Source of the DNA: Xanthomonas sontii | GTDB taxonomy: Bacteria > Pseudomonadota > Gammaproteobacteria > Xanthomonadales > Xanthomonadaceae | Length of the DNA stretch: 64,000 bases | Assembly: GCF_040529055.1 (NCBI RefSeq) | Contig: NZ_CP132342.1 | Coordinates: forward strand, 1,203,001-1,267,000 | Direction of reading: 5' to 3' | In this document: piece by piece, positions 1 to 64,000 of the stretch | How the letters are laid out: each line of letters begins with the position of its first letter | How positions within the stretch are numbered: position 1 is the stretch's first letter | The notes under the pieces: model-generated | Databases searched by the model: none | Seen by the model: the letters and a program-made list of their open reading frames with translations, nothing else | Told to the model about the DNA's origin: nothing | Program-made: the position numbers and the translations under genes

Positions 1-1185
1 CCAACGCGTGGCCTGGCTGAAGGCGACCTGGGTGGGGATGCCGGCCGGCCCGGCCTGGTAGAAGGTCTGCACCGCGGGGTCGTCGCTCTGGGTGATGTCC
101 CACTGCGCGATGGCGTCGGCCAGGGTGCGGCTGTGCACGGTGGCCTGGTCGGTGTGCAGCAGGCCGCCGCGCGCCAGTTCGCCGAGGATGGCGACGATGC
201 CGCCGGCGCGGTGCACGTCCTCGATGTGGTACTTCTGCGTGTTCGGCGCCACCTTGCACAGCTGCGGCACGCGCTTGGACAGGCGGTCGATGTCGCGCAG
301 GGTGAACGGCACCTCGGCTTCCTGCGCGGCGGCGAGCAGGTGCAGGATGGTGTTGGTGGAGCCGCCCATCGCGATGTCCAGGGTCATCGCGTTCTCGAAC
401 GCCTGGAAGGTGGCGATGCCGCGCGGCAGCGCGCGCGGGTCTTCGGCGCCGTACCAGCGGTGGCACAGTTCCACCGCGGTGCGGCCGGCCTTGAGGAACA
501 GTTGCTCGCGGTCGGCGTGGGTGGCGACCACGGTGCCGTTGCCGGGCAGGGCCAGGCCCAGCGCTTCGGTCAGGCAGTTCATCGAGTTGGCGGTGAACAT
601 GCCCGAGCAGGAGCCGCAGGTGGGGCAGGCGCTGCGCTCGAACGCGGCGACCTTCTCGTCGGAGGCGGTGGGATCGGCGGCGATCACCATCGCGTCGATC
701 AGGTCCAGGTTGTGGTCGGCGAGCTTGGTCTTGCCGGCTTCCATCGGCCCGCCGGAGACGAACACGGTGGGGATGTTGAGGCGCAGCGCGGCCATCAGCA
801 TGCCGGGGGTGATCTTGTCGCAGTTGGAGATGCACACCAGCGCATCGGCGCAGTGCGCGTTGACCATGTACTCGACCGAGTCGGCGATGATCTCGCGGCT
901 GGGCAGCGAGTACAGCATGCCGTCGTGGCCCATGGCGATGCCGTCGTCCACGGCGATGGTGTCGAACTCCTTGGCCACGCCGCCGACGCGCTCGATCTCG
1001 CGCGCGACCAGTTGCCCGAGATCCTTCAGGTGCACGTGGCCGGGCACGAACTGGGTGAAGGAGTTGGCGATGGCGATGATCGGCTTGTGGAAGTCGGCGT
1101 CCTGCATGCCGGTGGCGCGCCACAGTGCGCGGGCGCCGGCCATGTTGCGGCCGTGGGTCGAGGTCTTGGAGCGATAGTCGGGCAT
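1..1185 (-). CDS. ilvD: Dihydroxy-acid dehydratase, 5' part (runs off the window)
   Basis: This enzyme dehydrates 2,3-dihydroxy-3-methylbutanoate/pentanoate to the 2-oxo acids in cytosolic valine, leucine and isoleucine synthesis. The reverse strand from an ATG at 1185 reads [20 protein letters not shown], the classic IlvD amino terminus. It continues with the iron-sulfur cysteine segments ([12 protein letters not shown] and [18 protein letters not shown]). About 395 of the usual roughly 612 residues lie inside the window; the C-terminus is beyond position 1. No strong ribosome site precedes the ATG, but the N-terminus fits the family exactly. It is divergent from the GH5 gene. The family assignment is certain from the motifs. 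Confidence 0.97.
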
Positions 1186-1418
1186 GGGAGCAGCGAACGA
1201 GCGGGCGGGGAGGCTGGCGATGGTGGCGCGATCGGATCGTTGCTGCTGCAACCGTCCTGGACGCCCACCGGTGGGCCGACCACGTTAGCACGCAGGCTGG
1301 CGCCGCCGCGCGCCGGTCAGGAGTGCGGAGCGGTTCGCAGACCTGCCCAAACACGCTTGGCAGACTGCGGTGGCCGGTGCGTCAGGGGGCGTAGGCCCGG
1401 CTCGCCCATCATGACCAC

Positions 1419-1424
1419 AGGAGG
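1419..1424 (+). promoter_or_regulatory. Ribosome binding site of the GH5 gene
   Basis: A perfect AGGAGG lies 5 nt before the ATG at 1430. It overlaps an in-frame GTG at 1424, which argues for the ATG as the start. Confidence 0.75.
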
Positions 1425-1429
1425 TGTCC

Positions 1430-2791
1430 ATGCTTCGGCATGTGCGTTCGTCGTATCCCGCTGTTTCCTCCCCCGCCCCTTCCCTTGTGTCCACCCCAGC
1501 CGATCCGGGCCGCCGCAGCGTGCTGCGCGCCGGTGTCGGCATCGCCGCCGGCGCAGCGCTGTGGGGCCTTGGCGGCCAGGCCCGCGCCGCCGGCACGCTG
1601 CCGTTCGCCGGCCTCAATCTGTCCGGATTGGCGTCCAACAACTTCGTCGACAACGCCGTCATCGACCGGAACTACCGCGACATCAGCGACCAGCATATCG
1701 TCGCCGCCGGCGCCTGCCCGCTGTTCCGCCTGCCCACCACCGCCGCACGCTTCAGTACCGGCCAGGGGATGCCGCTCAACGCCACGTATTGCGACCAAGT
1801 CGAGAAAGTGCTGAACCGGCTCGCGCAGCGCGGCAAGGTGGCGATCCTGGAGTTGCACGACTACATGCGCTTGCCGATCAAGGTCGCGAGCAAGTCCGGT
1901 TACCGGCGCGATCGCGCCGGGCAGTTGATCGGGCCGGACGGCCGCGCGGTCGCCGATCCGGCCGACCAATCGGTGTGGAACGGCACCTACCGCAAAGGCA
2001 ATTTCCTGTACCTGGCCTACTTCGATCCTGCCGACAATCTGCTCAAGCTCTACGAATATCGCGTGATCGGCACGCCGGGCTGCACGCTGTACAACGCCGC
2101 CGGCCTGCCGGATCTGTGGAGTCGCATCGTGCAGCGCTTCCGCTCGCATCCGGCGATCTTCGGCTGGGGCCTGATGAACGAGCCCTACCAGGGACCGGAG
2201 CGCAACGCCGACGGCAGCACGCTGGTGATGGCCGATCACTGGCTGCGGACCGCCACCGCCACCGCAGCGCGCATCTTCGATTTCGACCGATCGCATTACG
2301 TGTTCGTCTGCGGCAATCAGTACGCCAGTGCGCGCCTGTGGGACCAGGTGTCCAACAACCTGGACACGATCCCCGACCCGTACGACCGCATCGTCTACGA
2401 GGCGCACAACTACCTGGACAACGAGGGTCGCGGCGGCGGCGCCTGGGCCAATCCCAATGAAACCGTCGCGCCGGACACCGGCATCGAGATGGTCAAGCCA
2501 TTCATCGACTGGCTGGGACACCGAGGCAAGCGCGGCTTTCTCGGCGAGCACGGCTACCCGGCGGGCAACGCCAGCGCGGAGTTGGCGACCAAGCGCATGC
2601 TCGCGCACCTGCAGGCCAACAACATCCCCAGTACGCAGTGGTGCTTCGGGCCCGGTTGGCCCGACAACGACGTGTTGGGCATGAGCCGCGACGTCGGCAT
2701 GGACATCCAGGTCAAGTCCAATATCGCTGCGGTGCAGCCGTACTTCGACGCGCGCCTGTCCAGCTACGTGCCGCCGCCGCCGAAGAGCTGA
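1430..2791 (+). CDS. Secreted glycoside hydrolase family 5 (endoglucanase-like)
   Basis: This 453-aa protein is predicted to be an exported beta-glycanase of clan GH-A. The N-terminus has a twin-arginine-like signal (GRRSVLRAG, then a hydrophobic stretch ending GGQARA). The retaining-mechanism glutamates are visible: the acid/base in GLMNEP (E251) and the nucleophile in FLGEHGYP (E373). No carbohydrate-binding module or linker follows the catalytic domain, unlike multidomain xanthomonad cellulases. The start is set by AGGAGG at 1419-1424. It stands alone, divergent from ilvD. Endoglucanase is the likeliest activity; other beta-1,4-glycanases in GH5 are possible. Confidence 0.88.
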   Translation: MLRHVRSSYPAVSSPAPSLVSTPADPGRRSVLRAGVGIAAGAALWGLGGQARAAGTLPFAGLNLSGLASNNFVDNAVIDRNYRDISDQHIVAAGACPLFRLPTTAARFSTGQGMPLNATYCDQVEKVLNRLAQRGKVAILELHDYMRLPIKVASKSGYRRDRAGQLIGPDGRAVADPADQSVWNGTYRKGNFLYLAYFDPADNLLKLYEYRVIGTPGCTLYNAAGLPDLWSRIVQRFRSHPAIFGWGLMNEPYQGPERNADGSTLVMADHWLRTATATAARIFDFDRSHYVFVCGNQYASARLWDQVSNNLDTIPDPYDRIVYEAHNYLDNEGRGGGAWANPNETVAPDTGIEMVKPFIDWLGHRGKRGFLGEHGYPAGNASAELATKRMLAHLQANNIPSTQWCFGPGWPDNDVLGMSRDVGMDIQVKSNIAAVQPYFDARLSSYVPPPPKS

Positions 2792-2893
2792 CGCGTCGCG
2801 CGTGCGTCCGCAGTGATGCCCAACCGCCGGCTGCGGGTTTCCGCGGCCGGCGGAACCGGGCATCATCGTGGCTGGACTCAGGAAGACGTTGCC

Positions 2894-3451
2894 ATGAAAA
2901 GGTCGAAGACGACCGCCTTGTTGCTGATGAGCGCCGCGCCGCTGCTGTTCACCGCCTGCGGGCGCGAGCCGGAAGCCAAGGCCCAGGAAGGCCTGTACAC
3001 CTCGGTGGACGCCTGCGTGGCGCAGACCCACGACATCGCCACCTGCCGCGAGGCCTTCGCGCAGGCGCAGAAGCAGGCGGCCGAGCAGGGGCCCAAGTAC
3101 GCCAGCCGCGAGCAGTGCGCGCAGGACTATTCACAGGATCGCTGCGTGGAGCAGCGCGACAGCCACGGCCATTCCTTCATCGGGCCGATGATGACCGGCT
3201 TCTTCCTGTCGCAGATGCTCAACAACAACCGCGCTGCCGGTTTCAATGCGGCCCCCGCCTACCAGGACCGGCAGAACCAGTGGCAGCGGCCGGCGTCCTA
3301 TTCCGGCGGTGCCGGTGCGGCGGCCGCCAGCGGCACGATGCTACGCGGCAACCAGACCATGACCCACATCGGCGCCACGCCGAATCGTGCGGTCACCGTC
3401 AGCCGCGGCGGTTTCGGCGAATCCGCCGGTGGGCGCGGCTTCGGCAGCTGA
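2894..3451 (+). CDS. DUF1190 (YgiB-like) lipoprotein
   Basis: This 185-aa protein has a lipoprotein-type signal (LLFTAC around residue 22). It carries the Cys-rich DUF1190 core with repeated ACVAQ, TCREAF, QCAQDY and RCVEQ segments. The C-terminal half is Gly/Ser/Asn-rich and low complexity. It lies 34 nt before a glutathionylspermidine-synthase-like ATP-grasp gene, the same pairing as ygiB-ygiC of enterobacteria, whose role is not well defined. AGGAAG about 10 nt before the ATG supports the start. Family membership is clear; function is unknown. Confidence 0.85.
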   Translation: MKRSKTTALLLMSAAPLLFTACGREPEAKAQEGLYTSVDACVAQTHDIATCREAFAQAQKQAAEQGPKYASREQCAQDYSQDRCVEQRDSHGHSFIGPMMTGFFLSQMLNNNRAAGFNAAPAYQDRQNQWQRPASYSGGAGAAAASGTMLRGNQTMTHIGATPNRAVTVSRGGFGESAGGRGFGS

Positions 3452-3485
3452 GTCCGGCTTTTTCCCTCATCGCACGAGACCCCGC

Positions 3486-4667
3486 ATGAAACGCATCGCG
3501 ATCGTCGAGCGCGGCGACTGGCGCGCCCAGGCCGCGGAGTACGGTTTCCGCTTCCACACCATCGACGGCCAGCGCTACTGGGACGAACGCGCCTACTACG
3601 CGTTCAACCTGCGCCAGATCGAGCGCGATCTGGAAGACCCCAGTGCCGAACTGCACGCGATGGCGATGGGCCTGCTCGACGAGATCGTCGCCAGCGAGGC
3701 GCTGATGCAGCGGCTGGCGATCCCGCCGGCGTTCCGCGACTGGATCGCCGACAGCTGGCGGCGCCGCGAGCTGCATCTGTACGGGCGCCTGGACCTGGCC
3801 TACGACGGCCGCGGCCCGGCCAAGCTCTACGAACTCAACTACGACACGCCGACCTCGCTGTTCGAGTCGGCGTTCTTCCAGTGGCAGTGGCTGGAGGACC
3901 AGCGCGCGCAGGGCCGATTGCCGGACGAGGCCGACCAGTTCAACTCCATCCACGAAGCCCTGCTGGAGCGCTTCGCCGCGCTCGCCGGCGGGTTGCCGCC
4001 GCCGCTGTACTTCGCCGCGGTGCGCGATTCGGAAGAGGACCAGGGCACGATCGCCTACCTGCGCGACTGCGCCGCGCAGGCCGGCGTCGGCGGCGAGCTG
4101 ATCGCGATCGAGGACATCGGCCTGTCCAGCGACGGCCGCTACACCGATCTGGACGACACGGTGATCGGCGCGCTGTTCAAGCTGTATCCGCTGGAGGACA
4201 TGTTCGCCGAGCGTTTCGGCCAGGCGCTGCCGGGCTCGGGCCTGCGCCTGCTGGAGCCGCCGTGGAAGGCGCTGCTCAGCAACAAGGGCATCCTGCCGCT
4301 GCTGTGGGAGCGCCATCGCGGCCATCCCAACCTGCTGCCGGCCGCGTTCGACGACGGCAGCGCCTTGCCGCCGGGTTGGGTACGCAAGCCGCTGCATTCG
4401 CGCGAGGGCGCCAACATCGTGCTGCACCTGGACGATGGCCGCGTGCTGGAGAGCGACGGCCCCTATGCCGGGCCCTACATCCGCCAGCAAGCGCATCCGC
4501 TGCCGGCGTTCGAGGGCCGCTACCCGATGGTCGGCAGCTGGATCGTCGGCGACCGCGCCTGCGGCATCGGCATTCGCGAGGACGATGGTCCGATCACAAG
4601 CGACAGCGCGCGGTTCCTGCCGCACGCCATCGTCGAGGAGGCGCGGCCGGGCGTGCTGTATGCGTGA
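3486..4667 (+). CDS. Glutathionylspermidine synthase-like preATP-grasp protein (YgiC/YjfC family)
   Basis: This 393-aa protein is predicted to be a cytosolic ATP-dependent amide ligase of the GspS C-terminal-domain family. Conserved stretches include WDERAYYAFN near residue 35, LYELNYDTPTSLFE near 120, and a C-terminal GYxGPYIxQ-like segment (SDGPYAGPYIRQQ) with GSWIVGD. It lacks the N-terminal amidase domain of bifunctional Gsp, so it cannot be assumed to make glutathionylspermidine. It follows the DUF1190 gene and overlaps the next gene by 8 nt, suggesting a three-gene operon. Confidence 0.88.
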   Translation: MKRIAIVERGDWRAQAAEYGFRFHTIDGQRYWDERAYYAFNLRQIERDLEDPSAELHAMAMGLLDEIVASEALMQRLAIPPAFRDWIADSWRRRELHLYGRLDLAYDGRGPAKLYELNYDTPTSLFESAFFQWQWLEDQRAQGRLPDEADQFNSIHEALLERFAALAGGLPPPLYFAAVRDSEEDQGTIAYLRDCAAQAGVGGELIAIEDIGLSSDGRYTDLDDTVIGALFKLYPLEDMFAERFGQALPGSGLRLLEPPWKALLSNKGILPLLWERHRGHPNLLPAAFDDGSALPPGWVRKPLHSREGANIVLHLDDGRVLESDGPYAGPYIRQQAHPLPAFEGRYPMVGSWIVGDRACGIGIREDDGPITSDSARFLPHAIVEEARPGVLYA

Positions 4668-5337
4668 GTCGGTGTCGCGCGCCGACACGGCGTCGCCTGA
4701 TGCGCCGCGTCGGCATCGCAACGACGGAACGCCCTTGGCCGCGTATGCCGACCAGGTGGCGGTGCGCTGCCATCGCTGCGGCGCGCCGGGCTGGGTACTT
4801 GCGCAGTGGGAGCCGTATCGCTGGCAGGCGCGCTTCCGTTGCGGGCAGTGCAGCGCTGCGTTGGACAGCGCGGCGGACGACTGGGTGGGAATGGTGCAGT
4901 TGGTCGGCCGCCGGGCCTGCGGCCACTGCGGGCATCAGTGGGTGCATGTCTGTGCAGCGTCGGCCGCCGCTGTACCGCCGCCGAAGACCTTGCCCGGGCG
5001 CTGCGCGTCGTGTCGCAAGGACTGTGCGGTGGCGGTGCAGCCGCGGCGCGTGCGCGACGGCTCGCCCCACGATCCGCATTTCGGCATGCCGCTGGCGCTG
5101 GTCGCGCCGACCCGCGCCGGCCTGCTGTGGGCCTACAACCCGCGCCATCTGCAGGAGTTGCAGGACTATGTGGCGGCGACGCTGCGCGAACGCCGCGGCC
5201 TGTTCGGGCGCTCGATGGTGGCGCGGTTGCCGGCGTGGATGAAGCTGGCGCGGCATCGGCCGCTGATGCTGCGGACCTTGCAGCGTCTGCAGCAGGCCAG
5301 TGCGCAGCTGTCGCCGCCGCCTGCGGCGGCAACGTAG
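4660..5337 (+). CDS. Hypothetical double zinc-ribbon protein
   Basis: This 225-aa protein is not a family I recognise. It contains four CxxC knuckles (CHRC, CGQC, CGHC, CASC) in the first 125 residues, consistent with two zinc ribbons. A segment LLWAYNPRHLQELQDYVAATLRER and a basic, amphipathic C-terminus follow. No signal peptide or membrane segment is visible. The ATG at 4660 lies inside the end of the upstream ATP-grasp gene (stop TGA 4665-4667), so translation is probably coupled. The position suggests it works with the YgiB/YgiC-like pair. The function is unknown. Confidence 0.7.
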   Translation: MRESVSRADTASPDAPRRHRNDGTPLAAYADQVAVRCHRCGAPGWVLAQWEPYRWQARFRCGQCSAALDSAADDWVGMVQLVGRRACGHCGHQWVHVCAASAAAVPPPKTLPGRCASCRKDCAVAVQPRRVRDGSPHDPHFGMPLALVAPTRAGLLWAYNPRHLQELQDYVAATLRERRGLFGRSMVARLPAWMKLARHRPLMLRTLQRLQQASAQLSPPPAAAT

Positions 5338-5423
5338 CGGCGGCGTCTGCGGTTTCATTCTTCGCCGTGAATGCGGCCGGCGCAGTCGCGCCACGCGCGA
5401 CGCATGCGAAATGTCTACGATGT

Positions 5424-5429
5424 GATACT
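5424..5429 (+). promoter_or_regulatory. Possible extended -10 element for the 5496-6838 gene pair
   Basis: TGTGATACT reads as a TGn-extended -10 (GATACT at 5424-5429) in an AT-richer island about 65 nt before the first gene. No convincing -35 element is seen. Confidence 0.3.
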
Positions 5430-5495
5430 CGTCACGATTGACCGGGCTTGCCCGTCTGACGAAGATCGACATCGGGGAGTGCTGCGGGGGCCGGC

Positions 5496-5879
5496 ATGTC
5501 TGCATCTCGTATTCGCGCCAGAGTGCTGGTGCTGCTGGCGTGCGTCGCAGCCAACTGCAGTGCGTGCGCGGTGGTGACGGTCTCCACCGCGCGCGAGGAC
5601 GTGGTCGTGCGTGGCCTGTTCGGCGCACGCGTCGCCACGACGGGATTGGCCCCTGTGGCGATCCGTTCGCGCGGGCTGGGAATTTCGCAGACCCCGCGCG
5701 CGTGGACGCTGGGCTGGCACGCCGAAACCGCGATCTATGTTCCCCCGGATGCGGACGCGTGCCGCATCGTGCTGATGTCCAATACCGAAGCCGAGGTCCG
5801 CCGCCTGCTTGCGATCCTGCAGGCCGGCGGTGGCGATGTGTCTCAGGTCTGCATCGCATCACAGGAGGTGTCACGATGA
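5496..5879 (+). CDS. Small exported protein of unknown function
   Basis: This 127-aa protein has an N-terminal hydrophobic segment (VLVLLACVAANCSACAVV) that should act as a signal peptide. The cysteines there do not form a good lipobox. The mature part is predicted soluble and beta-rich, with no motif I recognise. Its stop codon overlaps the ATG of the next gene (ATGA at 5876-5879), so the two are translationally coupled. It is probably periplasmic or envelope-associated and acts with the downstream lipoprotein. Confidence 0.65.
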   Translation: MSASRIRARVLVLLACVAANCSACAVVTVSTAREDVVVRGLFGARVATTGLAPVAIRSRGLGISQTPRAWTLGWHAETAIYVPPDADACRIVLMSNTEAEVRRLLAILQAGGGDVSQVCIASQEVSR

Positions 5880-6838
5880 AAACGTCTCTGGCTTGTTTCT
5901 CTGTTCTGCTGTTGGGCGGCTGCGCGCATTTGGAGCAGGCGCCGTTGGTCTACGCGTCGAAGACGAGCTTCGGTGTCGATGTTTCCACGGCATCCACCGA
6001 AAACCCAGGCATTTCGATGAACCTGGGCTACAAGCAGGTGGATGCGGCCTATGTGCCGGTGGCGGTGGCGAGAAAGTGCAACGACGGCGTTGCCGGTGCC
6101 GACTGCAGCAAACAGGGCTACGAGCTGCTGGTGATCTCCGGCGTCGCCAGAGAGGGCGATTCGGACGCCGACGGGACCAGCGAAGATGCACGGATCGAAG
6201 CGGCCAAGAAGGCATCGACTGACTATGCGAGGGCGCTGTCGGAGGAGACGCTGGCGAAGCAGGCGATGATCGAGGCCGATAGCAAGCTCAAGCAACTGCG
6301 CGACAGCTACAGCGCAGCCGCCAAGCGGCAAAGCGCATACGATCAAGCGAAGCTGAAATGGGCGTCGCTGCAGGCAGCGGCGGCGAGCCCGGGCACGGTC
6401 GAAGAGGCGGACGTGATCGCCGCGAAGAGCGCCATGGACGCGCTCGCGCCCACTGCCGAAGATCAGGCGATTCTCGCGGGCTTCGCTCAGAGCGAGAACG
6501 ACCTGCGGCAGAACGCCGCCGCCGTGGCGTCCGAGTACGCCAGCAAGCAAAAAGCGTCGGAGTTGCAGGAAGCCATTCTCAAGTCCGCCAATGCGAAGAT
6601 CGCGCGCAGCAATCTGGGCGACTCCTATTCCGTCTTTGGCAGCTTCGATGGCACGAGTACCGTCAATGGCAAGGGCTCGGCGTCGATCGGGTTGGGCAAG
6701 ATGTTCTCGACCGGCGTGGCTGCGCAACGGCTGGCGAGCGGCATATCGACCATGGCCTGCTATGACCTGATCAAGAGCAAGGCACCTGCCGCCGTCGCCG
6801 CGGCGGAACTGGAGAAGCTGTTGCAGCACTGCCAGTGA
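5876..6838 (+). CDS. Predicted lipoprotein with central coiled coil, unknown function
   Basis: This 320-aa protein has a clear lipobox (LLLGGC, Cys near residue 16). A beta-like section (FGVDVSTASTENPGISMNLGY) is followed by a long Ala/Lys/Glu-rich helical stretch (about residues 100-240) typical of a coiled coil. A Gly/Ser-rich segment (SVFGSFDGTSTVNGKGSASIGLG) precedes the C-terminus. AGGAGG at 5863-5868 lies 7 nt before the ATG. Codon third positions look less GC-biased than in neighbours, which may indicate transfer or weak selection. No family recognised; probably an outer-membrane-anchored periplasmic protein. Confidence 0.7.
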   Translation: MKTSLACFSVLLLGGCAHLEQAPLVYASKTSFGVDVSTASTENPGISMNLGYKQVDAAYVPVAVARKCNDGVAGADCSKQGYELLVISGVAREGDSDADGTSEDARIEAAKKASTDYARALSEETLAKQAMIEADSKLKQLRDSYSAAAKRQSAYDQAKLKWASLQAAAASPGTVEEADVIAAKSAMDALAPTAEDQAILAGFAQSENDLRQNAAAVASEYASKQKASELQEAILKSANAKIARSNLGDSYSVFGSFDGTSTVNGKGSASIGLGKMFSTGVAAQRLASGISTMACYDLIKSKAPAAVAAAELEKLLQHCQ

Positions 6839-6887
6839 GTGCCGTGGTTTGCGCGGCCGAGCGGTGCGGCGGCGCCGCCGCCACGCG

Positions 6888-8186
6888 CTACAGCAACCCG
6901 TCGCGCTTCACCGCCAGGTAGCGCTCGATCAGCGCGGCGGGCAGTTCCTCGCCGGTGACGTCGAGCACCATCACGCCGTGGCTGCGCAGTGCGTCGTGTG
7001 CGGCGCTGCGTTGTTGCAGGTAGCGTGCCACCGCGCCGGCCTGCACCGCCTGCGGCAGCTCGTGTGCGTCCTCCGCCAGCGCCTGGTCCAGTTCGCGCTC
7101 GCGCAGGCTGGCCACGCACACCAGGTGGCGGCGCTGCAGCAGGCGTACGGCGGCCAGCAGGTCTTCGATGTCCTCGTCGCGCACGTTGCTGACCAGCATC
7201 ACCAGCGCGCGGCGGCGCTGGCGCAGCGACAGTTCGGTGGCCGCGGTCAGGTAGTCGGTGGCCACCGGCTGCGGCTGCAGGTCGTAGCTGGCCCGCAGCA
7301 GCACGTCGACGGTGGCCATGCCGCGTTGCGGCGCCACCCAGCGCGCGTCGCTGCCGCTGGCCATCATGCCCACCGCATCGCCCTGGCGCAGCGCCAGGTA
7401 CGACACCACCAGCGCGGCGTTGAGCACATGGTCGAAGTGCGACAGGCCACGCTCGCTGGCCAGCATGCGCCGCCCGGTGTCGATCAGCATCAGCAACTGC
7501 TGGTTCTTCTCGTCCTGGTACTCGCGCGAGATCAGCTTGCGCGCGCGCGAGGTCGCCTTCCAGTCGATCTGGCGCAGGCTGTCGCCGACCCGGTATTCGC
7601 GCATCTGGTGGAAGTCGGTGCCTTCGCCGCGGCGCCGCTTCAGGTGCGCGCCGACCAGGCGCGAGGCCTGTTCGGCGCTGAACAGGGCGAAGCGGGTCAG
7701 CGGCGCGAAGTTTGGATACACGCGCACGGTCTGTGCGGACCCGGCCAGACGCTGCTGCCACCACAGGCGCCAGGGCGCATGCAGGCGCAGGTGGGTGCCG
7801 TCGAAGACGAAGCGACCGCGCGCGGTCGGGCGCAGTTGGTAGCGCACCTGGGTCTGATGCGCGGCGGGCAGGGTCATGCGTTGCGGCAGGCCCTGCAGCT
7901 CCCAGCCGCTGGGCACCAGGTCGAACAGGTCCACGCGCTGGCGCTGCGCGCTGTCCAGGTGCAGCACCACGTCGCGCTGCACACCCAGCGGCAGCGCTTC
8001 GGGCAGCTCGCGGCGCACCTGCGGCGTCGGCCGGCGCCACAGCCGCCATGCATCCAGCGCCGCGACCAGCGCGATGCCCGCCGCGACCGCCTGCCAGCTC
8101 CACAGCGGCAGCCAGCCCAGCGCCACGGCCAGGCCGTACAGCGCCCACAGCGCAAGCAAGGCCAGCAGGAGCGGGGCGGGTCTCAT
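6888..8186 (-). CDS. DUF58 domain protein
   Basis: This 432-aa protein has two N-terminal membrane segments (about residues 4-45), then the DUF58 hallmark REYRVGDSLRQIDWKATSRA and a vWA-like region (LMLIDTGRRM). DUF58 proteins are found with MoxR AAA+ ATPases and are thought to act as their membrane-linked partners. It is the last gene of the RDD-SpoIIM-DUF4129-DUF4350-MoxR-DUF58 set. It is separated from moxR by 166 nt holding a large inverted repeat, whereas all upstream genes overlap. Lower or separately controlled expression is therefore plausible. Confidence 0.92.
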   Translation of the reverse strand: MRPAPLLLALLALWALYGLAVALGWLPLWSWQAVAAGIALVAALDAWRLWRRPTPQVRRELPEALPLGVQRDVVLHLDSAQRQRVDLFDLVPSGWELQGLPQRMTLPAAHQTQVRYQLRPTARGRFVFDGTHLRLHAPWRLWWQQRLAGSAQTVRVYPNFAPLTRFALFSAEQASRLVGAHLKRRRGEGTDFHQMREYRVGDSLRQIDWKATSRARKLISREYQDEKNQQLLMLIDTGRRMLASERGLSHFDHVLNAALVVSYLALRQGDAVGMMASGSDARWVAPQRGMATVDVLLRASYDLQPQPVATDYLTAATELSLRQRRRALVMLVSNVRDEDIEDLLAAVRLLQRRHLVCVASLRERELDQALAEDAHELPQAVQAGAVARYLQQRSAAHDALRSHGVMVLDVTGEELPAALIERYLAVKRDGLL

Positions 8187-8197
8187 CGCTTGGGGGC

Positions 8198-8350
8198 CGG
8201 GAGTGGGGAATGGGGAATCGGGAATGGGAAAAGCGGCAGGGCTGCAGCGCGACGCATCGCTGCGTTCGTCAGCTCACTGCAATCGGGAATTACGGGCAAC
8301 GCCGGGAGCCCCGGCTTTTCCCATTCCCGATTCCCCATTCCCGACTCCCC
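8198..8350. repeat. Large inverted repeat with GGGAATGGGGAATCGGGAAT-type arms
   Basis: Two 37-nt arms (8198-8234 and 8314-8350) are near-perfect reverse complements built from GGGAATGG/GGGAATCG units, around a 79-nt loop. A lone degenerate copy of the same unit is at about 41264-41289. It resembles a short non-autonomous element or processing hairpin between moxR and the DUF58 gene. Confidence 0.85.
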
Positions 8351-8352
8351 GC

Positions 8353-9345
8353 TCATTTCCGCGGCGCCTCCACCTTGGCCAGCAACCCACCGAGGGCGTC
8401 GTCGGCGCTCTGGCCTTCGATCTGCAGTTCCGGGGCCAGGGCGATGCGGTGGCGCAGGGCCGGCTTGGCCACGTCGCGGATGTCGTCGGGAATGACGAAG
8501 TCGCGGCCGGACAGCACCGCTTGCGCGCGCGCCGCGCGGACCAGGGCGATGCTGCCGCGCGGGCCGGCGCCGAGCGCAATGCCGGGCCAGCGGCGGGTGG
8601 CGGCGACGATGCGCACGGCGTAGTCGATGACCTGCGGGTCGACGGCGATGGCCGCGGTGCCGGCCTGCATCGCCACCACGTCCTCGGCGCCGAGCACGCG
8701 CGGCACCTGCGACAGGTCGAAGTCGCCGGCGCTGCGGCCGCTGGTGACCGCGGCGACCATGCGCGCCTCGTCTTCCAGTTGCGGGTAGTCGATCAGGATC
8801 TTCAGCAGGAAGCGGTCCAGCTGCGCTTCCGGCAACGGGTAGGTGCCTTCCTGCTCGACCGGGTTCTGCGTGGCCAGGGCCAGGAACGGCGGCGCCAGCG
8901 GGAAGGCCGTGCCTTCGATGGTGACCTGGCCTTCCTGCATCACTTCCAGCAGCGCCGACTGGGTCTTGGCCGGGGCGCGGTTGATTTCGTCGGCCAGCAG
9001 CAGGTGGGTGAACACCGGACCGCGGCGGATCTTGAAGCTCTCGGTCTTGGGGTCGTACACGGCGTGGCCGCTGACGTCGCTGGGCATCAGGTCCGGGGTG
9101 AACTGCACGCGTGCGTAGTTCAGTTCCAGGGCCTGCGCCAGCGCGCGCACCAGCAGGGTCTTGCCGAGGCCGGGCACGCCCTCGATCAGCACATGCCCGC
9201 CGGCCAGCAGCGCGATCAGGATCTGCTCCAGCACCTCCGGCTGGCCGATGAAGGCGTGGCCGACCGCGGCGCGGATCGCCTCGGCGCGTTCGATCAGGGC
9301 AGGGCCGGCGAGCGGCGCGACGGCGTCGGAGGAGGCGGTGGTCAT
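8353..9345 (-). CDS. MoxR-family AAA+ ATPase
   Basis: This 330-aa protein carries Walker A GVPGLGKT, Walker B LLLADEIN, and the MoxR signature GRGPVFTHLL-like and QNPVEQEGTYPLPEAQLDRF segments. MoxR ATPases act as chaperone-like factors assembling or regulating partner complexes, typically with DUF58/vWA proteins. The ATG at 9345 overlaps the stop of the DUF4350 gene (ATGA), so it is translationally coupled. An open frame continues far upstream, but MTTASSDAVAPLAGPALIER begins at the coupled ATG and fits family length. Confidence 0.93.
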   Translation of the reverse strand: MTTASSDAVAPLAGPALIERAEAIRAAVGHAFIGQPEVLEQILIALLAGGHVLIEGVPGLGKTLLVRALAQALELNYARVQFTPDLMPSDVSGHAVYDPKTESFKIRRGPVFTHLLLADEINRAPAKTQSALLEVMQEGQVTIEGTAFPLAPPFLALATQNPVEQEGTYPLPEAQLDRFLLKILIDYPQLEDEARMVAAVTSGRSAGDFDLSQVPRVLGAEDVVAMQAGTAAIAVDPQVIDYAVRIVAATRRWPGIALGAGPRGSIALVRAARAQAVLSGRDFVIPDDIRDVAKPALRHRIALAPELQIEGQSADDALGGLLAKVEAPRK

Positions 9346-10529
9346 AACTGGTTTCTCATCTGGACGAGGAGGCGGATGCGCTCGCGCAAGGCGGCGGGTT
9401 GGTTGGGCGGCGGCGGTTGCAGCGCCTGTTCGACCTGCGCCACGGGCAGCTGCAGGCGTTCGGCGATGGCGGCGGCCTGGGCCGGGCCCTCCAGCGCGGC
9501 GGCGATCGGCGCGCGCCGGCGCAGCCGCGCCAGGAACGCCTCGCGTACCGCCGCGTGCAGCAGGTCGGCGCGGCCGTAGCGCAGCAGGTGTTCGCCGCTG
9601 GCGCGCACGTGTTCCAGCAGCGAACGGCGATCCTCGGCCGGCGCCGCGAGCAGCGGCCCGAAACGCTGCATGCGCGACCACAGCCAGGCCAGCAGGACCA
9701 GCAACGCGGGCAGCCAGGCCGGCCAGCCGCGGGTGAACAGGGTGCGCCACAGCGATGGCAGTTCGGCCGAATAGATCAGGTGGATGGTGCCCTGGCCGTA
9801 GTTCGGCCCCAGCACCTGGCGTGCCAGCAGGCGGTTGCCGGCCTCGCGCAGCCCGCCGCTGCGCAGCACCGGATCGTCTTCCATCGGCGAGCCCTCGAAC
9901 ATCCTGCCGAGCCGGTCGTCCTGGTTCTCGAGGAAATCCAGTTCCGACAGCACGTCCACGCTGCCGTCGCCGTAGGGCACGCGTGCGAACACGAAGTCGT
10001 CGTCCTCGCCGCTCCACCAGTTGCTGGGCGTATCCGGGTCGATGTTGAAGCGGCGGCCGCCGCAGAACACCTTGTGTGGCGCCGCGCCCGGCACCGCCAT
10101 GACCAGGCAGTCGTCCGGGCTGCGCGCCTCGACGGTGATGTCCAGCGCTTCCAGGATCGGCACGTCGCCGCGCTTGACCTCTGCGGTGGGCGTGCGCAGC
10201 ACCAGATGTCCGCCATGCTCCACCCAGTCCAGCAAGGCGTCGCCGTCGGCCTTGCCGAGCATGCGTGGGTCGCCATACAGCACCACGCTGTCGTGCGGGC
10301 GCAGGCGCATCGCCTCCAGGTCCAGGCGTTGCCGCGACTCGGCACGCACGCCGTCGGCGCGCAGGGTCTGGCGCAGCGCGTACAGCGGGTTGTAGGCGGC
10401 CTCGCCGCGCGGCGGCAGCACGATCTCCCGCTCGGCGCGTTCGTAGCGGCCGAAGAACCAGGCCGCGCCGACGCTGACCAGCAGCAGGCCGACCAGGAAG
10501 ATCAGCGCATTGCGCGTGCCGCTGTTCAT
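9342..10529 (-). CDS. DUF4350 domain membrane protein
   Basis: This 395-aa protein has an N-terminal membrane segment (ALIFLVGLLLVSVGAAWFF). A soluble glutamine-amidotransferase-like region follows (VVLYGDPRML, WVEHGGHLVL). A second membrane segment (LPALLVLLAWLWS) and a cytosolic helical tail come last. This is the usual DUF4350 partner in MoxR clusters. The ATG at 10529 overlaps the DUF4129 stop (ATGA); a GTG 9 nt upstream is less likely. Its biochemical function is not established. Confidence 0.88.
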   Translation of the reverse strand: MNSGTRNALIFLVGLLLVSVGAAWFFGRYERAEREIVLPPRGEAAYNPLYALRQTLRADGVRAESRQRLDLEAMRLRPHDSVVLYGDPRMLGKADGDALLDWVEHGGHLVLRTPTAEVKRGDVPILEALDITVEARSPDDCLVMAVPGAAPHKVFCGGRRFNIDPDTPSNWWSGEDDDFVFARVPYGDGSVDVLSELDFLENQDDRLGRMFEGSPMEDDPVLRSGGLREAGNRLLARQVLGPNYGQGTIHLIYSAELPSLWRTLFTRGWPAWLPALLVLLAWLWSRMQRFGPLLAAPAEDRRSLLEHVRASGEHLLRYGRADLLHAAVREAFLARLRRRAPIAAALEGPAQAAAIAERLQLPVAQVEQALQPPPPNQPAALRERIRLLVQMRNQL

Positions 10530-12223
10530 GCCTGCCACCGGAACTGGCGCTGCAGGTCGTCCACCAGCGCGTCGAAGGCGCCGTCCTCGGGCAGCCGGCC
10601 TGCATAGGCGGCGTGCTGCCAGACCCGCACCATGCGTGCGAACAGGCTGCGGTCGGCGTCATCGGGCAGGCGTTGCGCGGCGCGCAGGCACTGCGCCTCG
10701 GTGGCGCTGGGCGGCAGCACCAGATCGGCGCGCTCGCACAGCGTCGCCACGCTGGCCCGGTACAGCAGCGCCAGCGCGTCGCGGTGGCGGCCTTCGCGCC
10801 AGGCGCGTCGTGCCACCGTCGCCACGTCGTCCGGCAGCGGTTGCGGCGCCAGCACCGGCGTGTGCTCCGGTGCCGTCGCCACCGTTGCACGCCGGCGCCC
10901 GGTGCCGCGCATCCACGGCAGCCAGTGCCTGGCGGTCAGCAGCAGCACCAGCAGCAGGATGCCGGCCAGCACCCACATGCCCCACTTGCCGACGAACGCG
11001 ATGGCCTGGGCGGCGGCCTTCATCCATTTGCCGAACGCGGTGAGGTCTTGCTGCTTGTCGTCCGGCTTGGGCGGTTCGTCGGGATTGCGTTTCTTCCAGT
11101 AGCCGATGGTGCGCTTGGCGGTCAGCAGCGGATCGGCGTAGGCGCGGTCGGCGGCGCGGGCGAAGCGCGCATCGGCGGCGGGCTCGGTGTCGAACACTTC
11201 GTCCAGCGGGACCGGATGCGCCGCGTTGTTGTGGTGGCTGTCGGCGGCGGGCTTGCTGTCGGTGTCGGCATCCGCATCCGCATCCGCATCACTGTCAGTG
11301 TCCGTGTCGGCATCGGCATCGGTCCCGTCATCGCGCCCGGCGTCGGCGGGAGCATCCTGCTCCGCCGCCGTCTGCACCGCCGTGTCGTCGGCCGCCGGCT
11401 GCGCACGCAGCGCCGCGGCCGGCGCGGCGAGCAGGGCCACGCACAGCACCGCCAGCGGCGCGGCGCCGCGCAGGCGCGCGGCCATGCGGCGCAGCGCCAT
11501 TTCCACGTCCCAGGCTTCGAGCTGGGTACGCCGGTTGAGGTAAAGGCCGAAGCCGGCGCCGACGAAGAACGGTTCGATCAGGGTGATCGCCAGCCAGGCG
11601 ATGGCGTTGAAGCCGATGTCCGCCCACACCGGGGTCTGCTGGCCGATCAGCGACCAGGCAGCGCGCGCGGTTTCCGGCAGCAGGTCGATGGGCACGAACA
11701 GGAAGATCGTGGCGATGCAGGCCAGGCTGAGCATGCCTTCGAACGTGGCGAAGACGCTGGCCATCAGCAGCGCATGGCCGTAGATCGCCCCGCCCAGGGT
11801 GCGGCGGCGCTCGCGCTGCTGGATGGCGCTGGCGCCTTCCAGCAGTTCCAGCGGCATGAACACGCTGCGCGCCGGACTCAACCGGCGCCAGGTCAGGTAG
11901 CCGATCAGGGTGCGCCAGCCCCAGGCGCCCTGCGCGCGCACGGTGTCGCGCACGCGCGGCACGTCGCCGAACACCGCACGCGAGATCACGAACAGCGGGA
12001 TCCGGTCCAGCACCGGCTTCAGCCACCACAGCAGCAGCGGTGCCAGCCACAGCGCATCGATCGCCCAGGCGCCGAGGTTGAGCACGGCGAACAGCGGCAG
12101 GGTGACCAGCAGCCAGGGCTTCCAGATCGCCCCGGCGTGGCGGCGGACCAGGGCGCTGCCCAGTTCCATCGCTTCCCAGGCCGAGCGTGCGCGCAGCACC
12201 ACGTCCAGGCGCTCAATCCGCAT
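10526..12223 (-). CDS. DUF4129 domain multi-pass membrane protein with Asp-rich linker
   Basis: This 565-aa protein starts MRIERLDVVLRARSAWEAME. Its first about 270 residues hold several membrane segments. A very acidic low-complexity linker then alternates Asp with Ala, Thr and Ser. A further membrane segment (GMWVLAGILLLVLLLTARHW) precedes the C-terminal DUF4129 region (ALLYRASVATLCERADL). The DUF4129 domain is usually attached to transglutaminase or MoxR systems. The start at 12223 overlaps the upstream gene by 11 nt. The repetitive acidic linker is unusual. Confidence 0.85.
   Translation of the reverse strand: MRIERLDVVLRARSAWEAMELGSALVRRHAGAIWKPWLLVTLPLFAVLNLGAWAIDALWLAPLLLWWLKPVLDRIPLFVISRAVFGDVPRVRDTVRAQGAWGWRTLIGYLTWRRLSPARSVFMPLELLEGASAIQQRERRRTLGGAIYGHALLMASVFATFEGMLSLACIATIFLFVPIDLLPETARAAWSLIGQQTPVWADIGFNAIAWLAITLIEPFFVGAGFGLYLNRRTQLEAWDVEMALRRMAARLRGAAPLAVLCVALLAAPAAALRAQPAADDTAVQTAAEQDAPADAGRDDGTDADADTDTDSDADADADADTDSKPAADSHHNNAAHPVPLDEVFDTEPAADARFARAADRAYADPLLTAKRTIGYWKKRNPDEPPKPDDKQQDLTAFGKWMKAAAQAIAFVGKWGMWVLAGILLLVLLLTARHWLPWMRGTGRRRATVATAPEHTPVLAPQPLPDDVATVARRAWREGRHRDALALLYRASVATLCERADLVLPPSATEAQCLRAAQRLPDDADRSLFARMVRVWQHAAYAGRLPEDGAFDALVDDLQRQFRWQA
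11258..11328 (-). repeat. Low-complexity hexanucleotide-type repeat coding an Asp-Ala/Thr/Ser tract
   Basis: Tandem GCATCC/GTGTCG-like hexamers on the plus strand encode a DADADTDTDSDADADADADT-type tract in the DUF4129 protein. Such repeats can change length by slippage. Confidence 0.7.
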
Positions 12224-13280
12224 CGATGGCCTCCGCGCGGCCGCGCCCGCCGCGCCACAGCCACGCCAGCACCAGCGTCCAGAGCGCCGCCGACACGCTG
12301 TACTTGACCCACGCCGGCACGGTCGCGATGGACGACCAGAACGCCTCGATGAAGGCGGCCACCAGCAGCATCGCGGCCACGCCCAGGCACAGCCGCGCGC
12401 CGATCTTGCCGCCTTCCACCAGTGCATCGATGCGCCGCCGCCGTCCCGGCGCCAGCACCTTCAGTCCGAGCTGCAGACCGGCGCCGCCGGCGATCACGAT
12501 CGCGGTCAGCTCGAACGGCGCATGCCCGGCGACGAAGCGCCAGAAGGTGACGCCGTAGCCGATCTGGTGCAGGTGCCCGGCCACCGCGCCGATGGTGATG
12601 CCGTTGAACAGCAGCACCAGCACCGTGCCCAGTCCCGCCAGCAGGCCACTGGCGAACGTGCGCAGGCCGATGCTGATGTTGTTCATGATGTAGTGGCCGA
12701 ACATCTGCCAATCGGTGCCGCTGTCGCGGCCGAGCTTCTGTGCGCTGGCGGCCGGGTCGTACATGCGCTCGACCTGGGTGACCTGCATTGGGTCCATCAA
12801 CCCGTGGATCAGTTCCGGACGGAACTGCAGCAGCACGAAGATGGTCACCAGCGGCACCACGAACAGCGCGGTGGCCGCCGCCATGTAGCCGGCCTGGCTG
12901 CGCACCAGCTGCGGGAATTCGGCGAACAGGAATTCCGCCGCGCGCCGCCAGCGCGGACGCGGCGCCCGGTACAGGACGGTGTGGCCCTGCTGCATCAGAT
13001 GCTGCAGACGCGCGGTGACCTGCGGGCTGTAGCCGCGCCTGCGCGCCAGCGCCAGTTGATGGCACACGCGCCGGTAGCGCGCCGGCATGTCCTCGTCGGC
13101 GAGCGGCGTCGGCTGGCCTGGACTAGTGATCGGGGGCGGGGTCGGCGGCGCGGCGGTCTTGCTGGCGTCGTCGGCGGCGCCGGCCTTGTTCGGAGCCGAC
13201 CTGCGCGCGCTGCGCTGCAGCCAGGCCTCGAACACCTGCCATTCCTGCTGATGACGGAGCACGAACTGTTCCTGTTTCAT
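12213..13280 (-). CDS. SpoIIM-like stage II sporulation protein M family membrane protein
   Basis: This 355-aa protein begins MKQEQFVLRHQQEWQVFEAW. A Pro/Ala-rich linker and helical region are followed by about five membrane segments with the SpoIIM/DUF95 features NNISIGLRTFASGLL and GHAPFELTAIVIAGGAGL. The family is named after the Bacillus engulfment protein, but in non-sporulating bacteria it occurs in MoxR/RDD operons with unknown function. The start overlaps the RDD gene stop (ATGA at 13277-13280). Confidence 0.9.
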   Translation of the reverse strand: MKQEQFVLRHQQEWQVFEAWLQRSARRSAPNKAGAADDASKTAAPPTPPPITSPGQPTPLADEDMPARYRRVCHQLALARRRGYSPQVTARLQHLMQQGHTVLYRAPRPRWRRAAEFLFAEFPQLVRSQAGYMAAATALFVVPLVTIFVLLQFRPELIHGLMDPMQVTQVERMYDPAASAQKLGRDSGTDWQMFGHYIMNNISIGLRTFASGLLAGLGTVLVLLFNGITIGAVAGHLHQIGYGVTFWRFVAGHAPFELTAIVIAGGAGLQLGLKVLAPGRRRRIDALVEGGKIGARLCLGVAAMLLVAAFIEAFWSSIATVPAWVKYSVSAALWTLVLAWLWRGGRGRAEAIDAD

Positions 13281-13954
13281 CGGCGGCCCAGCAGCCAGTT
13301 GGCCATCGCGTACAGGCGCAGCACCCCGGCCTGGCCCGGCGTCTCGGTCAGCGGCTGCGCCAGCGCGGCCAGTTCCAGTTGCCGCTCCGGGGTGAGCCGC
13401 GGCGCGCGCTCGGCGAAGGCGATCAGCGCCGCCTGCTCGGCCGGCAGCAGCGGCCGCGGCGGCGCGAGCGCGCTGGCGATCGGCGGCAGCGCCTCGTCCT
13501 CGCGCGGCGGCTGGTGCACCACCAGCGTGCCTGCGACCAGGTCGCCCAGGCGCCGCGAATGGGTGTCGAACAGGCAGGCGATCAGGCCGACGGCGTAGCC
13601 GAACGGCAGCATGTCCACGGTGCGCAGCAGGTTGCGGGTGATCGCGGCCATCCAGCCCACCGGCGCGCCATTGCGCGCCACCACGCGCAGGCCCAGCGCC
13701 TGCTTGCCCAGGGTCTGGCCGCGCCAGCCCTCCAGCACGATCGGGTACGCCCAGAACACCAGGAACATCGCCACCAGGTACAGGCCCTGGCCGAGGCCGC
13801 CGAGCAGGCCGAGGAACATGCCCATGGCGGTGAGCAGGGCGAAGCGCAGCGCCAGGTCGATCAGCCAGGCCAGCGCGCGCGGCACCGCACCGGCGGCCGG
13901 CAGATGCAGCGGCACGCCCTCGGGGGTGATGACTTCGCGGTAGGTATCGAGCAT
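13277..13954 (-). CDS. RDD family membrane protein
   Basis: This 225-aa protein shows the RDD domain: the PRALAWLIDLALRF motif with conserved Arg and Asp, then several membrane helices and GQTLGKQALGLRVV. The C-terminal tail (about residues 165-225) is soluble. It is the first gene of the six-gene operon, and its stop overlaps the SpoIIM-like start. RDD proteins are proposed transporters or exchangers; here it more likely belongs to the MoxR-linked envelope complex. Confidence 0.9.
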   Translation of the reverse strand: MLDTYREVITPEGVPLHLPAAGAVPRALAWLIDLALRFALLTAMGMFLGLLGGLGQGLYLVAMFLVFWAYPIVLEGWRGQTLGKQALGLRVVARNGAPVGWMAAITRNLLRTVDMLPFGYAVGLIACLFDTHSRRLGDLVAGTLVVHQPPREDEALPPIASALAPPRPLLPAEQAALIAFAERAPRLTPERQLELAALAQPLTETPGQAGVLRLYAMANWLLGRR

Positions 13955-14126
13955 GCCGCTTACCGCCGCCAGGTGGTGCGGCGGATACGGGCACCTGCGA
14001 TGTGGGGAGGCCGTCCTTCCGTTCGGCCGGCTGCCTGTGGCGGCATGCTGCTCTCGACTGCGTCCTGCTCCGAAGCGGCACTTTAGCCGGCGTGGCGTGA
14101 ATTGCCCAGCACGCCGGCGGCGCCGA

Positions 14127-15038
14127 TCAGCGTACCGTGCCGCCGTCGCGCTGGCGCCCGGAGAACAGCTTGCGCACGCCGGCGACCAGCGCCATCAGGC
14201 CGACCAGCAGCAGCTTCCAGGCCTTGGCCAACAACAGGCCCAGCTTGGCGAACAGGCCGGCCTTGGCCGCCAGGCCGCCGCCGATCAGGGTGGCCAGACC
14301 GTAGCTGGCGATCTTGTCGGTGGACGGGTTGTGGTCGGCATAGCGGGCGCCGCTGTCGAACTCGGCCATCGGCAGCAACTGCTGCATGCCCTCGCGCACC
14401 TGCGCCAGTTCGCCCATGCCGGAGACCGCATTGAGGCTCAGATAGCCATGCCGGCCGAGCACGCGGATGTCGTAGTTGAGGGTGTGCTCGTGCTCGCCGG
14501 CGAACGCCAGCTCGCGCGCCCAGTACAGCTTCTTGCTGCCGGTGTCGTAGCGCGGCGGTACCGCCCAGCCGATCAGGTCGACCTGCTCGTAGCCGGCCTT
14601 CTTGCGCTGCGCGTTGGACTCGCGCGTCTCCTCCTGCATGTCCTTGAGCATGGCCTGGTAGTCGATCTTGCTGGCGTCCTCGTCGGACACGTAGCCGTCG
14701 TCGGAATAGGTGACGACCACCGCCCAGCTGCCCTTCTCGTCGAGCGCGGGCTGGCGCGGCACGATCAGGCCCAGCACGTCGTCGTCGGGCGGGTTGCCCC
14801 AGTAGCTTTCCAGCACCCTGCGCGCGTCGGCCTTGTCCAGAAAGCGGAACGCCGGGCCGAGGTCGAAATGCACCTTGGCCTGCGGCAGTTCGATATGCCC
14901 GTCGCGGAAATGCAGCGAGCCGACGAACTGCTCGGCGGTCATGTCCGGGCCGTTGTCCTGGGCCAGGGCCGGGCCGGCGGTGGCGCACAGCGCGCAGAAA
15001 AAAACGGCCAGCAGGCCGCGCAGCGAGATCTTGATCAT
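14127..15038 (-). CDS. DUF2167 membrane protein
   Basis: This 303-aa protein has a cleavable signal (MIKISLRGLLAVFF...AGPALA). It contains the DUF2167 core (WAVVVTYSDDGYVSDEDASKIDY, then GWAVPPRYDTGSKKLYWARE) and a C-terminal hydrophobic segment (GLLLAKAWKLLLVGLMALV). It is predicted to be periplasmic with a C-terminal anchor. An in-frame ATG at 15050 would add MESP; 15038 is preferred because it starts directly at the signal peptide. Function is unknown; it is a single gene between the MoxR operon and the carbonic-anhydrase-like gene. Confidence 0.85.
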   Translation of the reverse strand: MIKISLRGLLAVFFCALCATAGPALAQDNGPDMTAEQFVGSLHFRDGHIELPQAKVHFDLGPAFRFLDKADARRVLESYWGNPPDDDVLGLIVPRQPALDEKGSWAVVVTYSDDGYVSDEDASKIDYQAMLKDMQEETRESNAQRKKAGYEQVDLIGWAVPPRYDTGSKKLYWARELAFAGEHEHTLNYDIRVLGRHGYLSLNAVSGMGELAQVREGMQQLLPMAEFDSGARYADHNPSTDKIASYGLATLIGGGLAAKAGLFAKLGLLLAKAWKLLLVGLMALVAGVRKLFSGRQRDGGTVR

Positions 15039-15147
15039 CGGCGATTCCATTCGTTCGGTGGCGTCCCCACGCCAGAGGCGCCTAGTGTCGCGCAAGCGCG
15101 CGGCGCACGCCAGCCGCGGCGCAGGTGCCGCAACCACCGCAGTGGCC

Positions 15148-15687
15148 TCAGCCGTTGCCGGTGAGGTAACGGTCCTTCAGCCGCACGTAGTGCTGCGCCG
15201 AGTAGTGCAGGCTCTCGATCTCCTTGTCGCTGAGCATGCGCGCCTTGCGCGCGGGATTGCCCAGCCACAGCTCTCCCTCGCCGACGGTCTTGCCCGGGCC
15301 GACCACCGCACCGGCACCGACGAAGCCGTATTTCTTCACCGTGGCGCCGTCGAGGATGCAGGCGCCCATGCCGATCAGGCACAGGTCCTCGATGGTGCAG
15401 GCATGGATGATGGTGCCGTGGCCCACGGTCACGTCCGCGCCGATCAGGGTCGGGTAGCCGGCCGCGTTGAACGGGCTGTGGTGGCTGACGTGGATGATGG
15501 TGCCGTCCTGGATGTTGCTGCGCGCGCCGATGCGCACGTAGTTGACGTCGCCGCGGATCACCGTGCCCGGCCATACCGACACGTCGTCCTCCAGCACCAC
15601 GTCGCCGATCACGGTGCAGGCCGGGTCGACATAGACGCGCGCGCCCAGCTGCGGAGTCGTGTCGAGGTAGGGGCGGATCGGGGACAT
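15148..15687 (-). CDS. Gamma carbonic anhydrase-like hexapeptide protein (YrdA/CaiE type)
   Basis: This 179-aa left-handed beta-helix protein contains SVWPGTVIRGDVNYVRIGARSN, GHGTIIHACTI and the metal-ligand-type histidines (IIHVSHHSPF, VGHGTIIH). These match the gamma-class carbonic anhydrase family of about 175-180 residues, probably a cytosolic trimer. Enzyme activity in this subgroup is often not demonstrated. The start ATG is at 15687. Confidence 0.93.
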   Translation of the reverse strand: MSPIRPYLDTTPQLGARVYVDPACTVIGDVVLEDDVSVWPGTVIRGDVNYVRIGARSNIQDGTIIHVSHHSPFNAAGYPTLIGADVTVGHGTIIHACTIEDLCLIGMGACILDGATVKKYGFVGAGAVVGPGKTVGEGELWLGNPARKARMLSDKEIESLHYSAQHYVRLKDRYLTGNG

Positions 15688-15800
15688 GCTGCTCTCCGGC
15701 GGTGGGCGGCCGGCGGCCACGCGGGCGCCGATGATAGCGCGGCGCCTGGCGCCGGCTGCCGCCCGTGGAGCGCCCGAGCGGCTGGGCGAAGCACGCGGTT

Positions 15801-15834
15801 GTGCGATAAGCGCACCGCTAATCGATATTCGCAC
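15801..15834 (+). promoter_or_regulatory. Two tandem IclR-type (PcaR/PcaU-like) operator boxes
   Basis: GTGCGATAAGCGCAC (15801-15815) and AATCGATATTCGCAC (15820-15834) match the remembered PcaR consensus GTTCGATAATCGCAC at 13 and 12 of 15 positions. A further half-site GTGCGATAA is at 15847-15855. They lie about 130-160 nt before the beta-helix/OprB/dehydroquinase/MFS operon. Site starts are 19 nt apart, as in the quinate dehydrogenase promoter. Confidence 0.6.
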
Positions 15835-15963
15835 TTGAATGGTGCAGTGCGATAAAACTAGCGTTGCCGCTGTCCCGGCGTCTGGCAGCGCGCGACGCGT
15901 GCCCGCTGGCGGCCGCGGCGCCGCCCGCCGCCGGTGCGGTCCCGATTCTGTTGGAGATGGTGC

Positions 15964-17472
15964 ATGTCCTGTGCGTTTTCCCGCGGCCTGGCCCTGCTCG
16001 CGGCCCTGCTTCCCGGCGCCGTGTGCGCCTACCAGGCCGAGCCGCCGCCGCCGGAGCGCAGCGTGCTCACCGTGGACCGCTACGCCGACGACGATGCCCC
16101 GGGCTCCCTGCGCTGGGCGATCACCACCGCCAACCAGGCCCCCGGCCGTTACCGCATCGAGATCGCCGCGGTGGGCACGCCGCCGTACGTGATCCGCCCG
16201 CGCGCACCGCTGCCGGCGCTGCAGGGGCCGCTGCAGGTGGTGGGCCTGGCGCGGGCGCACGACGGCCAGTACATCGCCATCGACGGTGCCGGCTACATCC
16301 ATGGCAAGGGCACCGCCGCCTGCCCGGGCGCGGAGAAGGGCCAGTTCGGCACCAACGTGCGCAGCACCACGCTGCCGGGCCTGGTGCTGCGCGACACCCG
16401 GGGCGTGGAACTGAGCGGCCTGGAGATCCGCAACTTCTGCATCGGCGTGCTGCTCAACCGCGCCAGCGACAATGTGCTGCGCGACAACCGCATCGTCGCC
16501 AACCATGGCGGCGCCGGGGTGATGCTGACCGGCGACGACGGCAACGGCCAGTCCACCGCCACCACCACGGTGCGCAACCGCATCGAGCGCAACACCTTCC
16601 TCGACAACGGCGACGGCCTGGAACTGACCCGCGGCGCGGCCTGGAACCTGGTGGCCGACAACCTGTTCCGCTCCACCGATGCCAACCCCGAGCCCTCGCA
16701 GGGCATCGAGATCCTGTGGGGCAACGACAACACCGTGCTGCGCAACCGCTTCGAGCGCTATTCCGACGGGCTGCAGATCAACTGGGGCAACCGCAACACC
16801 ATCGCCGACAACGACTTCGCCGGCAATTCGATCGGGGTCAGCGTCACTGGCCGCGACAATCTGATCGAGGGCAACCGCCTGACCGGCAACGGCATCGGCA
16901 TCGCGGTACGCCCGCAGCCGCGCAGCGAGCCCAACCGGTTCAGCGCCAACCTGCTGTCCGGCAACGGCCTGAAGATCGAACGCTGCTTCGCCGGCGGCGC
17001 CTGCGCCCCGGGCCAGCCGCGCGGCGCCATCGTGTTCGGCGTGCCGGGCCTGGAGCATGCGCCCTTCGTCGGTTCGCGCGGCATCGGCGTCGATCCGGAC
17101 CCGCGCAAGCGCGCGACGATCTGCGGCGCTGCTGCGCCCGACGGTTGCCAACCGCCGCCGAACTTCGGCCAGGCCGCCCCGCAGTTGCGCGCGATCGAAC
17201 GCGGCGCCGGTGTGCCGCAGGTGCAGGGCAGCTTCGTCGGCCGCCCCGGCCATCTCTACACGGTGGAACTGTTCGGCAACCGCCGCCGCGGCGACGACGA
17301 GGCCGAACGCTATCTTGGCCGCGTCGAGACGCAAGTGGATGCACAGGGACAGGGCCGCTTTGCGCTGCCGCTGGACGGCGATGGCGCGGTGCTGGCCACA
17401 CTCACCGCCACCGTCACCAGCGACGATGGCGCGACCTCGCCGCTGAGCGCACCGCTGGCGGTGACGCCGTGA
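15964..17472 (+). CDS. Secreted right-handed parallel beta-helix protein
   Basis: This 502-aa protein has a signal peptide (LALLAALLPGAVCA). A PbH1/NosD-like series of repeats runs from roughly residue 150 to 330, seen as recurring N-x-I/L-x-x-N-x-F/I units (NVLRDNRIVANH, NRIERNTFLDNGDG, NTVLRNRFERYSDG, NTIADNDFAGNS). An Ig-like C-terminal section follows. No lyase catalytic set is evident. It is the first gene of the quinate operon, and the next gene starts inside its stop codon (GTGA at 17469-17472). Polysaccharide binding or cleavage is possible; its link to quinate use is inferred only from the coupling and the operator boxes. Confidence 0.82.
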   Translation: MSCAFSRGLALLAALLPGAVCAYQAEPPPPERSVLTVDRYADDDAPGSLRWAITTANQAPGRYRIEIAAVGTPPYVIRPRAPLPALQGPLQVVGLARAHDGQYIAIDGAGYIHGKGTAACPGAEKGQFGTNVRSTTLPGLVLRDTRGVELSGLEIRNFCIGVLLNRASDNVLRDNRIVANHGGAGVMLTGDDGNGQSTATTTVRNRIERNTFLDNGDGLELTRGAAWNLVADNLFRSTDANPEPSQGIEILWGNDNTVLRNRFERYSDGLQINWGNRNTIADNDFAGNSIGVSVTGRDNLIEGNRLTGNGIGIAVRPQPRSEPNRFSANLLSGNGLKIERCFAGGACAPGQPRGAIVFGVPGLEHAPFVGSRGIGVDPDPRKRATICGAAAPDGCQPPPNFGQAAPQLRAIERGAGVPQVQGSFVGRPGHLYTVELFGNRRRGDDEAERYLGRVETQVDAQGQGRFALPLDGDGAVLATLTATVTSDDGATSPLSAPLAVTP

Positions 17473-18764
17473 GCCGCCTACCGTCGCTACCGGCCTGGTC
17501 GCTGCTGGCCGCGGCCATCGCCTTCGTCCCGGCGATCGCCGCCGCCCAGGACGCCACCGACCTGGCGCACAGCACCTTGACCGGCGACTGGGACGGCACG
17601 CGCAGCGACTGGCTGCAGCGCGGCGTCAACGTGCGCGGCGACTACGTCGGCGAAGCCATGGGCCTGGTCGACGGCGGCCGCGGCGAGCGCGGCGCGCGCT
17701 ATGCGCAGCAGGTGCGGCTGGGCGTGGACCTGGACCTGGCGAAACTCGCCGGCTGGGGCGGCGGCGCGCTGCACGTGACCGTCAACGACCGCCGCGGCCG
17801 CAGCACCTCGGCCGACCTGCTCGGCAATCGCTTCCCGATCCAGGAAGCCTACGGCGGCCAGTTCACCCGGCTGACCGAACTGAGCTACGACCGCCGCTTC
17901 AACGACGGGCGCAGCTACATCAAGGCCGGCTTCTACGCGATGGGCAACCAGTTCGGCGCGCACACGCTGCTGACCAACTTCGTCAACGCCGCGTTCTGCG
18001 CGCATCCGCTGGCGATGTCCGGCAACAGCGGCTGGTACAACTATCCGAACGCACGCTGGGGCGCGGAAGTGGCGCAGCAACTGACGCCGGCGGCGAACCT
18101 GCGGGTCGGCTGGTTCCAGGTCAACCCCAGCACCAACAACAACGTGCACACCGCGTTCGACCTGACCGCGCGCGGCACCACCGGCTCGCTGTTCCCCGTC
18201 GAGCTCACCTGGACGCCGGGTGCCGGTGGCAACTACCCGGGCACCTACAAGTTCGGCGGCTACTACGACTCCTCGCGGGTGCCGCGCAAGGGCCTGGACC
18301 CGCGCGCCACCACCGGCCGCGACGGCGCCTACCTGCTGGTGGAGCAGAAGCTGTATTCGCCCGGCGGCGAGCGCGGCCGCGGCCTCACTGGCTTCGCCCA
18401 GTACATGGTGTCCGACCGCGCCACTGCGCAGATCACCCGCTGGTACGCGCTGGGCGGCGTCTACCAGGGCATCGGCCGGCGCAGCCAGGACCGCATCGCG
18501 CTGGGCTACGTCGGCGCCGACATCAACCATCGCCTGCTCGACGCGCGGCGCGCGGCGCTGCGCGATGCCGGCGTGCCGCCGGAGGCGCCGGTGTTCGCGC
18601 TCGACACCGCCGAGGAACTCTACGAACTGTCCTACAGCGCGCAGCTGACGCCGTGGCTGATGCTGCGGCCGGACGTGCAGTACATCGTCAACCCCGGCAC
18701 CTTCGCCTATGCGCGCACCGACAACGCGCTGGCGGTGGGGCTGCAGGTCAAGCTCACCTTCTGA
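17469..18764 (+). CDS. OprB-family carbohydrate-selective porin
   Basis: This 431-aa outer-membrane beta-barrel has a signal peptide (LLAAAIAFVPAIAAAQ), the OprB opening LTGDWDGTRSDWLQRGVN, and a C-terminal barrel strand ending VKLTF. The GTG start at 17469 overlaps the previous stop, so translation is coupled. Quinate clusters of Acinetobacter also include a porin-like gene, so this porin probably admits quinate or shikimate. 36 nt separate it from the dehydroquinase gene. Confidence 0.9.
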   Translation: MSRLPSLPAWSLLAAAIAFVPAIAAAQDATDLAHSTLTGDWDGTRSDWLQRGVNVRGDYVGEAMGLVDGGRGERGARYAQQVRLGVDLDLAKLAGWGGGALHVTVNDRRGRSTSADLLGNRFPIQEAYGGQFTRLTELSYDRRFNDGRSYIKAGFYAMGNQFGAHTLLTNFVNAAFCAHPLAMSGNSGWYNYPNARWGAEVAQQLTPAANLRVGWFQVNPSTNNNVHTAFDLTARGTTGSLFPVELTWTPGAGGNYPGTYKFGGYYDSSRVPRKGLDPRATTGRDGAYLLVEQKLYSPGGERGRGLTGFAQYMVSDRATAQITRWYALGGVYQGIGRRSQDRIALGYVGADINHRLLDARRAALRDAGVPPEAPVFALDTAEELYELSYSAQLTPWLMLRPDVQYIVNPGTFAYARTDNALAVGLQVKLTF

Positions 18765-18800
18765 GCGCGCGCTGCGCGCCTCCTGCCCAGGCCGATCCCG

Positions 18801-19706
18801 ATGCCCTTGTTCCCACGACGACTGACCTTCCTGTGCTGCGCCGGCCTGCTGCTGGCATCGCCGCTGCAGGCCGCACCTACGGCGCCTCCGGCAGCGGCGC
18901 CCGCCGCGCCGTCCGCGGGCGCGCCGCTGCCGCCGCCGCGCGTGCTGCAGATCCGCGGACTCGACATCGGTGCCGGCCTGCCCAAGATCATCGTGCCGAT
19001 CACCGCGCACGACGCCGAGCAGGCGCTGGCGCAGGCGCAGCGCATCGCCGCCTCGCCCGATGCGGACCTGGCCGAGTGGCGCATCGACCTGATGGACGGG
19101 GCTACCGACGCGGCCGCGCTGGCGGCATTGGGGCCGCGCCTGGCGCAGGCACTGCACGGCAAGCCGCTGCTGCTGACCTTCCGCACCAAGGCCGAGGGCG
19201 GCGCGGTGGCGATTGACGATGCCGCCTACGGCGCGTTGTACGCGCGCCTGCTGGACGCGCGCTTCGCCGACCTGCTCGACGTGGAAATGTTCCGCGACCC
19301 GGCGGTGCTGCGGCAGGTGGTCGAGCGCGCACACCGGCAGGGCGTGTACGTGGTGATGTCCAGCCACGACTTCCACGCCACCCCGCCGGTGGCGGAGATC
19401 GTGGCGCGGCTGCAGCGGCAACAGGCGCTGGGCGCCGACGTGCTGAAGATCGCGGTGATGCCGCGAGATCCCGGCGACGTGCTGCACCTGCTCGACGCCA
19501 CCTGGCAGATGCGCCAGCGCAGCGGGCAGCCGCTGCTGACCATGGCGATGGGGCCGCTGGGCGCGGTGTCGCGGATGTCTGGCGAGACCTTCGGGCAGAG
19601 CCTGACCTTCGGCATGCTCGGCAGCGCCTCGGCGCCCGGGCAGATCGACGCGGCGCGGTTGCGGCAGACGCTCGATGCGCTGCATGCCGCCGCGCCGCCC
19701 AAGTAA
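18801..19706 (+). CDS. Type I 3-dehydroquinate dehydratase with signal peptide (periplasmic, catabolic)
   Basis: This 301-aa protein converts 3-dehydroquinate to 3-dehydroshikimate. Residues 1-24 form a signal peptide (LCCAGLLLASPLQA), followed by an Ala/Pro-rich spacer. The type I enzyme's motifs are all present: EWRIDLMDG, the catalytic histidine in SSHDFHATPP and the Schiff-base lysine in VLKIAVMP. Export is unusual for AroD but fits a periplasmic quinate pathway with the membrane PQQ dehydrogenase. The gene lies between the porin and MFS genes, 48 nt before the latter. Catabolic relatives are called quiB. Confidence 0.92.
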   Translation: MPLFPRRLTFLCCAGLLLASPLQAAPTAPPAAAPAAPSAGAPLPPPRVLQIRGLDIGAGLPKIIVPITAHDAEQALAQAQRIAASPDADLAEWRIDLMDGATDAAALAALGPRLAQALHGKPLLLTFRTKAEGGAVAIDDAAYGALYARLLDARFADLLDVEMFRDPAVLRQVVERAHRQGVYVVMSSHDFHATPPVAEIVARLQRQQALGADVLKIAVMPRDPGDVLHLLDATWQMRQRSGQPLLTMAMGPLGAVSRMSGETFGQSLTFGMLGSASAPGQIDAARLRQTLDALHAAAPPK

Positions 19707-19754
19707 TCCCGCGACGCTGCCGTCCTCGTTCGCCGTTCCTGCAGGAGTGTTGCC

Positions 19755-21062
19755 ATGAGCCATGCCGCCGCCCCGCCCACCGCCCTCGTCCTGAATCGCA
19801 TGAGCGGGTTCCAGTGGACGGCGATCGCGGTCTGCGTGCTGTTGAACATGCTCGACGGCTTCGACGTGATGGTGATGGCCTTCATCGCCCCGCACGTGTC
19901 GGAGGCCTGGCGTTTGTCCGGCAAGCTGCTGGGGATCGCGCTCAGCGCCGGGCTGGTGGGAATGGCGCTGGGCTCGCTGCTGCTGGCGCCGCTGGCCGAC
20001 CGCTGGGGCCGGCGCAACATGATCCTGTGCTGCCTGGCGATCCTGACCGTCGGCATGGCCGCCTCGGCACTGGCGCAGGACATCTGGCAACTTGCGGCGC
20101 TGCGCGTGTTCACCGGCATCGGCATCGGCGGCATGCTCGCCGGCGTCGGCGTGATCACCTCCGAATACGCCAGCCCGAAGTGGCGCAGCACCGCAGTGGC
20201 CCTGCAGGCCACCGGCTATCCCATCGGCGCCACGCTGGGCGGGTTGATCGCCGCGATGCTGCTGGAGCGCTGGGGCTGGCATGCGGCCTTCCTGTTCGGC
20301 GCACTCGCCTCGCTGCTGTGCATCCCGGTGGTGCTTGCGCTGCTGCCCGAATCGCTGGACTTCCTGCTCAGCCGGCGCCCGCCGGATGCGCTGGCGCGGC
20401 TCAACGCGCTGCTGGCGCGCATGCGTGCACCGACCCTTGACGCGCTGCCGCCGCGCCCGCCGGTGCAGGAGAAGGCCGGCTACGCGGCGCTGTTCACCCC
20501 GCACCTGCGCCGCAACAGCGTGCTGATCGCGTTGGGCTTCTTCATGCACATGTTCGCCTTCTATTTCGTGCTGAGCTGGACGCCGAAACTGCTGGTGCAG
20601 GCCGGGCTGTCGGCCGAGCAGGGCGTCACCGGCGGGGTGCTGTTGAACCTGGGCGGCATCGTCGGCGGCGCCTTGTTCGGCGGCCTGGCCGCACGTTTTC
20701 TGCTGCCGCGCTTGACCGCGGCCAGCTTCCTGATCGCCGCACTGGGGATGGCGGCGTTCGCCACGCTCGGCACGCAGTTGCAGCTGGCCTTCCCCGTGGC
20801 CTTCGTGATCGGTGCGGCGCTGTTCGGCTCGATGGCCGGCCTGTATGCGGTGGCGCCGATCGTGTTCGCGCCCACCGTGCGCACCACCGGCCTGGGCTGG
20901 GCGATCGGCATCGGCCGCGTCGGCGCGATCCTCTCGCCGATGACCGTGGGCGTGCTGGTCGACGCCGGCTGGCAGCCGGCCAATCTGTATTACGTGCTGG
21001 CGTTGCCGCTGCTGGTGGCCATTGCCGCGGTGTTGACGATGCGGCTGCAGCCGGCACGGTGA
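19755..21062 (+). CDS. Aromatic acid:H+ symporter family MFS transporter
   Basis: This 435-aa inner-membrane protein has 12 predicted helices. The AAHS-family DGFDVMVMAF in helix 1 and the loop 2-3 motif PLADRWGRRNM are present. Members carry 4-hydroxybenzoate, protocatechuate, shikimate or quinate with protons. A ribosome site GCAGGAG precedes the ATG. As last gene of the quinate operon it may import 3-dehydroshikimate made in the periplasm, or quinate itself. Confidence 0.9.
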   Translation: MSHAAAPPTALVLNRMSGFQWTAIAVCVLLNMLDGFDVMVMAFIAPHVSEAWRLSGKLLGIALSAGLVGMALGSLLLAPLADRWGRRNMILCCLAILTVGMAASALAQDIWQLAALRVFTGIGIGGMLAGVGVITSEYASPKWRSTAVALQATGYPIGATLGGLIAAMLLERWGWHAAFLFGALASLLCIPVVLALLPESLDFLLSRRPPDALARLNALLARMRAPTLDALPPRPPVQEKAGYAALFTPHLRRNSVLIALGFFMHMFAFYFVLSWTPKLLVQAGLSAEQGVTGGVLLNLGGIVGGALFGGLAARFLLPRLTAASFLIAALGMAAFATLGTQLQLAFPVAFVIGAALFGSMAGLYAVAPIVFAPTVRTTGLGWAIGIGRVGAILSPMTVGVLVDAGWQPANLYYVLALPLLVAIAAVLTMRLQPAR

Positions 21063-21190
21063 GGGCGGGGCGGCGCGGGCGCGGCTCCATTCCAGTCTTC
21101 GAGAGCAACGCGCTTTGCGGCGCGGCCTGGCCTGCGTCACCGATCGGCGCCGTGTCCGGCGCCGTACTCCACGTGTCGGCCAACCTGCGG

Positions 21191-21206
21191 CGCCTCGGTC
21201 GAGGCG
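21191..21206. terminator. Hairpin between convergent MFS and quinate dehydrogenase genes
   Basis: CGCCTC-GGTC-GAGGCG forms a perfect stem in the 213-nt convergent gap. A second GC stem lies near 21225-21249. Neither has a T-run, so terminator function is uncertain. Confidence 0.35.
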
Positions 21207-21275
21207 CTGTGAGGTCCGCACATGCGGCGGCGATCCATTGCCGCCGCGCGCAGATGGCGCCGGTGCGCCGGATTT

Positions 21276-23705
21276 CTACTTGGCGTTCGGCAAGGCGTAG
21301 GCGATCACGTAGTCGCCGCGGTCCGGCGACTGCCGCGCGCCGCCGGCGGTGATCACGATGTACTGCTTACCGGTCTTGGTCGACACGTAGGTCATCGGCC
21401 CGCCCTGGCTGCCTACCGGCAGCCGCGCCTTCCACAGTTCCTTGCCGGTGCCGCTGTCGAACGCACGCAGGTAGTAGTCCTGGGTGCCGGCGATGAACAC
21501 CAGGCCGCTCTGCGTGGCCAGGGTGCCGCCCAGGGTCGGCATGCCGATCGGGATCGGCAGGTGCATCTTGAAGCCGAGCGGACCGGTGTCCTGCACGGTG
21601 CCCACCGGCACCTGCCAAGCGATGCTGCGTGTTTTCAGGTCGATCGCGCTGAGCGTGCCGAACGGCGGCGCCTGGCAGGGGATGCCCAGCGCCGACAGGA
21701 AGCGGTTCTTGTTGACCGCGTACGGCGTGCCCTTCAGCGGCACCGCGCCCATGCCGGTGTTGACCGCCTCGCCGCCGCTGGAGGCGGCGGCCTTGTCGGC
21801 CTTCTGCGGAATCATCTGCACCCACAGCCCCAGGCGCATGTCGTTGGCGAACACCACGTCGTGCACCGGGTCGACCGACAGCCCGCCCCAGTTCATGCCG
21901 CCCAGCGAGCCGGGGAAGCTCAGCGACACATCGGTACCGGGCGCGGTGTACAGGCCCTCGTAGCGCATCTTCTTGAAGGCGATGCGGCACAGCATCTGGT
22001 CCAGCAGGGTGGCGCCCCACATGTCCGCTTCGCTCAGGTGCTTGGTGCCGATCTGCGGCATGCCCACCGACAGCGGCTGGGTCAGCGCATACGGTTCGTG
22101 GGGGATGTCGGCGGCCTTCACCGGCACCTCGCGGACCTCGGTCAGCGGTTTGCCGGTGGCGCGGTCGAGCACGTACAGCTGGCCGGCCTTGGTGCCGATG
22201 ATCAGCGCCGGCACCTTGCGGCCGTCGGCCATCGGGAAGTCGATCAGGCTCGGCTGCATCGGCAGGTCGAAGTCCCACAGATCGTTGTGCACGGTCTGGT
22301 AGACCCACTTGACCTGGCCGGTGCTGGCGTCCAGCGCGGTGATCGAGGCGCCGAAGCGGTGGTCCAGCGCGCTGCGCTCGGCACCGTACAGGTCGGTGGA
22401 CGGGCTGCCCATCGGCAGGAACACCGTGTTGGAGGCGGCGTCGTAGGACATCGGCGCCCACACGTTCGGCGTGCTGCGCACGTAGGTCTTGCCCGGCGCC
22501 GGCGGCTGCGTGTCCTGCGGATTGCCCGGATCGAAGGCCCAGCGCTGTGCGCCGGTGATCACGTCGAAGCCGCGGATCACGCCGCCGGGCATGTCGGCCT
22601 GCACGTTGTCGGCGACGCGGCCGCCCACCACCACCGTGGTCCCGGCCACGGTCGGCGCCGAGGTCAACTGGTAGAACGGATCGGGTGCGGCGCCGAGGCC
22701 GGCCTTCAGGTCGACCTGGCCGTTCTGGCCGAAGCCGCTGCACAACGCGCCGGTGTCCGCGTCCAGCGCGATCAGCCGCGCATCGATGGTGTTGGTCAGC
22801 ACGCGGCGCCGGCAGTTGGCGCCGGCCGGCAGCGCCGCCGCCGCCACCGGCGAGGCATTGGCGGCGCTGGGCTGGGCCAGCGGTGCGTCGGCATCGAAGT
22901 AGGCCAGGCCGCGGCAGCGCTGCCAGACCGAGGACTTCGCGTTGATCTCGCGCTTCCACAGCTGCCGGCCGCTGCTGGCGTCCAGCGCGATGACGTTGTT
23001 GTGCGGGGTGCACACGTACAGCGTCTCGCCGATCTGCAGTGGGGTAGTCTGGTCTTCGGCGCCGTTGCCGTCGCTGATTGCGATGTCGCCGGTGCGGTAG
23101 GTCCAGGCCACCTGCAGCTGGCCGACATTGCCGCGGCCGATCTGGTCCAGCGCGGCGAAGCGGCTGCCGCCGGCGGTGTTGCCGTAGTGGCTCCAGTCGC
23201 GCTGCGCCTGCGCCGGGGTCACCGGCACCGGTGCCGGGCCGGGGCCGCTGGCGACCACCGGCGGATGCGGCACGAACATGCCGGCCAGGCCGCCGGCGCA
23301 GGCCAGCGCCAGCACCGCCGCCAGTGCATAGGCGCCGCGTCCGCCGGGCAGGCCGCGGGCGCGGCGCAGGCTCGGGTAGACCAGGGCGACCAGCAGCGCC
23401 AGCACCGCCGGCATCATCAGCCGCGATACCAGCGGCCAGAACGCCAGGCCCGCATCCCAGTACGCCCAGGCCACGCTCAGCACGAACGCCAGCGCGTACA
23501 GCCAGGCGCCGGCCGGGCGCCGCCGCAGCACCAGCAGCGCCGAGGCCACGCAGGCCGCGCCCATCGCCAGGAAGTAGAGGCTGCCGCCCAGCGTGGCCAG
23601 GCGGATGCCGCCGACCAGCAGCGCCAGTCCGATCAGCGCCAGCAGCAGGCCGACGCTCCACAGCACGATCCGGCCGCCGGCCGACACATCCGATTGGGTT
23701 TGCAC
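21276..23705 (-). CDS. quiA: Membrane PQQ-dependent quinate/shikimate dehydrogenase
   Basis: This 809-aa protein oxidises quinate or shikimate to 3-dehydroquinate or 3-dehydroshikimate at the periplasmic face, passing electrons to ubiquinone. The first about 140 residues form several membrane helices as in membrane glucose dehydrogenase. The rest is a PQQ beta-propeller (DWSHYGNTAGGSRFAALDQI, WAYRT-type and W-motif blades, ending GGARQSPDRGDYVIAYALP). The GTG start at 23705 has AGAGGA upstream and gives family length; an ATG at 23783 would add 26 residues without a good site. In xanthomonads the gene is also called qumA. It converges with the quinate operon. Confidence 0.93.
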   Translation of the reverse strand: MQTQSDVSAGGRIVLWSVGLLLALIGLALLVGGIRLATLGGSLYFLAMGAACVASALLVLRRRPAGAWLYALAFVLSVAWAYWDAGLAFWPLVSRLMMPAVLALLVALVYPSLRRARGLPGGRGAYALAAVLALACAGGLAGMFVPHPPVVASGPGPAPVPVTPAQAQRDWSHYGNTAGGSRFAALDQIGRGNVGQLQVAWTYRTGDIAISDGNGAEDQTTPLQIGETLYVCTPHNNVIALDASSGRQLWKREINAKSSVWQRCRGLAYFDADAPLAQPSAANASPVAAAALPAGANCRRRVLTNTIDARLIALDADTGALCSGFGQNGQVDLKAGLGAAPDPFYQLTSAPTVAGTTVVVGGRVADNVQADMPGGVIRGFDVITGAQRWAFDPGNPQDTQPPAPGKTYVRSTPNVWAPMSYDAASNTVFLPMGSPSTDLYGAERSALDHRFGASITALDASTGQVKWVYQTVHNDLWDFDLPMQPSLIDFPMADGRKVPALIIGTKAGQLYVLDRATGKPLTEVREVPVKAADIPHEPYALTQPLSVGMPQIGTKHLSEADMWGATLLDQMLCRIAFKKMRYEGLYTAPGTDVSLSFPGSLGGMNWGGLSVDPVHDVVFANDMRLGLWVQMIPQKADKAAASSGGEAVNTGMGAVPLKGTPYAVNKNRFLSALGIPCQAPPFGTLSAIDLKTRSIAWQVPVGTVQDTGPLGFKMHLPIPIGMPTLGGTLATQSGLVFIAGTQDYYLRAFDSGTGKELWKARLPVGSQGGPMTYVSTKTGKQYIVITAGGARQSPDRGDYVIAYALPNAK

Positions 23706-23820
23706 GTTTTCGATCCTCTGCAGCAGGGTAGGCGCGTGGCGTCCGCTGCCGGTCACGACGGCAGCGCGGGTGGGCGTGCGCACGATGGCATGCCGCGGCG
23801 GGAAACGACGTCGGCAAGAT

Positions 23821-23854
23821 GGGCGATTATCGCATTTGTGTTCGGTAATAGAAC
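23821..23854 (-). promoter_or_regulatory. Two tandem IclR-type operator boxes upstream of quinate dehydrogenase
   Basis: GGGCGATTATCGCAT (23821-23835) and GTTCGGTAATAGAAC (23840-23854) each match the PcaR-like consensus (one in each orientation) at 12 of 15 positions. Starts are 19 nt apart, identical to the boxes at 15801-15834. They lie 116-150 nt before the GTG, in the gap shared with the divergent RND operon. A weaker GTGCGAT half-site follows at about 23948. Confidence 0.6.
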
Positions 23855-24006
23855 GAATGGCGCCGTCCGCCGGTGCGACGCTGTGTGTCGGTTTCCGACG
23901 TTTCTCCGACCTTGGTGAAGCCCGTACAACGCACTGTTACAGACATGGTGCGATGCGACACATCCGTGGAGTAGCGTTGCGCGTTTCTTCCCAGCCGCAC
24001 TCCCCC

Positions 24007-25197
24007 ATGTCCGACCGTTTCCAGGCGCCTCGTCGTCCCGTTCGCTGTGCCGTATTGCTGGCCGTTGCCGTGGCCGGAGGCTGCTCCGGCGACAAGCCGG
24101 CGGCCGCGCCGCCGCCGCGGGTGGGGGTGCTGACCCTGGGCGCGCGCACCTTGCCGGTCGAGCGCACCCTGGCCGGCCGCACCGTGGCCTACGAGACCGC
24201 CGACGTGCGCCCGCAGGTCGGCGGGCTGCTGCGCCAGCGCCTGTTCCAGGAGGGCCAGGAGGTCAAGGCCGGGCAGGCGCTGTACGTGATCGATCCGGCG
24301 CCGTACCAGGCCGCCTACGACATCGCCCGCGGCAACCTGGTGCAGGCCGAGGCGGCGCTGGCCAGTGCGCGGCCCAAGGCCGAGCGCACCCGCAGCCTCA
24401 CCGACATGGACGCGGCCAGCAAGCAGGACGCCGACGACGCGGTGTCCGCGCTGCGCCAGGACGAGGCGGCGGTGGTCGCGGCCAAGGCGGCGCTGCAGGC
24501 GGCGCGCATCAACCTCGACTACACCCGCATCACCGCGCCGATCTCCGGCACCATCGGCACCTCCGCCTACACCGTCGGCGCGCTGCTCACCGCCGCGCAG
24601 GACGCGGCGCTGACCACCATCCAGCGCCTGGACCCGATCTACCTGGACGTCACCCAGTCCAGCACGCAGATGCTGGCGCTGCGCCGCCAGCTCGACGCCG
24701 GGCAGATCCATGCCATCGACGGCAAGGCGCAGGTGCAGGTGCGGCTGGAGGACGGCAGCACCTATCCGCACGCCGGCACGCTGGAGTTCGTCGGCACCCA
24801 GGTCAACGCCGGTACCGGCAACGTCACCCTGCGTGCGGTGGTGCCCAATCCCGAACACCTGCTGCTGCCGGGCATGTACCTGCGCGCGGTGCTGCCGATG
24901 GCCACCGACCAGGGCGCGGTGCTGGTGCCGCAGCAGGCGGTGACCCGCGACAGCAAGGGCGAGCCGGTGGTGAAGCTGCTGGATGCGCACGACAAGGTGG
25001 TGGAGCGGCACATTCGCACTGGCGAGGCCATCGGCCACGACTGGCTGGTGGAGTCCGGGCTCAAGCCGGGCGAGCGCCTGATCGTGGTCAACGGCAGCCG
25101 CGCCGAACTCGGCAAGCCGGCGCAGCCGTATCCGGTCACCGCCGCCCAGCTCGATGCCGCGCCGGCGCTGCCGGGCGACGACGCCCAGGCCGACTGA
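24007..25197 (+). CDS. RND efflux periplasmic adaptor (AcrA/MexA type)
   Basis: This 396-aa membrane fusion protein links the RND pump to its outer-membrane channel. It has a lipobox (VAVAGGC, Cys near 26), a lipoyl/hairpin/beta-barrel order with ADVRPQVGGLLRQRLFQEGQ and LDYTRITAPISGTIG, and a C-terminal membrane-proximal domain. The permease starts 10 nt after its stop. The gene is divergent from quiA across 301 nt that contain IclR-like boxes, which suggests phenolic acids as inducers or substrates. Confidence 0.93.
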   Translation: MSDRFQAPRRPVRCAVLLAVAVAGGCSGDKPAAAPPPRVGVLTLGARTLPVERTLAGRTVAYETADVRPQVGGLLRQRLFQEGQEVKAGQALYVIDPAPYQAAYDIARGNLVQAEAALASARPKAERTRSLTDMDAASKQDADDAVSALRQDEAAVVAAKAALQAARINLDYTRITAPISGTIGTSAYTVGALLTAAQDAALTTIQRLDPIYLDVTQSSTQMLALRRQLDAGQIHAIDGKAQVQVRLEDGSTYPHAGTLEFVGTQVNAGTGNVTLRAVVPNPEHLLLPGMYLRAVLPMATDQGAVLVPQQAVTRDSKGEPVVKLLDAHDKVVERHIRTGEAIGHDWLVESGLKPGERLIVVNGSRAELGKPAQPYPVTAAQLDAAPALPGDDAQAD

Positions 25198-25207
25198 GGA
25201 CTCCCGC

Positions 25208-28200
25208 ATGTCGCGCTTCTTCGTCAACCACCCGGTGGTGGCCTGGGTCATGGCCATCGTCATCGTCCTGATCGGCATGCTGGCCATCCATGGGCTGCCG
25301 GTCGAACGCTATCCGCACATGGCGCCGCCCACCATCACCGTGCGCGCCACCTACACCGGCGCCTCGGCGCAGACGGTGGAAAACACCGTCACCCAGCTGA
25401 TCGAGCAGTCGCAGCAGAGCCTGGACCACCTGCTGTACATGACCTCCACCAGCGCCTCGGACGGCACCGCGCAGGTCAACCTGGTGTTCGAGACCGGCAC
25501 CAACGCCGACACCGCGCAGGTGCAGGTGCAGAACCAGTTGCAGTCGGTGATGTCGGTGTTGCCGCAGGCGGTGCAGCAGAACGGCCTGGTCATCACCAAG
25601 TCCAGCGGCTCGCTGTTCGAGGTGGTGGCGTTCACCTCCGACGACGGCAGCATGGACAACTTCGATGTCGCCAACTACATGGAATCGAACATCGACGACC
25701 AGATCAGCCGCGTCAGCGGCGTCGGCAACATCCAGCCGATGGGCTCGGAATACGCCATGCGCATCTGGCTGGACCCGGAGAAGCTGCGCAAGTACGCGCT
25801 GATGCCCTCGGACGTGGAGAACGCGCTGCAGTCGCAGAACACCGACGTGTCGGCCGGCGAGATCGGCGGCCAGCCGGCGCTGCGCGGGCAGCGCCTGGAC
25901 GCCACCGTGACCACCCGCAGCCGCCTGCAGACCCCGGCGCAGTTCGGCGCGATCGTGCTCAAGAGCGATGCCAGCGGCGCCGCCGTGCACCTATCGGACG
26001 TGGCCAGGATCGGCCTGGGCCCGGAGACCTACGACAGCATCACCCGCTTCAACGGCAAGCCCTCGGCCTCGCTGGGCATCGAGCTCAACTCCGACGCCAA
26101 CGCGGTGGAGACCTCCAAGGCCATCGACCAGCGCCTGCAGGAACTCAAGCAGTACTGGCCGCACGGCTTCAACTACCACATCGCCTTCAGCACCACACCG
26201 TTCGTCACCACCTCGATCAAGGAGGTGGTCATCACCCTGATCGAGGCGGTGCTGCTGGTCGTGGCGGTGATGTACCTGTTCCTGCAGAACTGGCGCGCCA
26301 CGCTGATCCCGACCATCGCCGTGCCGGTGGTGCTGATGGGCACCTTCGGCGTGCTCGCCGCGTTCGGCTACTCGATCAACACCCTGACCATGTTCGCGAT
26401 GGTGCTGGCGATCGGCCTGCTGGTCGACGACGCCATCGTGGTGGTGGAGAACGTGGAGCGGGTGATGGGCCAGGAAGGCCTGCCGCCGAAGGAGGCCACG
26501 CTGCGCTCGATGCAGCAGATCGGCGGCGCCCTGGTCGGCATCGTGCTGGTGCTGACCGCGGTGTTCGTGCCGATGGCGTTCTTCAACGGCGTCACCGGCG
26601 TGATCTACCGGCAGTTCTCGATCACCATCGCCGCCTCGATGATCCTGTCGGTGCTGGTGGCGATGACCCTGACCCCGGCGCTGTGCGTGACCATCCTCAA
26701 GCCGCTGCACCAGGGCGAGGCGCCGATCGGCTCGCACGGGCGCCTGGGCTGGTTCTTCATCTGGTTCAACACCCGCTTCCGGCATCTGTCCGAGCGCTAC
26801 CGCACGCTGGTCGAACGGGTGCTGGGCAAGCGCGCGCTGGGCCTGCTCGCCTATGCGCTGCTGATCGCGGTCACCGGCCTGCTGCTGTGGCGCCTGCCCG
26901 GTGCGTTCCTGCCCGACGAGGACGAGGGCATGCTCAACGTGCTGGTCAAGCTGCCGGCCGGCTCCACCCTGGAGCAGACCCTGGCGGTGACCGACCGGCT
27001 GACCAAGGCCGCGTTGAAGGATCCGGGCGTGCGCTCGGTGCTGTCCTCGGCCGGCTTCAGCGTCACCGGCGCCGGCCAGAACGTCGGCATGGCCTTCGTG
27101 CGGCTGAAGGACTGGGACGACCGCGACGACGATGCGGCGACCATCGCCGACCATCTGAACAAGGCGCTGGCCGACGTGCCCGACGCGGAACTGTTCGTGA
27201 CCTCGCCGCCGGCGATCACCGGCCTCGGCGACGCCTCCGGCTTCACCTTCGAACTGATGGACTACGAAGGCGCCGGCCATGCCGCCCTGGTCGCCGCGCG
27301 CGACAAGCTGCTGCGTCTGGCCCAGCACGATCCCAAGCTGATGAACGTGCGCTACGCCAGCCTGGAAGACGCGCCGGTGTACGCGGTCAAGATCGACGAC
27401 GCCAAGGCGCAGGCGCTGGGCGTGGACCCGGGCGACATCAACGCCACGCTCAACAGCGCGCTCGGCGGCGACTTCGTCAACAACTTCATCTACAAGGGCC
27501 GCATCAAGAAGGTCTACGTGCAGGGCGACGCCGACGCACGCATGGCGCCGCAGGACCTGGACCGCTGGACGGTGCGCAACGGCGGCGGCGACATGGTGCC
27601 GATGTCGGCGTTCACCCGCTCGCACTGGACCAGCGCACCGGCCGCGCTGGAACGCTACAACGGCGTGTCGGCGATGGAACTGACCGGCCAGGCGGTGCCC
27701 GGGGTCAGCTCCGGCGCGGCGATGGACGCGATGGCCGAACTCAGCAAGCAGTTGCCGCACGGCTTCGGCTACGCGTGGTCGGACATGGCCTACCAGGAAA
27801 AGCTGTCGGCCAACCAGGCGCCGGCGCTGTACGCGATCTCGCTGCTGTTCGTGTTCCTGTGCCTGGTGGCGCTGTACGAGAGCTGGTCGATTCCGTTCGC
27901 GGTGATGCTGGCGGTGCCGGTGGGCGTGTTCGGCGCGGTGCTGCTGATGACCCTGCGCGGCCTGGAGAACGATGTGTACTTCCAGGTCGGCCTGCTGACC
28001 ACGGTGGGCCTGGCGGCGAAGAACGGCATCCTCATCGTCGAGTTCGCGCGCGACCTCGAACACCGCGGCGAAAGCCTGCTCGCCGCCACCCTGCACGCGG
28101 TGCAGATGCGCCTGCGGCCGATCCTGATGACCTCGCTGGCGTTCCTGCTCGGCGTGCTGCCGCTGGTGTTCAGCAAGGGCGCCGGCTCGGCCGCGCGCCA

Positions 28201-28336
28201 CTCGCTGGGCACCGGCGTCACCGGCGGCACCCTGGCCTCGATCACCCTGGGCCTGTTCTTCGTGCCGCTGTTCTACGTGATCGTGCGCCGGATGTTCCCC
28301 GGACCGGCGGTCGCCCACCCGGAGACGCAGGCATGA
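25208..28336 (+). CDS. RND multidrug efflux permease (HAE-1 family)
   Basis: This 1042-aa inner-membrane proton/drug antiporter starts MSRFFVNHPVVAWVMAIVIV and has 12 helices with two large periplasmic loops. The helix 4 proton-relay aspartates are in GLLVDDAIVVVENVERV; further conserved stretches are GAFLPDEDEG and GLAAKNGILIVEFA. Its stop overlaps the ATG of the outer-membrane factor gene (ATGA at 28333-28336). Substrates cannot be read from sequence. Confidence 0.95.
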   Translation: MSRFFVNHPVVAWVMAIVIVLIGMLAIHGLPVERYPHMAPPTITVRATYTGASAQTVENTVTQLIEQSQQSLDHLLYMTSTSASDGTAQVNLVFETGTNADTAQVQVQNQLQSVMSVLPQAVQQNGLVITKSSGSLFEVVAFTSDDGSMDNFDVANYMESNIDDQISRVSGVGNIQPMGSEYAMRIWLDPEKLRKYALMPSDVENALQSQNTDVSAGEIGGQPALRGQRLDATVTTRSRLQTPAQFGAIVLKSDASGAAVHLSDVARIGLGPETYDSITRFNGKPSASLGIELNSDANAVETSKAIDQRLQELKQYWPHGFNYHIAFSTTPFVTTSIKEVVITLIEAVLLVVAVMYLFLQNWRATLIPTIAVPVVLMGTFGVLAAFGYSINTLTMFAMVLAIGLLVDDAIVVVENVERVMGQEGLPPKEATLRSMQQIGGALVGIVLVLTAVFVPMAFFNGVTGVIYRQFSITIAASMILSVLVAMTLTPALCVTILKPLHQGEAPIGSHGRLGWFFIWFNTRFRHLSERYRTLVERVLGKRALGLLAYALLIAVTGLLLWRLPGAFLPDEDEGMLNVLVKLPAGSTLEQTLAVTDRLTKAALKDPGVRSVLSSAGFSVTGAGQNVGMAFVRLKDWDDRDDDAATIADHLNKALADVPDAELFVTSPPAITGLGDASGFTFELMDYEGAGHAALVAARDKLLRLAQHDPKLMNVRYASLEDAPVYAVKIDDAKAQALGVDPGDINATLNSALGGDFVNNFIYKGRIKKVYVQGDADARMAPQDLDRWTVRNGGGDMVPMSAFTRSHWTSAPAALERYNGVSAMELTGQAVPGVSSGAAMDAMAELSKQLPHGFGYAWSDMAYQEKLSANQAPALYAISLLFVFLCLVALYESWSIPFAVMLAVPVGVFGAVLLMTLRGLENDVYFQVGLLTTVGLAAKNGILIVEFARDLEHRGESLLAATLHAVQMRLRPILMTSLAFLLGVLPLVFSKGAGSAARHSLGTGVTGGTLASITLGLFFVPLFYVIVRRMFPGPAVAHPETQA

Positions 28337-29775
28337 GCGCGTTGACCCGCATGAGCGTGGCGGTGGCCACGCTGTTGGCCCTGTCCGGCTGCACCCTGGC
28401 GCCCACCTACGTACGCCCGGCGGTACCCGTGCCGGCCGACCTGGCCGCGGTCGATGCGGCGCCCGCCGCGGGCGCCGCCACCGACGCGCTGGCGATGCCG
28501 GACTGGCAGCAGGTGTTCCTGGATCCGCGCCTGCGCCAGACCATCGCGCTGGCCTTGCAGAACAACCGCGACCTGCGCGTGGCGGTGCTGTCCATCGACA
28601 AGGCACGCGCGCAGTACCGCCTCCAGCGCGCCGCGCAGTTGCCCTCGTTCGACGCCAACGCCAGCATGAGCCGCAGCCGCAGCAGCGCTGCCAGCAACGA
28701 CGACGGCGTCTCCCAGGTCAGCACCAGCGACACCCTGCAGGTCGGGCTCAGCAGCTGGCAGCTGGATCTGTTCGGGCAACTGCGCAGTCTCAAGCAGGAA
28801 GCGCTGCAGAACTGGCTGTCCAGTGCGGAAAACCAGCGCAACGTGCGCCTGACCCTGGTCGCCCAGGTCGCCGCGGCGTGGCTGACCGTGGGCGCGGACC
28901 AGGCGCAACTGGCGCTGGCGCAGCAGACCCTGGACAGCCAGGCGCAGACCCTGCAACTGACCGAGCGCCGCCACAGCATCGGCAGCGCGTCCGGGCTGGA
29001 CCTGGCGCAGCAGCAGACCAGCGTGGAGTCGGCGCGCGTGGCCGTCGCCAGCGCCGCCACCCAGCTGGCGCAGGCGCGCGATGCGCTGCAACTGCTGGTC
29101 GGCGCGCCGGTGGACGCAGCGCTGCTGCCGACCGCGCAGGCGATGCAGGACAGCGTGGCGCTGGCGCCGCTGCCGGCGCACCTGTCCTCGGCGGTGCTGC
29201 TGCAGCGCCCGGACGTGCTCGCCGCCGAGCACACCTTGCAGGCAGCCAACGCCGACATCGGCGCCGCACGCGCGGCGTTCTTCCCGTCGCTGAGCCTCAC
29301 CGCGTCCACCGGGCGCAGCAGCGATGCGCTGTCCACGCTGTTCTCCGCCGGCAGCCGCACCTGGTCGTTCGTGCCCAGCATCACCGCGCCGATCTTCCAC
29401 GCCGGCGCGCTGAAGGCCTCGCTGGATGCCTCCAAGCTCGGCAAGGACATCGCCGTGGCGCAGTACGAGAAGGCGATCCAGTCGGCCTTCGCCGAAGTGG
29501 CCGACGCCCTGGCCACGCGCGACCACCTGCAGGCGCAGCTGACCGCGCAGCAGGCCCTGGTCGACGCCAGCCAGCGCAGCTACACCCTGGCCGACGCGCG
29601 CTACCGCGCCGGCCTGGACGGCCATCTGCCGGTGCTGGACGCGCAGCGTTCGCTGTTCGCCGCGCAGCAGGCGCTGATCGCGCTGCGCCTGCAGGACGCC
29701 AGCAACCGCGTCACCCTGTACCAGGTGCTCGGCGGCGGCGCCGACGCCCAGGCCCAGGTCGCTGCCTCGCCCTGA
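28333..29775 (+). CDS. RND outer-membrane channel lipoprotein (OprM/NodT family)
   Basis: This 480-aa protein has a lipobox (LLALSGC, Cys near 20), then LAPTYVRPAVPVPADL, the NodT-family beginning. Two OEP repeats follow, with the usual ERRHSIGSASGLDLAQQQT and DARYRAGLDGHLPVLDAQRS motifs. It forms the trimeric exit duct for the adaptor and permease encoded upstream, to which it is translationally coupled. Confidence 0.93.
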   Translation: MSALTRMSVAVATLLALSGCTLAPTYVRPAVPVPADLAAVDAAPAAGAATDALAMPDWQQVFLDPRLRQTIALALQNNRDLRVAVLSIDKARAQYRLQRAAQLPSFDANASMSRSRSSAASNDDGVSQVSTSDTLQVGLSSWQLDLFGQLRSLKQEALQNWLSSAENQRNVRLTLVAQVAAAWLTVGADQAQLALAQQTLDSQAQTLQLTERRHSIGSASGLDLAQQQTSVESARVAVASAATQLAQARDALQLLVGAPVDAALLPTAQAMQDSVALAPLPAHLSSAVLLQRPDVLAAEHTLQAANADIGAARAAFFPSLSLTASTGRSSDALSTLFSAGSRTWSFVPSITAPIFHAGALKASLDASKLGKDIAVAQYEKAIQSAFAEVADALATRDHLQAQLTAQQALVDASQRSYTLADARYRAGLDGHLPVLDAQRSLFAAQQALIALRLQDASNRVTLYQVLGGGADAQAQVAASP

Positions 29776-30216
29776 GCCGGAACCGAGGCAGCGCGAGGCC
29801 GGGCCTTGGCTGGCCTGAGGCGAGTTTGAGGCCGGCCTGAGGCTGGCACGAGCGTGCAGAAGCGTCGCCACGCACGACGCGCTTCTGTGGGAGGGACTTC
29901 AGTCCCGACGCGACGGCAGTCGAACGCCTATCCAACCATCCACCCAGGCAACGCCTCGCGCGCGTCCTCGCCGCAAACAACACGACAGCCCTGCGCCACC
30001 GTCTCGAAAGCTGAACGCGGCGGTACACCTCGGCGGCCGTCGTAGACAAATGCCGGGCGCCGCCGCGACGCCCAATCGTTCGTCGCACAGGCCGCAAGCG
30101 GCGTTGTGCGTATCTCCGGCGCGTTGGCGACACGGTCGACGCCGCTCCGGCACGCCGGGCACCACGCCAGCCTTGGGCCATAATCGCGGCGACTCACTCC
30201 AGGTACGCCGCACCCG
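29776..30216. other. Intergenic region with one palindromic repeat
   Basis: This 441-nt gap holds GAGGC-rich short repeats right after the RND operon and one GTGGGAGGGACTTCAGTCCC-type element at 29887-29911. No gene or clear terminator is seen in the rest. Confidence 0.5.
29887..29911 (+). repeat. REP-like palindrome, GTGG-headed
   Basis: GTGGGAGGGACTTCAGTCCC plus GACGC: the GGGACT/AGTCCC arms form a hairpin with a tetranucleotide head. Identical copies occur at 42252-42276 and, inverted, at 42453-42477. Confidence 0.8.
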
Positions 30217-31074
30217 ATGAAGATCCCCCCGAGCCTGCAGCCGCTGATCGACGATGGCGTCATCGACGGCGTGCTGCGCCCGCTCAAGAGCGGCAAGGAG
30301 GCCGCGGTCTACGTGGTCCAGGCAGGCGACGACGTGCTCTGCGCCAAGGTCTACAAGGACATGGCGCAGCGCAGCTTCCAGGCGCGCGTGCAGTACCAGG
30401 AAGGGCGCAAGGTGCGCGGCAGCCGCCAGGCGCGGGCGATCGGCAAGGCCAGCAAGTTCGGCCGCCGCGAGCAGGAAGCCGCGTGGAAGGACACCGAGGC
30501 CAACACCCTGTACCAGCTGGTGGACGCCGGCGTGCACGTGCCGCAGCCGCGCGGCTACTTCCACGGCGTGCTGCTGATGGACCTGGTCACCGACGCCGAC
30601 GGGCAGAGCGCGCCACGCCTGGGCGAGGTGGAACTGGAACCGGAGCAGGCGCGCGCCTTCCACACGCAGCTGGTCGGCGACGTGGTGAAGATGCTGTGCC
30701 TGGGCCTGGTGCACGGCGACCTGTCCGAATACAACGTGCTGGTCGCCGCCGATGGTCCGGTGGTGATCGATTTCCCGCAGGTGGTCAGCGCCGCCGGCAA
30801 CAACGCCGCCCGCAGCATGCTGCTGCGCGACGTGCACAACCTGCGCGACTGCCTGGGCCGCTTCGCGCCCGAGCTCAACGCCACCCACTACGGCGAGGAG
30901 ATCTGGGCGCTGTACGAGAAGGGCACGCTGCGCCCGGACAGCGCACTCACCGGTCGCTTCACCTTCGACACCCGCCGCGCCGACGTGCGCGCGGTGCGCG
31001 CCTCGATCGAGGACGCGCGGCAGGAGGCCATCATCCGCCAGCAGGGCCGCGAAGCCGCCGCGCAGGACGACTGA
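30217..31074 (+). CDS. RIO1-family serine protein kinase
   Basis: This 285-aa protein carries RIO kinase signatures: LKSGKEAAVYVVQAGDDVLCAKVYK (nucleotide loop and ATP lysine), the catalytic loop LVHGDLSEYNVLV (about residue 165) and the metal-binding VIDFPQVV. RIO1 in archaea and eukaryotes acts in small-subunit ribosome maturation; the bacterial role is little known. The gene is monocistronic and the start at 30217 agrees with family length. Confidence 0.92.
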   Translation: MKIPPSLQPLIDDGVIDGVLRPLKSGKEAAVYVVQAGDDVLCAKVYKDMAQRSFQARVQYQEGRKVRGSRQARAIGKASKFGRREQEAAWKDTEANTLYQLVDAGVHVPQPRGYFHGVLLMDLVTDADGQSAPRLGEVELEPEQARAFHTQLVGDVVKMLCLGLVHGDLSEYNVLVAADGPVVIDFPQVVSAAGNNAARSMLLRDVHNLRDCLGRFAPELNATHYGEEIWALYEKGTLRPDSALTGRFTFDTRRADVRAVRASIEDARQEAIIRQQGREAAAQDD

Positions 31075-31342
31075 GCCGCGTTCCGGCACGCGGCGCGCAA
31101 GTCCATGCTGCGCCGCAATGTGGCGGCATCGCGTGCGCGCCCGCCGCCAGTGCGAGCCCCAAGCCGCGCAACGCCTCGCCGTGCCTGCATTGCACGCGCA
31201 TCCGCGCCGTGACGATCGGCCGCCTGCCGCTGACCCGTCGGCTACCGCGCATCGGCGTTCCGGTTCGCTTATTTGCGGAAATGGTTATGGAGAATAACAA
31301 TTAGCCCGACGCCGCTTGCGCAGCCGCCCGGGAGGGCCACCC

Positions 31343-32302
31343 ATGTATTTCGATCCAGACGTCGTCCGTTTCTTCGCCCAGGCCCAGCAGTCCGGGCAGC
31401 CGCCGATGGAGGAACTGCCCTTGCCCCAGGCGCGGGCGATGATGCGCGGCGTCGCCGCGCAATTCGGTTTCCCGCGCGTGGAGATGGCCGAGGTCCGCGA
31501 CCTGCAGGCACCGGGCCCGGCCGCCCCGATTCCGCTGCGCCTGTACCGCCCGCACGGCCTCGACGCGGGCCCGGCGCCGACCTGCCTCTACGCGCATGGC
31601 GGCGGTGGTGTGGTCGGCGACCTCGATTCGCACGACGACGTGTGCCGGCAACTGGCCGCACGCGCCGGCTGCCAGGTGCTGGCGGTGGACTACCGGCTGG
31701 CGCCCGAACATCCTGCGCCGGCCGGCATCGAGGACGTGATCGCGGTGGTGCACTGGCTGGCCGCGCACCCGGGTGAGGTCGGCGCCGATCCGCAGCGCCT
31801 GGCCATCGCCGGCGACAGCATGGGCGGCGCACTGGCGGCCAGCGCCGCGCTGGACGCGCGCGATGCCGGCATCGCCCTGCGCTGCCAGATCCTGATCTAT
31901 CCGCTGACCGACGTGCGCCCGGACAATCCCTTTCCCTCGCGCGTGCACAACGCCGGCATCCCGCCGCTGACCGAAGCGGCGATGCGCTACTTCGACCGCC
32001 AGCTGCTGCCGGACCCGTCGCTGGCGTCGGACTGGCGCATCTCCCCGGTGGTGGCGCCGGACGTGGCCGGTGTCGCCCCGGCGCTGGTGGTGCTCGCCGA
32101 GCGCGACGCGCTGCACGACGAAGGCCTGCACTATGCGCAGCGCCTGCGCGAGGCGGGTGTGGAAACCCTGGTGCGCGTCCACCCCGGCATGATCCACGGC
32201 TTCATCAACATGGGCAGGGTGATGCGCGTGGCCGGCGAAACCCTGGACCTGGCCGCGCTGCTGCTGCGCCAGCGGCTGCTGCCGGTGGCCGCGCAAGAGT
32301 GA
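31343..32302 (+). CDS. HSL-family alpha/beta hydrolase (acetyl esterase-like)
   Basis: This 319-aa protein has the hormone-sensitive-lipase oxyanion motif (AHGGGGVVGD), the nucleophile elbow GDSMGGALA, the acid in ERDALHDEG and the histidine in HPGMIHGF. It is probably a cytosolic short-chain carboxylesterase. GGGAGG before the ATG at 31343 supports this start over an upstream in-frame codon. No operon partner is evident. Confidence 0.9.
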   Translation: MYFDPDVVRFFAQAQQSGQPPMEELPLPQARAMMRGVAAQFGFPRVEMAEVRDLQAPGPAAPIPLRLYRPHGLDAGPAPTCLYAHGGGGVVGDLDSHDDVCRQLAARAGCQVLAVDYRLAPEHPAPAGIEDVIAVVHWLAAHPGEVGADPQRLAIAGDSMGGALAASAALDARDAGIALRCQILIYPLTDVRPDNPFPSRVHNAGIPPLTEAAMRYFDRQLLPDPSLASDWRISPVVAPDVAGVAPALVVLAERDALHDEGLHYAQRLREAGVETLVRVHPGMIHGFINMGRVMRVAGETLDLAALLLRQRLLPVAAQE

Positions 32303-32393
32303 GTCCAACCGCAGCGCGTCCCGCTTCCCGGCAATCGTCGCCCGCGGTGGCGTGCGTTGCCCCGCCTGCCGCACTGCACCCGTCGCATCCGTC

Positions 32394-32463
32394 GTAGGTG
32401 CGGCTTCAGTCGCGACAGGGCATTGCCGATATGCGGTCCGGTCGCGGCTGAAGCCGCTCCTGC
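32394..32463. repeat. Inverted pair of GTAG-headed REP elements
   Basis: GTAGGTGCGGCTTCAGTCGCGAC (32394-32416) faces GTCGCGGCTGAAGCCGCTCC (from 32441), a head-to-tail inverted pair able to form one long hairpin between convergent genes. Confidence 0.8.
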
Positions 32464-32553
32464 GTGCGCTGGACGCTTTGCTCACATCGACCGAGCGCAA
32501 CGCACCCGCTGCAGATCTGTAGGCTGACACGCAACCCGTCTGCCGCGCCGCCC

Positions 32554-33420
32554 TCAGCGCGGGGTGGCGCGGAGCAACTGCCGGAAGGCGTCGTCCAGCG
32601 CGCGCTGGTCGCCGCTGCCAGCGGGCAGTTGCGGGGCACCTGCTTCCATCCTGCCCAGCTCCGCGTCCAGGAAATCGCTGATCGCCGGAATCCGCGGGCC
32701 GTCTTCGACCTCGGCCGATGCGCGTTTCTTGTCCAGCAAGGCATCGATCGCCTCGCGCAGGGCGCCAGAGGGAACCAGGGCGTCCAGCAGCGACGCGAAG
32801 GCCATCGGCGGCATGCCGTGCCCACGCTCGATCCATTGGCAGGCCAGCACGGGGCGCAACACGTACAGGTACTTCTTGGTGCGGATGCGCTCGCCGCGCA
32901 GATAGCCGCGGTAATTGCCCTTGGCCATGCTGAAGTAATGCCACCAGGTCGCCACCGGCGAATAGAAGCGCTCGGCCATCTCCCGCAGCGTCGCCACGGC
33001 CGCGGCGTCCTGCCGGTACACCACCGGCGACTGCAGCCACTCCAGCAAGGTCGGGTTGGATTTGGACACCAGGCGCAAGGCCTTGCGCAGATCCCAGCCG
33101 CTGACGTCCAGGTCGCTGTCGATCGGCAACTCGATCACGTCGCGCTGCGGTTCGCCCGGCCCGGTCCGTTCGTTGACGGTGAGGTACCAGTCCGGCCGAT
33201 GCACATAGACGAAGCGCGCGTCGTAGTCGCTGTCGGGCGAGGAAAAGCCCCAGCCGCGGCTACCAGATTCGCAGGCTAGCAGGATGCGGACGTCGTGGCG
33301 CTGTTCGATGTCCTGCAGCGCGGCGAGCACGGCAGCGCGCTTGTCGGCGGCGATCGGGTGGATCGCCATGTCGGGCGAGGCGGAGGGCGCGGTCGCTGCA
33401 GCGTCGTTCGAAGGCGTCAT
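32554..33420 (-). CDS. Predicted nucleotidyltransferase (DNA polymerase beta superfamily, YcgL/COG3541-like)
   Basis: This 288-aa protein has the nucleotidyltransferase signature GSRGWGFSSPDSDYDARF (about residue 53) with two metal-binding aspartates. The long helical C-terminal region (WWHYFSMAKGNYRGYLRG) is typical of COG3541. Substrate is unknown; some relatives sit in RNA repair operons. Its ATG overlaps the mnmG stop (ATGA at 33420), so it is translated with the tRNA-modifying enzyme, suggesting an RNA-related role by inference. Confidence 0.8.
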   Translation of the reverse strand: MTPSNDAAATAPSASPDMAIHPIAADKRAAVLAALQDIEQRHDVRILLACESGSRGWGFSSPDSDYDARFVYVHRPDWYLTVNERTGPGEPQRDVIELPIDSDLDVSGWDLRKALRLVSKSNPTLLEWLQSPVVYRQDAAAVATLREMAERFYSPVATWWHYFSMAKGNYRGYLRGERIRTKKYLYVLRPVLACQWIERGHGMPPMAFASLLDALVPSGALREAIDALLDKKRASAEVEDGPRIPAISDFLDAELGRMEAGAPQLPAGSGDQRALDDAFRQLLRATPR

Positions 33421-35309
33421 CACGCCACCCGGCTGCGCCGCGCGCGTTCCAGGTGCACCAGTAGCAGCGAGATCGCCGCCGGGGTCATGCCGGGGATGCG
33501 CTGCGCCTGGCCCACGGTCTGCGGGCGCACGCGCTCGAGCTTCTGCTGCACTTCGGCCGACAGGCCGCGCACCTGCGCGTAGTCGAAGGCGGGCGGGATC
33601 GGGGTGTCCTCGTGGCGCTGCTGGCGGGCGATCTCGTCGCGCTGGCGGTCCAGGTAGCCGGCGTACTTGATGCCGATCTCCACCTGCTCCGCCACCTGCG
33701 CGTCGGCCACGCCCGGGCCCAGCGACGGCACCCGCATCAGCGCGGCGTAGTCCAGTTCCGGGCGCTTGATCAGGTCCAGCACGGTGGTCTCGCGGCTCAC
33801 CGCCACGCCGAGCGTCGCCGCGACCTCGCGGCCCAGCGCGTTGCCCGGCGTGGCCCACAGCGCACGCAGGCGCTCGTTCTCGCGCGCCACCGCCTCCTGC
33901 TTGGCCTGAAAGCGCGCCCAGCGCGTTTCGTCGACGATGCCCAGGTCGTGGCCGATGCCGGTCAGGCGCGCGTCGGCGTTGTCCTCGCGCAGCTGCAGCC
34001 GGTACTCGGCGCGGCTGGTGAACATGCGGTACGGCTCGCTGGTGCCGTGGGTGATCAGGTCGTCGATCAGCACGCCGATGTAGGCCTGGTCGCGGCGCGG
34101 CGACCATGGTTCCAGCCCGCGCACCTGGCGCGCAGCGTTGAGGCCGGCGATCAGGCCCTGCGCGGCGGCTTCCTCGTAGCCGGTGGTGCCGTTGATCTGG
34201 CCTGCGAAGAACAGCCCGGGCATGGCCTTGGTCTCCAGCGAGGCCTTGAGCCCGCGCGGATCGAAGAAGTCGTACTCGATGGCGTAGCCGGGGCGGGTGA
34301 TGTGCGCGCGCTCGAAGCCGCGGATCGAGCGCACCAGCTCCAGCTGCACGTCGAACGGCAGCGAGGTGGAGATGCCGTTGGGGTAGATCTCGACCACGTC
34401 CAGGCCTTCCGGCTCGACGAAGATCTGATGGCTGGCCTTGTCGGCGAAGCGCACCACCTTGTCCTCGATCGAGGGGCAGTAGCGCGGGCCGATGCCCTCG
34501 ATCTGGCCGGTGTACAGCGGCGAGCGGTCCAGCGCGCCGCGGATGATGGCGTGGGTGCGCTCGGTGGTGTGGGTGATCCAGCACGACACCTGGCGCGGAT
34601 GCTGCGCCACCTCGCCCAGGAACGACATCACCGGCAGCGGATCGTCGCCGGGCTGTTCCTCCATCGCCGCGTAGTCCAGGCTGCGCCCGTCGATGCGCGG
34701 CGGGGTGCCGGTCTTGAGCCGGTCCACGCCGAAGCGGCCGTCGCGCAGCGCCTGCGCCAGCGCGGTGGCCGGCGGATCGCCGGCGCGGCCGCCGGCGTAC
34801 TGGGTCTGGCCGATGTGGATCTTGCCGGCCAGGAAGGTGCCGGCGGTCAGCACCACCGCCGCGGCCTCGAAGCGCAGCCCGGTCTGGGTCAGCACGCCGC
34901 GCACGCGCTCGCCGTCCATCACCAGGTCGTCCACCGCGGCCTGGAACACGGTCAGGTTCGGCTGCGCCTCGACCAGGCGCCGGATCGCGCTGCGGTACAG
35001 GCTGCGGTCGGCCTGGCAGCGGGTCGCGCGCACCGCCGGGCCCTTGGAGGCATTGAGGGTCCGCCACTGGATGCCGGCCAGATCCGCGGCGTGGGCCATC
35101 GCCCCGCCCAGCGCGTCGATCTCCTTGACCAGGTGGCCCTTGCCGATGCCACCGATCGCCGGGTTGCAGCTCATCGCCCCCACCGTCTCCACGTTATGGG
35201 TCAGCAGCAGGGTGCGCGCGCCGGCACGCGCGGACGCCAGCGCCGCCTCGGTGCCGGCATGGCCGCCGCCGATCACGATCACGTCATGGCGGTAGAAGGA
35301 ATCGCTCAT
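33420..35309 (-). CDS. mnmG: tRNA uridine-5-carboxymethylaminomethyl modification enzyme MnmG (GidA)
   Basis: This 629-aa FAD protein, with MnmE, installs the cmnm5 group on wobble U34 of certain tRNAs. The FAD-binding motif [20 protein letters not shown] is at the N-terminus, with [28 protein letters not shown] and the C-terminal helical domain ending in a basic tail. The start [12 protein letters not shown] at 35309 was chosen over 15 upstream in-frame residues. The downstream nucleotidyltransferase gene overlaps its stop. Confidence 0.97.
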
Positions 35310-35423
35310 CGGGGTCTCGTCGGCCGGCGCGGGGCCGGCGGCAGGGGGCGACACGGGACGTCGCCCGGGGTGTGAACAGGAATTTTAGCGGTTGCATCAC
35401 AAATTGCGGATCCGGGCCTCAAG

Positions 35424-35440
35424 TTGGCACGCAATCTGCA
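35424..35440 (+). promoter_or_regulatory. Sigma54 (-24/-12) promoter
   Basis: TTGGCACGCAATCTGCA matches the sigma54 consensus (TGGCAC, N5, TTGCA) with one mismatch and exact 12-nt GG-to-GC spacing. Transcription should start near 35450 and run into the terminator at 35533-35566. Confidence 0.75.
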
Positions 35441-35449
35441 GATATTCCC

Positions 35450-35566
35450 ACTGCACCCAACGTGGCAATGCGTCAGGGGCGTATGACTGGAATTGGAACA
35501 GGGGCCAGTCACGCGCACGTTGGGGGAGCTGGGGGCCGGTAGTCGGGGGACTACCGGCCCTTTTTT
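35450..35566 (+). ncRNA. Candidate sigma54-dependent structured small RNA, about 117 nt
   Basis: Between divergent mnmG and the next terminator there is no coding frame, but the transcript predicted from the sigma54 promoter folds well. CCCAACGTG (35456-35464) pairs with CACGTTGGG (35516-35524), and TGACTGG (35484-35490) pairs with CCAGTCA (35505-35511). A 12-bp terminator hairpin with T6 follows. Two identical CAGGGG hexamers (35474-35479 and 35499-35504) lie in unpaired positions, and the terminator loop is GGGG. I do not recognise a named family. The TSS is inferred. Confidence 0.6.
35533..35566 (+). terminator. Strong rho-independent terminator
   Basis: GGGCCGGTAGTC pairs with GACTACCGGCCC around a GGGG loop and is followed by TTTTTT at 35561-35566. 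Confidence 0.95.
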
Positions 35567-35622
35567 ATGCCCGTTTTTCGCCGGTCGCCGGCGCCACCCC
35601 AGCAATGGCAAGGCCCCAACGC

Positions 35623-35650
35623 GAAAAGCCCCGGCGAACCGGGGCTTTTC
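35623..35650. terminator. Bidirectional rho-independent terminator
   Basis: GAAAAGCCCCGG, loop CGAA, then CCGGGGCTTTTC: a 12-bp stem with A- and T-rich flanks able to stop transcription both ways, including that of the minus-strand lipoprotein gene ending at 35819. Confidence 0.85.
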
Positions 35651-35818
35651 GTTGTGAGGCGCCGACGCCCGACAGGGCCGGAACAGGGGGGATCCAGATT
35701 TCCCTGTCGGACATCGACATAGACGGTGGGGTCGACCCCTTCGGGTCATAAAGCGACGCAGGCGGTCACCCCGTAGGACGTAGAGTGCGTGCTGGAACAG
35801 GCGAACGCAAGCCCTTTC

Positions 35819-36343
35819 TTAGGGTTCGAGTGTGCGACGTGTCCCATTGCTGCGACCCATATTGCCGGGGCGCGGCGCCGGCGGGCGCTGCATGCCCTCG
35901 GGACGCTGCATCGCCGGCCGGGCCGGCTGCATCGATTGCGGCCGCGGTGCCGAATTGAGCGCGTCCGGACGGCGCAGGCGGTCCATGTCGCGCCACGGCG
36001 TCGGTACCCGACCACCCACGCTGGGCGGCGGCGGCGGCGGCGGCCGCGAGCCGCCGTCGTCCGGCCGCGGACGCGGTGGCGGGCGGTGGCGCGGGCCATC
36101 GTAGCCACGGTAGTAGTAATACGGCACGCCGTACCCGTAGTAGCCGTAATAGGACGGGCCGTAGCCGTAGTAGGGCACCGCGCCGTAGGGCGAGTAGTAC
36201 TCGGAGTAGCCGGCCGGGTAGCGGTATTCGACCGACGGGGCGCCACGGTAGTAGCCACCCTCGCCGCCTCCGGCGTAATCGTAGGTGGCACAGCCGCCCA
36301 GTGCGGCCAGCAGTCCAGCGGCGCAGATCAGGCGCAGTTTCAT
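35819..36343 (-). CDS. Tyr/Pro-rich predicted lipoprotein
   Basis: This 174-aa protein has a lipobox (LLAALGGC, Cys near 18). It continues with a Tyr/Gly-rich region (YYGYGPSYYGYYGYGVPYYY) and a Pro/Arg-rich tail. The composition suggests an extended or disordered surface protein anchored in the outer membrane. No catalytic motif and no family recognised beyond general low-complexity lipoproteins. A bidirectional terminator lies 170 nt downstream. Confidence 0.75.
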   Translation of the reverse strand: MKLRLICAAGLLAALGGCATYDYAGGGEGGYYRGAPSVEYRYPAGYSEYYSPYGAVPYYGYGPSYYGYYGYGVPYYYYRGYDGPRHRPPPRPRPDDGGSRPPPPPPPSVGGRVPTPWRDMDRLRRPDALNSAPRPQSMQPARPAMQRPEGMQRPPAPRPGNMGRSNGTRRTLEP

Positions 36344-36507
36344 GGCGTTTGCCCTCCAGCAGGCTGGCTGACAGGTTCGGTCCGTGGCATTGAATCCCCC
36401 CTTAACTCCATCGGCTGCACTTGAACGCTTAAGTTGCGCGCAACGACGGCGAACCGGCGCGAGTCGCGGGCGCTGCACGTTGGCGACGATACGCTACCCT
36501 TTCGCGC

Positions 36508-37467
36508 ATGGTCTCACGTTTTCTGCCCGAGTTCGGCGACGTCCTGGCGGCCGCCGCACGCATTGCCGCGCACGCGCGGCCGACCCCAGTGCTGCGTTCG
36601 CGGGCGCTGGACGCCGCCACCGGCGCGCAGCTGTACTTCAAGGCCGAACACCTGCAGCGCGGCGGCGCGTTCAAGTTCCGCGGTGCCTGCAACGCGGTGT
36701 GGGCGCTGGACCCGGCGCAGGCGGCCTGCGGGGTGGTCACCCATTCCTCCGGCAACCATGGCGCGGCCCTGGCCCTGGCCGCGCGCACCCGCGGCATCGG
36801 CTGTCATGTGGTGGTGCCGGAAGGCGCGGTCGCCGCCAAGCTCGCCAACATCGCCCGCCACGGCGCCACGCTGTGGCGTTGCGCGCCGAGCATCGCCGCG
36901 CGCGAGGCGTTGTGCGCGCAGGTGCAGCGCGATACCGGCGCGATCCTGGTGCATCCCTATGCCGATCCTGCGGTGATCGCCGGGCAGGGCACCGCGGCGC
37001 TGGAACTGTTGGACGTCAGCGGCGGGCTGGACCTGCTGGTGGTGCCGGTCGGTGGCGGCGGCCTGGCCGCGGGCAGCCGCCTGGCGCTGTCGGCGCGGGC
37101 GCCGCAGGCGCAGCTGCTGCTGGCCGAGCCGGCCGGCGCCGCCGACACCGCGCGCTCGCTGGCGGCCGGCGAGCGCCGCCTGGACATGGTCCCGGACACG
37201 CTCTGCGACGGCCTGCGCGGCACCCTCGGCGAACCCAACTTCGCCCTGCTGCACGGCCAGGCCGAGGTGCTGGTGGTGGAGGACGCGGCGACCGTGGCGG
37301 CGATGCGGCTGCTGTGGCAGGTGCTCAAGCAGGTGGTGGAGCCGTCCTCGGCGATCGCCCTGGCGGCGGTGCTGGCGCAGCCGGCGCGTTTCGCCGGGCG
37401 CCGGGTGGGGGTGATCCTGTCCGGCGGCAACGTCGACCTGGACGCCTTGCCCTGGGGCGCGGCATGA
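36508..37467 (+). CDS. PLP-dependent threonine/serine dehydratase-like enzyme
   Basis: This 319-aa fold-type II PLP enzyme has the PLP lysine in GGAFKFRGA, the substrate loop SSGNHGAALA and the phosphate-binding glycine loop VPVGGGGLAAG. Its length fits the single-domain catabolic threonine dehydratase/serine racemase group, lacking an ACT domain. Exact substrate (threonine, serine or a hydroxy-aspartate) cannot be set. The following YdcF gene overlaps its stop codon. Confidence 0.88.
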   Translation: MVSRFLPEFGDVLAAAARIAAHARPTPVLRSRALDAATGAQLYFKAEHLQRGGAFKFRGACNAVWALDPAQAACGVVTHSSGNHGAALALAARTRGIGCHVVVPEGAVAAKLANIARHGATLWRCAPSIAAREALCAQVQRDTGAILVHPYADPAVIAGQGTAALELLDVSGGLDLLVVPVGGGGLAAGSRLALSARAPQAQLLLAEPAGAADTARSLAAGERRLDMVPDTLCDGLRGTLGEPNFALLHGQAEVLVVEDAATVAAMRLLWQVLKQVVEPSSAIALAAVLAQPARFAGRRVGVILSGGNVDLDALPWGAA

Positions 37468-38087
37468 GCGCGCGGGGCGGCTTCCGCTGGCTGCGCTGGC
37501 TGCTGCGCCTGGCGGCGCTGCTGGGGCTGTGGCTGCTGGGCGTGGCGATCTACATCGTCTGGGTCGGCGACCGCGACCAGGCGGCGCCGGCCGACGCGAT
37601 CATCGTGCTCGGCGCCGCGGCCTACGACGCCAAGCCGTCGCCGGTGTTCGAAGAGCGCATCCGTCATGGCCTGGACCTGTACCAGCGCGGCTACGCGCCG
37701 ACCCTGATCTTCACCGGCGGCTTCGGCAACGGCGCGCGCTTCGCCGAGTCGCAGGTGGCCCGGCGCTACGCGCTGCGCCACGACGTGCCGGCCGACGCGA
37801 TCCTGATCGAGACGGTGTCGCGCACCACCCGGCAGAACCTGATCGAGGCGCGGCGGCTGATGCGCGAACACGGCCTGCACCGGGTGATCGTGGTCAGCGA
37901 TCCGCTGCACATGGCACGGGCGCTGCGGCTGTGCCAGGAACTGCAGATCGACGCGCTGGCGTCGTCGACCCCGAGCAGCCGTTTCCGCAGCTTCCAGACC
38001 CGCTGGCGCTTCCTGCTGCAGGAGCTGTACTTCTTCCATCGCGACCTGCTGGAGCGGGGCGTTGAGCACGGCGGCGAGACCGTATGA
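37464..38087 (+). CDS. YdcF/DUF218 family membrane-anchored protein
   Basis: This 207-aa protein has one N-terminal membrane segment (LAALLGLWLLGVAIYIVWV), then the DUF218 domain with ADAIIVLGAAAYDAKPSP, LIFTGGFG and VVSDPLHMARAL. Relatives are implicated in envelope glycan or vancomycin-sensitivity phenotypes (ElyC/SanA types). Its ATG overlaps the dehydratase stop (ATGA). Confidence 0.9.
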   Translation: MSARGGFRWLRWLLRLAALLGLWLLGVAIYIVWVGDRDQAAPADAIIVLGAAAYDAKPSPVFEERIRHGLDLYQRGYAPTLIFTGGFGNGARFAESQVARRYALRHDVPADAILIETVSRTTRQNLIEARRLMREHGLHRVIVVSDPLHMARALRLCQELQIDALASSTPSSRFRSFQTRWRFLLQELYFFHRDLLERGVEHGGETV

Positions 38088-38118
38088 TGGGCCTTTCCAC
38101 GGCCCGAGGGAGGCAGCC

Positions 38119-38547
38119 ATGAGCAACCACGGAGTTCCTGCGCAGGACCAGGCCATCGCCCTGGTGCAGGCCTATTACGCGGCGTTCAACCGCGGCGACT
38201 GGGACAGCATGCTGGGCATGCTCACCGACGATGTCGCCCACGATCTCAACCAGGGCGCGCGCGAGACCGGCAAGGAGGTCTTCGCCGCCTTCCTGCAGCG
38301 CATGAACGCCAGCTACCGCGAGCAGTTGCACGACATCGTGGTGCTGGCCGCGCAGGACGGCGGCCGTGCCGCCGCCGAGTACGTGGTGCATGGCGAATAC
38401 CACCACACCGACACCGGCCTGCCGGAGGCGCGCGGCCAGCGCTACGTGCTGCCGGGCGGGGCGTTCTTCGACATCCGCGACGGCAGGATCGCCCGGGTGA
38501 GCAACTACTACAACCTGGAAGACTGGATCGCGCAGGTCTCCGCCTGA
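38119..38547 (+). CDS. SnoaL-like (ketosteroid isomerase-related) protein
   Basis: This 142-aa NTF2-fold protein has the family opening VQAYYAAFNRGDWDSMLGML and a C-terminal FFDIRDGRIARVSNYYN strand. Small proteins of this kind may be isomerases or ligand binders; the substrate is unknown. GAGGGAGG precedes the ATG. It lies 31 nt after the YdcF gene and may be cotranscribed. Confidence 0.88.
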   Translation: MSNHGVPAQDQAIALVQAYYAAFNRGDWDSMLGMLTDDVAHDLNQGARETGKEVFAAFLQRMNASYREQLHDIVVLAAQDGGRAAAEYVVHGEYHHTDTGLPEARGQRYVLPGGAFFDIRDGRIARVSNYYNLEDWIAQVSA

Positions 38548-38663
38548 GCCGCGTGCCGGCCTGAGGCCGGCGCGTTCGCGCTGTCGCAAAACTGTCCGCC
38601 GGCCGTCATCTGCGGCCGCAGGCGCGGTGACTATGGTCGCCGCGTCGACCGAGAGGACTGCCG

Positions 38664-40178
38664 ATGCGCGCGCTGCTTCGTTCCCCGGCCGTCGCGGTGG
38701 CGCTGCTGGCCTGCACCCTCGCGCTGGCCCTGCTGGGCGCCCGCGGCATCTGGGATGCCGACGAGGGCCGTTACTCCAATGTCGCGCTGAACATGCTGCA
38801 CAGCGGCGACTGGCTCACGCCCCGGCGCAGCGAGGACGTGGCGCACTGGACCAAGCCGCCGTTGACCTACTGGGCGATCGCCGCCAGCGTCGCCGTGTTC
38901 GGGCCGTCGCCCTGGGCGGCGCGGTTGCCGTCGGCGCTGTCCTACCTGCTGTGCGTGCTGCTGGTGTGGCGCCTGGCCGCGCGGCTGTTTCCCGAACGCC
39001 CTGAGCTGCCGGCGCAGGCGGCGCTGCTGTACGCGACCATGCTGGCCCCGTTCGGCGCGGCGCAATGGATTTCCACCGACTTCCTGCTCGCCGCCTGCGA
39101 GACCCTGGCGGTGTGGGCCTTCGTCGAAGCGCGGGCGCATCCGCCCGGACAGGGCAAGCGCTGGATCGCGGCGATGTGGGCCGGCTTCGCCCTGGCGTTC
39201 ATGACCAAGGGCCCGCCTGGCCTGCTGCCGCTGCCGGCGCTGCTGCTGTTCAACGCGGTGACGCCGGGGCCGCCGCGGCGTGCGCTGCAGCTCTCCGGCA
39301 TCGCCCTGTTCGTGGTGCTGGCGCTGCCCTGGTACCTGGCGGTGATCCACGGCCATCCGGGATTGCTGCAGTACTTCGTCGGCGACGAGGTGGTCAAGCG
39401 CGTGGCAAGCGATGCGTTCGGGCGCAACGCGCAGTGGTACGGCTGGGCGGTGGCGTATGCGCCGATCCTGGTCCTGGGCACGCTGCCGTGGACGCCGGCC
39501 CTGGCGCGCTGGGCCTGGCAATTGCCGCGGCAGCTGCGGCAGTGGTGGCGCGATCCGGCGTTGCGCCTGCAGCAGGCCGCGCCGCTGCTGCTGACCCTGT
39601 GGCTGCTGCTGCCGCTGCTGGTGCTGTGCCTGTCGCGCTCGCGGTTGCCGCTGTACGTGCTGCCGCTGTTCGTGCCGCTGGCGTTGCTGGCGGCGTGGCA
39701 ACGCGCGCAGGAGGGCCGGGCGCCGTGGCGCTGGCCGTGGCTGCTGGGCTGGTGCGGATTGCTGCTGGCGCTCGAACTGGCCGTGGCGCTGCTGCCCACG
39801 CACAAGGATGCCGGCGCCTGGGCGCAGGCGATCGGGCAGCGTGCCGATGCGCCGGTGCGCGAGGTGGTGTTCGTCGAGGACATGGCGCGCTACGGCCTGC
39901 GCCTGGAGCTGGGCGCGCAGGTACGCAAGATCCGCCTGGACCCGTTGCAGGACACGCCGCGCTTCGGTCCCGAATACGACGCCGATCTGCTCACGGTGTT
40001 GCGGCAACCGCGCGCCGGGCGGGTGTGGGTGTGCAAGCAGGAGGCCTGGCCGCAGGTGGCCGCGCGCATCGCTGCGCAGGGCGCGCAGGCGCAGGTGTTG
40101 GGGGCACCGTACCAGGGTCGGGTGCTGTTCCGGGTGCTGCCTGGCTCAGTCGCCGCGGCGGCGGATCGGGATCGCTGA
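38664..40178 (+). CDS. ArnT/PMT-family membrane glycosyltransferase
   Basis: This 504-aa inner-membrane GT-C enzyme has about 10-12 membrane helices. The periplasmic loop signature WDADEGRYSNVALNML and the HWTKPPLTYW motif match the ArnT/PMT superfamily. It would transfer a sugar from a polyprenyl phosphate carrier to lipid A, another lipid or a protein. It lacks visible arn-operon neighbours, so aminoarabinose transfer should not be assumed. Its 3' end overlaps the convergent bioC gene by 33 nt. Confidence 0.88.
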   Translation: MRALLRSPAVAVALLACTLALALLGARGIWDADEGRYSNVALNMLHSGDWLTPRRSEDVAHWTKPPLTYWAIAASVAVFGPSPWAARLPSALSYLLCVLLVWRLAARLFPERPELPAQAALLYATMLAPFGAAQWISTDFLLAACETLAVWAFVEARAHPPGQGKRWIAAMWAGFALAFMTKGPPGLLPLPALLLFNAVTPGPPRRALQLSGIALFVVLALPWYLAVIHGHPGLLQYFVGDEVVKRVASDAFGRNAQWYGWAVAYAPILVLGTLPWTPALARWAWQLPRQLRQWWRDPALRLQQAAPLLLTLWLLLPLLVLCLSRSRLPLYVLPLFVPLALLAAWQRAQEGRAPWRWPWLLGWCGLLLALELAVALLPTHKDAGAWAQAIGQRADAPVREVVFVEDMARYGLRLELGAQVRKIRLDPLQDTPRFGPEYDADLLTVLRQPRAGRVWVCKQEAWPQVAARIAAQGAQAQVLGAPYQGRVLFRVLPGSVAAAADRDR

Positions 40179-41036
40179 CAGCGGCACCGCGGCGATCTCG
40201 CCGCCGCCCTCGCGGATCGGCGCGCCCGGCGGCGGCGCCCAGGCGTGCGCGTAGATCACTTCCCACGTGCTGGGCAGGGTGCCGTCGGCGCCGCGCAGCG
40301 GCTCGTAGGCGGCGCTGGCGGCGGCGAAACGGCCGCGGCCGGTGAGGGTGTGGCGGCGCGCCTGCAGCGCGTTGGTGGCGCCGATCGCGCGCAGTTCGCG
40401 CATCAGCGCGGCAAGGTCCGGATAGGTCAGGTTGAACACGTCGCGGTCCAGCACCGGATCGCGGAAGCCCGACAGCATCAGCGCATCGCCGAACTGCGCG
40501 ATCGGCGCGAAGCGGCTCACGTGCGGCGTGGTGCGATCGGCCTGGGCGAAGGCCTCGCGCAGTTCGATCAGGGTGTCCGGGCCGAAGCTGGAACACAGCA
40601 GCAGGCCGCCGGGGCGCAGCACGCGGCGGAATCCGGCGAACACCGCCGGCAGATCCTCGACCCACTGCAGGCACAGATTGCTGAAGATCACATCGACGCT
40701 GTGCTCGGCCAGCGGCAGCGCGCGCGCATCGGCGCAGACGCGGCCGAACGGCTTCCACCAACCGGCCTGGCGCTTGGCCTGCTGCAGCATCGGCAGTGCC
40801 TGGTCGAGCGCGATCACCTGTGCGCGTGGCCAGCGCTTCTTCATCGCCGCGGCGGCATGTGCCGGCCCGCTGCCTACGTCCAGCACCACCTGCGGGACGC
40901 GGTCGCCGAGGTAGTCCAGCGACTCCAGCAAGCGCCCCTGCACCTCGCGCTGCAGCGCCGCGGCGGCATCGTAACTGGCGGCGGCACGCGCGAACGCGCG
41001 GCGGATGTGCTGGGAGTCGAACGCGGAAGGATCCAT
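40146..41036 (-). CDS. bioC: Malonyl-ACP O-methyltransferase BioC
   Basis: This 296-aa SAM-dependent enzyme methylates malonyl-ACP to start pimelate synthesis for biotin. The SAM motif VVLDVGSGPAHAAAAM and post-motif FSNLCLQWVEDLPAVF are characteristic of BioC, as is the opening IRRAFARAAASYDAAAALQREV. It ends inside the tail of the convergent glycosyltransferase gene. Upstream on the same strand lie an SDR gene and bioH. Confidence 0.93.
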   Translation of the reverse strand: MDPSAFDSQHIRRAFARAAASYDAAAALQREVQGRLLESLDYLGDRVPQVVLDVGSGPAHAAAAMKKRWPRAQVIALDQALPMLQQAKRQAGWWKPFGRVCADARALPLAEHSVDVIFSNLCLQWVEDLPAVFAGFRRVLRPGGLLLCSSFGPDTLIELREAFAQADRTTPHVSRFAPIAQFGDALMLSGFRDPVLDRDVFNLTYPDLAALMRELRAIGATNALQARRHTLTGRGRFAAASAAYEPLRGADGTLPSTWEVIYAHAWAPPPGAPIREGGGEIAAVPLSAIPIRRRGD

Positions 41037-41100
41037 CCGCGCATTATCGCCGCCCGCGTCGTGCCGCGGCCAGCGGTGACGCGGATCACCGCGTTGCGCA

Positions 41101-41289
41101 CTTCGCGCCGATCCAGCGGCGCGACCGCCGCTACGTACTCCCGATGCCGAATCCAGCCGGTTCCTTATCGCCGCCTTTCCCTCGCGGCCAGCGTGGTCCG
41201 CAGATCATCATGTTCTGCGCCTCGCGCCGACCAAGCGGCGCGACCGCGGCTGTGCATCCCCACTCCCGAATCCCCAATCCCGGCTCTTC
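41101..41289. repeat. Degenerate tandem repeat of about 120-nt period
   Basis: A block starting TTCGCGCCGATCCAGCGGCG (from about 41102) recurs as CTCGCGCCGACCAAGCGGCG (41221-41240). Each is followed by ACTCCCGA-like sequence. The second copy ends in the GGGATTGGGGATTCGGGAGT-type unit that also forms the arms at 8198-8350. Confidence 0.55.
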
Positions 41290-42070
41290 AGAATGTCCCC
41301 GGATAGCTGCCGCCATCCAGCAGCAGGTTCTGCCCGCTCAGGTAGCCGGCCTGCGCGCTGCACAGGAAGGCGCAGGCCGCGCCGAACTCTTCCGCGGTGC
41401 CGAAGCGCCCGGCCGGAATCTGCCGGCGCTTGCGTTCGGCCAGGTCGGCGGGATCGATGCCCTCACGCTGCGCGGCGTGGGCGATGTTGCCGCGCAGGCG
41501 GTCGGTGTCGAACTGCCCCGGCAGCAGGTTGTTGATGGTGACGTTGTGCGCCACCGTGCGCCGCGCCAGCCCAGCGACGAAGCCGGTGAGGCCGGCGCGC
41601 GCGCCGTTGGACAGCCCCAGGCTGTCGATCGGCGCCTTCACCGCGGCCGAGGTGATGTTGACGATGCGACCGAAGCCGCGCGCCTGCATCGCATCGACGG
41701 TGGCGCGGATCAACGCGATCGGTGCCAGCATGTTGGCGTCGAGCGCGCGCAGCCAGTCCTCGCGCTCCCAGTCGCGGAAATCGCCGGGCGGCGGTCCGCC
41801 TGCGTTGTTGATCAGGATGTCGACCTGCGGGCAGGCGGCCAATGCGGCGGCGCGGCCGGCCTCGGTGGCGATGTCCGCCGCCACCGCGACCACCTCGCCA
41901 CCGCCATCGAGCGCGCGCAGCTGCGCCGCGGCCGCCTCCAGCGCGGCCTGGCCGCGCGCCACGATCGCCACATGCACGCCTTCGCGGGCCAGCGCCTGCG
42001 CGCAGCCCAGTCCCAGCCCCTTGCTCGCGGCGCAGACCAGCGCCCACTTGCCGGCGATTCCCAGGTCCAT
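41288..42070 (-). CDS. Atypical short-chain dehydrogenase/reductase lacking the YxxxK pair
   Basis: This 260-aa SDR-fold protein has a variant cofactor loop (CAASKGLGLGCAQAL) and the NNAGG motif. Where SDRs carry YxxxK, it reads GLSNGARAGLTG, so the catalytic tyrosine and lysine are absent. This matches a ketoacyl-ACP-reductase-like subgroup known to lack the tetrad. It lies between bioH and bioC but is 531 nt from bioH. Enzymatic activity is doubtful or mechanistically different; a biotin role is only positional inference. Confidence 0.85.
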   Translation of the reverse strand: MDLGIAGKWALVCAASKGLGLGCAQALAREGVHVAIVARGQAALEAAAAQLRALDGGGEVVAVAADIATEAGRAAALAACPQVDILINNAGGPPPGDFRDWEREDWLRALDANMLAPIALIRATVDAMQARGFGRIVNITSAAVKAPIDSLGLSNGARAGLTGFVAGLARRTVAHNVTINNLLPGQFDTDRLRGNIAHAAQREGIDPADLAERKRRQIPAGRFGTAEEFGAACAFLCSAQAGYLSGQNLLLDGGSYPGTF

Positions 42071-42251
42071 GCTTGCACTCTCGTTCGAAGGAACCGCGAT
42101 GATCGGACATCGGCGCTGTGGCGGCCAGCGTCGCTCCGCGACGTTGAGGACACTGAGCACGCACGGCAGGTGCAGGAGCGGCTTCGCTGCGCAGCGTTTT
42201 GCTGCCTGCGTCGCGACTGAAGTAGCTCCCACAGGGGTGGCCGGCATCCTT

Positions 42252-42276
42252 GTGGGAGGGACTTCAGTCCCGACGC
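42252..42276 (+). repeat. REP-like palindrome, GTGG-headed
   Basis: Exact copy of the 29887-29911 element. Confidence 0.8.
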
Positions 42277-42452
42277 CGGAGGCTGTCGGTCGGCTTTCGG
42301 CTTCGCTTGTCGCGGCGGCACGACAGTTGAGTCCCACGGCGGAGCCGCTTGCGTCTTTCTGACGTCGGTGCGGGTCGCGTGATGCCTTGTGGGAGTCAAC
42401 TGTGATGCAGCGTGCGACGCGCGAGACGGTGTGCGCTTTCCGATGGCGCAAT

Positions 42453-42477
42453 GCGTCGGGACTGAAGTCCCTCCCAC
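42453..42477 (-). repeat. REP-like palindrome, GTGG-headed, inverted copy
   Basis: Exact reverse complement of the 42252-42276 copy, 176 nt further on. Confidence 0.8.
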
Positions 42478-42508
42478 AGTGCGCCCGGCGGGCTCGACGC
42501 AAGCGCTT

Positions 42509-42569
42509 GTAGAGCGGCTTCAGCCGCGACCCGACGCAACGGGCGTGTCGCGGCTGAAGCCGCTGCTAC
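42509..42569. repeat. Inverted pair of GTAG-headed REP elements
   Basis: GTAGAGCGGCTTCAGCCGCGAC (42509-42530) and GTCGCGGCTGAAGCCGCTGC (from 42547, ending CTAC at 42569) form a near-perfect hairpin just downstream of bioH. Confidence 0.85.
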
Positions 42570-42601
42570 GACAGCACCGTGGAACGCGCGGCGCGACGCC
42601 G

Positions 42602-43363
42602 CTAGTCCAGCGTCGCCATAAATCCACGCAGCGCCTCGGCGACCGTATCGGCATGGCCGAGGAACGGGGCGTGGCCGCCGCCGGCGACGATCAGCGCGCG
42701 CGCGTTCGGCGCCAGCGCCGCGGCGGCCTCCATGCCTGCGGGTGGGACCAGGCGGTCGCGCTGGCCGCCGATCCACAGGCTGGGCACGCGCAGGCCGGGC
42801 AGGGCGCGGCGCAGATCGGTACGTTCCAGCAGGGTCAGGCCGTCCTGCAGCACGTGCGGGTCGGGCGTGCCGCGGGCGTCGAGCGCCTCGCGCAGGGTGC
42901 GCAGTTCGGCGCGCGCGTGCGCCGAGCCGAGCGTATCCAGTGCCAGGAAGCGCTCGAGGGTGCCGCGATAGTCTTCGGCCAGATCGCGGCCGAACTGTTC
43001 GAACACCTGCGGCTCCACCGCGTGCGGCCAGTCGCTGCCGCGTACGAAGCGCGGCGTCGCCGCGAGCATCGCCAGCCCGCGCACCTGCGGTTGCGTGGCG
43101 GCGGCGTGCAGCGCGAACAGCCCGCCCAGCGACCAGCCCAGCCACACGGCCGGCGGCGTGGCCGCGGCGATCGCGCTGACCACGTGCGGCAATGCCAGTG
43201 GTGTGTCGTCGCCGCGGCTGTGGCCGTGCCCGGGCAGGTCCACCAGGTGCAGGCGGTACTGCGCCGACAGGCGCTCGACCAAGGGCGCGAAGATGCCGCC
43301 GTTCAACGCCCAGCCGTGCAGCAGGACCAGATCGGGGCCCTGCCCCAGGGTGTCGATATGCAT
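42602..43363 (-). CDS. bioH: Pimeloyl-ACP methyl ester esterase BioH
   Basis: This 253-aa alpha/beta hydrolase cleaves the methyl ester of pimeloyl-ACP. The start MHIDTLGQGPDLVLLHGWALN, the nucleophile elbow GWSLGG, the acid in GGQRDRLVPP and the histidine in GGGHAPFL match BioH. It is about 50 nt downstream of a small unknown gene and bioF in the biotin run. Confidence 0.93.
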   Translation of the reverse strand: MHIDTLGQGPDLVLLHGWALNGGIFAPLVERLSAQYRLHLVDLPGHGHSRGDDTPLALPHVVSAIAAATPPAVWLGWSLGGLFALHAAATQPQVRGLAMLAATPRFVRGSDWPHAVEPQVFEQFGRDLAEDYRGTLERFLALDTLGSAHARAELRTLREALDARGTPDPHVLQDGLTLLERTDLRRALPGLRVPSLWIGGQRDRLVPPAGMEAAAALAPNARALIVAGGGHAPFLGHADTVAEALRGFMATLD

Positions 43364-43412
43364 CGTCGTCCGTCGTCGCGAAGGAACAGGAAAGGCAGCG
43401 TCGGCCGTCGCG

Positions 43413-43766
43413 TCAGTGTGCCGCGCGCTGCGCCAGCACCTGCGGCAGCAGCAGGCGCCACTGTTGGCGCGGATAGTCGCGGGTGCGCCAGGCGGACACG
43501 CGATGCGCACCGCGGCGCTGCAGGATCGCCGCGCTCAGCCAGTCGCCGTCGATGCCCTGCCAGGCGCCAGCCGGCGTCAGCAGGTTCGGCGCCAGCCGCG
43601 GATGCACGTCCTCGCGCAGCATCTGCCACAGCGTGTCGGTGGCGAACGGCGAGGCGGCGAGTACCGCGGCGATCTGCGCATGCCGCGCGTCGACCGCATC
43701 GTCCAGGTACAGCTCGGCCAGCGCGTCCCACACCGCGCGACGCGCGGCGAGGTCGGTTGCGCTCAC
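43413..43766 (-). CDS. Small protein of unknown function embedded in the biotin genes (DUF7079-like)
   Basis: This 117-aa protein reads [39 protein letters not shown] and [11 protein letters not shown]. This resembles a small uncharacterised bacterial family I believe is DUF7079; the match is from memory. There is no signal or membrane segment. The GTG start at 43766 overlaps the bioF stop (GTGA), so it is cotranslated with BioF; bioH follows. A biotin-related accessory role is a positional inference only. Confidence 0.7.
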
Positions 43767-44968
43767 GCCGGCACGCCGGGCGGATGCGCGGCCACGCGAT
43801 CGCGCGCCAGCGCCAGGGCATCCAGCAGCGCCTGCACCTGCGCCGGGGTGTGCAGCGCCGACAGGGTCACCCGCAGCCGCGACTTGCCCTCCGGCACGGT
43901 CGGCGGGCGGATCGCCGAGACCAGGTGGCCGGCCTGTTCCAGCGCTGCCGACCACGCCAGCGCGGTGCGCTCCTCGCCGCACAGCAGCGGCTGGATCGGC
44001 GTGTCCGAGGCCATCAGTTCCAGGCCATGGCGACGCGCGCCGCCGCGGAACAGGGCGATCAGCTCGACCAGCCGCTCGCGCCGCCACTGGTCGCGCCGCG
44101 CCAGCTTGACCGCCGCCAGCGAGGCCGCGGCCTGCGCCGGCGGCAGCGCGGTGGTGTACAGATACGGCCGCGCGGTTTCGGCCAGATGCCGGATCAGCGG
44201 GGTATCGCCGACCACTGCGGCGCCGTAGCCGCCCAGTGCCTTGCCCAGGGTCACCAGTTGCAGCGGAACGTCGCCGACACCCAGCCCGGCCTCGGCGACG
44301 CTGCCGCGCCCCTGCGGGCCGACCACGCCGACGCCGTGCGCGTCGTCCACGTACAGCAGCGCCTGTTGCGTGCGCGCCACCAGCGCCAGCGAGCGCAGCG
44401 GGGCGACGTCGCCGTCCATGCTGAACACGCCATCGGTGGCCAGCATCGCCGCACCGTCGGCGGCGTGCTTGAGCTGGCGCATCGCGCCTTCGGCATCCAG
44501 GTGCGGGTAGCGACGCAGGCGGCAGCCGGCCAGGCGGCTGGCGTCGAGCAGGCTGGCGTGGTTGAGCCGGTCCTGCACGCACACGTCCTCTTCCTCGCTC
44601 AGCAGCGCCTGCTGCACCGCCAGGTTGGCGATGAAGCCGCTGCCGAACAGCAGCGCCTGCGGATAGCCGAGCCAGTCGGCGATCTCGCGTTCCAGCGCCT
44701 CGTGCAGCGCGTGGTGGCCGCACACCAGGTGCGAGGCGGTGGCGCCGGCGCCTTCGCGCGCGGCCGCGTCCTGCAGGGCGGCGACCACTTCGAACTGCTG
44801 CGCCAGGCCCAGATAGTCGTTGCTGCAGAAGCCGGTCAGCCAGCGGCCGTCCACTTCCAGGCGCACGCCGTCGCGGCGGCCGACGCTGCGGCGCACGCGC
44901 AGGCGCCCCTGCGCTTCGCGCAAGGCGCGCGCGGACTGGATGCGGTCGTGCAGGTCGGGACGGGCCAT
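43763..44968 (-). CDS. bioF: 8-amino-7-oxononanoate synthase BioF
   Basis: This 401-aa PLP enzyme condenses pimeloyl-ACP with alanine. Motifs present are [10 protein letters not shown], the histidine in [20 protein letters not shown] and the PLP lysine in [11 protein letters not shown]. The ATG at 44968 is 101 nt after the bioB stop. It overlaps the next small gene by 4 nt. Confidence 0.96.
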
Positions 44969-45069
44969 GGGCGCGGGACGGGCATCTGGCGGGCTAGCGT
45001 AGCGCGTCCCCGGCCGGGCCGGGCGCCGCCGGCGATGGACGGCCGGATCGGCGGACGGACGCCCCAGGC

Positions 45070-46113
45070 TCAGACCAGCGCGGCGGCGATCGCCGGTGTG
45101 GGCTGGGCGGTGATGTCCGCGTGCACGGTGCCGGGATGGTCGTGCGCGTCGGCATCCACCATCACCTGCATCGGCCGCAGCCCCAGCCGCGCGAACAGCG
45201 CCTGGTCGCGCTCGGTGTCCGGGTTGCCGGTGGTCAGCAGCTTCTCGCCGTAGAAGATCGAGTTGGCGCCGGCGCAGAAGCACAGCGCCTGCAGTTCGTC
45301 GCTCATGCTCTCGCGCCCGGCCGACAGCCGCACCATCGCCCGCGGCATCGCGATGCGGGCGACGGCGATCGTGCGCACGAACTCGAACGGATCCAGCTCG
45401 ACCGTGCCGTGCAGCGGGGTGCCGGCGACCTGCACCAGGCGATTGATCGGCACCGAGTCCGGATGCACCGGCAGGTTGGCCAGCGCCTGCAGCAGGCCGG
45501 CGCGCTGGTCGCGCGACTCGCCCATGCCGACGATGCCGCCGCAGCAGGTCTTCAGGCCGGCGTCGCGCACGTGGGTCAGCGTGTCCAGGCGGTCCTGGTA
45601 CTGGCGGGTGTGGATGATCGAATCGTAGAAATCCGGCGCGGTGTCCAGATTATGGTTGTAGTAGTCCAGCCCGGCCGCCTTCAGCGCTTGCGCCTGGGTG
45701 CCGTCGAGCATGCCCAGGGTGGCGCAGGTCTCCAGGCCCAGCGCCTTCACCTCGCGAATCATCTCCGCCACCTTCGGGATGTCGCGGTCCTTGGGCGAGC
45801 GCCAGGCTGCGCCCATGCAGAACCGCGAGGCGCCGGCGGCCTTGGCCTGGCGCGCCTTGTCCAGCACCGCCTCGGTGCTCATCAGCTTCTGCGCCTCCAC
45901 GCCGGTGGCGTAGCGCTGCGCCTGCGGGCAGTACGCGCAGTCTTCCGGGCAACCGCCGGTCTTCACCGACAGCAGCGTGGACACCTGCACCTGCGCCGGA
46001 TCGAAGTGCTCGCGGTGCACGGCGGCGGCGCGGTGCAGCAGTTCCGGGAACGGCAGGTCGAACAGGGCGAGCAATTCCTGGCGTTGCCAGTCGTGTCGGA
46101 CGACAGCGGACAT
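45070..46113 (-). CDS. bioB: Biotin synthase BioB
   Basis: This 347-aa radical-SAM enzyme inserts sulfur into dethiobiotin. The cluster motif is [12 protein letters not shown], with further conserved [20 protein letters not shown] and [16 protein letters not shown]. It is the first gene of the minus-strand biotin run. A perfect -35 (TTGACA, 46174-46179 on the minus strand) with a BirA-like palindrome around it precedes the gene. The bioA and bioD genes are not in the window. Confidence 0.97.
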
Positions 46114-46150
46114 GGGGGTTTCCTGACGGTCAGCGGCTGGGAAAGCGGGC

Positions 46151-46204
46151 AGTCTGGTAAGCATGCAACGTCCTGTCAACTTCACGATGGCTGGTTTGGT
46201 TGAC
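46151..46204 (-). promoter_or_regulatory. bioB promoter with BirA-like operator
   Basis: On the minus strand TTGACA (46174-46179) is 17 nt from CAGACT (46151-46156). Overlapping it is the inverted repeat GTCAAC (46175-46180) ... GTTGAC (46199-46204), flanked as CTGTCAACT/GGTTGACGG. This resembles BirA boxes (TTGTAAACC, 14-16 nt, GGTTTACAA). Confidence 0.55.
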
Positions 46205-46894
46205 GGCGGTTGGCGCTGGCTGCAGCGCCGCGTGCTGCCGGAACGCTGCCTGGTGTGCGGGGAGCCCGGCGCGCCGGGCCTGGACCTGTGTGCCGCCTGT
46301 CGCGACGATGTGCCCTGGAATGCGGCGGCCTGTTGCCGCTGCGCGCTGCCGTTGCCGGCGCTGGATGCCGAGCAGGTCTGCGGCACGTGCCAGCGTCGGC
46401 CGCCGCCGCTGGAGCGGGTGGCCAGCGCCTGCGTGTACGCCGCGCCGGTCGATGGCCTGTTGCGCCGCTTCAAATTCCATCAGGATCTGGCCGCCGGGCG
46501 CCTGCTCGCCGCATTGCTGCAGACACGCTGCGCCGCCTTGCCGCGGCCGCAGGCGCTGCTGCCGGTGCCGCTGCATCCGGCCCGGCTGCGCCAGCGCGGT
46601 TACGACCAGGCGCTGGAACTGGCGCGGCCACTGGCGCGCGCACTGGCACTGCCGCTGTGCCTGGAATTGCAGCGGGTGCGGGCGACCGCGGCGCAATCCG
46701 AACTGGATGCGCGCGCACGCCGGCGCAACCTGCGTGGTGCGTTCGCGGTGCCGGATTCGGCGGCGCTGCCGGCGCACGTGGCGCTGATCGACGACGTGAT
46801 GACCACCGGCGCGACCCTCCACGCCGCGGCAAAGGCACTGCGCCGTGCCGGCGTCGAACGGGTCGATGCCTGGGTGGTGGCGCGGGTGCCGTGA
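46163..46894 (+). CDS. ComF family phosphoribosyltransferase-like competence protein
   Basis: This 243-aa protein has N-terminal zinc-finger cysteines (CLVCG, CAAC, CCRC, CGTC) and a type I PRTase domain with the PRPP loop [14 protein letters not shown]. ComF proteins act in DNA uptake and may assist single-stranded DNA handling at the membrane. The start is uncertain: an ATG at 46163 ([11 protein letters not shown]) or 46187. Either places the BirA-like operator within or at the edge of its 5' end, so biotin status could affect it. Confidence 0.88.
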
Positions 46895-47003
46895 GCGCTG
46901 CACCGGCTGCGCCTGCACCGCGTGCGGACCCGTGGCTATCGCGTGGCCTGTGGCCAGGGCGTTGTTGCGCGCCGCCGAAGCGGGCTGCCGAACCGCGTCG
47001 GTG

Positions 47004-47906
47004 TCAGCCGGCGCGCAGCGCCAGCGCCGCAGCGATGCCGGCGAAGATCGCCAGGCCGACCCAGTTGTTGTGCAGGAAGGCGCGGAAGCACGCCGCGCGT
47101 TCGCGGTGCCGGGCCATGCGGAATTCGACGACGACCAGCAACGCCGCCACGCCCAGCCCGGCCCAGTACCACACGCCCAGGTCCGCGCGATGCCCGACGA
47201 AGGCGAGAGCGACGAACATCAGCGCGTACAGCACGCCCTGGATGACCAGGTCGAGTTCGCCGAACAGGATGGCGGTGGACTTGGAGCCGGCGCGCAGGTC
47301 GTCCTCGCGATCGACCATCGCATACCAGGTGTCGTAGGCGGTGGCCCACAGGATATTGACCGCGTACAGCAGCCAGCCCAGCGCCGGCACCTCGCCGCGC
47401 ACCGCGGCGAAGGCCATCGGAATGCCCCAGCCGAAGGCCATGCCCAGGTAGACCTGCGGCAGGTAGGTGTAGCGCTTCAGGTAGGGATAGCTGGCGGCCA
47501 GGAACAGCCCGACCACGCTCAGGCCGATGGTCAGCGCGTTCATGGTCAGCACCAGCGCGAACGCCACCAGCATCAGCACCGCGAACACCGCCAGCGCTTC
47601 GCGGCCGCTGACCGCGCCGGTGGCCAGCGGCCGGCTGCGGGTGCGCTCGACCTGCGGGTCCAGCCAGCGGTCGGCGTAGTCGTTGATCACGCAGCCGGCC
47701 GAGCGGGTCAGCCACACCCCGGCGGTGAACACGAACAAGGTCCACAGCGGCGGTATCCCATCGGCGGCCAGCCACAGCGCCCACCAGGTCGGCCACAGCA
47801 GCAGCAGCACGCCGATCGGCCGGTCGCCGCGCAGCAGTTTCCAATACTGGCCCAGGCGCTCGCGCGGCGGCAGCGCGGCAGGCGTTTCGTAGCGTTCGTA
47901 ACCCAT
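47004..47906 (-). CDS. ubiA: 4-hydroxybenzoate polyprenyltransferase UbiA
   Basis: This 300-aa integral membrane prenyltransferase of ubiquinone synthesis has about nine helices. Both aspartate motifs are present: [19 protein letters not shown] and [19 protein letters not shown]. It is convergent with comF across 109 nt. The start [19 protein letters not shown] is at 47906. Confidence 0.95.
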
Positions 47907-48179
47907 CGCGCAAGGGTAGCAGCCGCGTGGTGCCGGCGGCGCGTCGCGGAGGTGGATGCGCCGTGTCCTGCGTTGGTTGGCCGAGCGCCGCAGGACGCGG
48001 ACGGGCGCCAGGCGTCCACGGCGAGGTGGCCGCCGTGCCGGCCGCGCCGTGCCGCATGTCGACGCAAGGTGCCGGTGAGCGGACGGCGGCGGCCGCATGC
48101 CCATGACGCGCGCGCCGTCGCCGGGCCGTGCGAATGGGGGAGACGCGGACCACGAATGCCGTTAGAATGCGCGTCCGTT

Positions 48180-48256
48180 GCGCCCGTAGCTCAGCCGGAT
48201 AGAGTAGTGGCTTCCGAAGCCATTGGTCGGGGGTTCGAATCCCTCCGGGCGCGCCA
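48180..48256 (+). tRNA. tRNA-Arg (anticodon CCG)
   Basis: The 77-nt cloverleaf has acceptor GCGCCCG/CGGGCGC, encoded CCA (48254-48256), anticodon stem-loop GGCTTCCGAAGCC (anticodon CCG) and T-loop GGGGGTTCGAATCCC. A -10-like TAGAAT is at 48163-48168 with no clear -35. No integrase or att duplication is seen downstream. Confidence 0.97.
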
Positions 48257-48633
48257 TCCCACGCCGTGCATGCCGATCCTGTCTGGCATCGCCCGCGTCC
48301 TGTCCGCCATCTGCGCAGGCTCCTCTCTCCTCTTTCGCTTCCGCCGTCCTGCGACCGTGCGAACGCATGCGTTGCTCGCTGCCGGGCGCTGTGGCGCCGA
48401 TGCGTCATGCCCGCGCGATCCCGACCTTGTCCCAGCGCTTGGCCAGCGTCCCATCCGCTCCCAGAAGCATGGTGCGCGGCGTGCTCTGCTGGAGCCGCCT
48501 GCGCGGTGTCCGAGCAGGGCGCCAGGCGTGGTACTGGCTGCAGTACGTGGCATGGGTGCGTGCGTGTTCGGAGACGGGACGTGCGCCGGAACGCACGGAA
48601 CGAGGTGCTGCGCAACGTCATAGGTTGATGAAT
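48257..48633. other. Intergenic region downstream of tRNA-Arg
   Basis: This stretch, before the kinase promoter, shows no gene or repeat I can support. Confidence 0.4.
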
Positions 48634-48662
48634 TTCACATTACATGTCTCCCTGTGTAGAAT
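48634..48662 (+). promoter_or_regulatory. Sigma70-type promoter of the sensor kinase gene
   Basis: TTCACA (48634-48639), a 17-nt spacer and TAGAAT (48657-48662): one mismatch per hexamer. It lies in an AT-rich patch 119 nt before the start codon, implying a leader of about 110 nt. Confidence 0.65.
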
Positions 48663-48780
48663 TTCGAAGCGGCCAGGGTAGTGTCCGCCACAGGGCCGGC
48701 ATGGGGATGCCGCTCGCAGTGCTTTCAGTGACGCCCGCCACCTGCATACGCACACGTTCGGATACAACGCCGGGTTCTTC

Positions 48781-50829
48781 ATGCGCCGCCGCTCGACGCT
48801 CACGCCCCTGTTGCTCCTGATCGTCCTGTTGCTTGGCGGGTGCGGCGGGATCCAGTCGGTCTCCGAGCAGGGCCGCCGCTCCATTGCCCTGGACGGGCAC
48901 GTACAGATGCTGCGCGATCGTGCCGGCACGCTCGACGTGCACGCGGTGGCGGCGCGCGGCGACCTGCAGCCGACGTCGCCGGAGTTCAGTCTCGGCTACA
49001 TCCCTGATGCGGTCTGGTTGCGGCTGCGCCTGGATCGCATGACCCGCCTGCCTCGGGTGCTGATGTTGCAGGTGGACGCGCCGCTGGCCGATACCGTGCG
49101 CCTATACGTGCCGCAGCCGGGCGGTGGCTTCCGCGAACTGCGCCGCGGCGAGGACGTGTCGCGGCGCGAGTACCCCTACCTGCTGCGGACGCCAGTGTTC
49201 CAGTTGGAAGCGCCCGATGGACGCTATCCGGAGGTCTACCTGCGCCTGACCGAGCGCAACGCGATGACGGTGGCGCTGAAGCTGTGGGAGCCGCAGGCGC
49301 TGCTCGCCCACGAGGCCTTGTCCGCCAGCCAGGACAGCATCTTCCTGGGCTTCATCCTCGCGCTGTGCATGGCCGGCACCTTCATCTGGCGACGCAGCGG
49401 CGTGGGGCCGGTGCGCTGGTATGTCGCCTACATCGCCACCAGCGGCTACAGCGTGTACAAGACCCGGGGCCTGGTCGGCCCGTTCTTTCGTCTGGACACG
49501 CACGATGGCGGCGACACCGTACTCGGCGTGGTGCTGGCGCTCAGCGTGGCCATCGCCGTGTCCTTCAGCGTGCGGTTGATGGCTTTGCACACGCATTTCC
49601 CGCGGCTGTCGCGCGCCTACGAAACCTTCGTGTGGCTGGCGATCGGCGTCGCCTGCAGCGGATTCCTGCTTGGCAGGTTCGGCACGGTGATGCCGTTCGT
49701 GCAGGGGCTGAGCCTGGTCAGCGTACCGTTGCTGCTGCTGGTGGCGGCTTACCTGAGCTGGCGCGGCCAGGCCATGGCCAAGCTGTACCTAGTGGCGTTC
49801 CTGGTGCTGTACATCGCATTCTTCCGCGGCTTCCTGATCAACCTTGGCCTGCTGCCGAACACGCCGTGGCTGCGCAATGGCGCGCCGCTGGCGGTGGGTC
49901 TGACCCTGCACCTGCTGTTGCTGACCTTCAGTTTCGCGCAACGCTTCTACGCGCTGGAGAAGCAGCGCCAAGACGCATTGGCCCTGGCGCTGGAACTCTC
50001 GCAGCAGTCCGAGGCATCGCTGGAGCAAAAGGTGCGCGAACGCACCCGCGAACTGGCCGAGGAAATCGTGCAGCGCCAGGCCACCGAGCAGCGCCTGCGC
50101 GAGAGCAAGACGCAACTGCGGCAGGCACTGGTCGCCGAGCAGCGGCTGCGCGAGGAGCAGCGCGAATTCGTGACGTTGCTGTCGCACGAGTTCCGCACGC
50201 CCTTGTCGATCATCCATGCCAGTAGCCAGATGCTGCAGGACACGGAGACCGCGCTGCAGCCGACAGGACGCCGCCGCATCGAGAAGATCCAGCGATCGGT
50301 GGAGCGCATGTCCGAGTTGATCGAACGTTTCCTCGACGATGAACAGGTGCTCTCGGACGAAGGCGCGCTCAAGCGCGAGGTGTTTGCGTTGCCCGCGCTC
50401 ATCGACGAGGTGCTGGACGCGCTCGATCCGTCACGCGAGCGCGTGCGGGCCGAACTGGCGCAGGCGCCGCTGCGGGTGGATTGCGACCGCGGCCTGCTGC
50501 GGATCGCCCTGGACAATCTGTTGGGCAACGCCCTGAAGTACTCCGGGCCGGGACAACCGGTACGGCTGACGGCCACGGCGCAGGCGCAGACCCTGATCCT
50601 CGGCGTCGCCGATCAGGGGCCCGGCATTCCGCAGCACGAGCACACCGGGATCTTCCGCAAGTTCGCGCGCGGCAGCGGCAGCGGCGGCACTGCCGGCGCG
50701 GGGCTGGGGCTGTACCTGGTCAAGCGCATCGCCCTGCGATTGGGCGGCGAGTTGACCCTGGACAGCGACGGCCGCGGCGCGACCTTCAGCCTGCGCCTGC
50801 CCCAGGCCGTCGCCACGGAGGGGCGGTGA
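48781..50829 (+). CDS. 7TM-DISM sensor histidine kinase
   Basis: This 682-aa inner-membrane kinase has an N-terminal signal with a lipobox-like LLLGGC. A periplasmic 7TMR-DISM extracellular domain follows (residues about 40-175; SLGYIPDAVWLRLRL). Seven membrane helices (about 185-395), a coiled coil, HisKA with H469 in LLSHEFRTPLS, and HATPase_c with N box DNLLGNALKYS and G box GAGLGLYLVKRI complete it. DISM domains usually sense small ligands such as carbohydrates. The response regulator gene lies 75 nt downstream and a two-partner secretion pair follows. Confidence 0.92.
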   Translation: MRRRSTLTPLLLLIVLLLGGCGGIQSVSEQGRRSIALDGHVQMLRDRAGTLDVHAVAARGDLQPTSPEFSLGYIPDAVWLRLRLDRMTRLPRVLMLQVDAPLADTVRLYVPQPGGGFRELRRGEDVSRREYPYLLRTPVFQLEAPDGRYPEVYLRLTERNAMTVALKLWEPQALLAHEALSASQDSIFLGFILALCMAGTFIWRRSGVGPVRWYVAYIATSGYSVYKTRGLVGPFFRLDTHDGGDTVLGVVLALSVAIAVSFSVRLMALHTHFPRLSRAYETFVWLAIGVACSGFLLGRFGTVMPFVQGLSLVSVPLLLLVAAYLSWRGQAMAKLYLVAFLVLYIAFFRGFLINLGLLPNTPWLRNGAPLAVGLTLHLLLLTFSFAQRFYALEKQRQDALALALELSQQSEASLEQKVRERTRELAEEIVQRQATEQRLRESKTQLRQALVAEQRLREEQREFVTLLSHEFRTPLSIIHASSQMLQDTETALQPTGRRRIEKIQRSVERMSELIERFLDDEQVLSDEGALKREVFALPALIDEVLDALDPSRERVRAELAQAPLRVDCDRGLLRIALDNLLGNALKYSGPGQPVRLTATAQAQTLILGVADQGPGIPQHEHTGIFRKFARGSGSGGTAGAGLGLYLVKRIALRLGGELTLDSDGRGATFSLRLPQAVATEGR

Positions 50830-50904
50830 GCATGCGCACGCACCGCACATGCGGCGCACGACATGGCGTCGCGCGCTGCCGCCGCGCCGGGGAGGTACGC
50901 TGAC

Positions 50905-51570
50905 ATGGCATTGATCGGTCTGCTCGAAGACGAAGTGGATCTGTGCGAGGAACTGCAGAGTTATCTGGTCGGCGCCGGACACCGCGTGGTATCCGCTGGC
51001 TCGGCTGCGGCCTTCTTCGCCGCAAGTGCCGGGCTGCGCTTCGACGTGGTGATCCTCGATCGCGGGCTCCCCGATGCCGATGGCCTGGAGATCGTGGAGC
51101 GCCTGCGCAGCGCCTCCCCGGGCATCGGCATCATCATGTTGACCGCGCGCGGTGCCAGCGAGGACCGCATCCACGGCCTGGAGAACGGGGCCGACCACTA
51201 CCTGGTCAAGCCGGTGCGCCTGGCGGAACTGGCGGCGCACGTGCGTGCACTGTTGCGACGGCTGCCGCGCGGCTGGCGTCTGGTCGCCAGCGAATGCTGC
51301 CTGTACACGCCGGAGGATGCGCGTCTGGAACTGAGCGCGCGCGAGTTCGCGCTGTTGCGGGTGCTGGCCGTGCGCGCCGGCGAGATGGCCGGCCGCCGCG
51401 AGGTGGCCGAGGCGCTGGGCTGGGACTGGATGTCCTTCGACCAGCGTCGCCTGGATACCATGATCAGCCGTTTGCGTCGGCGCTGCCGCGAGGCGTGCGG
51501 GCAGGAACTGCCAATCCGCACTGAGCACGCGCGCGGCTATCTGACCACCGATTCCATCCGCGTGGAGTAA
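50905..51570 (+). CDS. OmpR-family response regulator
   Basis: This 221-aa regulator has a receiver domain with the acidic pocket (ED at 8-9), phospho-acceptor D52 in VILDRGLPDADG, and lysine in HYLVKPVRL. A winged-helix DNA-binding domain follows (LELSAREFALLRVLAV, ending IRTEHARGYLT). GGAGG precedes the ATG. It is the partner of the upstream kinase; its position suggests control of the tps genes. Confidence 0.93.
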   Translation: MALIGLLEDEVDLCEELQSYLVGAGHRVVSAGSAAAFFAASAGLRFDVVILDRGLPDADGLEIVERLRSASPGIGIIMLTARGASEDRIHGLENGADHYLVKPVRLAELAAHVRALLRRLPRGWRLVASECCLYTPEDARLELSAREFALLRVLAVRAGEMAGRREVAEALGWDWMSFDQRRLDTMISRLRRRCREACGQELPIRTEHARGYLTTDSIRVE

Positions 51571-51877
51571 GCGCGCCGCGCGACGGTTGGCGACCAGGCG
51601 CCAGCGAACTCGGCGCAATGCATCGCGGATGTCGCGTGATGGGATCGTCGCTGCGTCAAAATGCCGTCGTCGCTGTCGCTCGTGCGCACTGCGTGGAACC
51701 ACGGGCGCGCCGGAAATTCGCCGAAATGCCTGCATTCCGATGCGGCGAACGACCCGCGCCTACGGTCCTTTGACGTTACGCGGCCGTGTCAGAACTCGTA
51801 AGTTTTCACACCCTCGTGATCTCCAGAATGGCGCCGATCAACAAGGGCGCGTTCTGCGCACCACACGGGGACATTGC
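51571..51877. other. Intergenic region upstream of tpsB
   Basis: This 307-nt gap probably contains the tps promoter, in the AT-richer stretch around 51795-51830. I could not assign convincing hexamers or a regulator repeat. Confidence 0.4.
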
Positions 51878-53605
51878 ATGAATACCACGCGGCTGGCCAA
51901 GCTTCTTGGCCTCGGCTCGTTGCCACTCGCTGTCAATTTGGCTCTTGCGCAGACGGCGCCGCCGGACGCGGGCTCGCTGCTCAACCAGCAGCAGCGCCAG
52001 GAACGGCTGCAGCCGCCGGCCGACGATGCGGCCGCGTTACTGCAGGCGCCGTTGCCCGATGCGCCGGATGGCGGCTTCAGCGCACGCATCGACCGCGTCC
52101 GCTTCAGCGGAGCCGAGGGCGCGATCGACACGCAGGCGCTGCAGGCGGTGGTTGCCGATGCGCTGGGCAAGTCGCTGACCCACGCGCAGTTGCAGGCGCT
52201 GGCGCAGCGGGTCAGTGCCGCGCTGCAGGCGCAGGGTTATCTGCTGGCGCGCGCCTATCTGCCGCGGCAGGACCTGAGCAACGGCGAGTTGGAGATCGCG
52301 ATCATGATCGGGCGTCTGCAGAACGCGCCCGGCCGCGTGCAGGTGCTGTCCGACGATGCCGCGCTGCGCGCCCGCGCGACCGGCATCGCCGATGCGGCCT
52401 TGCCCGAAGGGCCGGTGCGCAACGACCAGTTGGAGCGCGCGCTGCTGTTGATCAACGACGTGCCAGGCGTGAGCGCGCGTGCGACGCTGGAAAAGGGCGC
52501 CGAGCCCGGCAGCAGCCGCCTGCTGATCCGTGCCGATAGTGCGCCGGCGTGGATCGGCGGCGCGAGCGTGGACAACTTCGCCAACCGCTACACCGGCGCG
52601 TGGCGCAGCAGCGCCTGGGGCGCGGTGAATCGGCCGTTCGAGCACGAGGACCTGTTCGGCGTGAACCTCAGCCACAGCAGCGGCAGTGATCTGCTGGGTC
52701 TGAACTACGCCATCGGCCTGACCTCGTCGGGTCTGCGCGCCAACGTCGCCGCCTCGTCGATGCACTACGCGGTTGGCGCCGAGTTCAAGCCGCTGGACCT
52801 GCGCGGCAGCGCGCGTACCGTCAGCGCCGGCCTCAGCTATCCGCTGTTGCGCACGCGCAAGCGCAGCCTGTGGATCAGCATGGACGCCGAGCGTCGCGAG
52901 CTGGTCGACAAGGCGCTGGGCCAGGTCCTGCGCGAGCGCAATCTGGACCGGCTCACCACCATGCTCAGCGGCAACGCCTGGGACGGTTGGTGGGGCGGCG
53001 GTTACTTCGGCGCCAGCCTGGGCTGGGTCGCCGGCCGTGTGGAGTTGGACAACGCGGCCGACCGCATCGCCGACGGGCTGAGCGCGCGCACCCGCGGCAG
53101 CTACAACAAGCTGGTCTGGCGCGTGGAGCGCAATCAGAGCCTGGGCGGCTTGAGCAACTGGGGCCTGTACGTGGGTGCCAATGGCCAGTTCGCCAGCAAG
53201 AACCTGGATTCATCGGAGAAGTTCCTGCTCGGCGGCCCGTCCGGGGTGCGCGGGCATGCGGTCGGCGAAGGCAGCGGCGACAACGGCTGGCTGGTCAATG
53301 CCGAGCTGCGCCGCGATTTTCTCGTCGCCAGGCACGTGCGTGCGCAGGCGCTGTTGTTCGCCGATCACGGTCACGTGCGCCAGCACATCGATCCGTGGGC
53401 GGGATCGGTGATGCCGTGGTCGGGCAATGCGTACGACCTGTCCAGCGCTGGTATCGGCCTGAACCTGCAAGGCGAGCGCTGGTCGCTGCGCGGTGCCTGG
53501 GCGCACCGGCTGGGCGACAACCCCGGCCGCAGCGCCGCCGGCCTGAACGCCGACGGCCTGCGCGACGACCACTACCTGTGGCTGCAGGCCAGCCTGCGCT
53601 TCTGA
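51878..53605 (+). CDS. Two-partner secretion outer-membrane transporter (TpsB, FhaC/ShlB family)
   Basis: This 575-aa outer-membrane protein secretes its TpsA partner. It has a signal peptide (LGSLPLAVNLALAQ). Two POTRA domains follow (about residues 60-220, with LAQRVSAALQAQGYLLARAYLP), then a 16-strand barrel with the FLLGGPSGVRGH motif (VRGY-like) and a C-terminal QASLRF strand. The tpsA gene starts 34 nt downstream, forming a classic type Vb operon. Confidence 0.93.
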   Translation: MNTTRLAKLLGLGSLPLAVNLALAQTAPPDAGSLLNQQQRQERLQPPADDAAALLQAPLPDAPDGGFSARIDRVRFSGAEGAIDTQALQAVVADALGKSLTHAQLQALAQRVSAALQAQGYLLARAYLPRQDLSNGELEIAIMIGRLQNAPGRVQVLSDDAALRARATGIADAALPEGPVRNDQLERALLLINDVPGVSARATLEKGAEPGSSRLLIRADSAPAWIGGASVDNFANRYTGAWRSSAWGAVNRPFEHEDLFGVNLSHSSGSDLLGLNYAIGLTSSGLRANVAASSMHYAVGAEFKPLDLRGSARTVSAGLSYPLLRTRKRSLWISMDAERRELVDKALGQVLRERNLDRLTTMLSGNAWDGWWGGGYFGASLGWVAGRVELDNAADRIADGLSARTRGSYNKLVWRVERNQSLGGLSNWGLYVGANGQFASKNLDSSEKFLLGGPSGVRGHAVGEGSGDNGWLVNAELRRDFLVARHVRAQALLFADHGHVRQHIDPWAGSVMPWSGNAYDLSSAGIGLNLQGERWSLRGAWAHRLGDNPGRSAAGLNADGLRDDHYLWLQASLRF

Positions 53606-53639
53606 CGCCGCCACTCCACGCCTTCTGAGGACGATTCGC

Positions 53640-56600
53640 ATGAATCACATCTACCGTTTGATCTGGGACGAACTGCGTGGCGCCTACGTGGTCGCCGCCG
53701 AAATTTCCCGCCGCCGCGGCAAGCGCAGCGGCACCGTGGTGCGCGCTGCCGCCGCCGCGATCGCCATCGGCAGCGTACCGTTGTCGGCCTATGCCGTGGA
53801 TCCTGGCGCATTGCCCGACGGCGCGCAGATCGCCGCCGGCAATGCGCAGCTGGACCAGCACGGCGCCAACCTGACCGTGCATCAGGACAGCCAGCGGCTG
53901 ATCCTGAACTGGAACAGCTTCGACATCGGCAACCAGGCCAGCGTGCGCTTCGAGCAGCCCGACAGCACCGCCATCGCGCTGAACCGCGTGCTCGGTGGCA
54001 CGCCCAGCCAGGTGCTGGGCGAACTGAGCGGCAACGGCCAGGTCTGGCTGGTCAATCCCAACGGCGTGTACTTCGGCAAGGGCGCGCAGGTGGACGTGGG
54101 TGGGCTGCTGGTCAGCTCGCTTGGCATCAGCGACAGCGACTTCCTGGGCGGACACGCGCGCTTCGTCGCCAGCGGTACGGCCGGCGCGGTGCGCAACGAG
54201 GGCGCGATCCGCGCCAACGGCGGCGTGGTGGCATTGCTGGCGCCGGCGGTGAGCAACACCGGCAGCATCGCGGCGGGCCAGGTCGGCCTGGCCGCAGGCG
54301 ATCGCGTTGCGGTGGACTTCGGCAGCGACGGCCTGCTGTCGCTGGCGGTCGCCCAGGACGCGCTGAAGGCGGAACTGGCGCAGAGCGGCACCATCCGCGG
54401 CAACAACGTGGTGCTCAGCGCCGCCGGCGCCAGCGCGCTGCGCTCCAGCGTCATCAACATGGATGGCGTGGTCGAAGCGACCTCGCTGGGCGCGCATGGC
54501 GGTCGCATCCTGCTCGACGGCGGCGACGCCGGCCAGGTCCACGTCAGCGGCCGCCTCGACGCCAGTTCGGCGACCGGCCAGGGCGGCCGCATCGACGTGC
54601 TCGGCCAGCAGCTACGCCTGGACGGCGGCGCGCGCCTGGATGCCAGCGGCGCGACCGGCGGTGGCGCCATCCACGTCGGCGGCGGTTGGCAGGGGCACGA
54701 TCCGGCGTTGCGTAACGCCACCCACGTGGAGGCCGATGCCAGCGTCGCGCTCGACGCCAGCGCCGGCAGCAGCGGCAACGGCGGCGAAGCGGTGGTCTGG
54801 TCCGACGGCGACACCCGGTTCGCCGGCAGCATCGCCGTGCGTGGTGGCGCGCAAGGCGGCAACGGCGGCCGCGCCGAAGTCTCCGGCAAGCAGCAACTCG
54901 CCTACAGCGGCCGCACCGATGCCAGCGCGGCCAACGGCGCGATGGGCGACCTGCTGCTGGACCCGGACACCATCAGCATCCAAGGTGGCGGCACCGGCAT
55001 CGGTTCCCTGGGCGGAAGCACGGTATACGTGCGGGACCTGCAGGCGCAGAACGCCAACGTGATGCTGGTGGCCGACAATGGCATCACCTTCGGCGACCTG
55101 TCGCTGAACGGCGGCAACGGCCGCCTGAGCATGGCCAACAATGTCAGCCTGCGTCTGGAGAACACCAACGGCACCATCAGCTTCGCCAATCCGACCAATA
55201 CGGTGGAAGTGTTCGGGACCGGCAGCATCTACATGCAGAGCGGGCGCACCAACACCGGCTTCCTGAGCAGCATCGGCAACCTGATCGCACATGGCCCCGG
55301 CACCAATCCCGGCACGCTGCCGACCCACGACGTCACCCAGAACGGCAACGGTACCCCGGGCGCCGGCTCGATCACCCTGTACGGCGCCGACGGCATCTCG
55401 GTCAGCGGCGCGCTGACCACCAATGGCGGCTACGTGCGCATCTGGGGCGACTCGGACAACATGGGCGGCGGCGACCTGACCCTGAACTCGCCGATCTTCA
55501 GCAATGGCGGCAACGTGTACCTGTCCACCGGGCAGGGCGCGGTGACGCTGAACTCCAACATGACCCTCGGCGCCGGGCGCGTGCTGTTCAAGGCCGATGG
55601 CAGCTACACCAGCGGCGAGAAGATCCTCAACGGCCTGATCGACGCCAGTGGCGACTTCAACATCGATACCGCCTTCACCATGAAGGGCGGCGCCAGCATC
55701 TACACCAGCGGCAACATCGTGTTCGGCAACGTACCGGTCAATCTCGATACCGGCAGCGGCGTGCTGGTGCTGCGCGCCAACAAGATCGACTGGGGCTCGT
55801 CGACCCTCAACAACCTCAGCACGGCGTCGATGCGCCTGGAGCCGTACGATCCTTCGGTCAACATGGTGCTGGGCGACGCCAACGGCTTCGCCTCGGCGGC
55901 GACGCTGAACAAGTTGCCGGGCATCCGCAACCTGACCATCGGCCGCGCCGATGGCACGGGCACCATCAGCGTCTCCGGCAACTACAACTTCAACGCCAGC
56001 GGCAGCTTCGAGTTGCTCGACAAGACCCTGGACATCACCGCCGGCAGCCTCAGCAACAGCACCGGCGACGTGATCCTGACCGGCGACACCATCAACCTCA
56101 GCCAGCATGTCACCGCCAACGGCGGCAACGGCAAGGTCACGATCCGGCAGATGACCGCGGCCAACGCCCTGCATCTGGGCACCGGGCTCAGCAACGCGAC
56201 GATCGGCCAGGTCAACGCGGCCACGCTGGAAGTGGGCCGCAGCGACGGCGGCGACCTGGTGTTCGACAGCGACATCGTCACTGGCGCCAGCACCGTGAGC
56301 CTGAAGAGCGGCCAACGCGTCTTGGGAGTCAACGGCGGCGTATCTGCGGCCAAACTGGCGGTCACCGCCGGCGCTGGCGCCACCCTCAGCGACAGTACCT
56401 TCAACTTCACCACGCTGGCGCTGGACGTGGGCGGCGCCACCCAGATCGCCAGTTCCATCGCCACTTGGGGCCTGGGTCTCGCCGACACACTGACCGGCTT
56501 GAATGTGCGCGCCGGCACCACCGGGACGGTGGGGTTGAACGCGACAGGAACCTTGGGCCTGAACAGCGCGATCAACTTCAACAACAGCGCCGCCACCCTC

Positions 56601-59600
56601 GCCGCCACTGCCGGCACCGGTTTCGATGCGGCCAGCACCACGCTGAGCAATCAGACGGCAGCCACCGTGGCCTTCGCCCTGTCCGGCGGCAACCCGTTCG
56701 CGTTCGGCGGCAGCAGCACGGTCCTGAGCGGCAGCATGCTGTCGCGCTTCAACGGCGTGAGCACGTTGCGTGTGGATGCGGCGGGCAATGACGTGACGAT
56801 GGGGGCGTTCAACGTCGCCGTTGGCAACCGCATGCAGGTACAGGCGCGTCGTTTGCAGCAGACCGGCGATGTCGGCGTGAGCGGCGGCAGCCTCTATCTC
56901 AGCGCCGCGCAGGGCGGCCTGAGCCTGAACCACGGCATCAGCGCCGCGCAGACGCTGTCGCTCAACGACGTGGCCGGTACCGGCATCCAGGGCAGCGGCG
57001 CGTTGACCGCCGCGGCACTGGCGCTGCGCTCCAGCGGCGCGGTGTCGCTGACCTCCGCCAGTACCCTGGTGAACGCGATCGCGGCGCAGAGCGGCGACCT
57101 GACTTTCCGCAACAACGGCAACCTGCTGGTCGGCAGTGTCGATGGCCTCGCCGGCATCGCCTCCACCGGCGCGGTGGACGTGCGCCTGACCGGCGCCAGC
57201 GCGGACCTGACGCTGCAACAGGCGGTGAGCGCGGGCAATGCCGCGCAGCGACAGACCGGCGTGCTGCTGGCGGCCGGCCGCAACTTCATCAATCAGGCAG
57301 GCAACAGTGCCGTAAGCACCGGCAACGGCCGCTGGCTGGTGTATTCCACCTCGCCGCTCAATGACACCCGCGGCGGTCTGGCGCCGCAGTTCAAGCAGTA
57401 CAACGCCGGCACCGGCAGCACCGTGCTGGATGCGGGCAGCGGTTTCCTTTACCGCGTCGCCCCGACCGTTGCCGTCGCCCTGACCGGCGCAGCCAGCAAG
57501 ACCTATGACGGCAATGCCGCTGCCGCACTGGGCGGGATCGGCTACACGGCCAGCAGCGGTGCGATCGACGGCGATACGGTCGTCGTCACCGGCACCGCTG
57601 CGCACTACGACAGCAAGAACGTCGGCCACGGCAAGGCGGTCACCGTCGACGGTCTGAGCGTGGACCACGCCGGCAACGGCGCGGTGCGCGTGTACGGCTA
57701 CGGTCTGGCCAGCACCAGCGCCAGTGCCAACATCGGTACGATCAGCCAGAAGACGCTGCAGCTGGGGGCCGGCTCGATCCAGGGCAAGGTCTACGACGGC
57801 ACCACCACCGCCAGCCTGGGGTCGGCGGCCCTGAGCGGCGTGGTGAGCGGCGACGACGTGCGCTTCGCCGGAGCATCCGGCGCGGTGTTCGCCGACAAGC
57901 GCGCCGGCGTCAACAAGCAGGTCACCGTGTCCGGCATCGCGCTCGGCGGCAGCGATGCCGGCAACTACCTGGTCGACAGCACGGCCTATGCCGACATCGC
58001 CAAGCGCACGCTGACGGTGGCGGTCGACATCGCCGGCAAGGTGTACGACGGCGGGATCGGCGCGCAGGTGCGCAACGCCACGCTCGGCAATGCCGTCGTC
58101 GGCGACGATGTGTCCGTCGCCACCCAGGCCGCGTTCGTCGACAAGAACGTCGGCGACAACAAGAGCGTCGTGGTCGCCGCACAACTCGGCGGCACCGATG
58201 CCGACAACTACGTCATGGACGTGGCCACCTCGACGCCGCGCGGCAGTACCGCCTCGATCACGCCCAAGACGATCGACGCCGGCACGCTGAGCGTGACCGC
58301 CAAGGTGTACGACGGCAACCGTACCGCCAACGTCGGCAGCAACGGCCCGGTCGGCACGCTGAGCGGGGACGACGTGGCGCTGGTCCTGCAAGGCCAGTAC
58401 GACGACAGGAACGCAGGCACGGGCAAGCGGGTGGACGTGACGGCGGGCTTGCGCGGTGGCGACGCCGGCAACTACCAGTTGCTCGCGACGCGCCTGCAGT
58501 CCAGCGGCGACATCACGCCCAAGACGATCGACGCCGGCACGCTGAGCGTGACGGCCAAGGTGTACGACGGCAACCGCACCGCCAATGTCGGCAGCAGCGG
58601 CATGGTCGGCACGGTCGGTGGGGATGACGTCGCGTTGATCTTGCAGGGCCTTTACGACACCAAGAACGCCGGCACCGGCAAGCGCGTGGACGTGACCGCG
58701 GGCCTGCGCGGTGGCGATGCCGGCAACTATCGCCTGGTCAACACCAGCCTGCAGTCGCGCGGCGACGTGGCGGCGAAGGAACTGACCGTCGGCAATGTGG
58801 CCGTGCTGGACAAGCGCTTCGACGGCGGCAGCGACGCGGTGCTGGTACTGCCGCCGCTGCGTGGCGTGGTCGCTGGCGACGAGGTCGCGCTGCAGGGTCG
58901 GGGTCAGTACGACAATGCCTCGGCCGCGGCGGGCAAGACGGTGCAGATCGCACTGGCTCTGAGCGGTGCCGACGCGGGCAACTACCGCCTCACCGACGCG
59001 CGTCAGCAGACCGTCGCCGGCATCGAGGACCTGCCGGGCCGCAACGCGGTGGACGCGGTTTCGCAGCCGAGCATGGGGGGCAACGGCACGCAGCCGGGCG
59101 GCACCGCCGACGGCAATTCGTTGACGGCGGCGGGCGCGATTTCGGCAGCGGCCGGCGCGATGGGGGAACTGGGCGCATCGGCGCAACCGCGGCTGGGTGG
59201 AACCTCGCTCGATCCGACCGGCGCCGGCAGCACGGCATCGGGCGGCGCCGCCGGTGGCAGCGGCCTTGGCGGTAGCGCCGGTGGTTCGGGCAGTGCCGGC
59301 GGCACTGCCGGCGCTGCGATCGGCACGGGCACCGGGACCACCGCGGCCGACGGTGCCACCGGCTCGGCGGGCGCCAATGCCGGTGGCAACGGCGCAGGCA
59401 ACGTCGCCGATGCCCAGGGCGGTGCTGGCGCCGCAAGCCAGGGTGCCGGCCAGCGCGGCGGTGCCCCGGGCGATGTGGCGATGGAGCAGGTGCTGCGCAA
59501 CGGTGCCGGCGTGAGCCTCGCTACCGGTGGCGAGACCCTGGCGCAGCCTGAAGTGGCGGTGCTGACGGTGTTCGACGGCGAAGGCCGTGCGCTGGGCCGC

Positions 59601-59906
59601 CTACGGGTGGAAGACCTGGGCAGCAGCCTGGCGCTGCACCCGCTGGACGGCAGCGCGCCGACCGCGCCGAACCTGCAGCAGAACGTTCGCGCCAGCGCCC
59701 AGACCAGTGTGGCCGTCGATGCGGACGAGAACGCTACGCTGCGCCTGTCCCTGCTGGAAGACGGCACGCTCCACGTGGTGGCGCCGCGTTCGGCCGCACG
59801 CATGGACCGCGAAACGCTCAGCGCCTACGCGCTCGGCGCGCTGAAACAGCAGGCGGGCGTGTCGGTGCAGCAGGTGCGCGCGCTGGTGCTGAGCTTCGTC
59901 GACTGA
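53640..59906 (+). CDS. Large TpsA-type filamentous hemagglutinin/adhesin with YDG (MBG) repeats
   Basis: This 2088-aa secreted protein begins with an ESPR-type extended signal (MNHIYRLIWDELRGAYVVAAE). The TPS domain (about residues 52-300) has NWNSFDIG, VNPNGVYFGKG and repeated beta-helix turns. A long beta-helix shaft follows. Six YDG/MBG repeats start near residues 1287 (KTYDGN), 1383, 1467, 1555, 1640 and 1725 (KRFDGG). After a Gly/Ala/Ser-rich linker comes a short unfamiliar C-terminal domain (AVLTVFDGEGRALGRLRVED to LSFVD). It is predicted to be a surface adhesin. No toxin domain is recognisable, so contact-dependent inhibition is unlikely. Confidence 0.92.
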   Translation: MNHIYRLIWDELRGAYVVAAEISRRRGKRSGTVVRAAAAAIAIGSVPLSAYAVDPGALPDGAQIAAGNAQLDQHGANLTVHQDSQRLILNWNSFDIGNQASVRFEQPDSTAIALNRVLGGTPSQVLGELSGNGQVWLVNPNGVYFGKGAQVDVGGLLVSSLGISDSDFLGGHARFVASGTAGAVRNEGAIRANGGVVALLAPAVSNTGSIAAGQVGLAAGDRVAVDFGSDGLLSLAVAQDALKAELAQSGTIRGNNVVLSAAGASALRSSVINMDGVVEATSLGAHGGRILLDGGDAGQVHVSGRLDASSATGQGGRIDVLGQQLRLDGGARLDASGATGGGAIHVGGGWQGHDPALRNATHVEADASVALDASAGSSGNGGEAVVWSDGDTRFAGSIAVRGGAQGGNGGRAEVSGKQQLAYSGRTDASAANGAMGDLLLDPDTISIQGGGTGIGSLGGSTVYVRDLQAQNANVMLVADNGITFGDLSLNGGNGRLSMANNVSLRLENTNGTISFANPTNTVEVFGTGSIYMQSGRTNTGFLSSIGNLIAHGPGTNPGTLPTHDVTQNGNGTPGAGSITLYGADGISVSGALTTNGGYVRIWGDSDNMGGGDLTLNSPIFSNGGNVYLSTGQGAVTLNSNMTLGAGRVLFKADGSYTSGEKILNGLIDASGDFNIDTAFTMKGGASIYTSGNIVFGNVPVNLDTGSGVLVLRANKIDWGSSTLNNLSTASMRLEPYDPSVNMVLGDANGFASAATLNKLPGIRNLTIGRADGTGTISVSGNYNFNASGSFELLDKTLDITAGSLSNSTGDVILTGDTINLSQHVTANGGNGKVTIRQMTAANALHLGTGLSNATIGQVNAATLEVGRSDGGDLVFDSDIVTGASTVSLKSGQRVLGVNGGVSAAKLAVTAGAGATLSDSTFNFTTLALDVGGATQIASSIATWGLGLADTLTGLNVRAGTTGTVGLNATGTLGLNSAINFNNSAATLAATAGTGFDAASTTLSNQTAATVAFALSGGNPFAFGGSSTVLSGSMLSRFNGVSTLRVDAAGNDVTMGAFNVAVGNRMQVQARRLQQTGDVGVSGGSLYLSAAQGGLSLNHGISAAQTLSLNDVAGTGIQGSGALTAAALALRSSGAVSLTSASTLVNAIAAQSGDLTFRNNGNLLVGSVDGLAGIASTGAVDVRLTGASADLTLQQAVSAGNAAQRQTGVLLAAGRNFINQAGNSAVSTGNGRWLVYSTSPLNDTRGGLAPQFKQYNAGTGSTVLDAGSGFLYRVAPTVAVALTGAASKTYDGNAAAALGGIGYTASSGAIDGDTVVVTGTAAHYDSKNVGHGKAVTVDGLSVDHAGNGAVRVYGYGLASTSASANIGTISQKTLQLGAGSIQGKVYDGTTTASLGSAALSGVVSGDDVRFAGASGAVFADKRAGVNKQVTVSGIALGGSDAGNYLVDSTAYADIAKRTLTVAVDIAGKVYDGGIGAQVRNATLGNAVVGDDVSVATQAAFVDKNVGDNKSVVVAAQLGGTDADNYVMDVATSTPRGSTASITPKTIDAGTLSVTAKVYDGNRTANVGSNGPVGTLSGDDVALVLQGQYDDRNAGTGKRVDVTAGLRGGDAGNYQLLATRLQSSGDITPKTIDAGTLSVTAKVYDGNRTANVGSSGMVGTVGGDDVALILQGLYDTKNAGTGKRVDVTAGLRGGDAGNYRLVNTSLQSRGDVAAKELTVGNVAVLDKRFDGGSDAVLVLPPLRGVVAGDEVALQGRGQYDNASAAAGKTVQIALALSGADAGNYRLTDARQQTVAGIEDLPGRNAVDAVSQPSMGGNGTQPGGTADGNSLTAAGAISAAAGAMGELGASAQPRLGGTSLDPTGAGSTASGGAAGGSGLGGSAGGSGSAGGTAGAAIGTGTGTTAADGATGSAGANAGGNGAGNVADAQGGAGAASQGAGQRGGAPGDVAMEQVLRNGAGVSLATGGETLAQPEVAVLTVFDGEGRALGRLRVEDLGSSLALHPLDGSAPTAPNLQQNVRASAQTSVAVDADENATLRLSLLEDGTLHVVAPRSAARMDRETLSAYALGALKQQAGVSVQQVRALVLSFVD
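58257..58596 (+). repeat. Two 85-nt near-identical direct repeats in the adhesin gene
   Basis: 58257-58341 and 58512-58596 differ at 3 of 85 positions and are offset by exactly 255 nt (85 codons). They mark a recent duplication of one MBG repeat. Confidence 0.9.
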
Positions 59907-60459
59907 CGGAGTGGCGAGGGACGCAGGGGCGGCTGCCGCCTCTGCGTCCCGGCGGCCTGGCTGATCGGGGGAAAGGCCAGGCCGGGTTCGACCGTCTCGG
60001 CGCGGGTGATGCGCCTGAGGCGGAGGCAGCGGCGTCCGCGGTGCGATGGTGGCAAGCGCGGAGCACCCTTGCGGTGAGATCGAGGTCATCGCCTCGCCAT
60101 CGTCGCGCCGCGGACGCGCCACATTCTGGAGGTGTGATTGCCTGATGCATGCAGGGTGCGACACAGCGCGACCCTGCGTCGCACAAGCCCTCATGCGGGA
60201 GTGTGCTCTGGCAGCCTTGTAGGTGGGAGGCTGCCGCCGCCGTTCCGGTGCGTGTGCCACGCGGCCAGCGCGATGCTGTGCCGCCGATCGCCACCGCATC
60301 GCTGCAGTGTCGCCGCGCCGGGGCGATACGGCTATCGTATCGGGATGCCGAGCGCTTCCCCACTTCCCTTTCGACGCAAACGGCGTGTTGCTTGCGCGGC
60401 GATGGCGTTGTTGGCCGCTGGCTGTCGGCGTCGCTGGCGGTAGTCGCGGTGTCGCACGC
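59907..60459. other. Intergenic region after tpsA
   Basis: This 553-nt region holds a 9-bp stem (CGGCCTGGC 59953-59961 with GCCAGGCCG 59976-59984, no T-run) that may end the tps transcript. The palindrome CGATACG-GCTAT-CGTATCG is at 60324-60342. No gene is supported. Confidence 0.5.
60324..60342. promoter_or_regulatory. Perfect palindrome, possible operator
   Basis: CGATACG, 5-nt spacer, CGTATCG lies 118 nt before the alpha/beta hydrolase gene. It could bind a dimeric repressor; no regulator gene is adjacent. Confidence 0.3.
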
Positions 60460-61299
60460 ATGATCGCGACGAGCAGTTCGCGCACGCCCCTGCCCAAGCC
60501 GGCCGTCCGCCGGCTCGGCGCGGACGACGCGCTGGCCTATCTGCGGGTGGGCGAGGGTGCGCCGGTGCTGCTGGTGCACGGGGCCCTGTGCGACTACCGC
60601 TACTGGGCGCCGCAACTGCGCGGCCTGGCCGACCGCTTCCAGCTCAGCGCGCTGAGCCTGGGCCAGTACTACCCGCGACTGCCGTCGGCGTCGCGGCATG
60701 CGTTCGGCTGGCGCTGGCATGCGCAGCAGCTCGCCGCCTTCATCGCCGAGGAAGCGCGGCCGGTGCATCTGGTCGGCCATTCCCGCGGCGCCGCCGTGGC
60801 CTGGCAGGCGGCGCTGTTGCGGCCGGACGCCATCGCCAGCCTGACCCTGTTCGATCCGGGCGGCCCGCAGCCGCAGGGCCTGCCGGCCGACGTTCAGGCG
60901 GTCCGCGCGCAAGCGATCGCGTTGCTGCAAGGTGGCCAGGTCGAGGCCGGCCTGGAATGCTTCGTCGATTCGGTCAGCCAGCCCGGCGCCTGGGCGCGCA
61001 GCAGCGCGAGCTTCCGGCAGATGGTGCGCGACAACGCGCAGACCCTGGTGCCGCAGATTGCCGACGTGCTGCCGGCGTACCGGCCCGAGCAGGCCGCTGC
61101 CCTGGCGATGCCGGTGTTGCTGGTCGCCGGCGAACGCAGCCCGGCCCAGTACCGCGACAACGCCGCCGCGTTGGCGGCCTGGCTGCCGCAGGCGCGCCAC
61201 GAGGTGCTGGCCGGGGCGTCGCACGGCATGACCTTTACCCATGCGAGGCGATGCAATGCCTTGATCGCCGAGTGGGTGGACGCTGCGGCGAGGAGCTGA
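60460..61299 (+). CDS. Alpha/beta hydrolase
   Basis: This 279-aa cytosolic hydrolase has the oxyanion-region VLLVHGALCDYRYW, the nucleophile elbow VGHSRGAA and the catalytic histidine in GASHGMTF. The acid is probably in the strand after LLVAGE. It belongs to the broad MhpC-like group; substrate unknown. The start at 60460 fits the domain; an open frame extends upstream without a good start. Confidence 0.85.
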   Translation: MIATSSSRTPLPKPAVRRLGADDALAYLRVGEGAPVLLVHGALCDYRYWAPQLRGLADRFQLSALSLGQYYPRLPSASRHAFGWRWHAQQLAAFIAEEARPVHLVGHSRGAAVAWQAALLRPDAIASLTLFDPGGPQPQGLPADVQAVRAQAIALLQGGQVEAGLECFVDSVSQPGAWARSSASFRQMVRDNAQTLVPQIADVLPAYRPEQAAALAMPVLLVAGERSPAQYRDNAAALAAWLPQARHEVLAGASHGMTFTHARRCNALIAEWVDAAARS

Positions 61300-61379
61300 G
61301 CGCGTACGGCAGAGTGCTGCGCTCAGCGGGCACGACTGGGTGCAGACTGGATGCGGCGCACGCCGGCTGCGGCTCGGCG

Positions 61380-62933
61380 TCATCCTGCCAGGCGGCGTGC
61401 CCCGGGTGGCGTCGGACCCACGGCGTTCGCCGTCGCCTCCCCGCGATCCAGTTGCCGGTACGCGATGGCCTCGGTCAGGTGCGCGGTGGCGATGCGCTCG
61501 CTGGCGTCCAGGTCGGCGATGGTGCGGGCCACGCGCAGGATCCGATGCAGCGAGCGCGCCGACAGCCGCAGGCGCTCGATGGCCTGTTCCAGCAGCGCCT
61601 CGTCGCGCGGTTGCAAGCGGCAGTCGCGCAGGGTTTCGCTGTGGCCGAGCTGGCCGTTGGGCCGGCCGGCGCGGGCCTGCTGGCGTTGCCGCGCCTGCTC
61701 CACGCGCTCGCGCACGACGGCGCTGGCTTCGCCGGGCGGCGCATCGGCGCGCAGCGCCTGTGGCGGCAGCCGCGGCACTTCCACGTGCAGGTCGATGCGG
61801 TCCAGCAGCGGGCCGGAGATGCGAGCGCGGTAGCGCCGCACCGCGTCCTCGCTGCAGCGACAGCGGCCGCTGGGGTCGCCGGCCCAGCCGCACGGACAGG
61901 GGTTCATCGCCGCCACCAGTTGGAAGCGCGCAGGGAACTCGGCGCTGCGCGCCGCGCGCGACACGGTCACCTGGCCCGATTCCAGCGGCTCGCGCAGCAC
62001 TTCCAGCGCATGCCGGTTCCACTCCGGCAGTTCGTCCAGGAACAGCACGCCGTGGTGCGCCAGCGAGATCTCGCCCGGGCGCGGATGAGTGCCGCCGCCG
62101 ACCAGCGACACCGCGCTGGCGGTGTGGTGCGGTGCGCGGTAGGGGCGTTGCCGCCAGCGTGCCGGATCCACGCCGCGGCCGCTGACCGAAGCGATGGCCG
62201 CGCTCTCCAGGGCCTCGGCTTCGCTGGCGGCGGGCAGGATCCCGGGCAGGCGCGAGGCCAGCAGGGTCTTGCCGCAGCCGGGGCTGCCGATCAGCAACAG
62301 GTGGTGATGCCCGGCCGCGGCGATCTCCAGGGCGCGCCGCGCCTGCGCCTGGCCGCGCACGTCGCTCAGGTCGGGAAAGGGGGCGGCGACCGTGGGCGGC
62401 GCGGTGGCCGCGGGCAGGGTCTTGCTGCCGTTGAGCAATCCACAGACTTCCAGCAGGGTGCGTGCGGTGTAGGCCTGCACGTGTTGCGCCAGTGCGGCCT
62501 CGGCGCCGTTGTCGGCCGGGACGATCAGGGTGCGCCCAGCCTGGGCGGCGGCCAGTGCGGCCGGCAGGACGCCGTCGACCGGGCGCAGTTCGCCGGTCAA
62601 GGCCAGTTCGCCGAGGAATTCGTACTGGCCGAGCACCTGCGGGTCGAGCTGGCCGGCGGCGGCGAGGATGCCCAGCGCGATCGGCAGGTCGAAGCGACCG
62701 CCCTCCTTGGGTAGGTCGGCCGGCGCCAGGTTGACCGTGATCCGCCGTGCCGGAAATTCGTACTGCGCGCAGAGCAGGGCGGCGCGGACGCGATCGCGCG
62801 ACTCGCGTACCGCCGCCTCGGGCAGGCCGACGATCTGCGTGGTCGGCAGGCCGCCGGACAGATGGACTTCGACCCGAACCGGAGGCGCAAGCACCCCCGC
62901 GCGGGCACGGCTGTGCACCAGCGCCAGGCTCAT
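61380..62933 (-). CDS. comM: ComM/YifB family Mg-chelatase-like AAA+ helicase
   Basis: This 517-aa protein is a hexameric ATP-dependent branch-migration helicase in natural transformation. It begins MSLALVHSRARAGVLAPPVRV. A Lon-protease-like N-terminal domain (to about 180), Walker A LIGSPGCGKTLLA, Walker B GVLFLDELPEWNR and MNPCPCGWAGDP follow, with a C-terminal ChlI-C domain. With comF elsewhere in the window it is consistent with a competence capacity. Confidence 0.94.
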   Translation of the reverse strand: MSLALVHSRARAGVLAPPVRVEVHLSGGLPTTQIVGLPEAAVRESRDRVRAALLCAQYEFPARRITVNLAPADLPKEGGRFDLPIALGILAAAGQLDPQVLGQYEFLGELALTGELRPVDGVLPAALAAAQAGRTLIVPADNGAEAALAQHVQAYTARTLLEVCGLLNGSKTLPAATAPPTVAAPFPDLSDVRGQAQARRALEIAAAGHHHLLLIGSPGCGKTLLASRLPGILPAASEAEALESAAIASVSGRGVDPARWRQRPYRAPHHTASAVSLVGGGTHPRPGEISLAHHGVLFLDELPEWNRHALEVLREPLESGQVTVSRAARSAEFPARFQLVAAMNPCPCGWAGDPSGRCRCSEDAVRRYRARISGPLLDRIDLHVEVPRLPPQALRADAPPGEASAVVRERVEQARQRQQARAGRPNGQLGHSETLRDCRLQPRDEALLEQAIERLRLSARSLHRILRVARTIADLDASERIATAHLTEAIAYRQLDRGEATANAVGPTPPGARRLAG

Positions 62934-62946
62934 GGTGGCGGGTGGA

Positions 62947-63216
62947 TCAGGCGGTGGGGCTGGGCGACTGTCCGCTGCGTGCCGCTTCCAGCGCGGCGAC
63001 GCTGCGCTCCAGCGCTTCGAGCTTCTCGCGGGTGCGCAGCAGCACCGCGCGCTGCACTTCGAATTCCTCGCGGGTGACCAGGTCGAGCTTGCCCAGCCCG
63101 GCCTGCAGCGCGCTCTTGAAGGTGCTCTGCAGTTCGTCGCGGGATTGGCGCAGGCCCGGCGGCACCAGGTCGCTGAGGCGGCGGGCGAGGTCGTCGAGAT
63201 GGTTGAGGTCGATCAT
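62947..63216 (-). CDS. ubiK: Ubiquinone biosynthesis accessory factor UbiK (BMFP/YqiC)
   Basis: This 89-aa coiled-coil protein reads MIDLNHLDDLARRLSDLVPP then VTREEFEVQRAVLLRTREKLEALE, the BMFP signature. It forms trimers that support UbiJ and lipid handling during ubiquinone synthesis. It lies 13 nt before comM on the same strand. An upstream in-frame extension to 63270 was rejected because the family starts at MIDL. Confidence 0.92.
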   Translation of the reverse strand: MIDLNHLDDLARRLSDLVPPGLRQSRDELQSTFKSALQAGLGKLDLVTREEFEVQRAVLLRTREKLEALERSVAALEAARSGQSPSPTA

Positions 63217-63329
63217 GGCTGTGCTCCGGCAGGTGGCGTCAGATTGCGGCACCGGAAAGGTCGGGACCATCGGGATCGGACGCGGCGCGCTGTCGGAAAA
63301 TTCCGGCGTTGGGGGCGCGCGGCCATTGA

Positions 63330-63731
<402 letters not shown>

Positions 63732-63774
63732 CGCAGTCACCGCGCCTGCATCGCCGTGGCATGGATGGTGTCGT

Positions 63775-63840
63775 GTAGGAGCGGTTTCAGCCGCGATGGG
63801 CGTTCCCGATAGAACCTGTCGCGGCTGAAACCGCTCCTGC
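63775..63840. repeat. Inverted pair of GTAG-headed REP elements
   Basis: GTAGGAGCGGTTTCAGCCGC (from 63775) faces GTCGCGGCTGAAACCGCTCC (from 63818) and forms a 22-bp stem downstream of the P-II gene. Confidence 0.85.
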
Positions 63841-63890
63841 AGGCGTGGCGGGTCAGTCGGGTGGCCCGCCACGCTGCGCCAGGCGCCGAC

Positions 63891-64000
63891 TCAGACGCCG
63901 CCGTAGCCGCGGCCGAGGGTGAGCCAGAACGTCGCCACCACCAGCACCGCCACGACGACCGTGGCGCGGCTGGACGGTAGCGGTAGCGGCGCGCGCGACC
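63891..64000 (-). CDS. C-terminal end of a membrane protein (runs off the window)
   Basis: The minus strand encodes the last 36 residues of a protein, including a membrane helix (TVVVAVLVVATFWLTLG) and ending RGYGGV before TGA. Too little is present to name the family. Confidence 0.45.
   Translation of the reverse strand, partial: SRAPLPLPSSRATVVVAVLVVATFWLTLGRGYGGV

Follow-up and report, generated by a model that had tools for sequence, protein, structure and literature searches.

Qrr, CrcZ, and GlmY are small RNAs (sRNAs) driven by sigma54, and some of them act as decoys. In enteric bacteria, sRNA sponges are RNAs that sequester a regulatory sRNA by base pairing. The sRNA asX1 was reportedly described by Schmidtke et al. 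in 2012 (NAR). According to the accessible portions of the respective papers, crcZ is under RpoN/CbrB (PMC8657755), and sX13 represses mRNAs with G-rich motifs via C-rich loops (PMC3771888). The corresponding portions of other papers annotate asX1 in Xylella (PMC12189769) and record asX1 transcripts in Xylella and X. campestris (PMC12189769, PMC4652430).

We analyzed a 64,000-nucleotide stretch of Xanthomonas sontii DNA (the whole stretch is referred to here as the window) that carries an asX1 gene (RF02235) beside mnmG; a sigma54-type promoter and a convergent partner RNA are added here to what is described for this family. Like Qrr, CrcZ, and GlmY, asX1 is a short structured RNA behind a sigma54-type promoter, whereas its presumed target differs in being another sRNA, encoded convergently. 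A scan of the window at Rfam gathering scores returned no Qrr, CrcZ, or GlmY match, only asX1 and one tRNA gene (48180 to 48253). The partner resembles sX13 (RF02232) in that it is also a predicted structured sRNA with a C-rich apical loop, but it has no RF02232 match (by gathering score or with a cutoff of E ≤ 10), has a single C-rich loop, and lies beside mnmG, whereas sX13 is placed downstream of polA in the accessible text. Unlike in the enteric sponges, asX1 and its partner are neighbors with separate promoters that occur together in several families, and the putative sponge has the sigma54-type promoter. The sigma54 control of asX1 and the convergent complementary sRNA appear to be undescribed within the literature searched. 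In the accessible text of that literature, a scope outside which the founding asX1 paper lies, no paper links asX1 to sigma54 or to the partner RNA, and no promoter class, partner, or function is given for asX1. The words "small RNA" are likewise absent from the accessible portions of two RpoN transcriptome papers (PMC3224663, PMC7970052).

Sequence comparison directly shows the two RNA genes and their conservation, along with their promoters, terminators, and complementary loops. We put the probability at roughly one-half that they form a two-sRNA module, in which RpoN-driven asX1 would sequester a constitutive sRNA with a C-rich loop.

The asX1 gene and its sigma54-type promoter

The features of the asX1 side of the locus are as follows.

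33420 to 35309, minus strand: mnmG (gidA), the divergent neighbor (TIGR00136, 886 bits)
35424 to 35439, plus strand: -24/-12 sigma54-type promoter TTGGCACGCAATCTGC (exact position; kept across asX1 loci)
35454 to 35567, plus strand: asX1 sRNA (RF02235 cmscan match, covariation), start expected at 35451 to 35454
35495 to 35504, plus strand: asX1 loop segment GGAACAGGGG, complementary to the partner loop (sequence)
35531 to 35566, plus strand: asX1 intrinsic terminator, loop GTC-GGGG-GAC (sequence)

The RNA at 35454 to 35567 matched asX1 over the whole covariance model (cmscan; positions 1 to 115 of 115) with 117.8 bits against a gathering score of 70; the RNA itself is thus already known. Its closing stem is CCCAACGTG/CACGTTGGG, and its inner hairpin is TGACTGG/CCAGTCA. 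The fold energy of 35451 to 35566 is -63.9 kcal/mol (z = -5.8), and none of 200 shuffles was equally stable. In an alignment of 53 nonredundant homologues, in which the rows from a pattern search have two patterned segments fixed by that pattern, standard pairs filled 95.1% of the pair cells and 21 of 30 pairs were changed on both sides. None of 500 shuffles reached either measure, and none of the slid registers came near the observed pairing. A mechanical 119-codon frame with a TTG start (35392 to 35751) crosses the region; because the indels between asX1 homologues are not multiples of three, we do not read this frame as coding.

At E ≤ 0.001, RF02235 matched 266 of 297 Xanthomonadaceae genomes, 229 of them above the gathering score, and none of the 14 controls had a match. 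A model rebuilt from the 53 nonredundant sequences matched 7 of 20 Rfam-negative genomes of the family and, across the order, 21 of 121 genomes, namely, 19 in Xanthomonadaceae and 2 in a family designated f3. Two records are unusual. In Stenotrophomonas panacihumi, asX1 occurs twice in inverted orientation at the end of a contig (L146:22-80 and L146:519-577), through either a duplication or an assembly fault, and a record titled Bacillus subtilis SK7B5 (L096) contains a locus of Stenotrophomonas-like form, probably because of contamination or a wrong label.

Sites resembling the sigma54 motif with at most one mismatch occur six times in the 64-kb window, against 3.5 expected, and one of them is exact. 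Given that the motif alone does not exceed chance, we tested the conservation of the -24/-12 position instead. A pattern scan based on the RNA only gave at least 120 asX1 matches in at least 119 stretches, of which two were set aside as too near the locus end. Among the matches listed, the best sigma54 match within 400 nt lay 63 to 73 nt upstream of the RNA core at 118 of 118 asX1 loci, with scores of 11/11 (66 loci), 10/11 (51 loci), or 9/11 (1 locus). Over 15 such positions, dinucleotide shuffles reached a score of 9 in 43 of 5,900 trials. In the set selected with the Rfam model, all 70 loci from 66 genomes scored at least 9/11 (4 of the 70 repeat genomes, and the species overlap with the 118 pattern-selected loci). 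Seven extra loci from Rfam-negative genomes had the promoter at 9/11 to 10/11 in six cases; the seventh (L204) scored only 8/11, in the right place, and its draft genome gave no RpoN match. Both f3 loci had a 9/11 promoter together with ACAGGGG and the partner word. The conserved element at a fixed distance qualifies asX1 as a candidate sigma54-dependent sRNA.

The mnmG gene is divergent and upstream of asX1 in 178 of 188 loci among those listed. The MnmG protein of the window shares 98.6% identity with that of Xanthomonas sp. F10 (L121). Eight loci (L041, L048, L063, L076, L086, L104, L158, and L177) had no mnmG match beside asX1, with only 345 nt available upstream at L076; promoter, asX1, and partner were still together in these. 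An earlier note on this DNA had pointed to a sigma54-dependent structured sRNA between mnmG and a lipoprotein gene, with a -24/-12 element, a textbook terminator, two compensating stems, and no coding frame between. The mnmG neighbor, promoter, terminator, stems, and noncoding character are all borne out, and both the stems and the promoter are conserved beside mnmG in relatives. The part of its reading that survives is a sigma54-type promoter before a structured noncoding RNA; the suggestion that the RNA belongs to no named family and might be undescribed does not, since it is asX1. For the supposed lipoprotein frame (35819 to 36388), no NCBIfam model matched.

Three further kinds of site were noted. 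On the minus strand, a sigma54-like site at 35453 to 35468 (one mismatch, in the GG of -24) is antisense to the asX1 5' end and directed toward mnmG; it probably exists only because the RNA sequence is conserved. The two f3 genomes carry a sigma54-like CTGGCACGTTTTCTGC scoring 10/11 (L228:1920-1935 and L229:1913-1928) shortly upstream of a frame with an ATGGAT start. In 39 of the 188 listed loci, a CRP/Clp-like palindrome (TGTGA-N6-TCACA, at most one mismatch) begins exactly 38 nt upstream of the -24 box, and every one of the 12 palindrome-bearing loci with an organism title is from Xanthomonas. The copy in the window (35386 to 35401) lacks the left half. The palindrome could tie asX1 or mnmG to Clp.

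The convergent candidate sRNA

Downstream of asX1, the plus strand holds a second conserved block that repeats the ten letters GGAACAGGGG in 178 of 181 loci with sufficient sequence among those listed. The other three also have the block: at one, a base of the search word differs, and at two (L040 and L074, Lysobacter profundi), the block lies upstream of asX1 and is turned onto the opposite strand, which puts the partner gene on the strand of asX1, still adjacent to it. The earlier note overlooked this region (35622 to 35810), whose features, read on the minus strand, are as follows.

35782 to 35810, minus strand: partner promoter-like TTGCGT-N17-CACTCT (box pattern across loci)
35622 to 35775, minus strand: partner sRNA, without a name, convergent with asX1 (fold, covariation, promoter); start predicted from the promoter
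35742 to 35771, minus strand: partner upstream hairpin H1 (4 pairs, 92.9% of cells paired)
35661 to 35720, minus strand: partner hairpin H2 with a C-rich apical loop (fold z, covariation)
35680 to 35695, minus strand: partner loop GGATCCCCCCTGTTCC, complementary to the asX1 loop (sequence)
35622 to 35649, minus strand: partner intrinsic terminator (sequence/fold, seen in the window)

The strand is indicated by the fold of the block (z = -4.9 as the minus strand versus 0.0 as the plus strand), by RNAalifold (-36.6 versus -17.9 kcal/mol), and by 152 G-U cells; the second hairpin is disfavored as a plus-strand RNA. Of the cells in the partner alignment, 94.9% were paired, and 17 of 24 pairs were changed on both sides (shuffles, 0 of 500), including 13 of the 16 pairs in the long helix of H2. 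The promoter-like box pair was present upstream in 108 of 146 distinct loci, against 1.2 expected from shuffles, and an H1-like word occurred in 130 of the 146 (a count without shuffle control). We therefore propose that a second structured sRNA gene faces asX1 on the minus strand; it is probably expressed and apparently undescribed within the literature searched.

No Rfam family accounts for the partner; the best match was rsmX (RF02144), at 24.2 bits against a gathering cutoff of 56. A partner model matched 78 of 250 genomes of the order (53 in Xanthomonadaceae, 4 in family f11, and 21 in family f12) and 9 of the 20 family genomes negative for asX1 by Rfam. With a hairpin model built from four families and strict filters, 5 of 369 genomes of the class matched, and all five belong to the order of the window. 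The partner was present at the asX1 loci of all 66 Rfam-model genomes. The window genome has a single exact copy of the partner's 16-letter word and one further site with a mismatch.

In f11 and f12, we examined 20 stretches from 19 of the 25 partner-positive genomes. Eighteen of the 20 had mnmG, a sigma54 element scoring 9/11 to 11/11, a much diverged asX1-like RNA, and a convergent partner; the two misses (L288 and L290) are weak second-site matches without mnmG. All 18 asX1-like RNAs kept CAGGGG. Across families, the layout, the promoter, and a CAGGGG facing the partner loop persist.

Loop complementarity and candidate activators

The sequence CCCCTGTTCC in the partner loop is exactly complementary to the asX1 loop. 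Over all 181 listed pairs, the longest perfect complement was 10 nt in 161, 9 nt in 19, and 6 nt in 1, against a shuffle mean of 6.2; these figures include four loci (L031 to L034) that duplicate genomes already counted. For the 113 of the 181 pairs that were selected by pattern, the pattern itself dictated 9 nt on the asX1 side, and the 66 Rfam-model genomes, from which the duplicates were removed, are therefore the fairest set. Among these, 64 had the exact partner word downstream of asX1, and their longest perfect loop complement spanned 10 nt (58 genomes), 9 nt (5 genomes), or 6 nt (1 genome). Some asX1 variants keep the pairing as G-U, namely, GGAGCAGGGG in L322, L325, and L326 and GGAACGGGGG in one locus.

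In f11, two loci with a short asX1-like RNA had an 11-nt complement in a shifted register (CAGGGGGAATC with GATTCCCCCTG; shuffles, 0 of 300), and two other loci had complements of 8 nt (P = 0.003) and 7 nt (P = 0.04). The 14 f12 loci had complements of 7 nt (10 loci) or 6 nt (4 loci) that were not significant (per-locus P, 0.07 to 0.54). Mean unpaired probabilities in the f11 and f12 pairs were 0.35 to 0.92 and 0.78 to 0.96. Duplex energies over the whole length of asX1 and partner, calculated for 20 pairs, were mostly no better than those of shuffles. These energies are uninformative; the case for pairing rests on the conserved loops, whose complementarity fits a pair formed by an sRNA and its sponge.

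The window genome encodes nine strong sigma54-activator domains, one of which (L197) was left out of the reference set in a comparison with eight small genomes that have asX1. These eight encode a PilR-type activator in eight cases, NtrC in seven, and a third type in three. The activator of the window genome that we take to be FleQ-like has no clear orthologue among them (nearest, 45% identical). NCBIfam gives the PilR-type protein no name; the label rests partly on a neighboring histidine kinase and a sucC-like gene and is in part our assumption. Promoter and partner are present in all eight (L321 to L326; G149, which is L065; and G002, which is L040, with the partner moved), and the one without NtrC (G182) has a promoter scoring 9/11. 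By co-occurrence, PilR is the best-placed candidate activator. A link to nitrogen or flagella, as suggested in the earlier note, is not supported: NtrC is present in seven of the eight and a clear FleQ-like orthologue in none, against PilR in all of them. In 154 distinct stretches upstream of asX1, neither NtrC-like nor PilR-like words were enriched; a site inside mnmG or of other sequence is possible. In Xylella, the accessible text of one paper lists only NtrC and PilR as such activators (PMC3224663).

We found rpoN in 41 of 45 genomes tested. Absence of rpoN was not supported as the cause of missing asX1, given five genomes of one genus (g9) with rpoN yet without an asX1 or partner match.

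A possible sponge module and its alternatives

In the module that we propose, the RpoN (sigma54) polymerase would transcribe asX1, which would then be made only when an enhancer-binding protein, possibly PilR, is active and switches it on. The partner, transcribed from its sigma70-like promoter, would presumably always be on, and its C-rich loop could bind G-rich sequences close to translation start sites, in the manner of sX13. On the asX1 side, the loop sequence ACAGGGG, extending at most to GGAACAGGGG, would form a kissing interaction with the partner loop, so that induced asX1 may act as a sponge that frees the targets of the partner. A broader reading, which we hold tentatively and rate slightly short of an even chance, is that of an old sigma54-gated switch beside mnmG in several families: RpoN, probably via PilS-PilR, would have asX1 disable the C-loop sRNA and derepress mRNAs with G-rich leaders, and the loop complementarity would have been selected while the sponge diverged. 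The family-wide sigma54-type promoter would provide the input for asX1, and the convergent complementary RNA would be its first candidate target. If this is true, RpoN signaling in Xanthomonas, Stenotrophomonas, Lysobacter, and relatives would also be post-transcriptional.

The loop match might have no function between the two RNAs: the -24/-12 element could be real and asX1 unrelated to the second RNA, the two being neighbors by descent. Both flank mnmG and would be co-inherited, and the duplex energies do not speak for pairing. However, the two most constant loops are exactly complementary, and the adjacency survives both rearrangement and loss of mnmG; we consider mere neighborhood quite unlikely. 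We judge it very unlikely that asX1 uses GGA motifs in its loops to titrate a protein such as RsmA, with the partner match as a by-product. Such motifs are suggested by a GGAACA that is invariant in the 53-row alignment (where it is pattern-fixed in the pattern-search rows), but GGAACA before GGGG was kept in 0 of the 18 asX1-like RNAs of f11 and f12, whereas CAGGGG was kept in every one. Most improbable in our estimation is that asX1 mainly targets sX13, which is present in the window genome and whose loops are also C-rich (CCCC, CCCC, and CCCCC in the accessible text of PMC3771888). In that genome, the longest complement between asX1 and sX13 is 8 nt (CTGGCCCC) and lies outside any C-rich loop, versus 10 nt with the partner, and sX13 was set aside as a target on these grounds.

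The complementarity is itself symmetric, and the direction could be the reverse: asX1 would regulate mRNAs by pairing a G-rich seed with C-rich leaders, and a threshold would be set by the constitutive partner acting as its sink. Antisense to one match (L231), the window genome has a 5' leader that carries CCCCCTGTTCC about 30 nt upstream of an ATG, but this is one site and may be chance. The partner loop is also more constant across families, whereas the asX1-like RNA diverges except for CAGGGG, a difference that fits asX1 as the sponge; we regard the reversed direction as unlikely. The L231 match (G000:C1:1113332-1113347) has its leader on the opposite strand, before the ATG of a frame beginning MKIRFQACLLALLLALPAAS, and represents either a candidate asX1-paired mRNA or chance.
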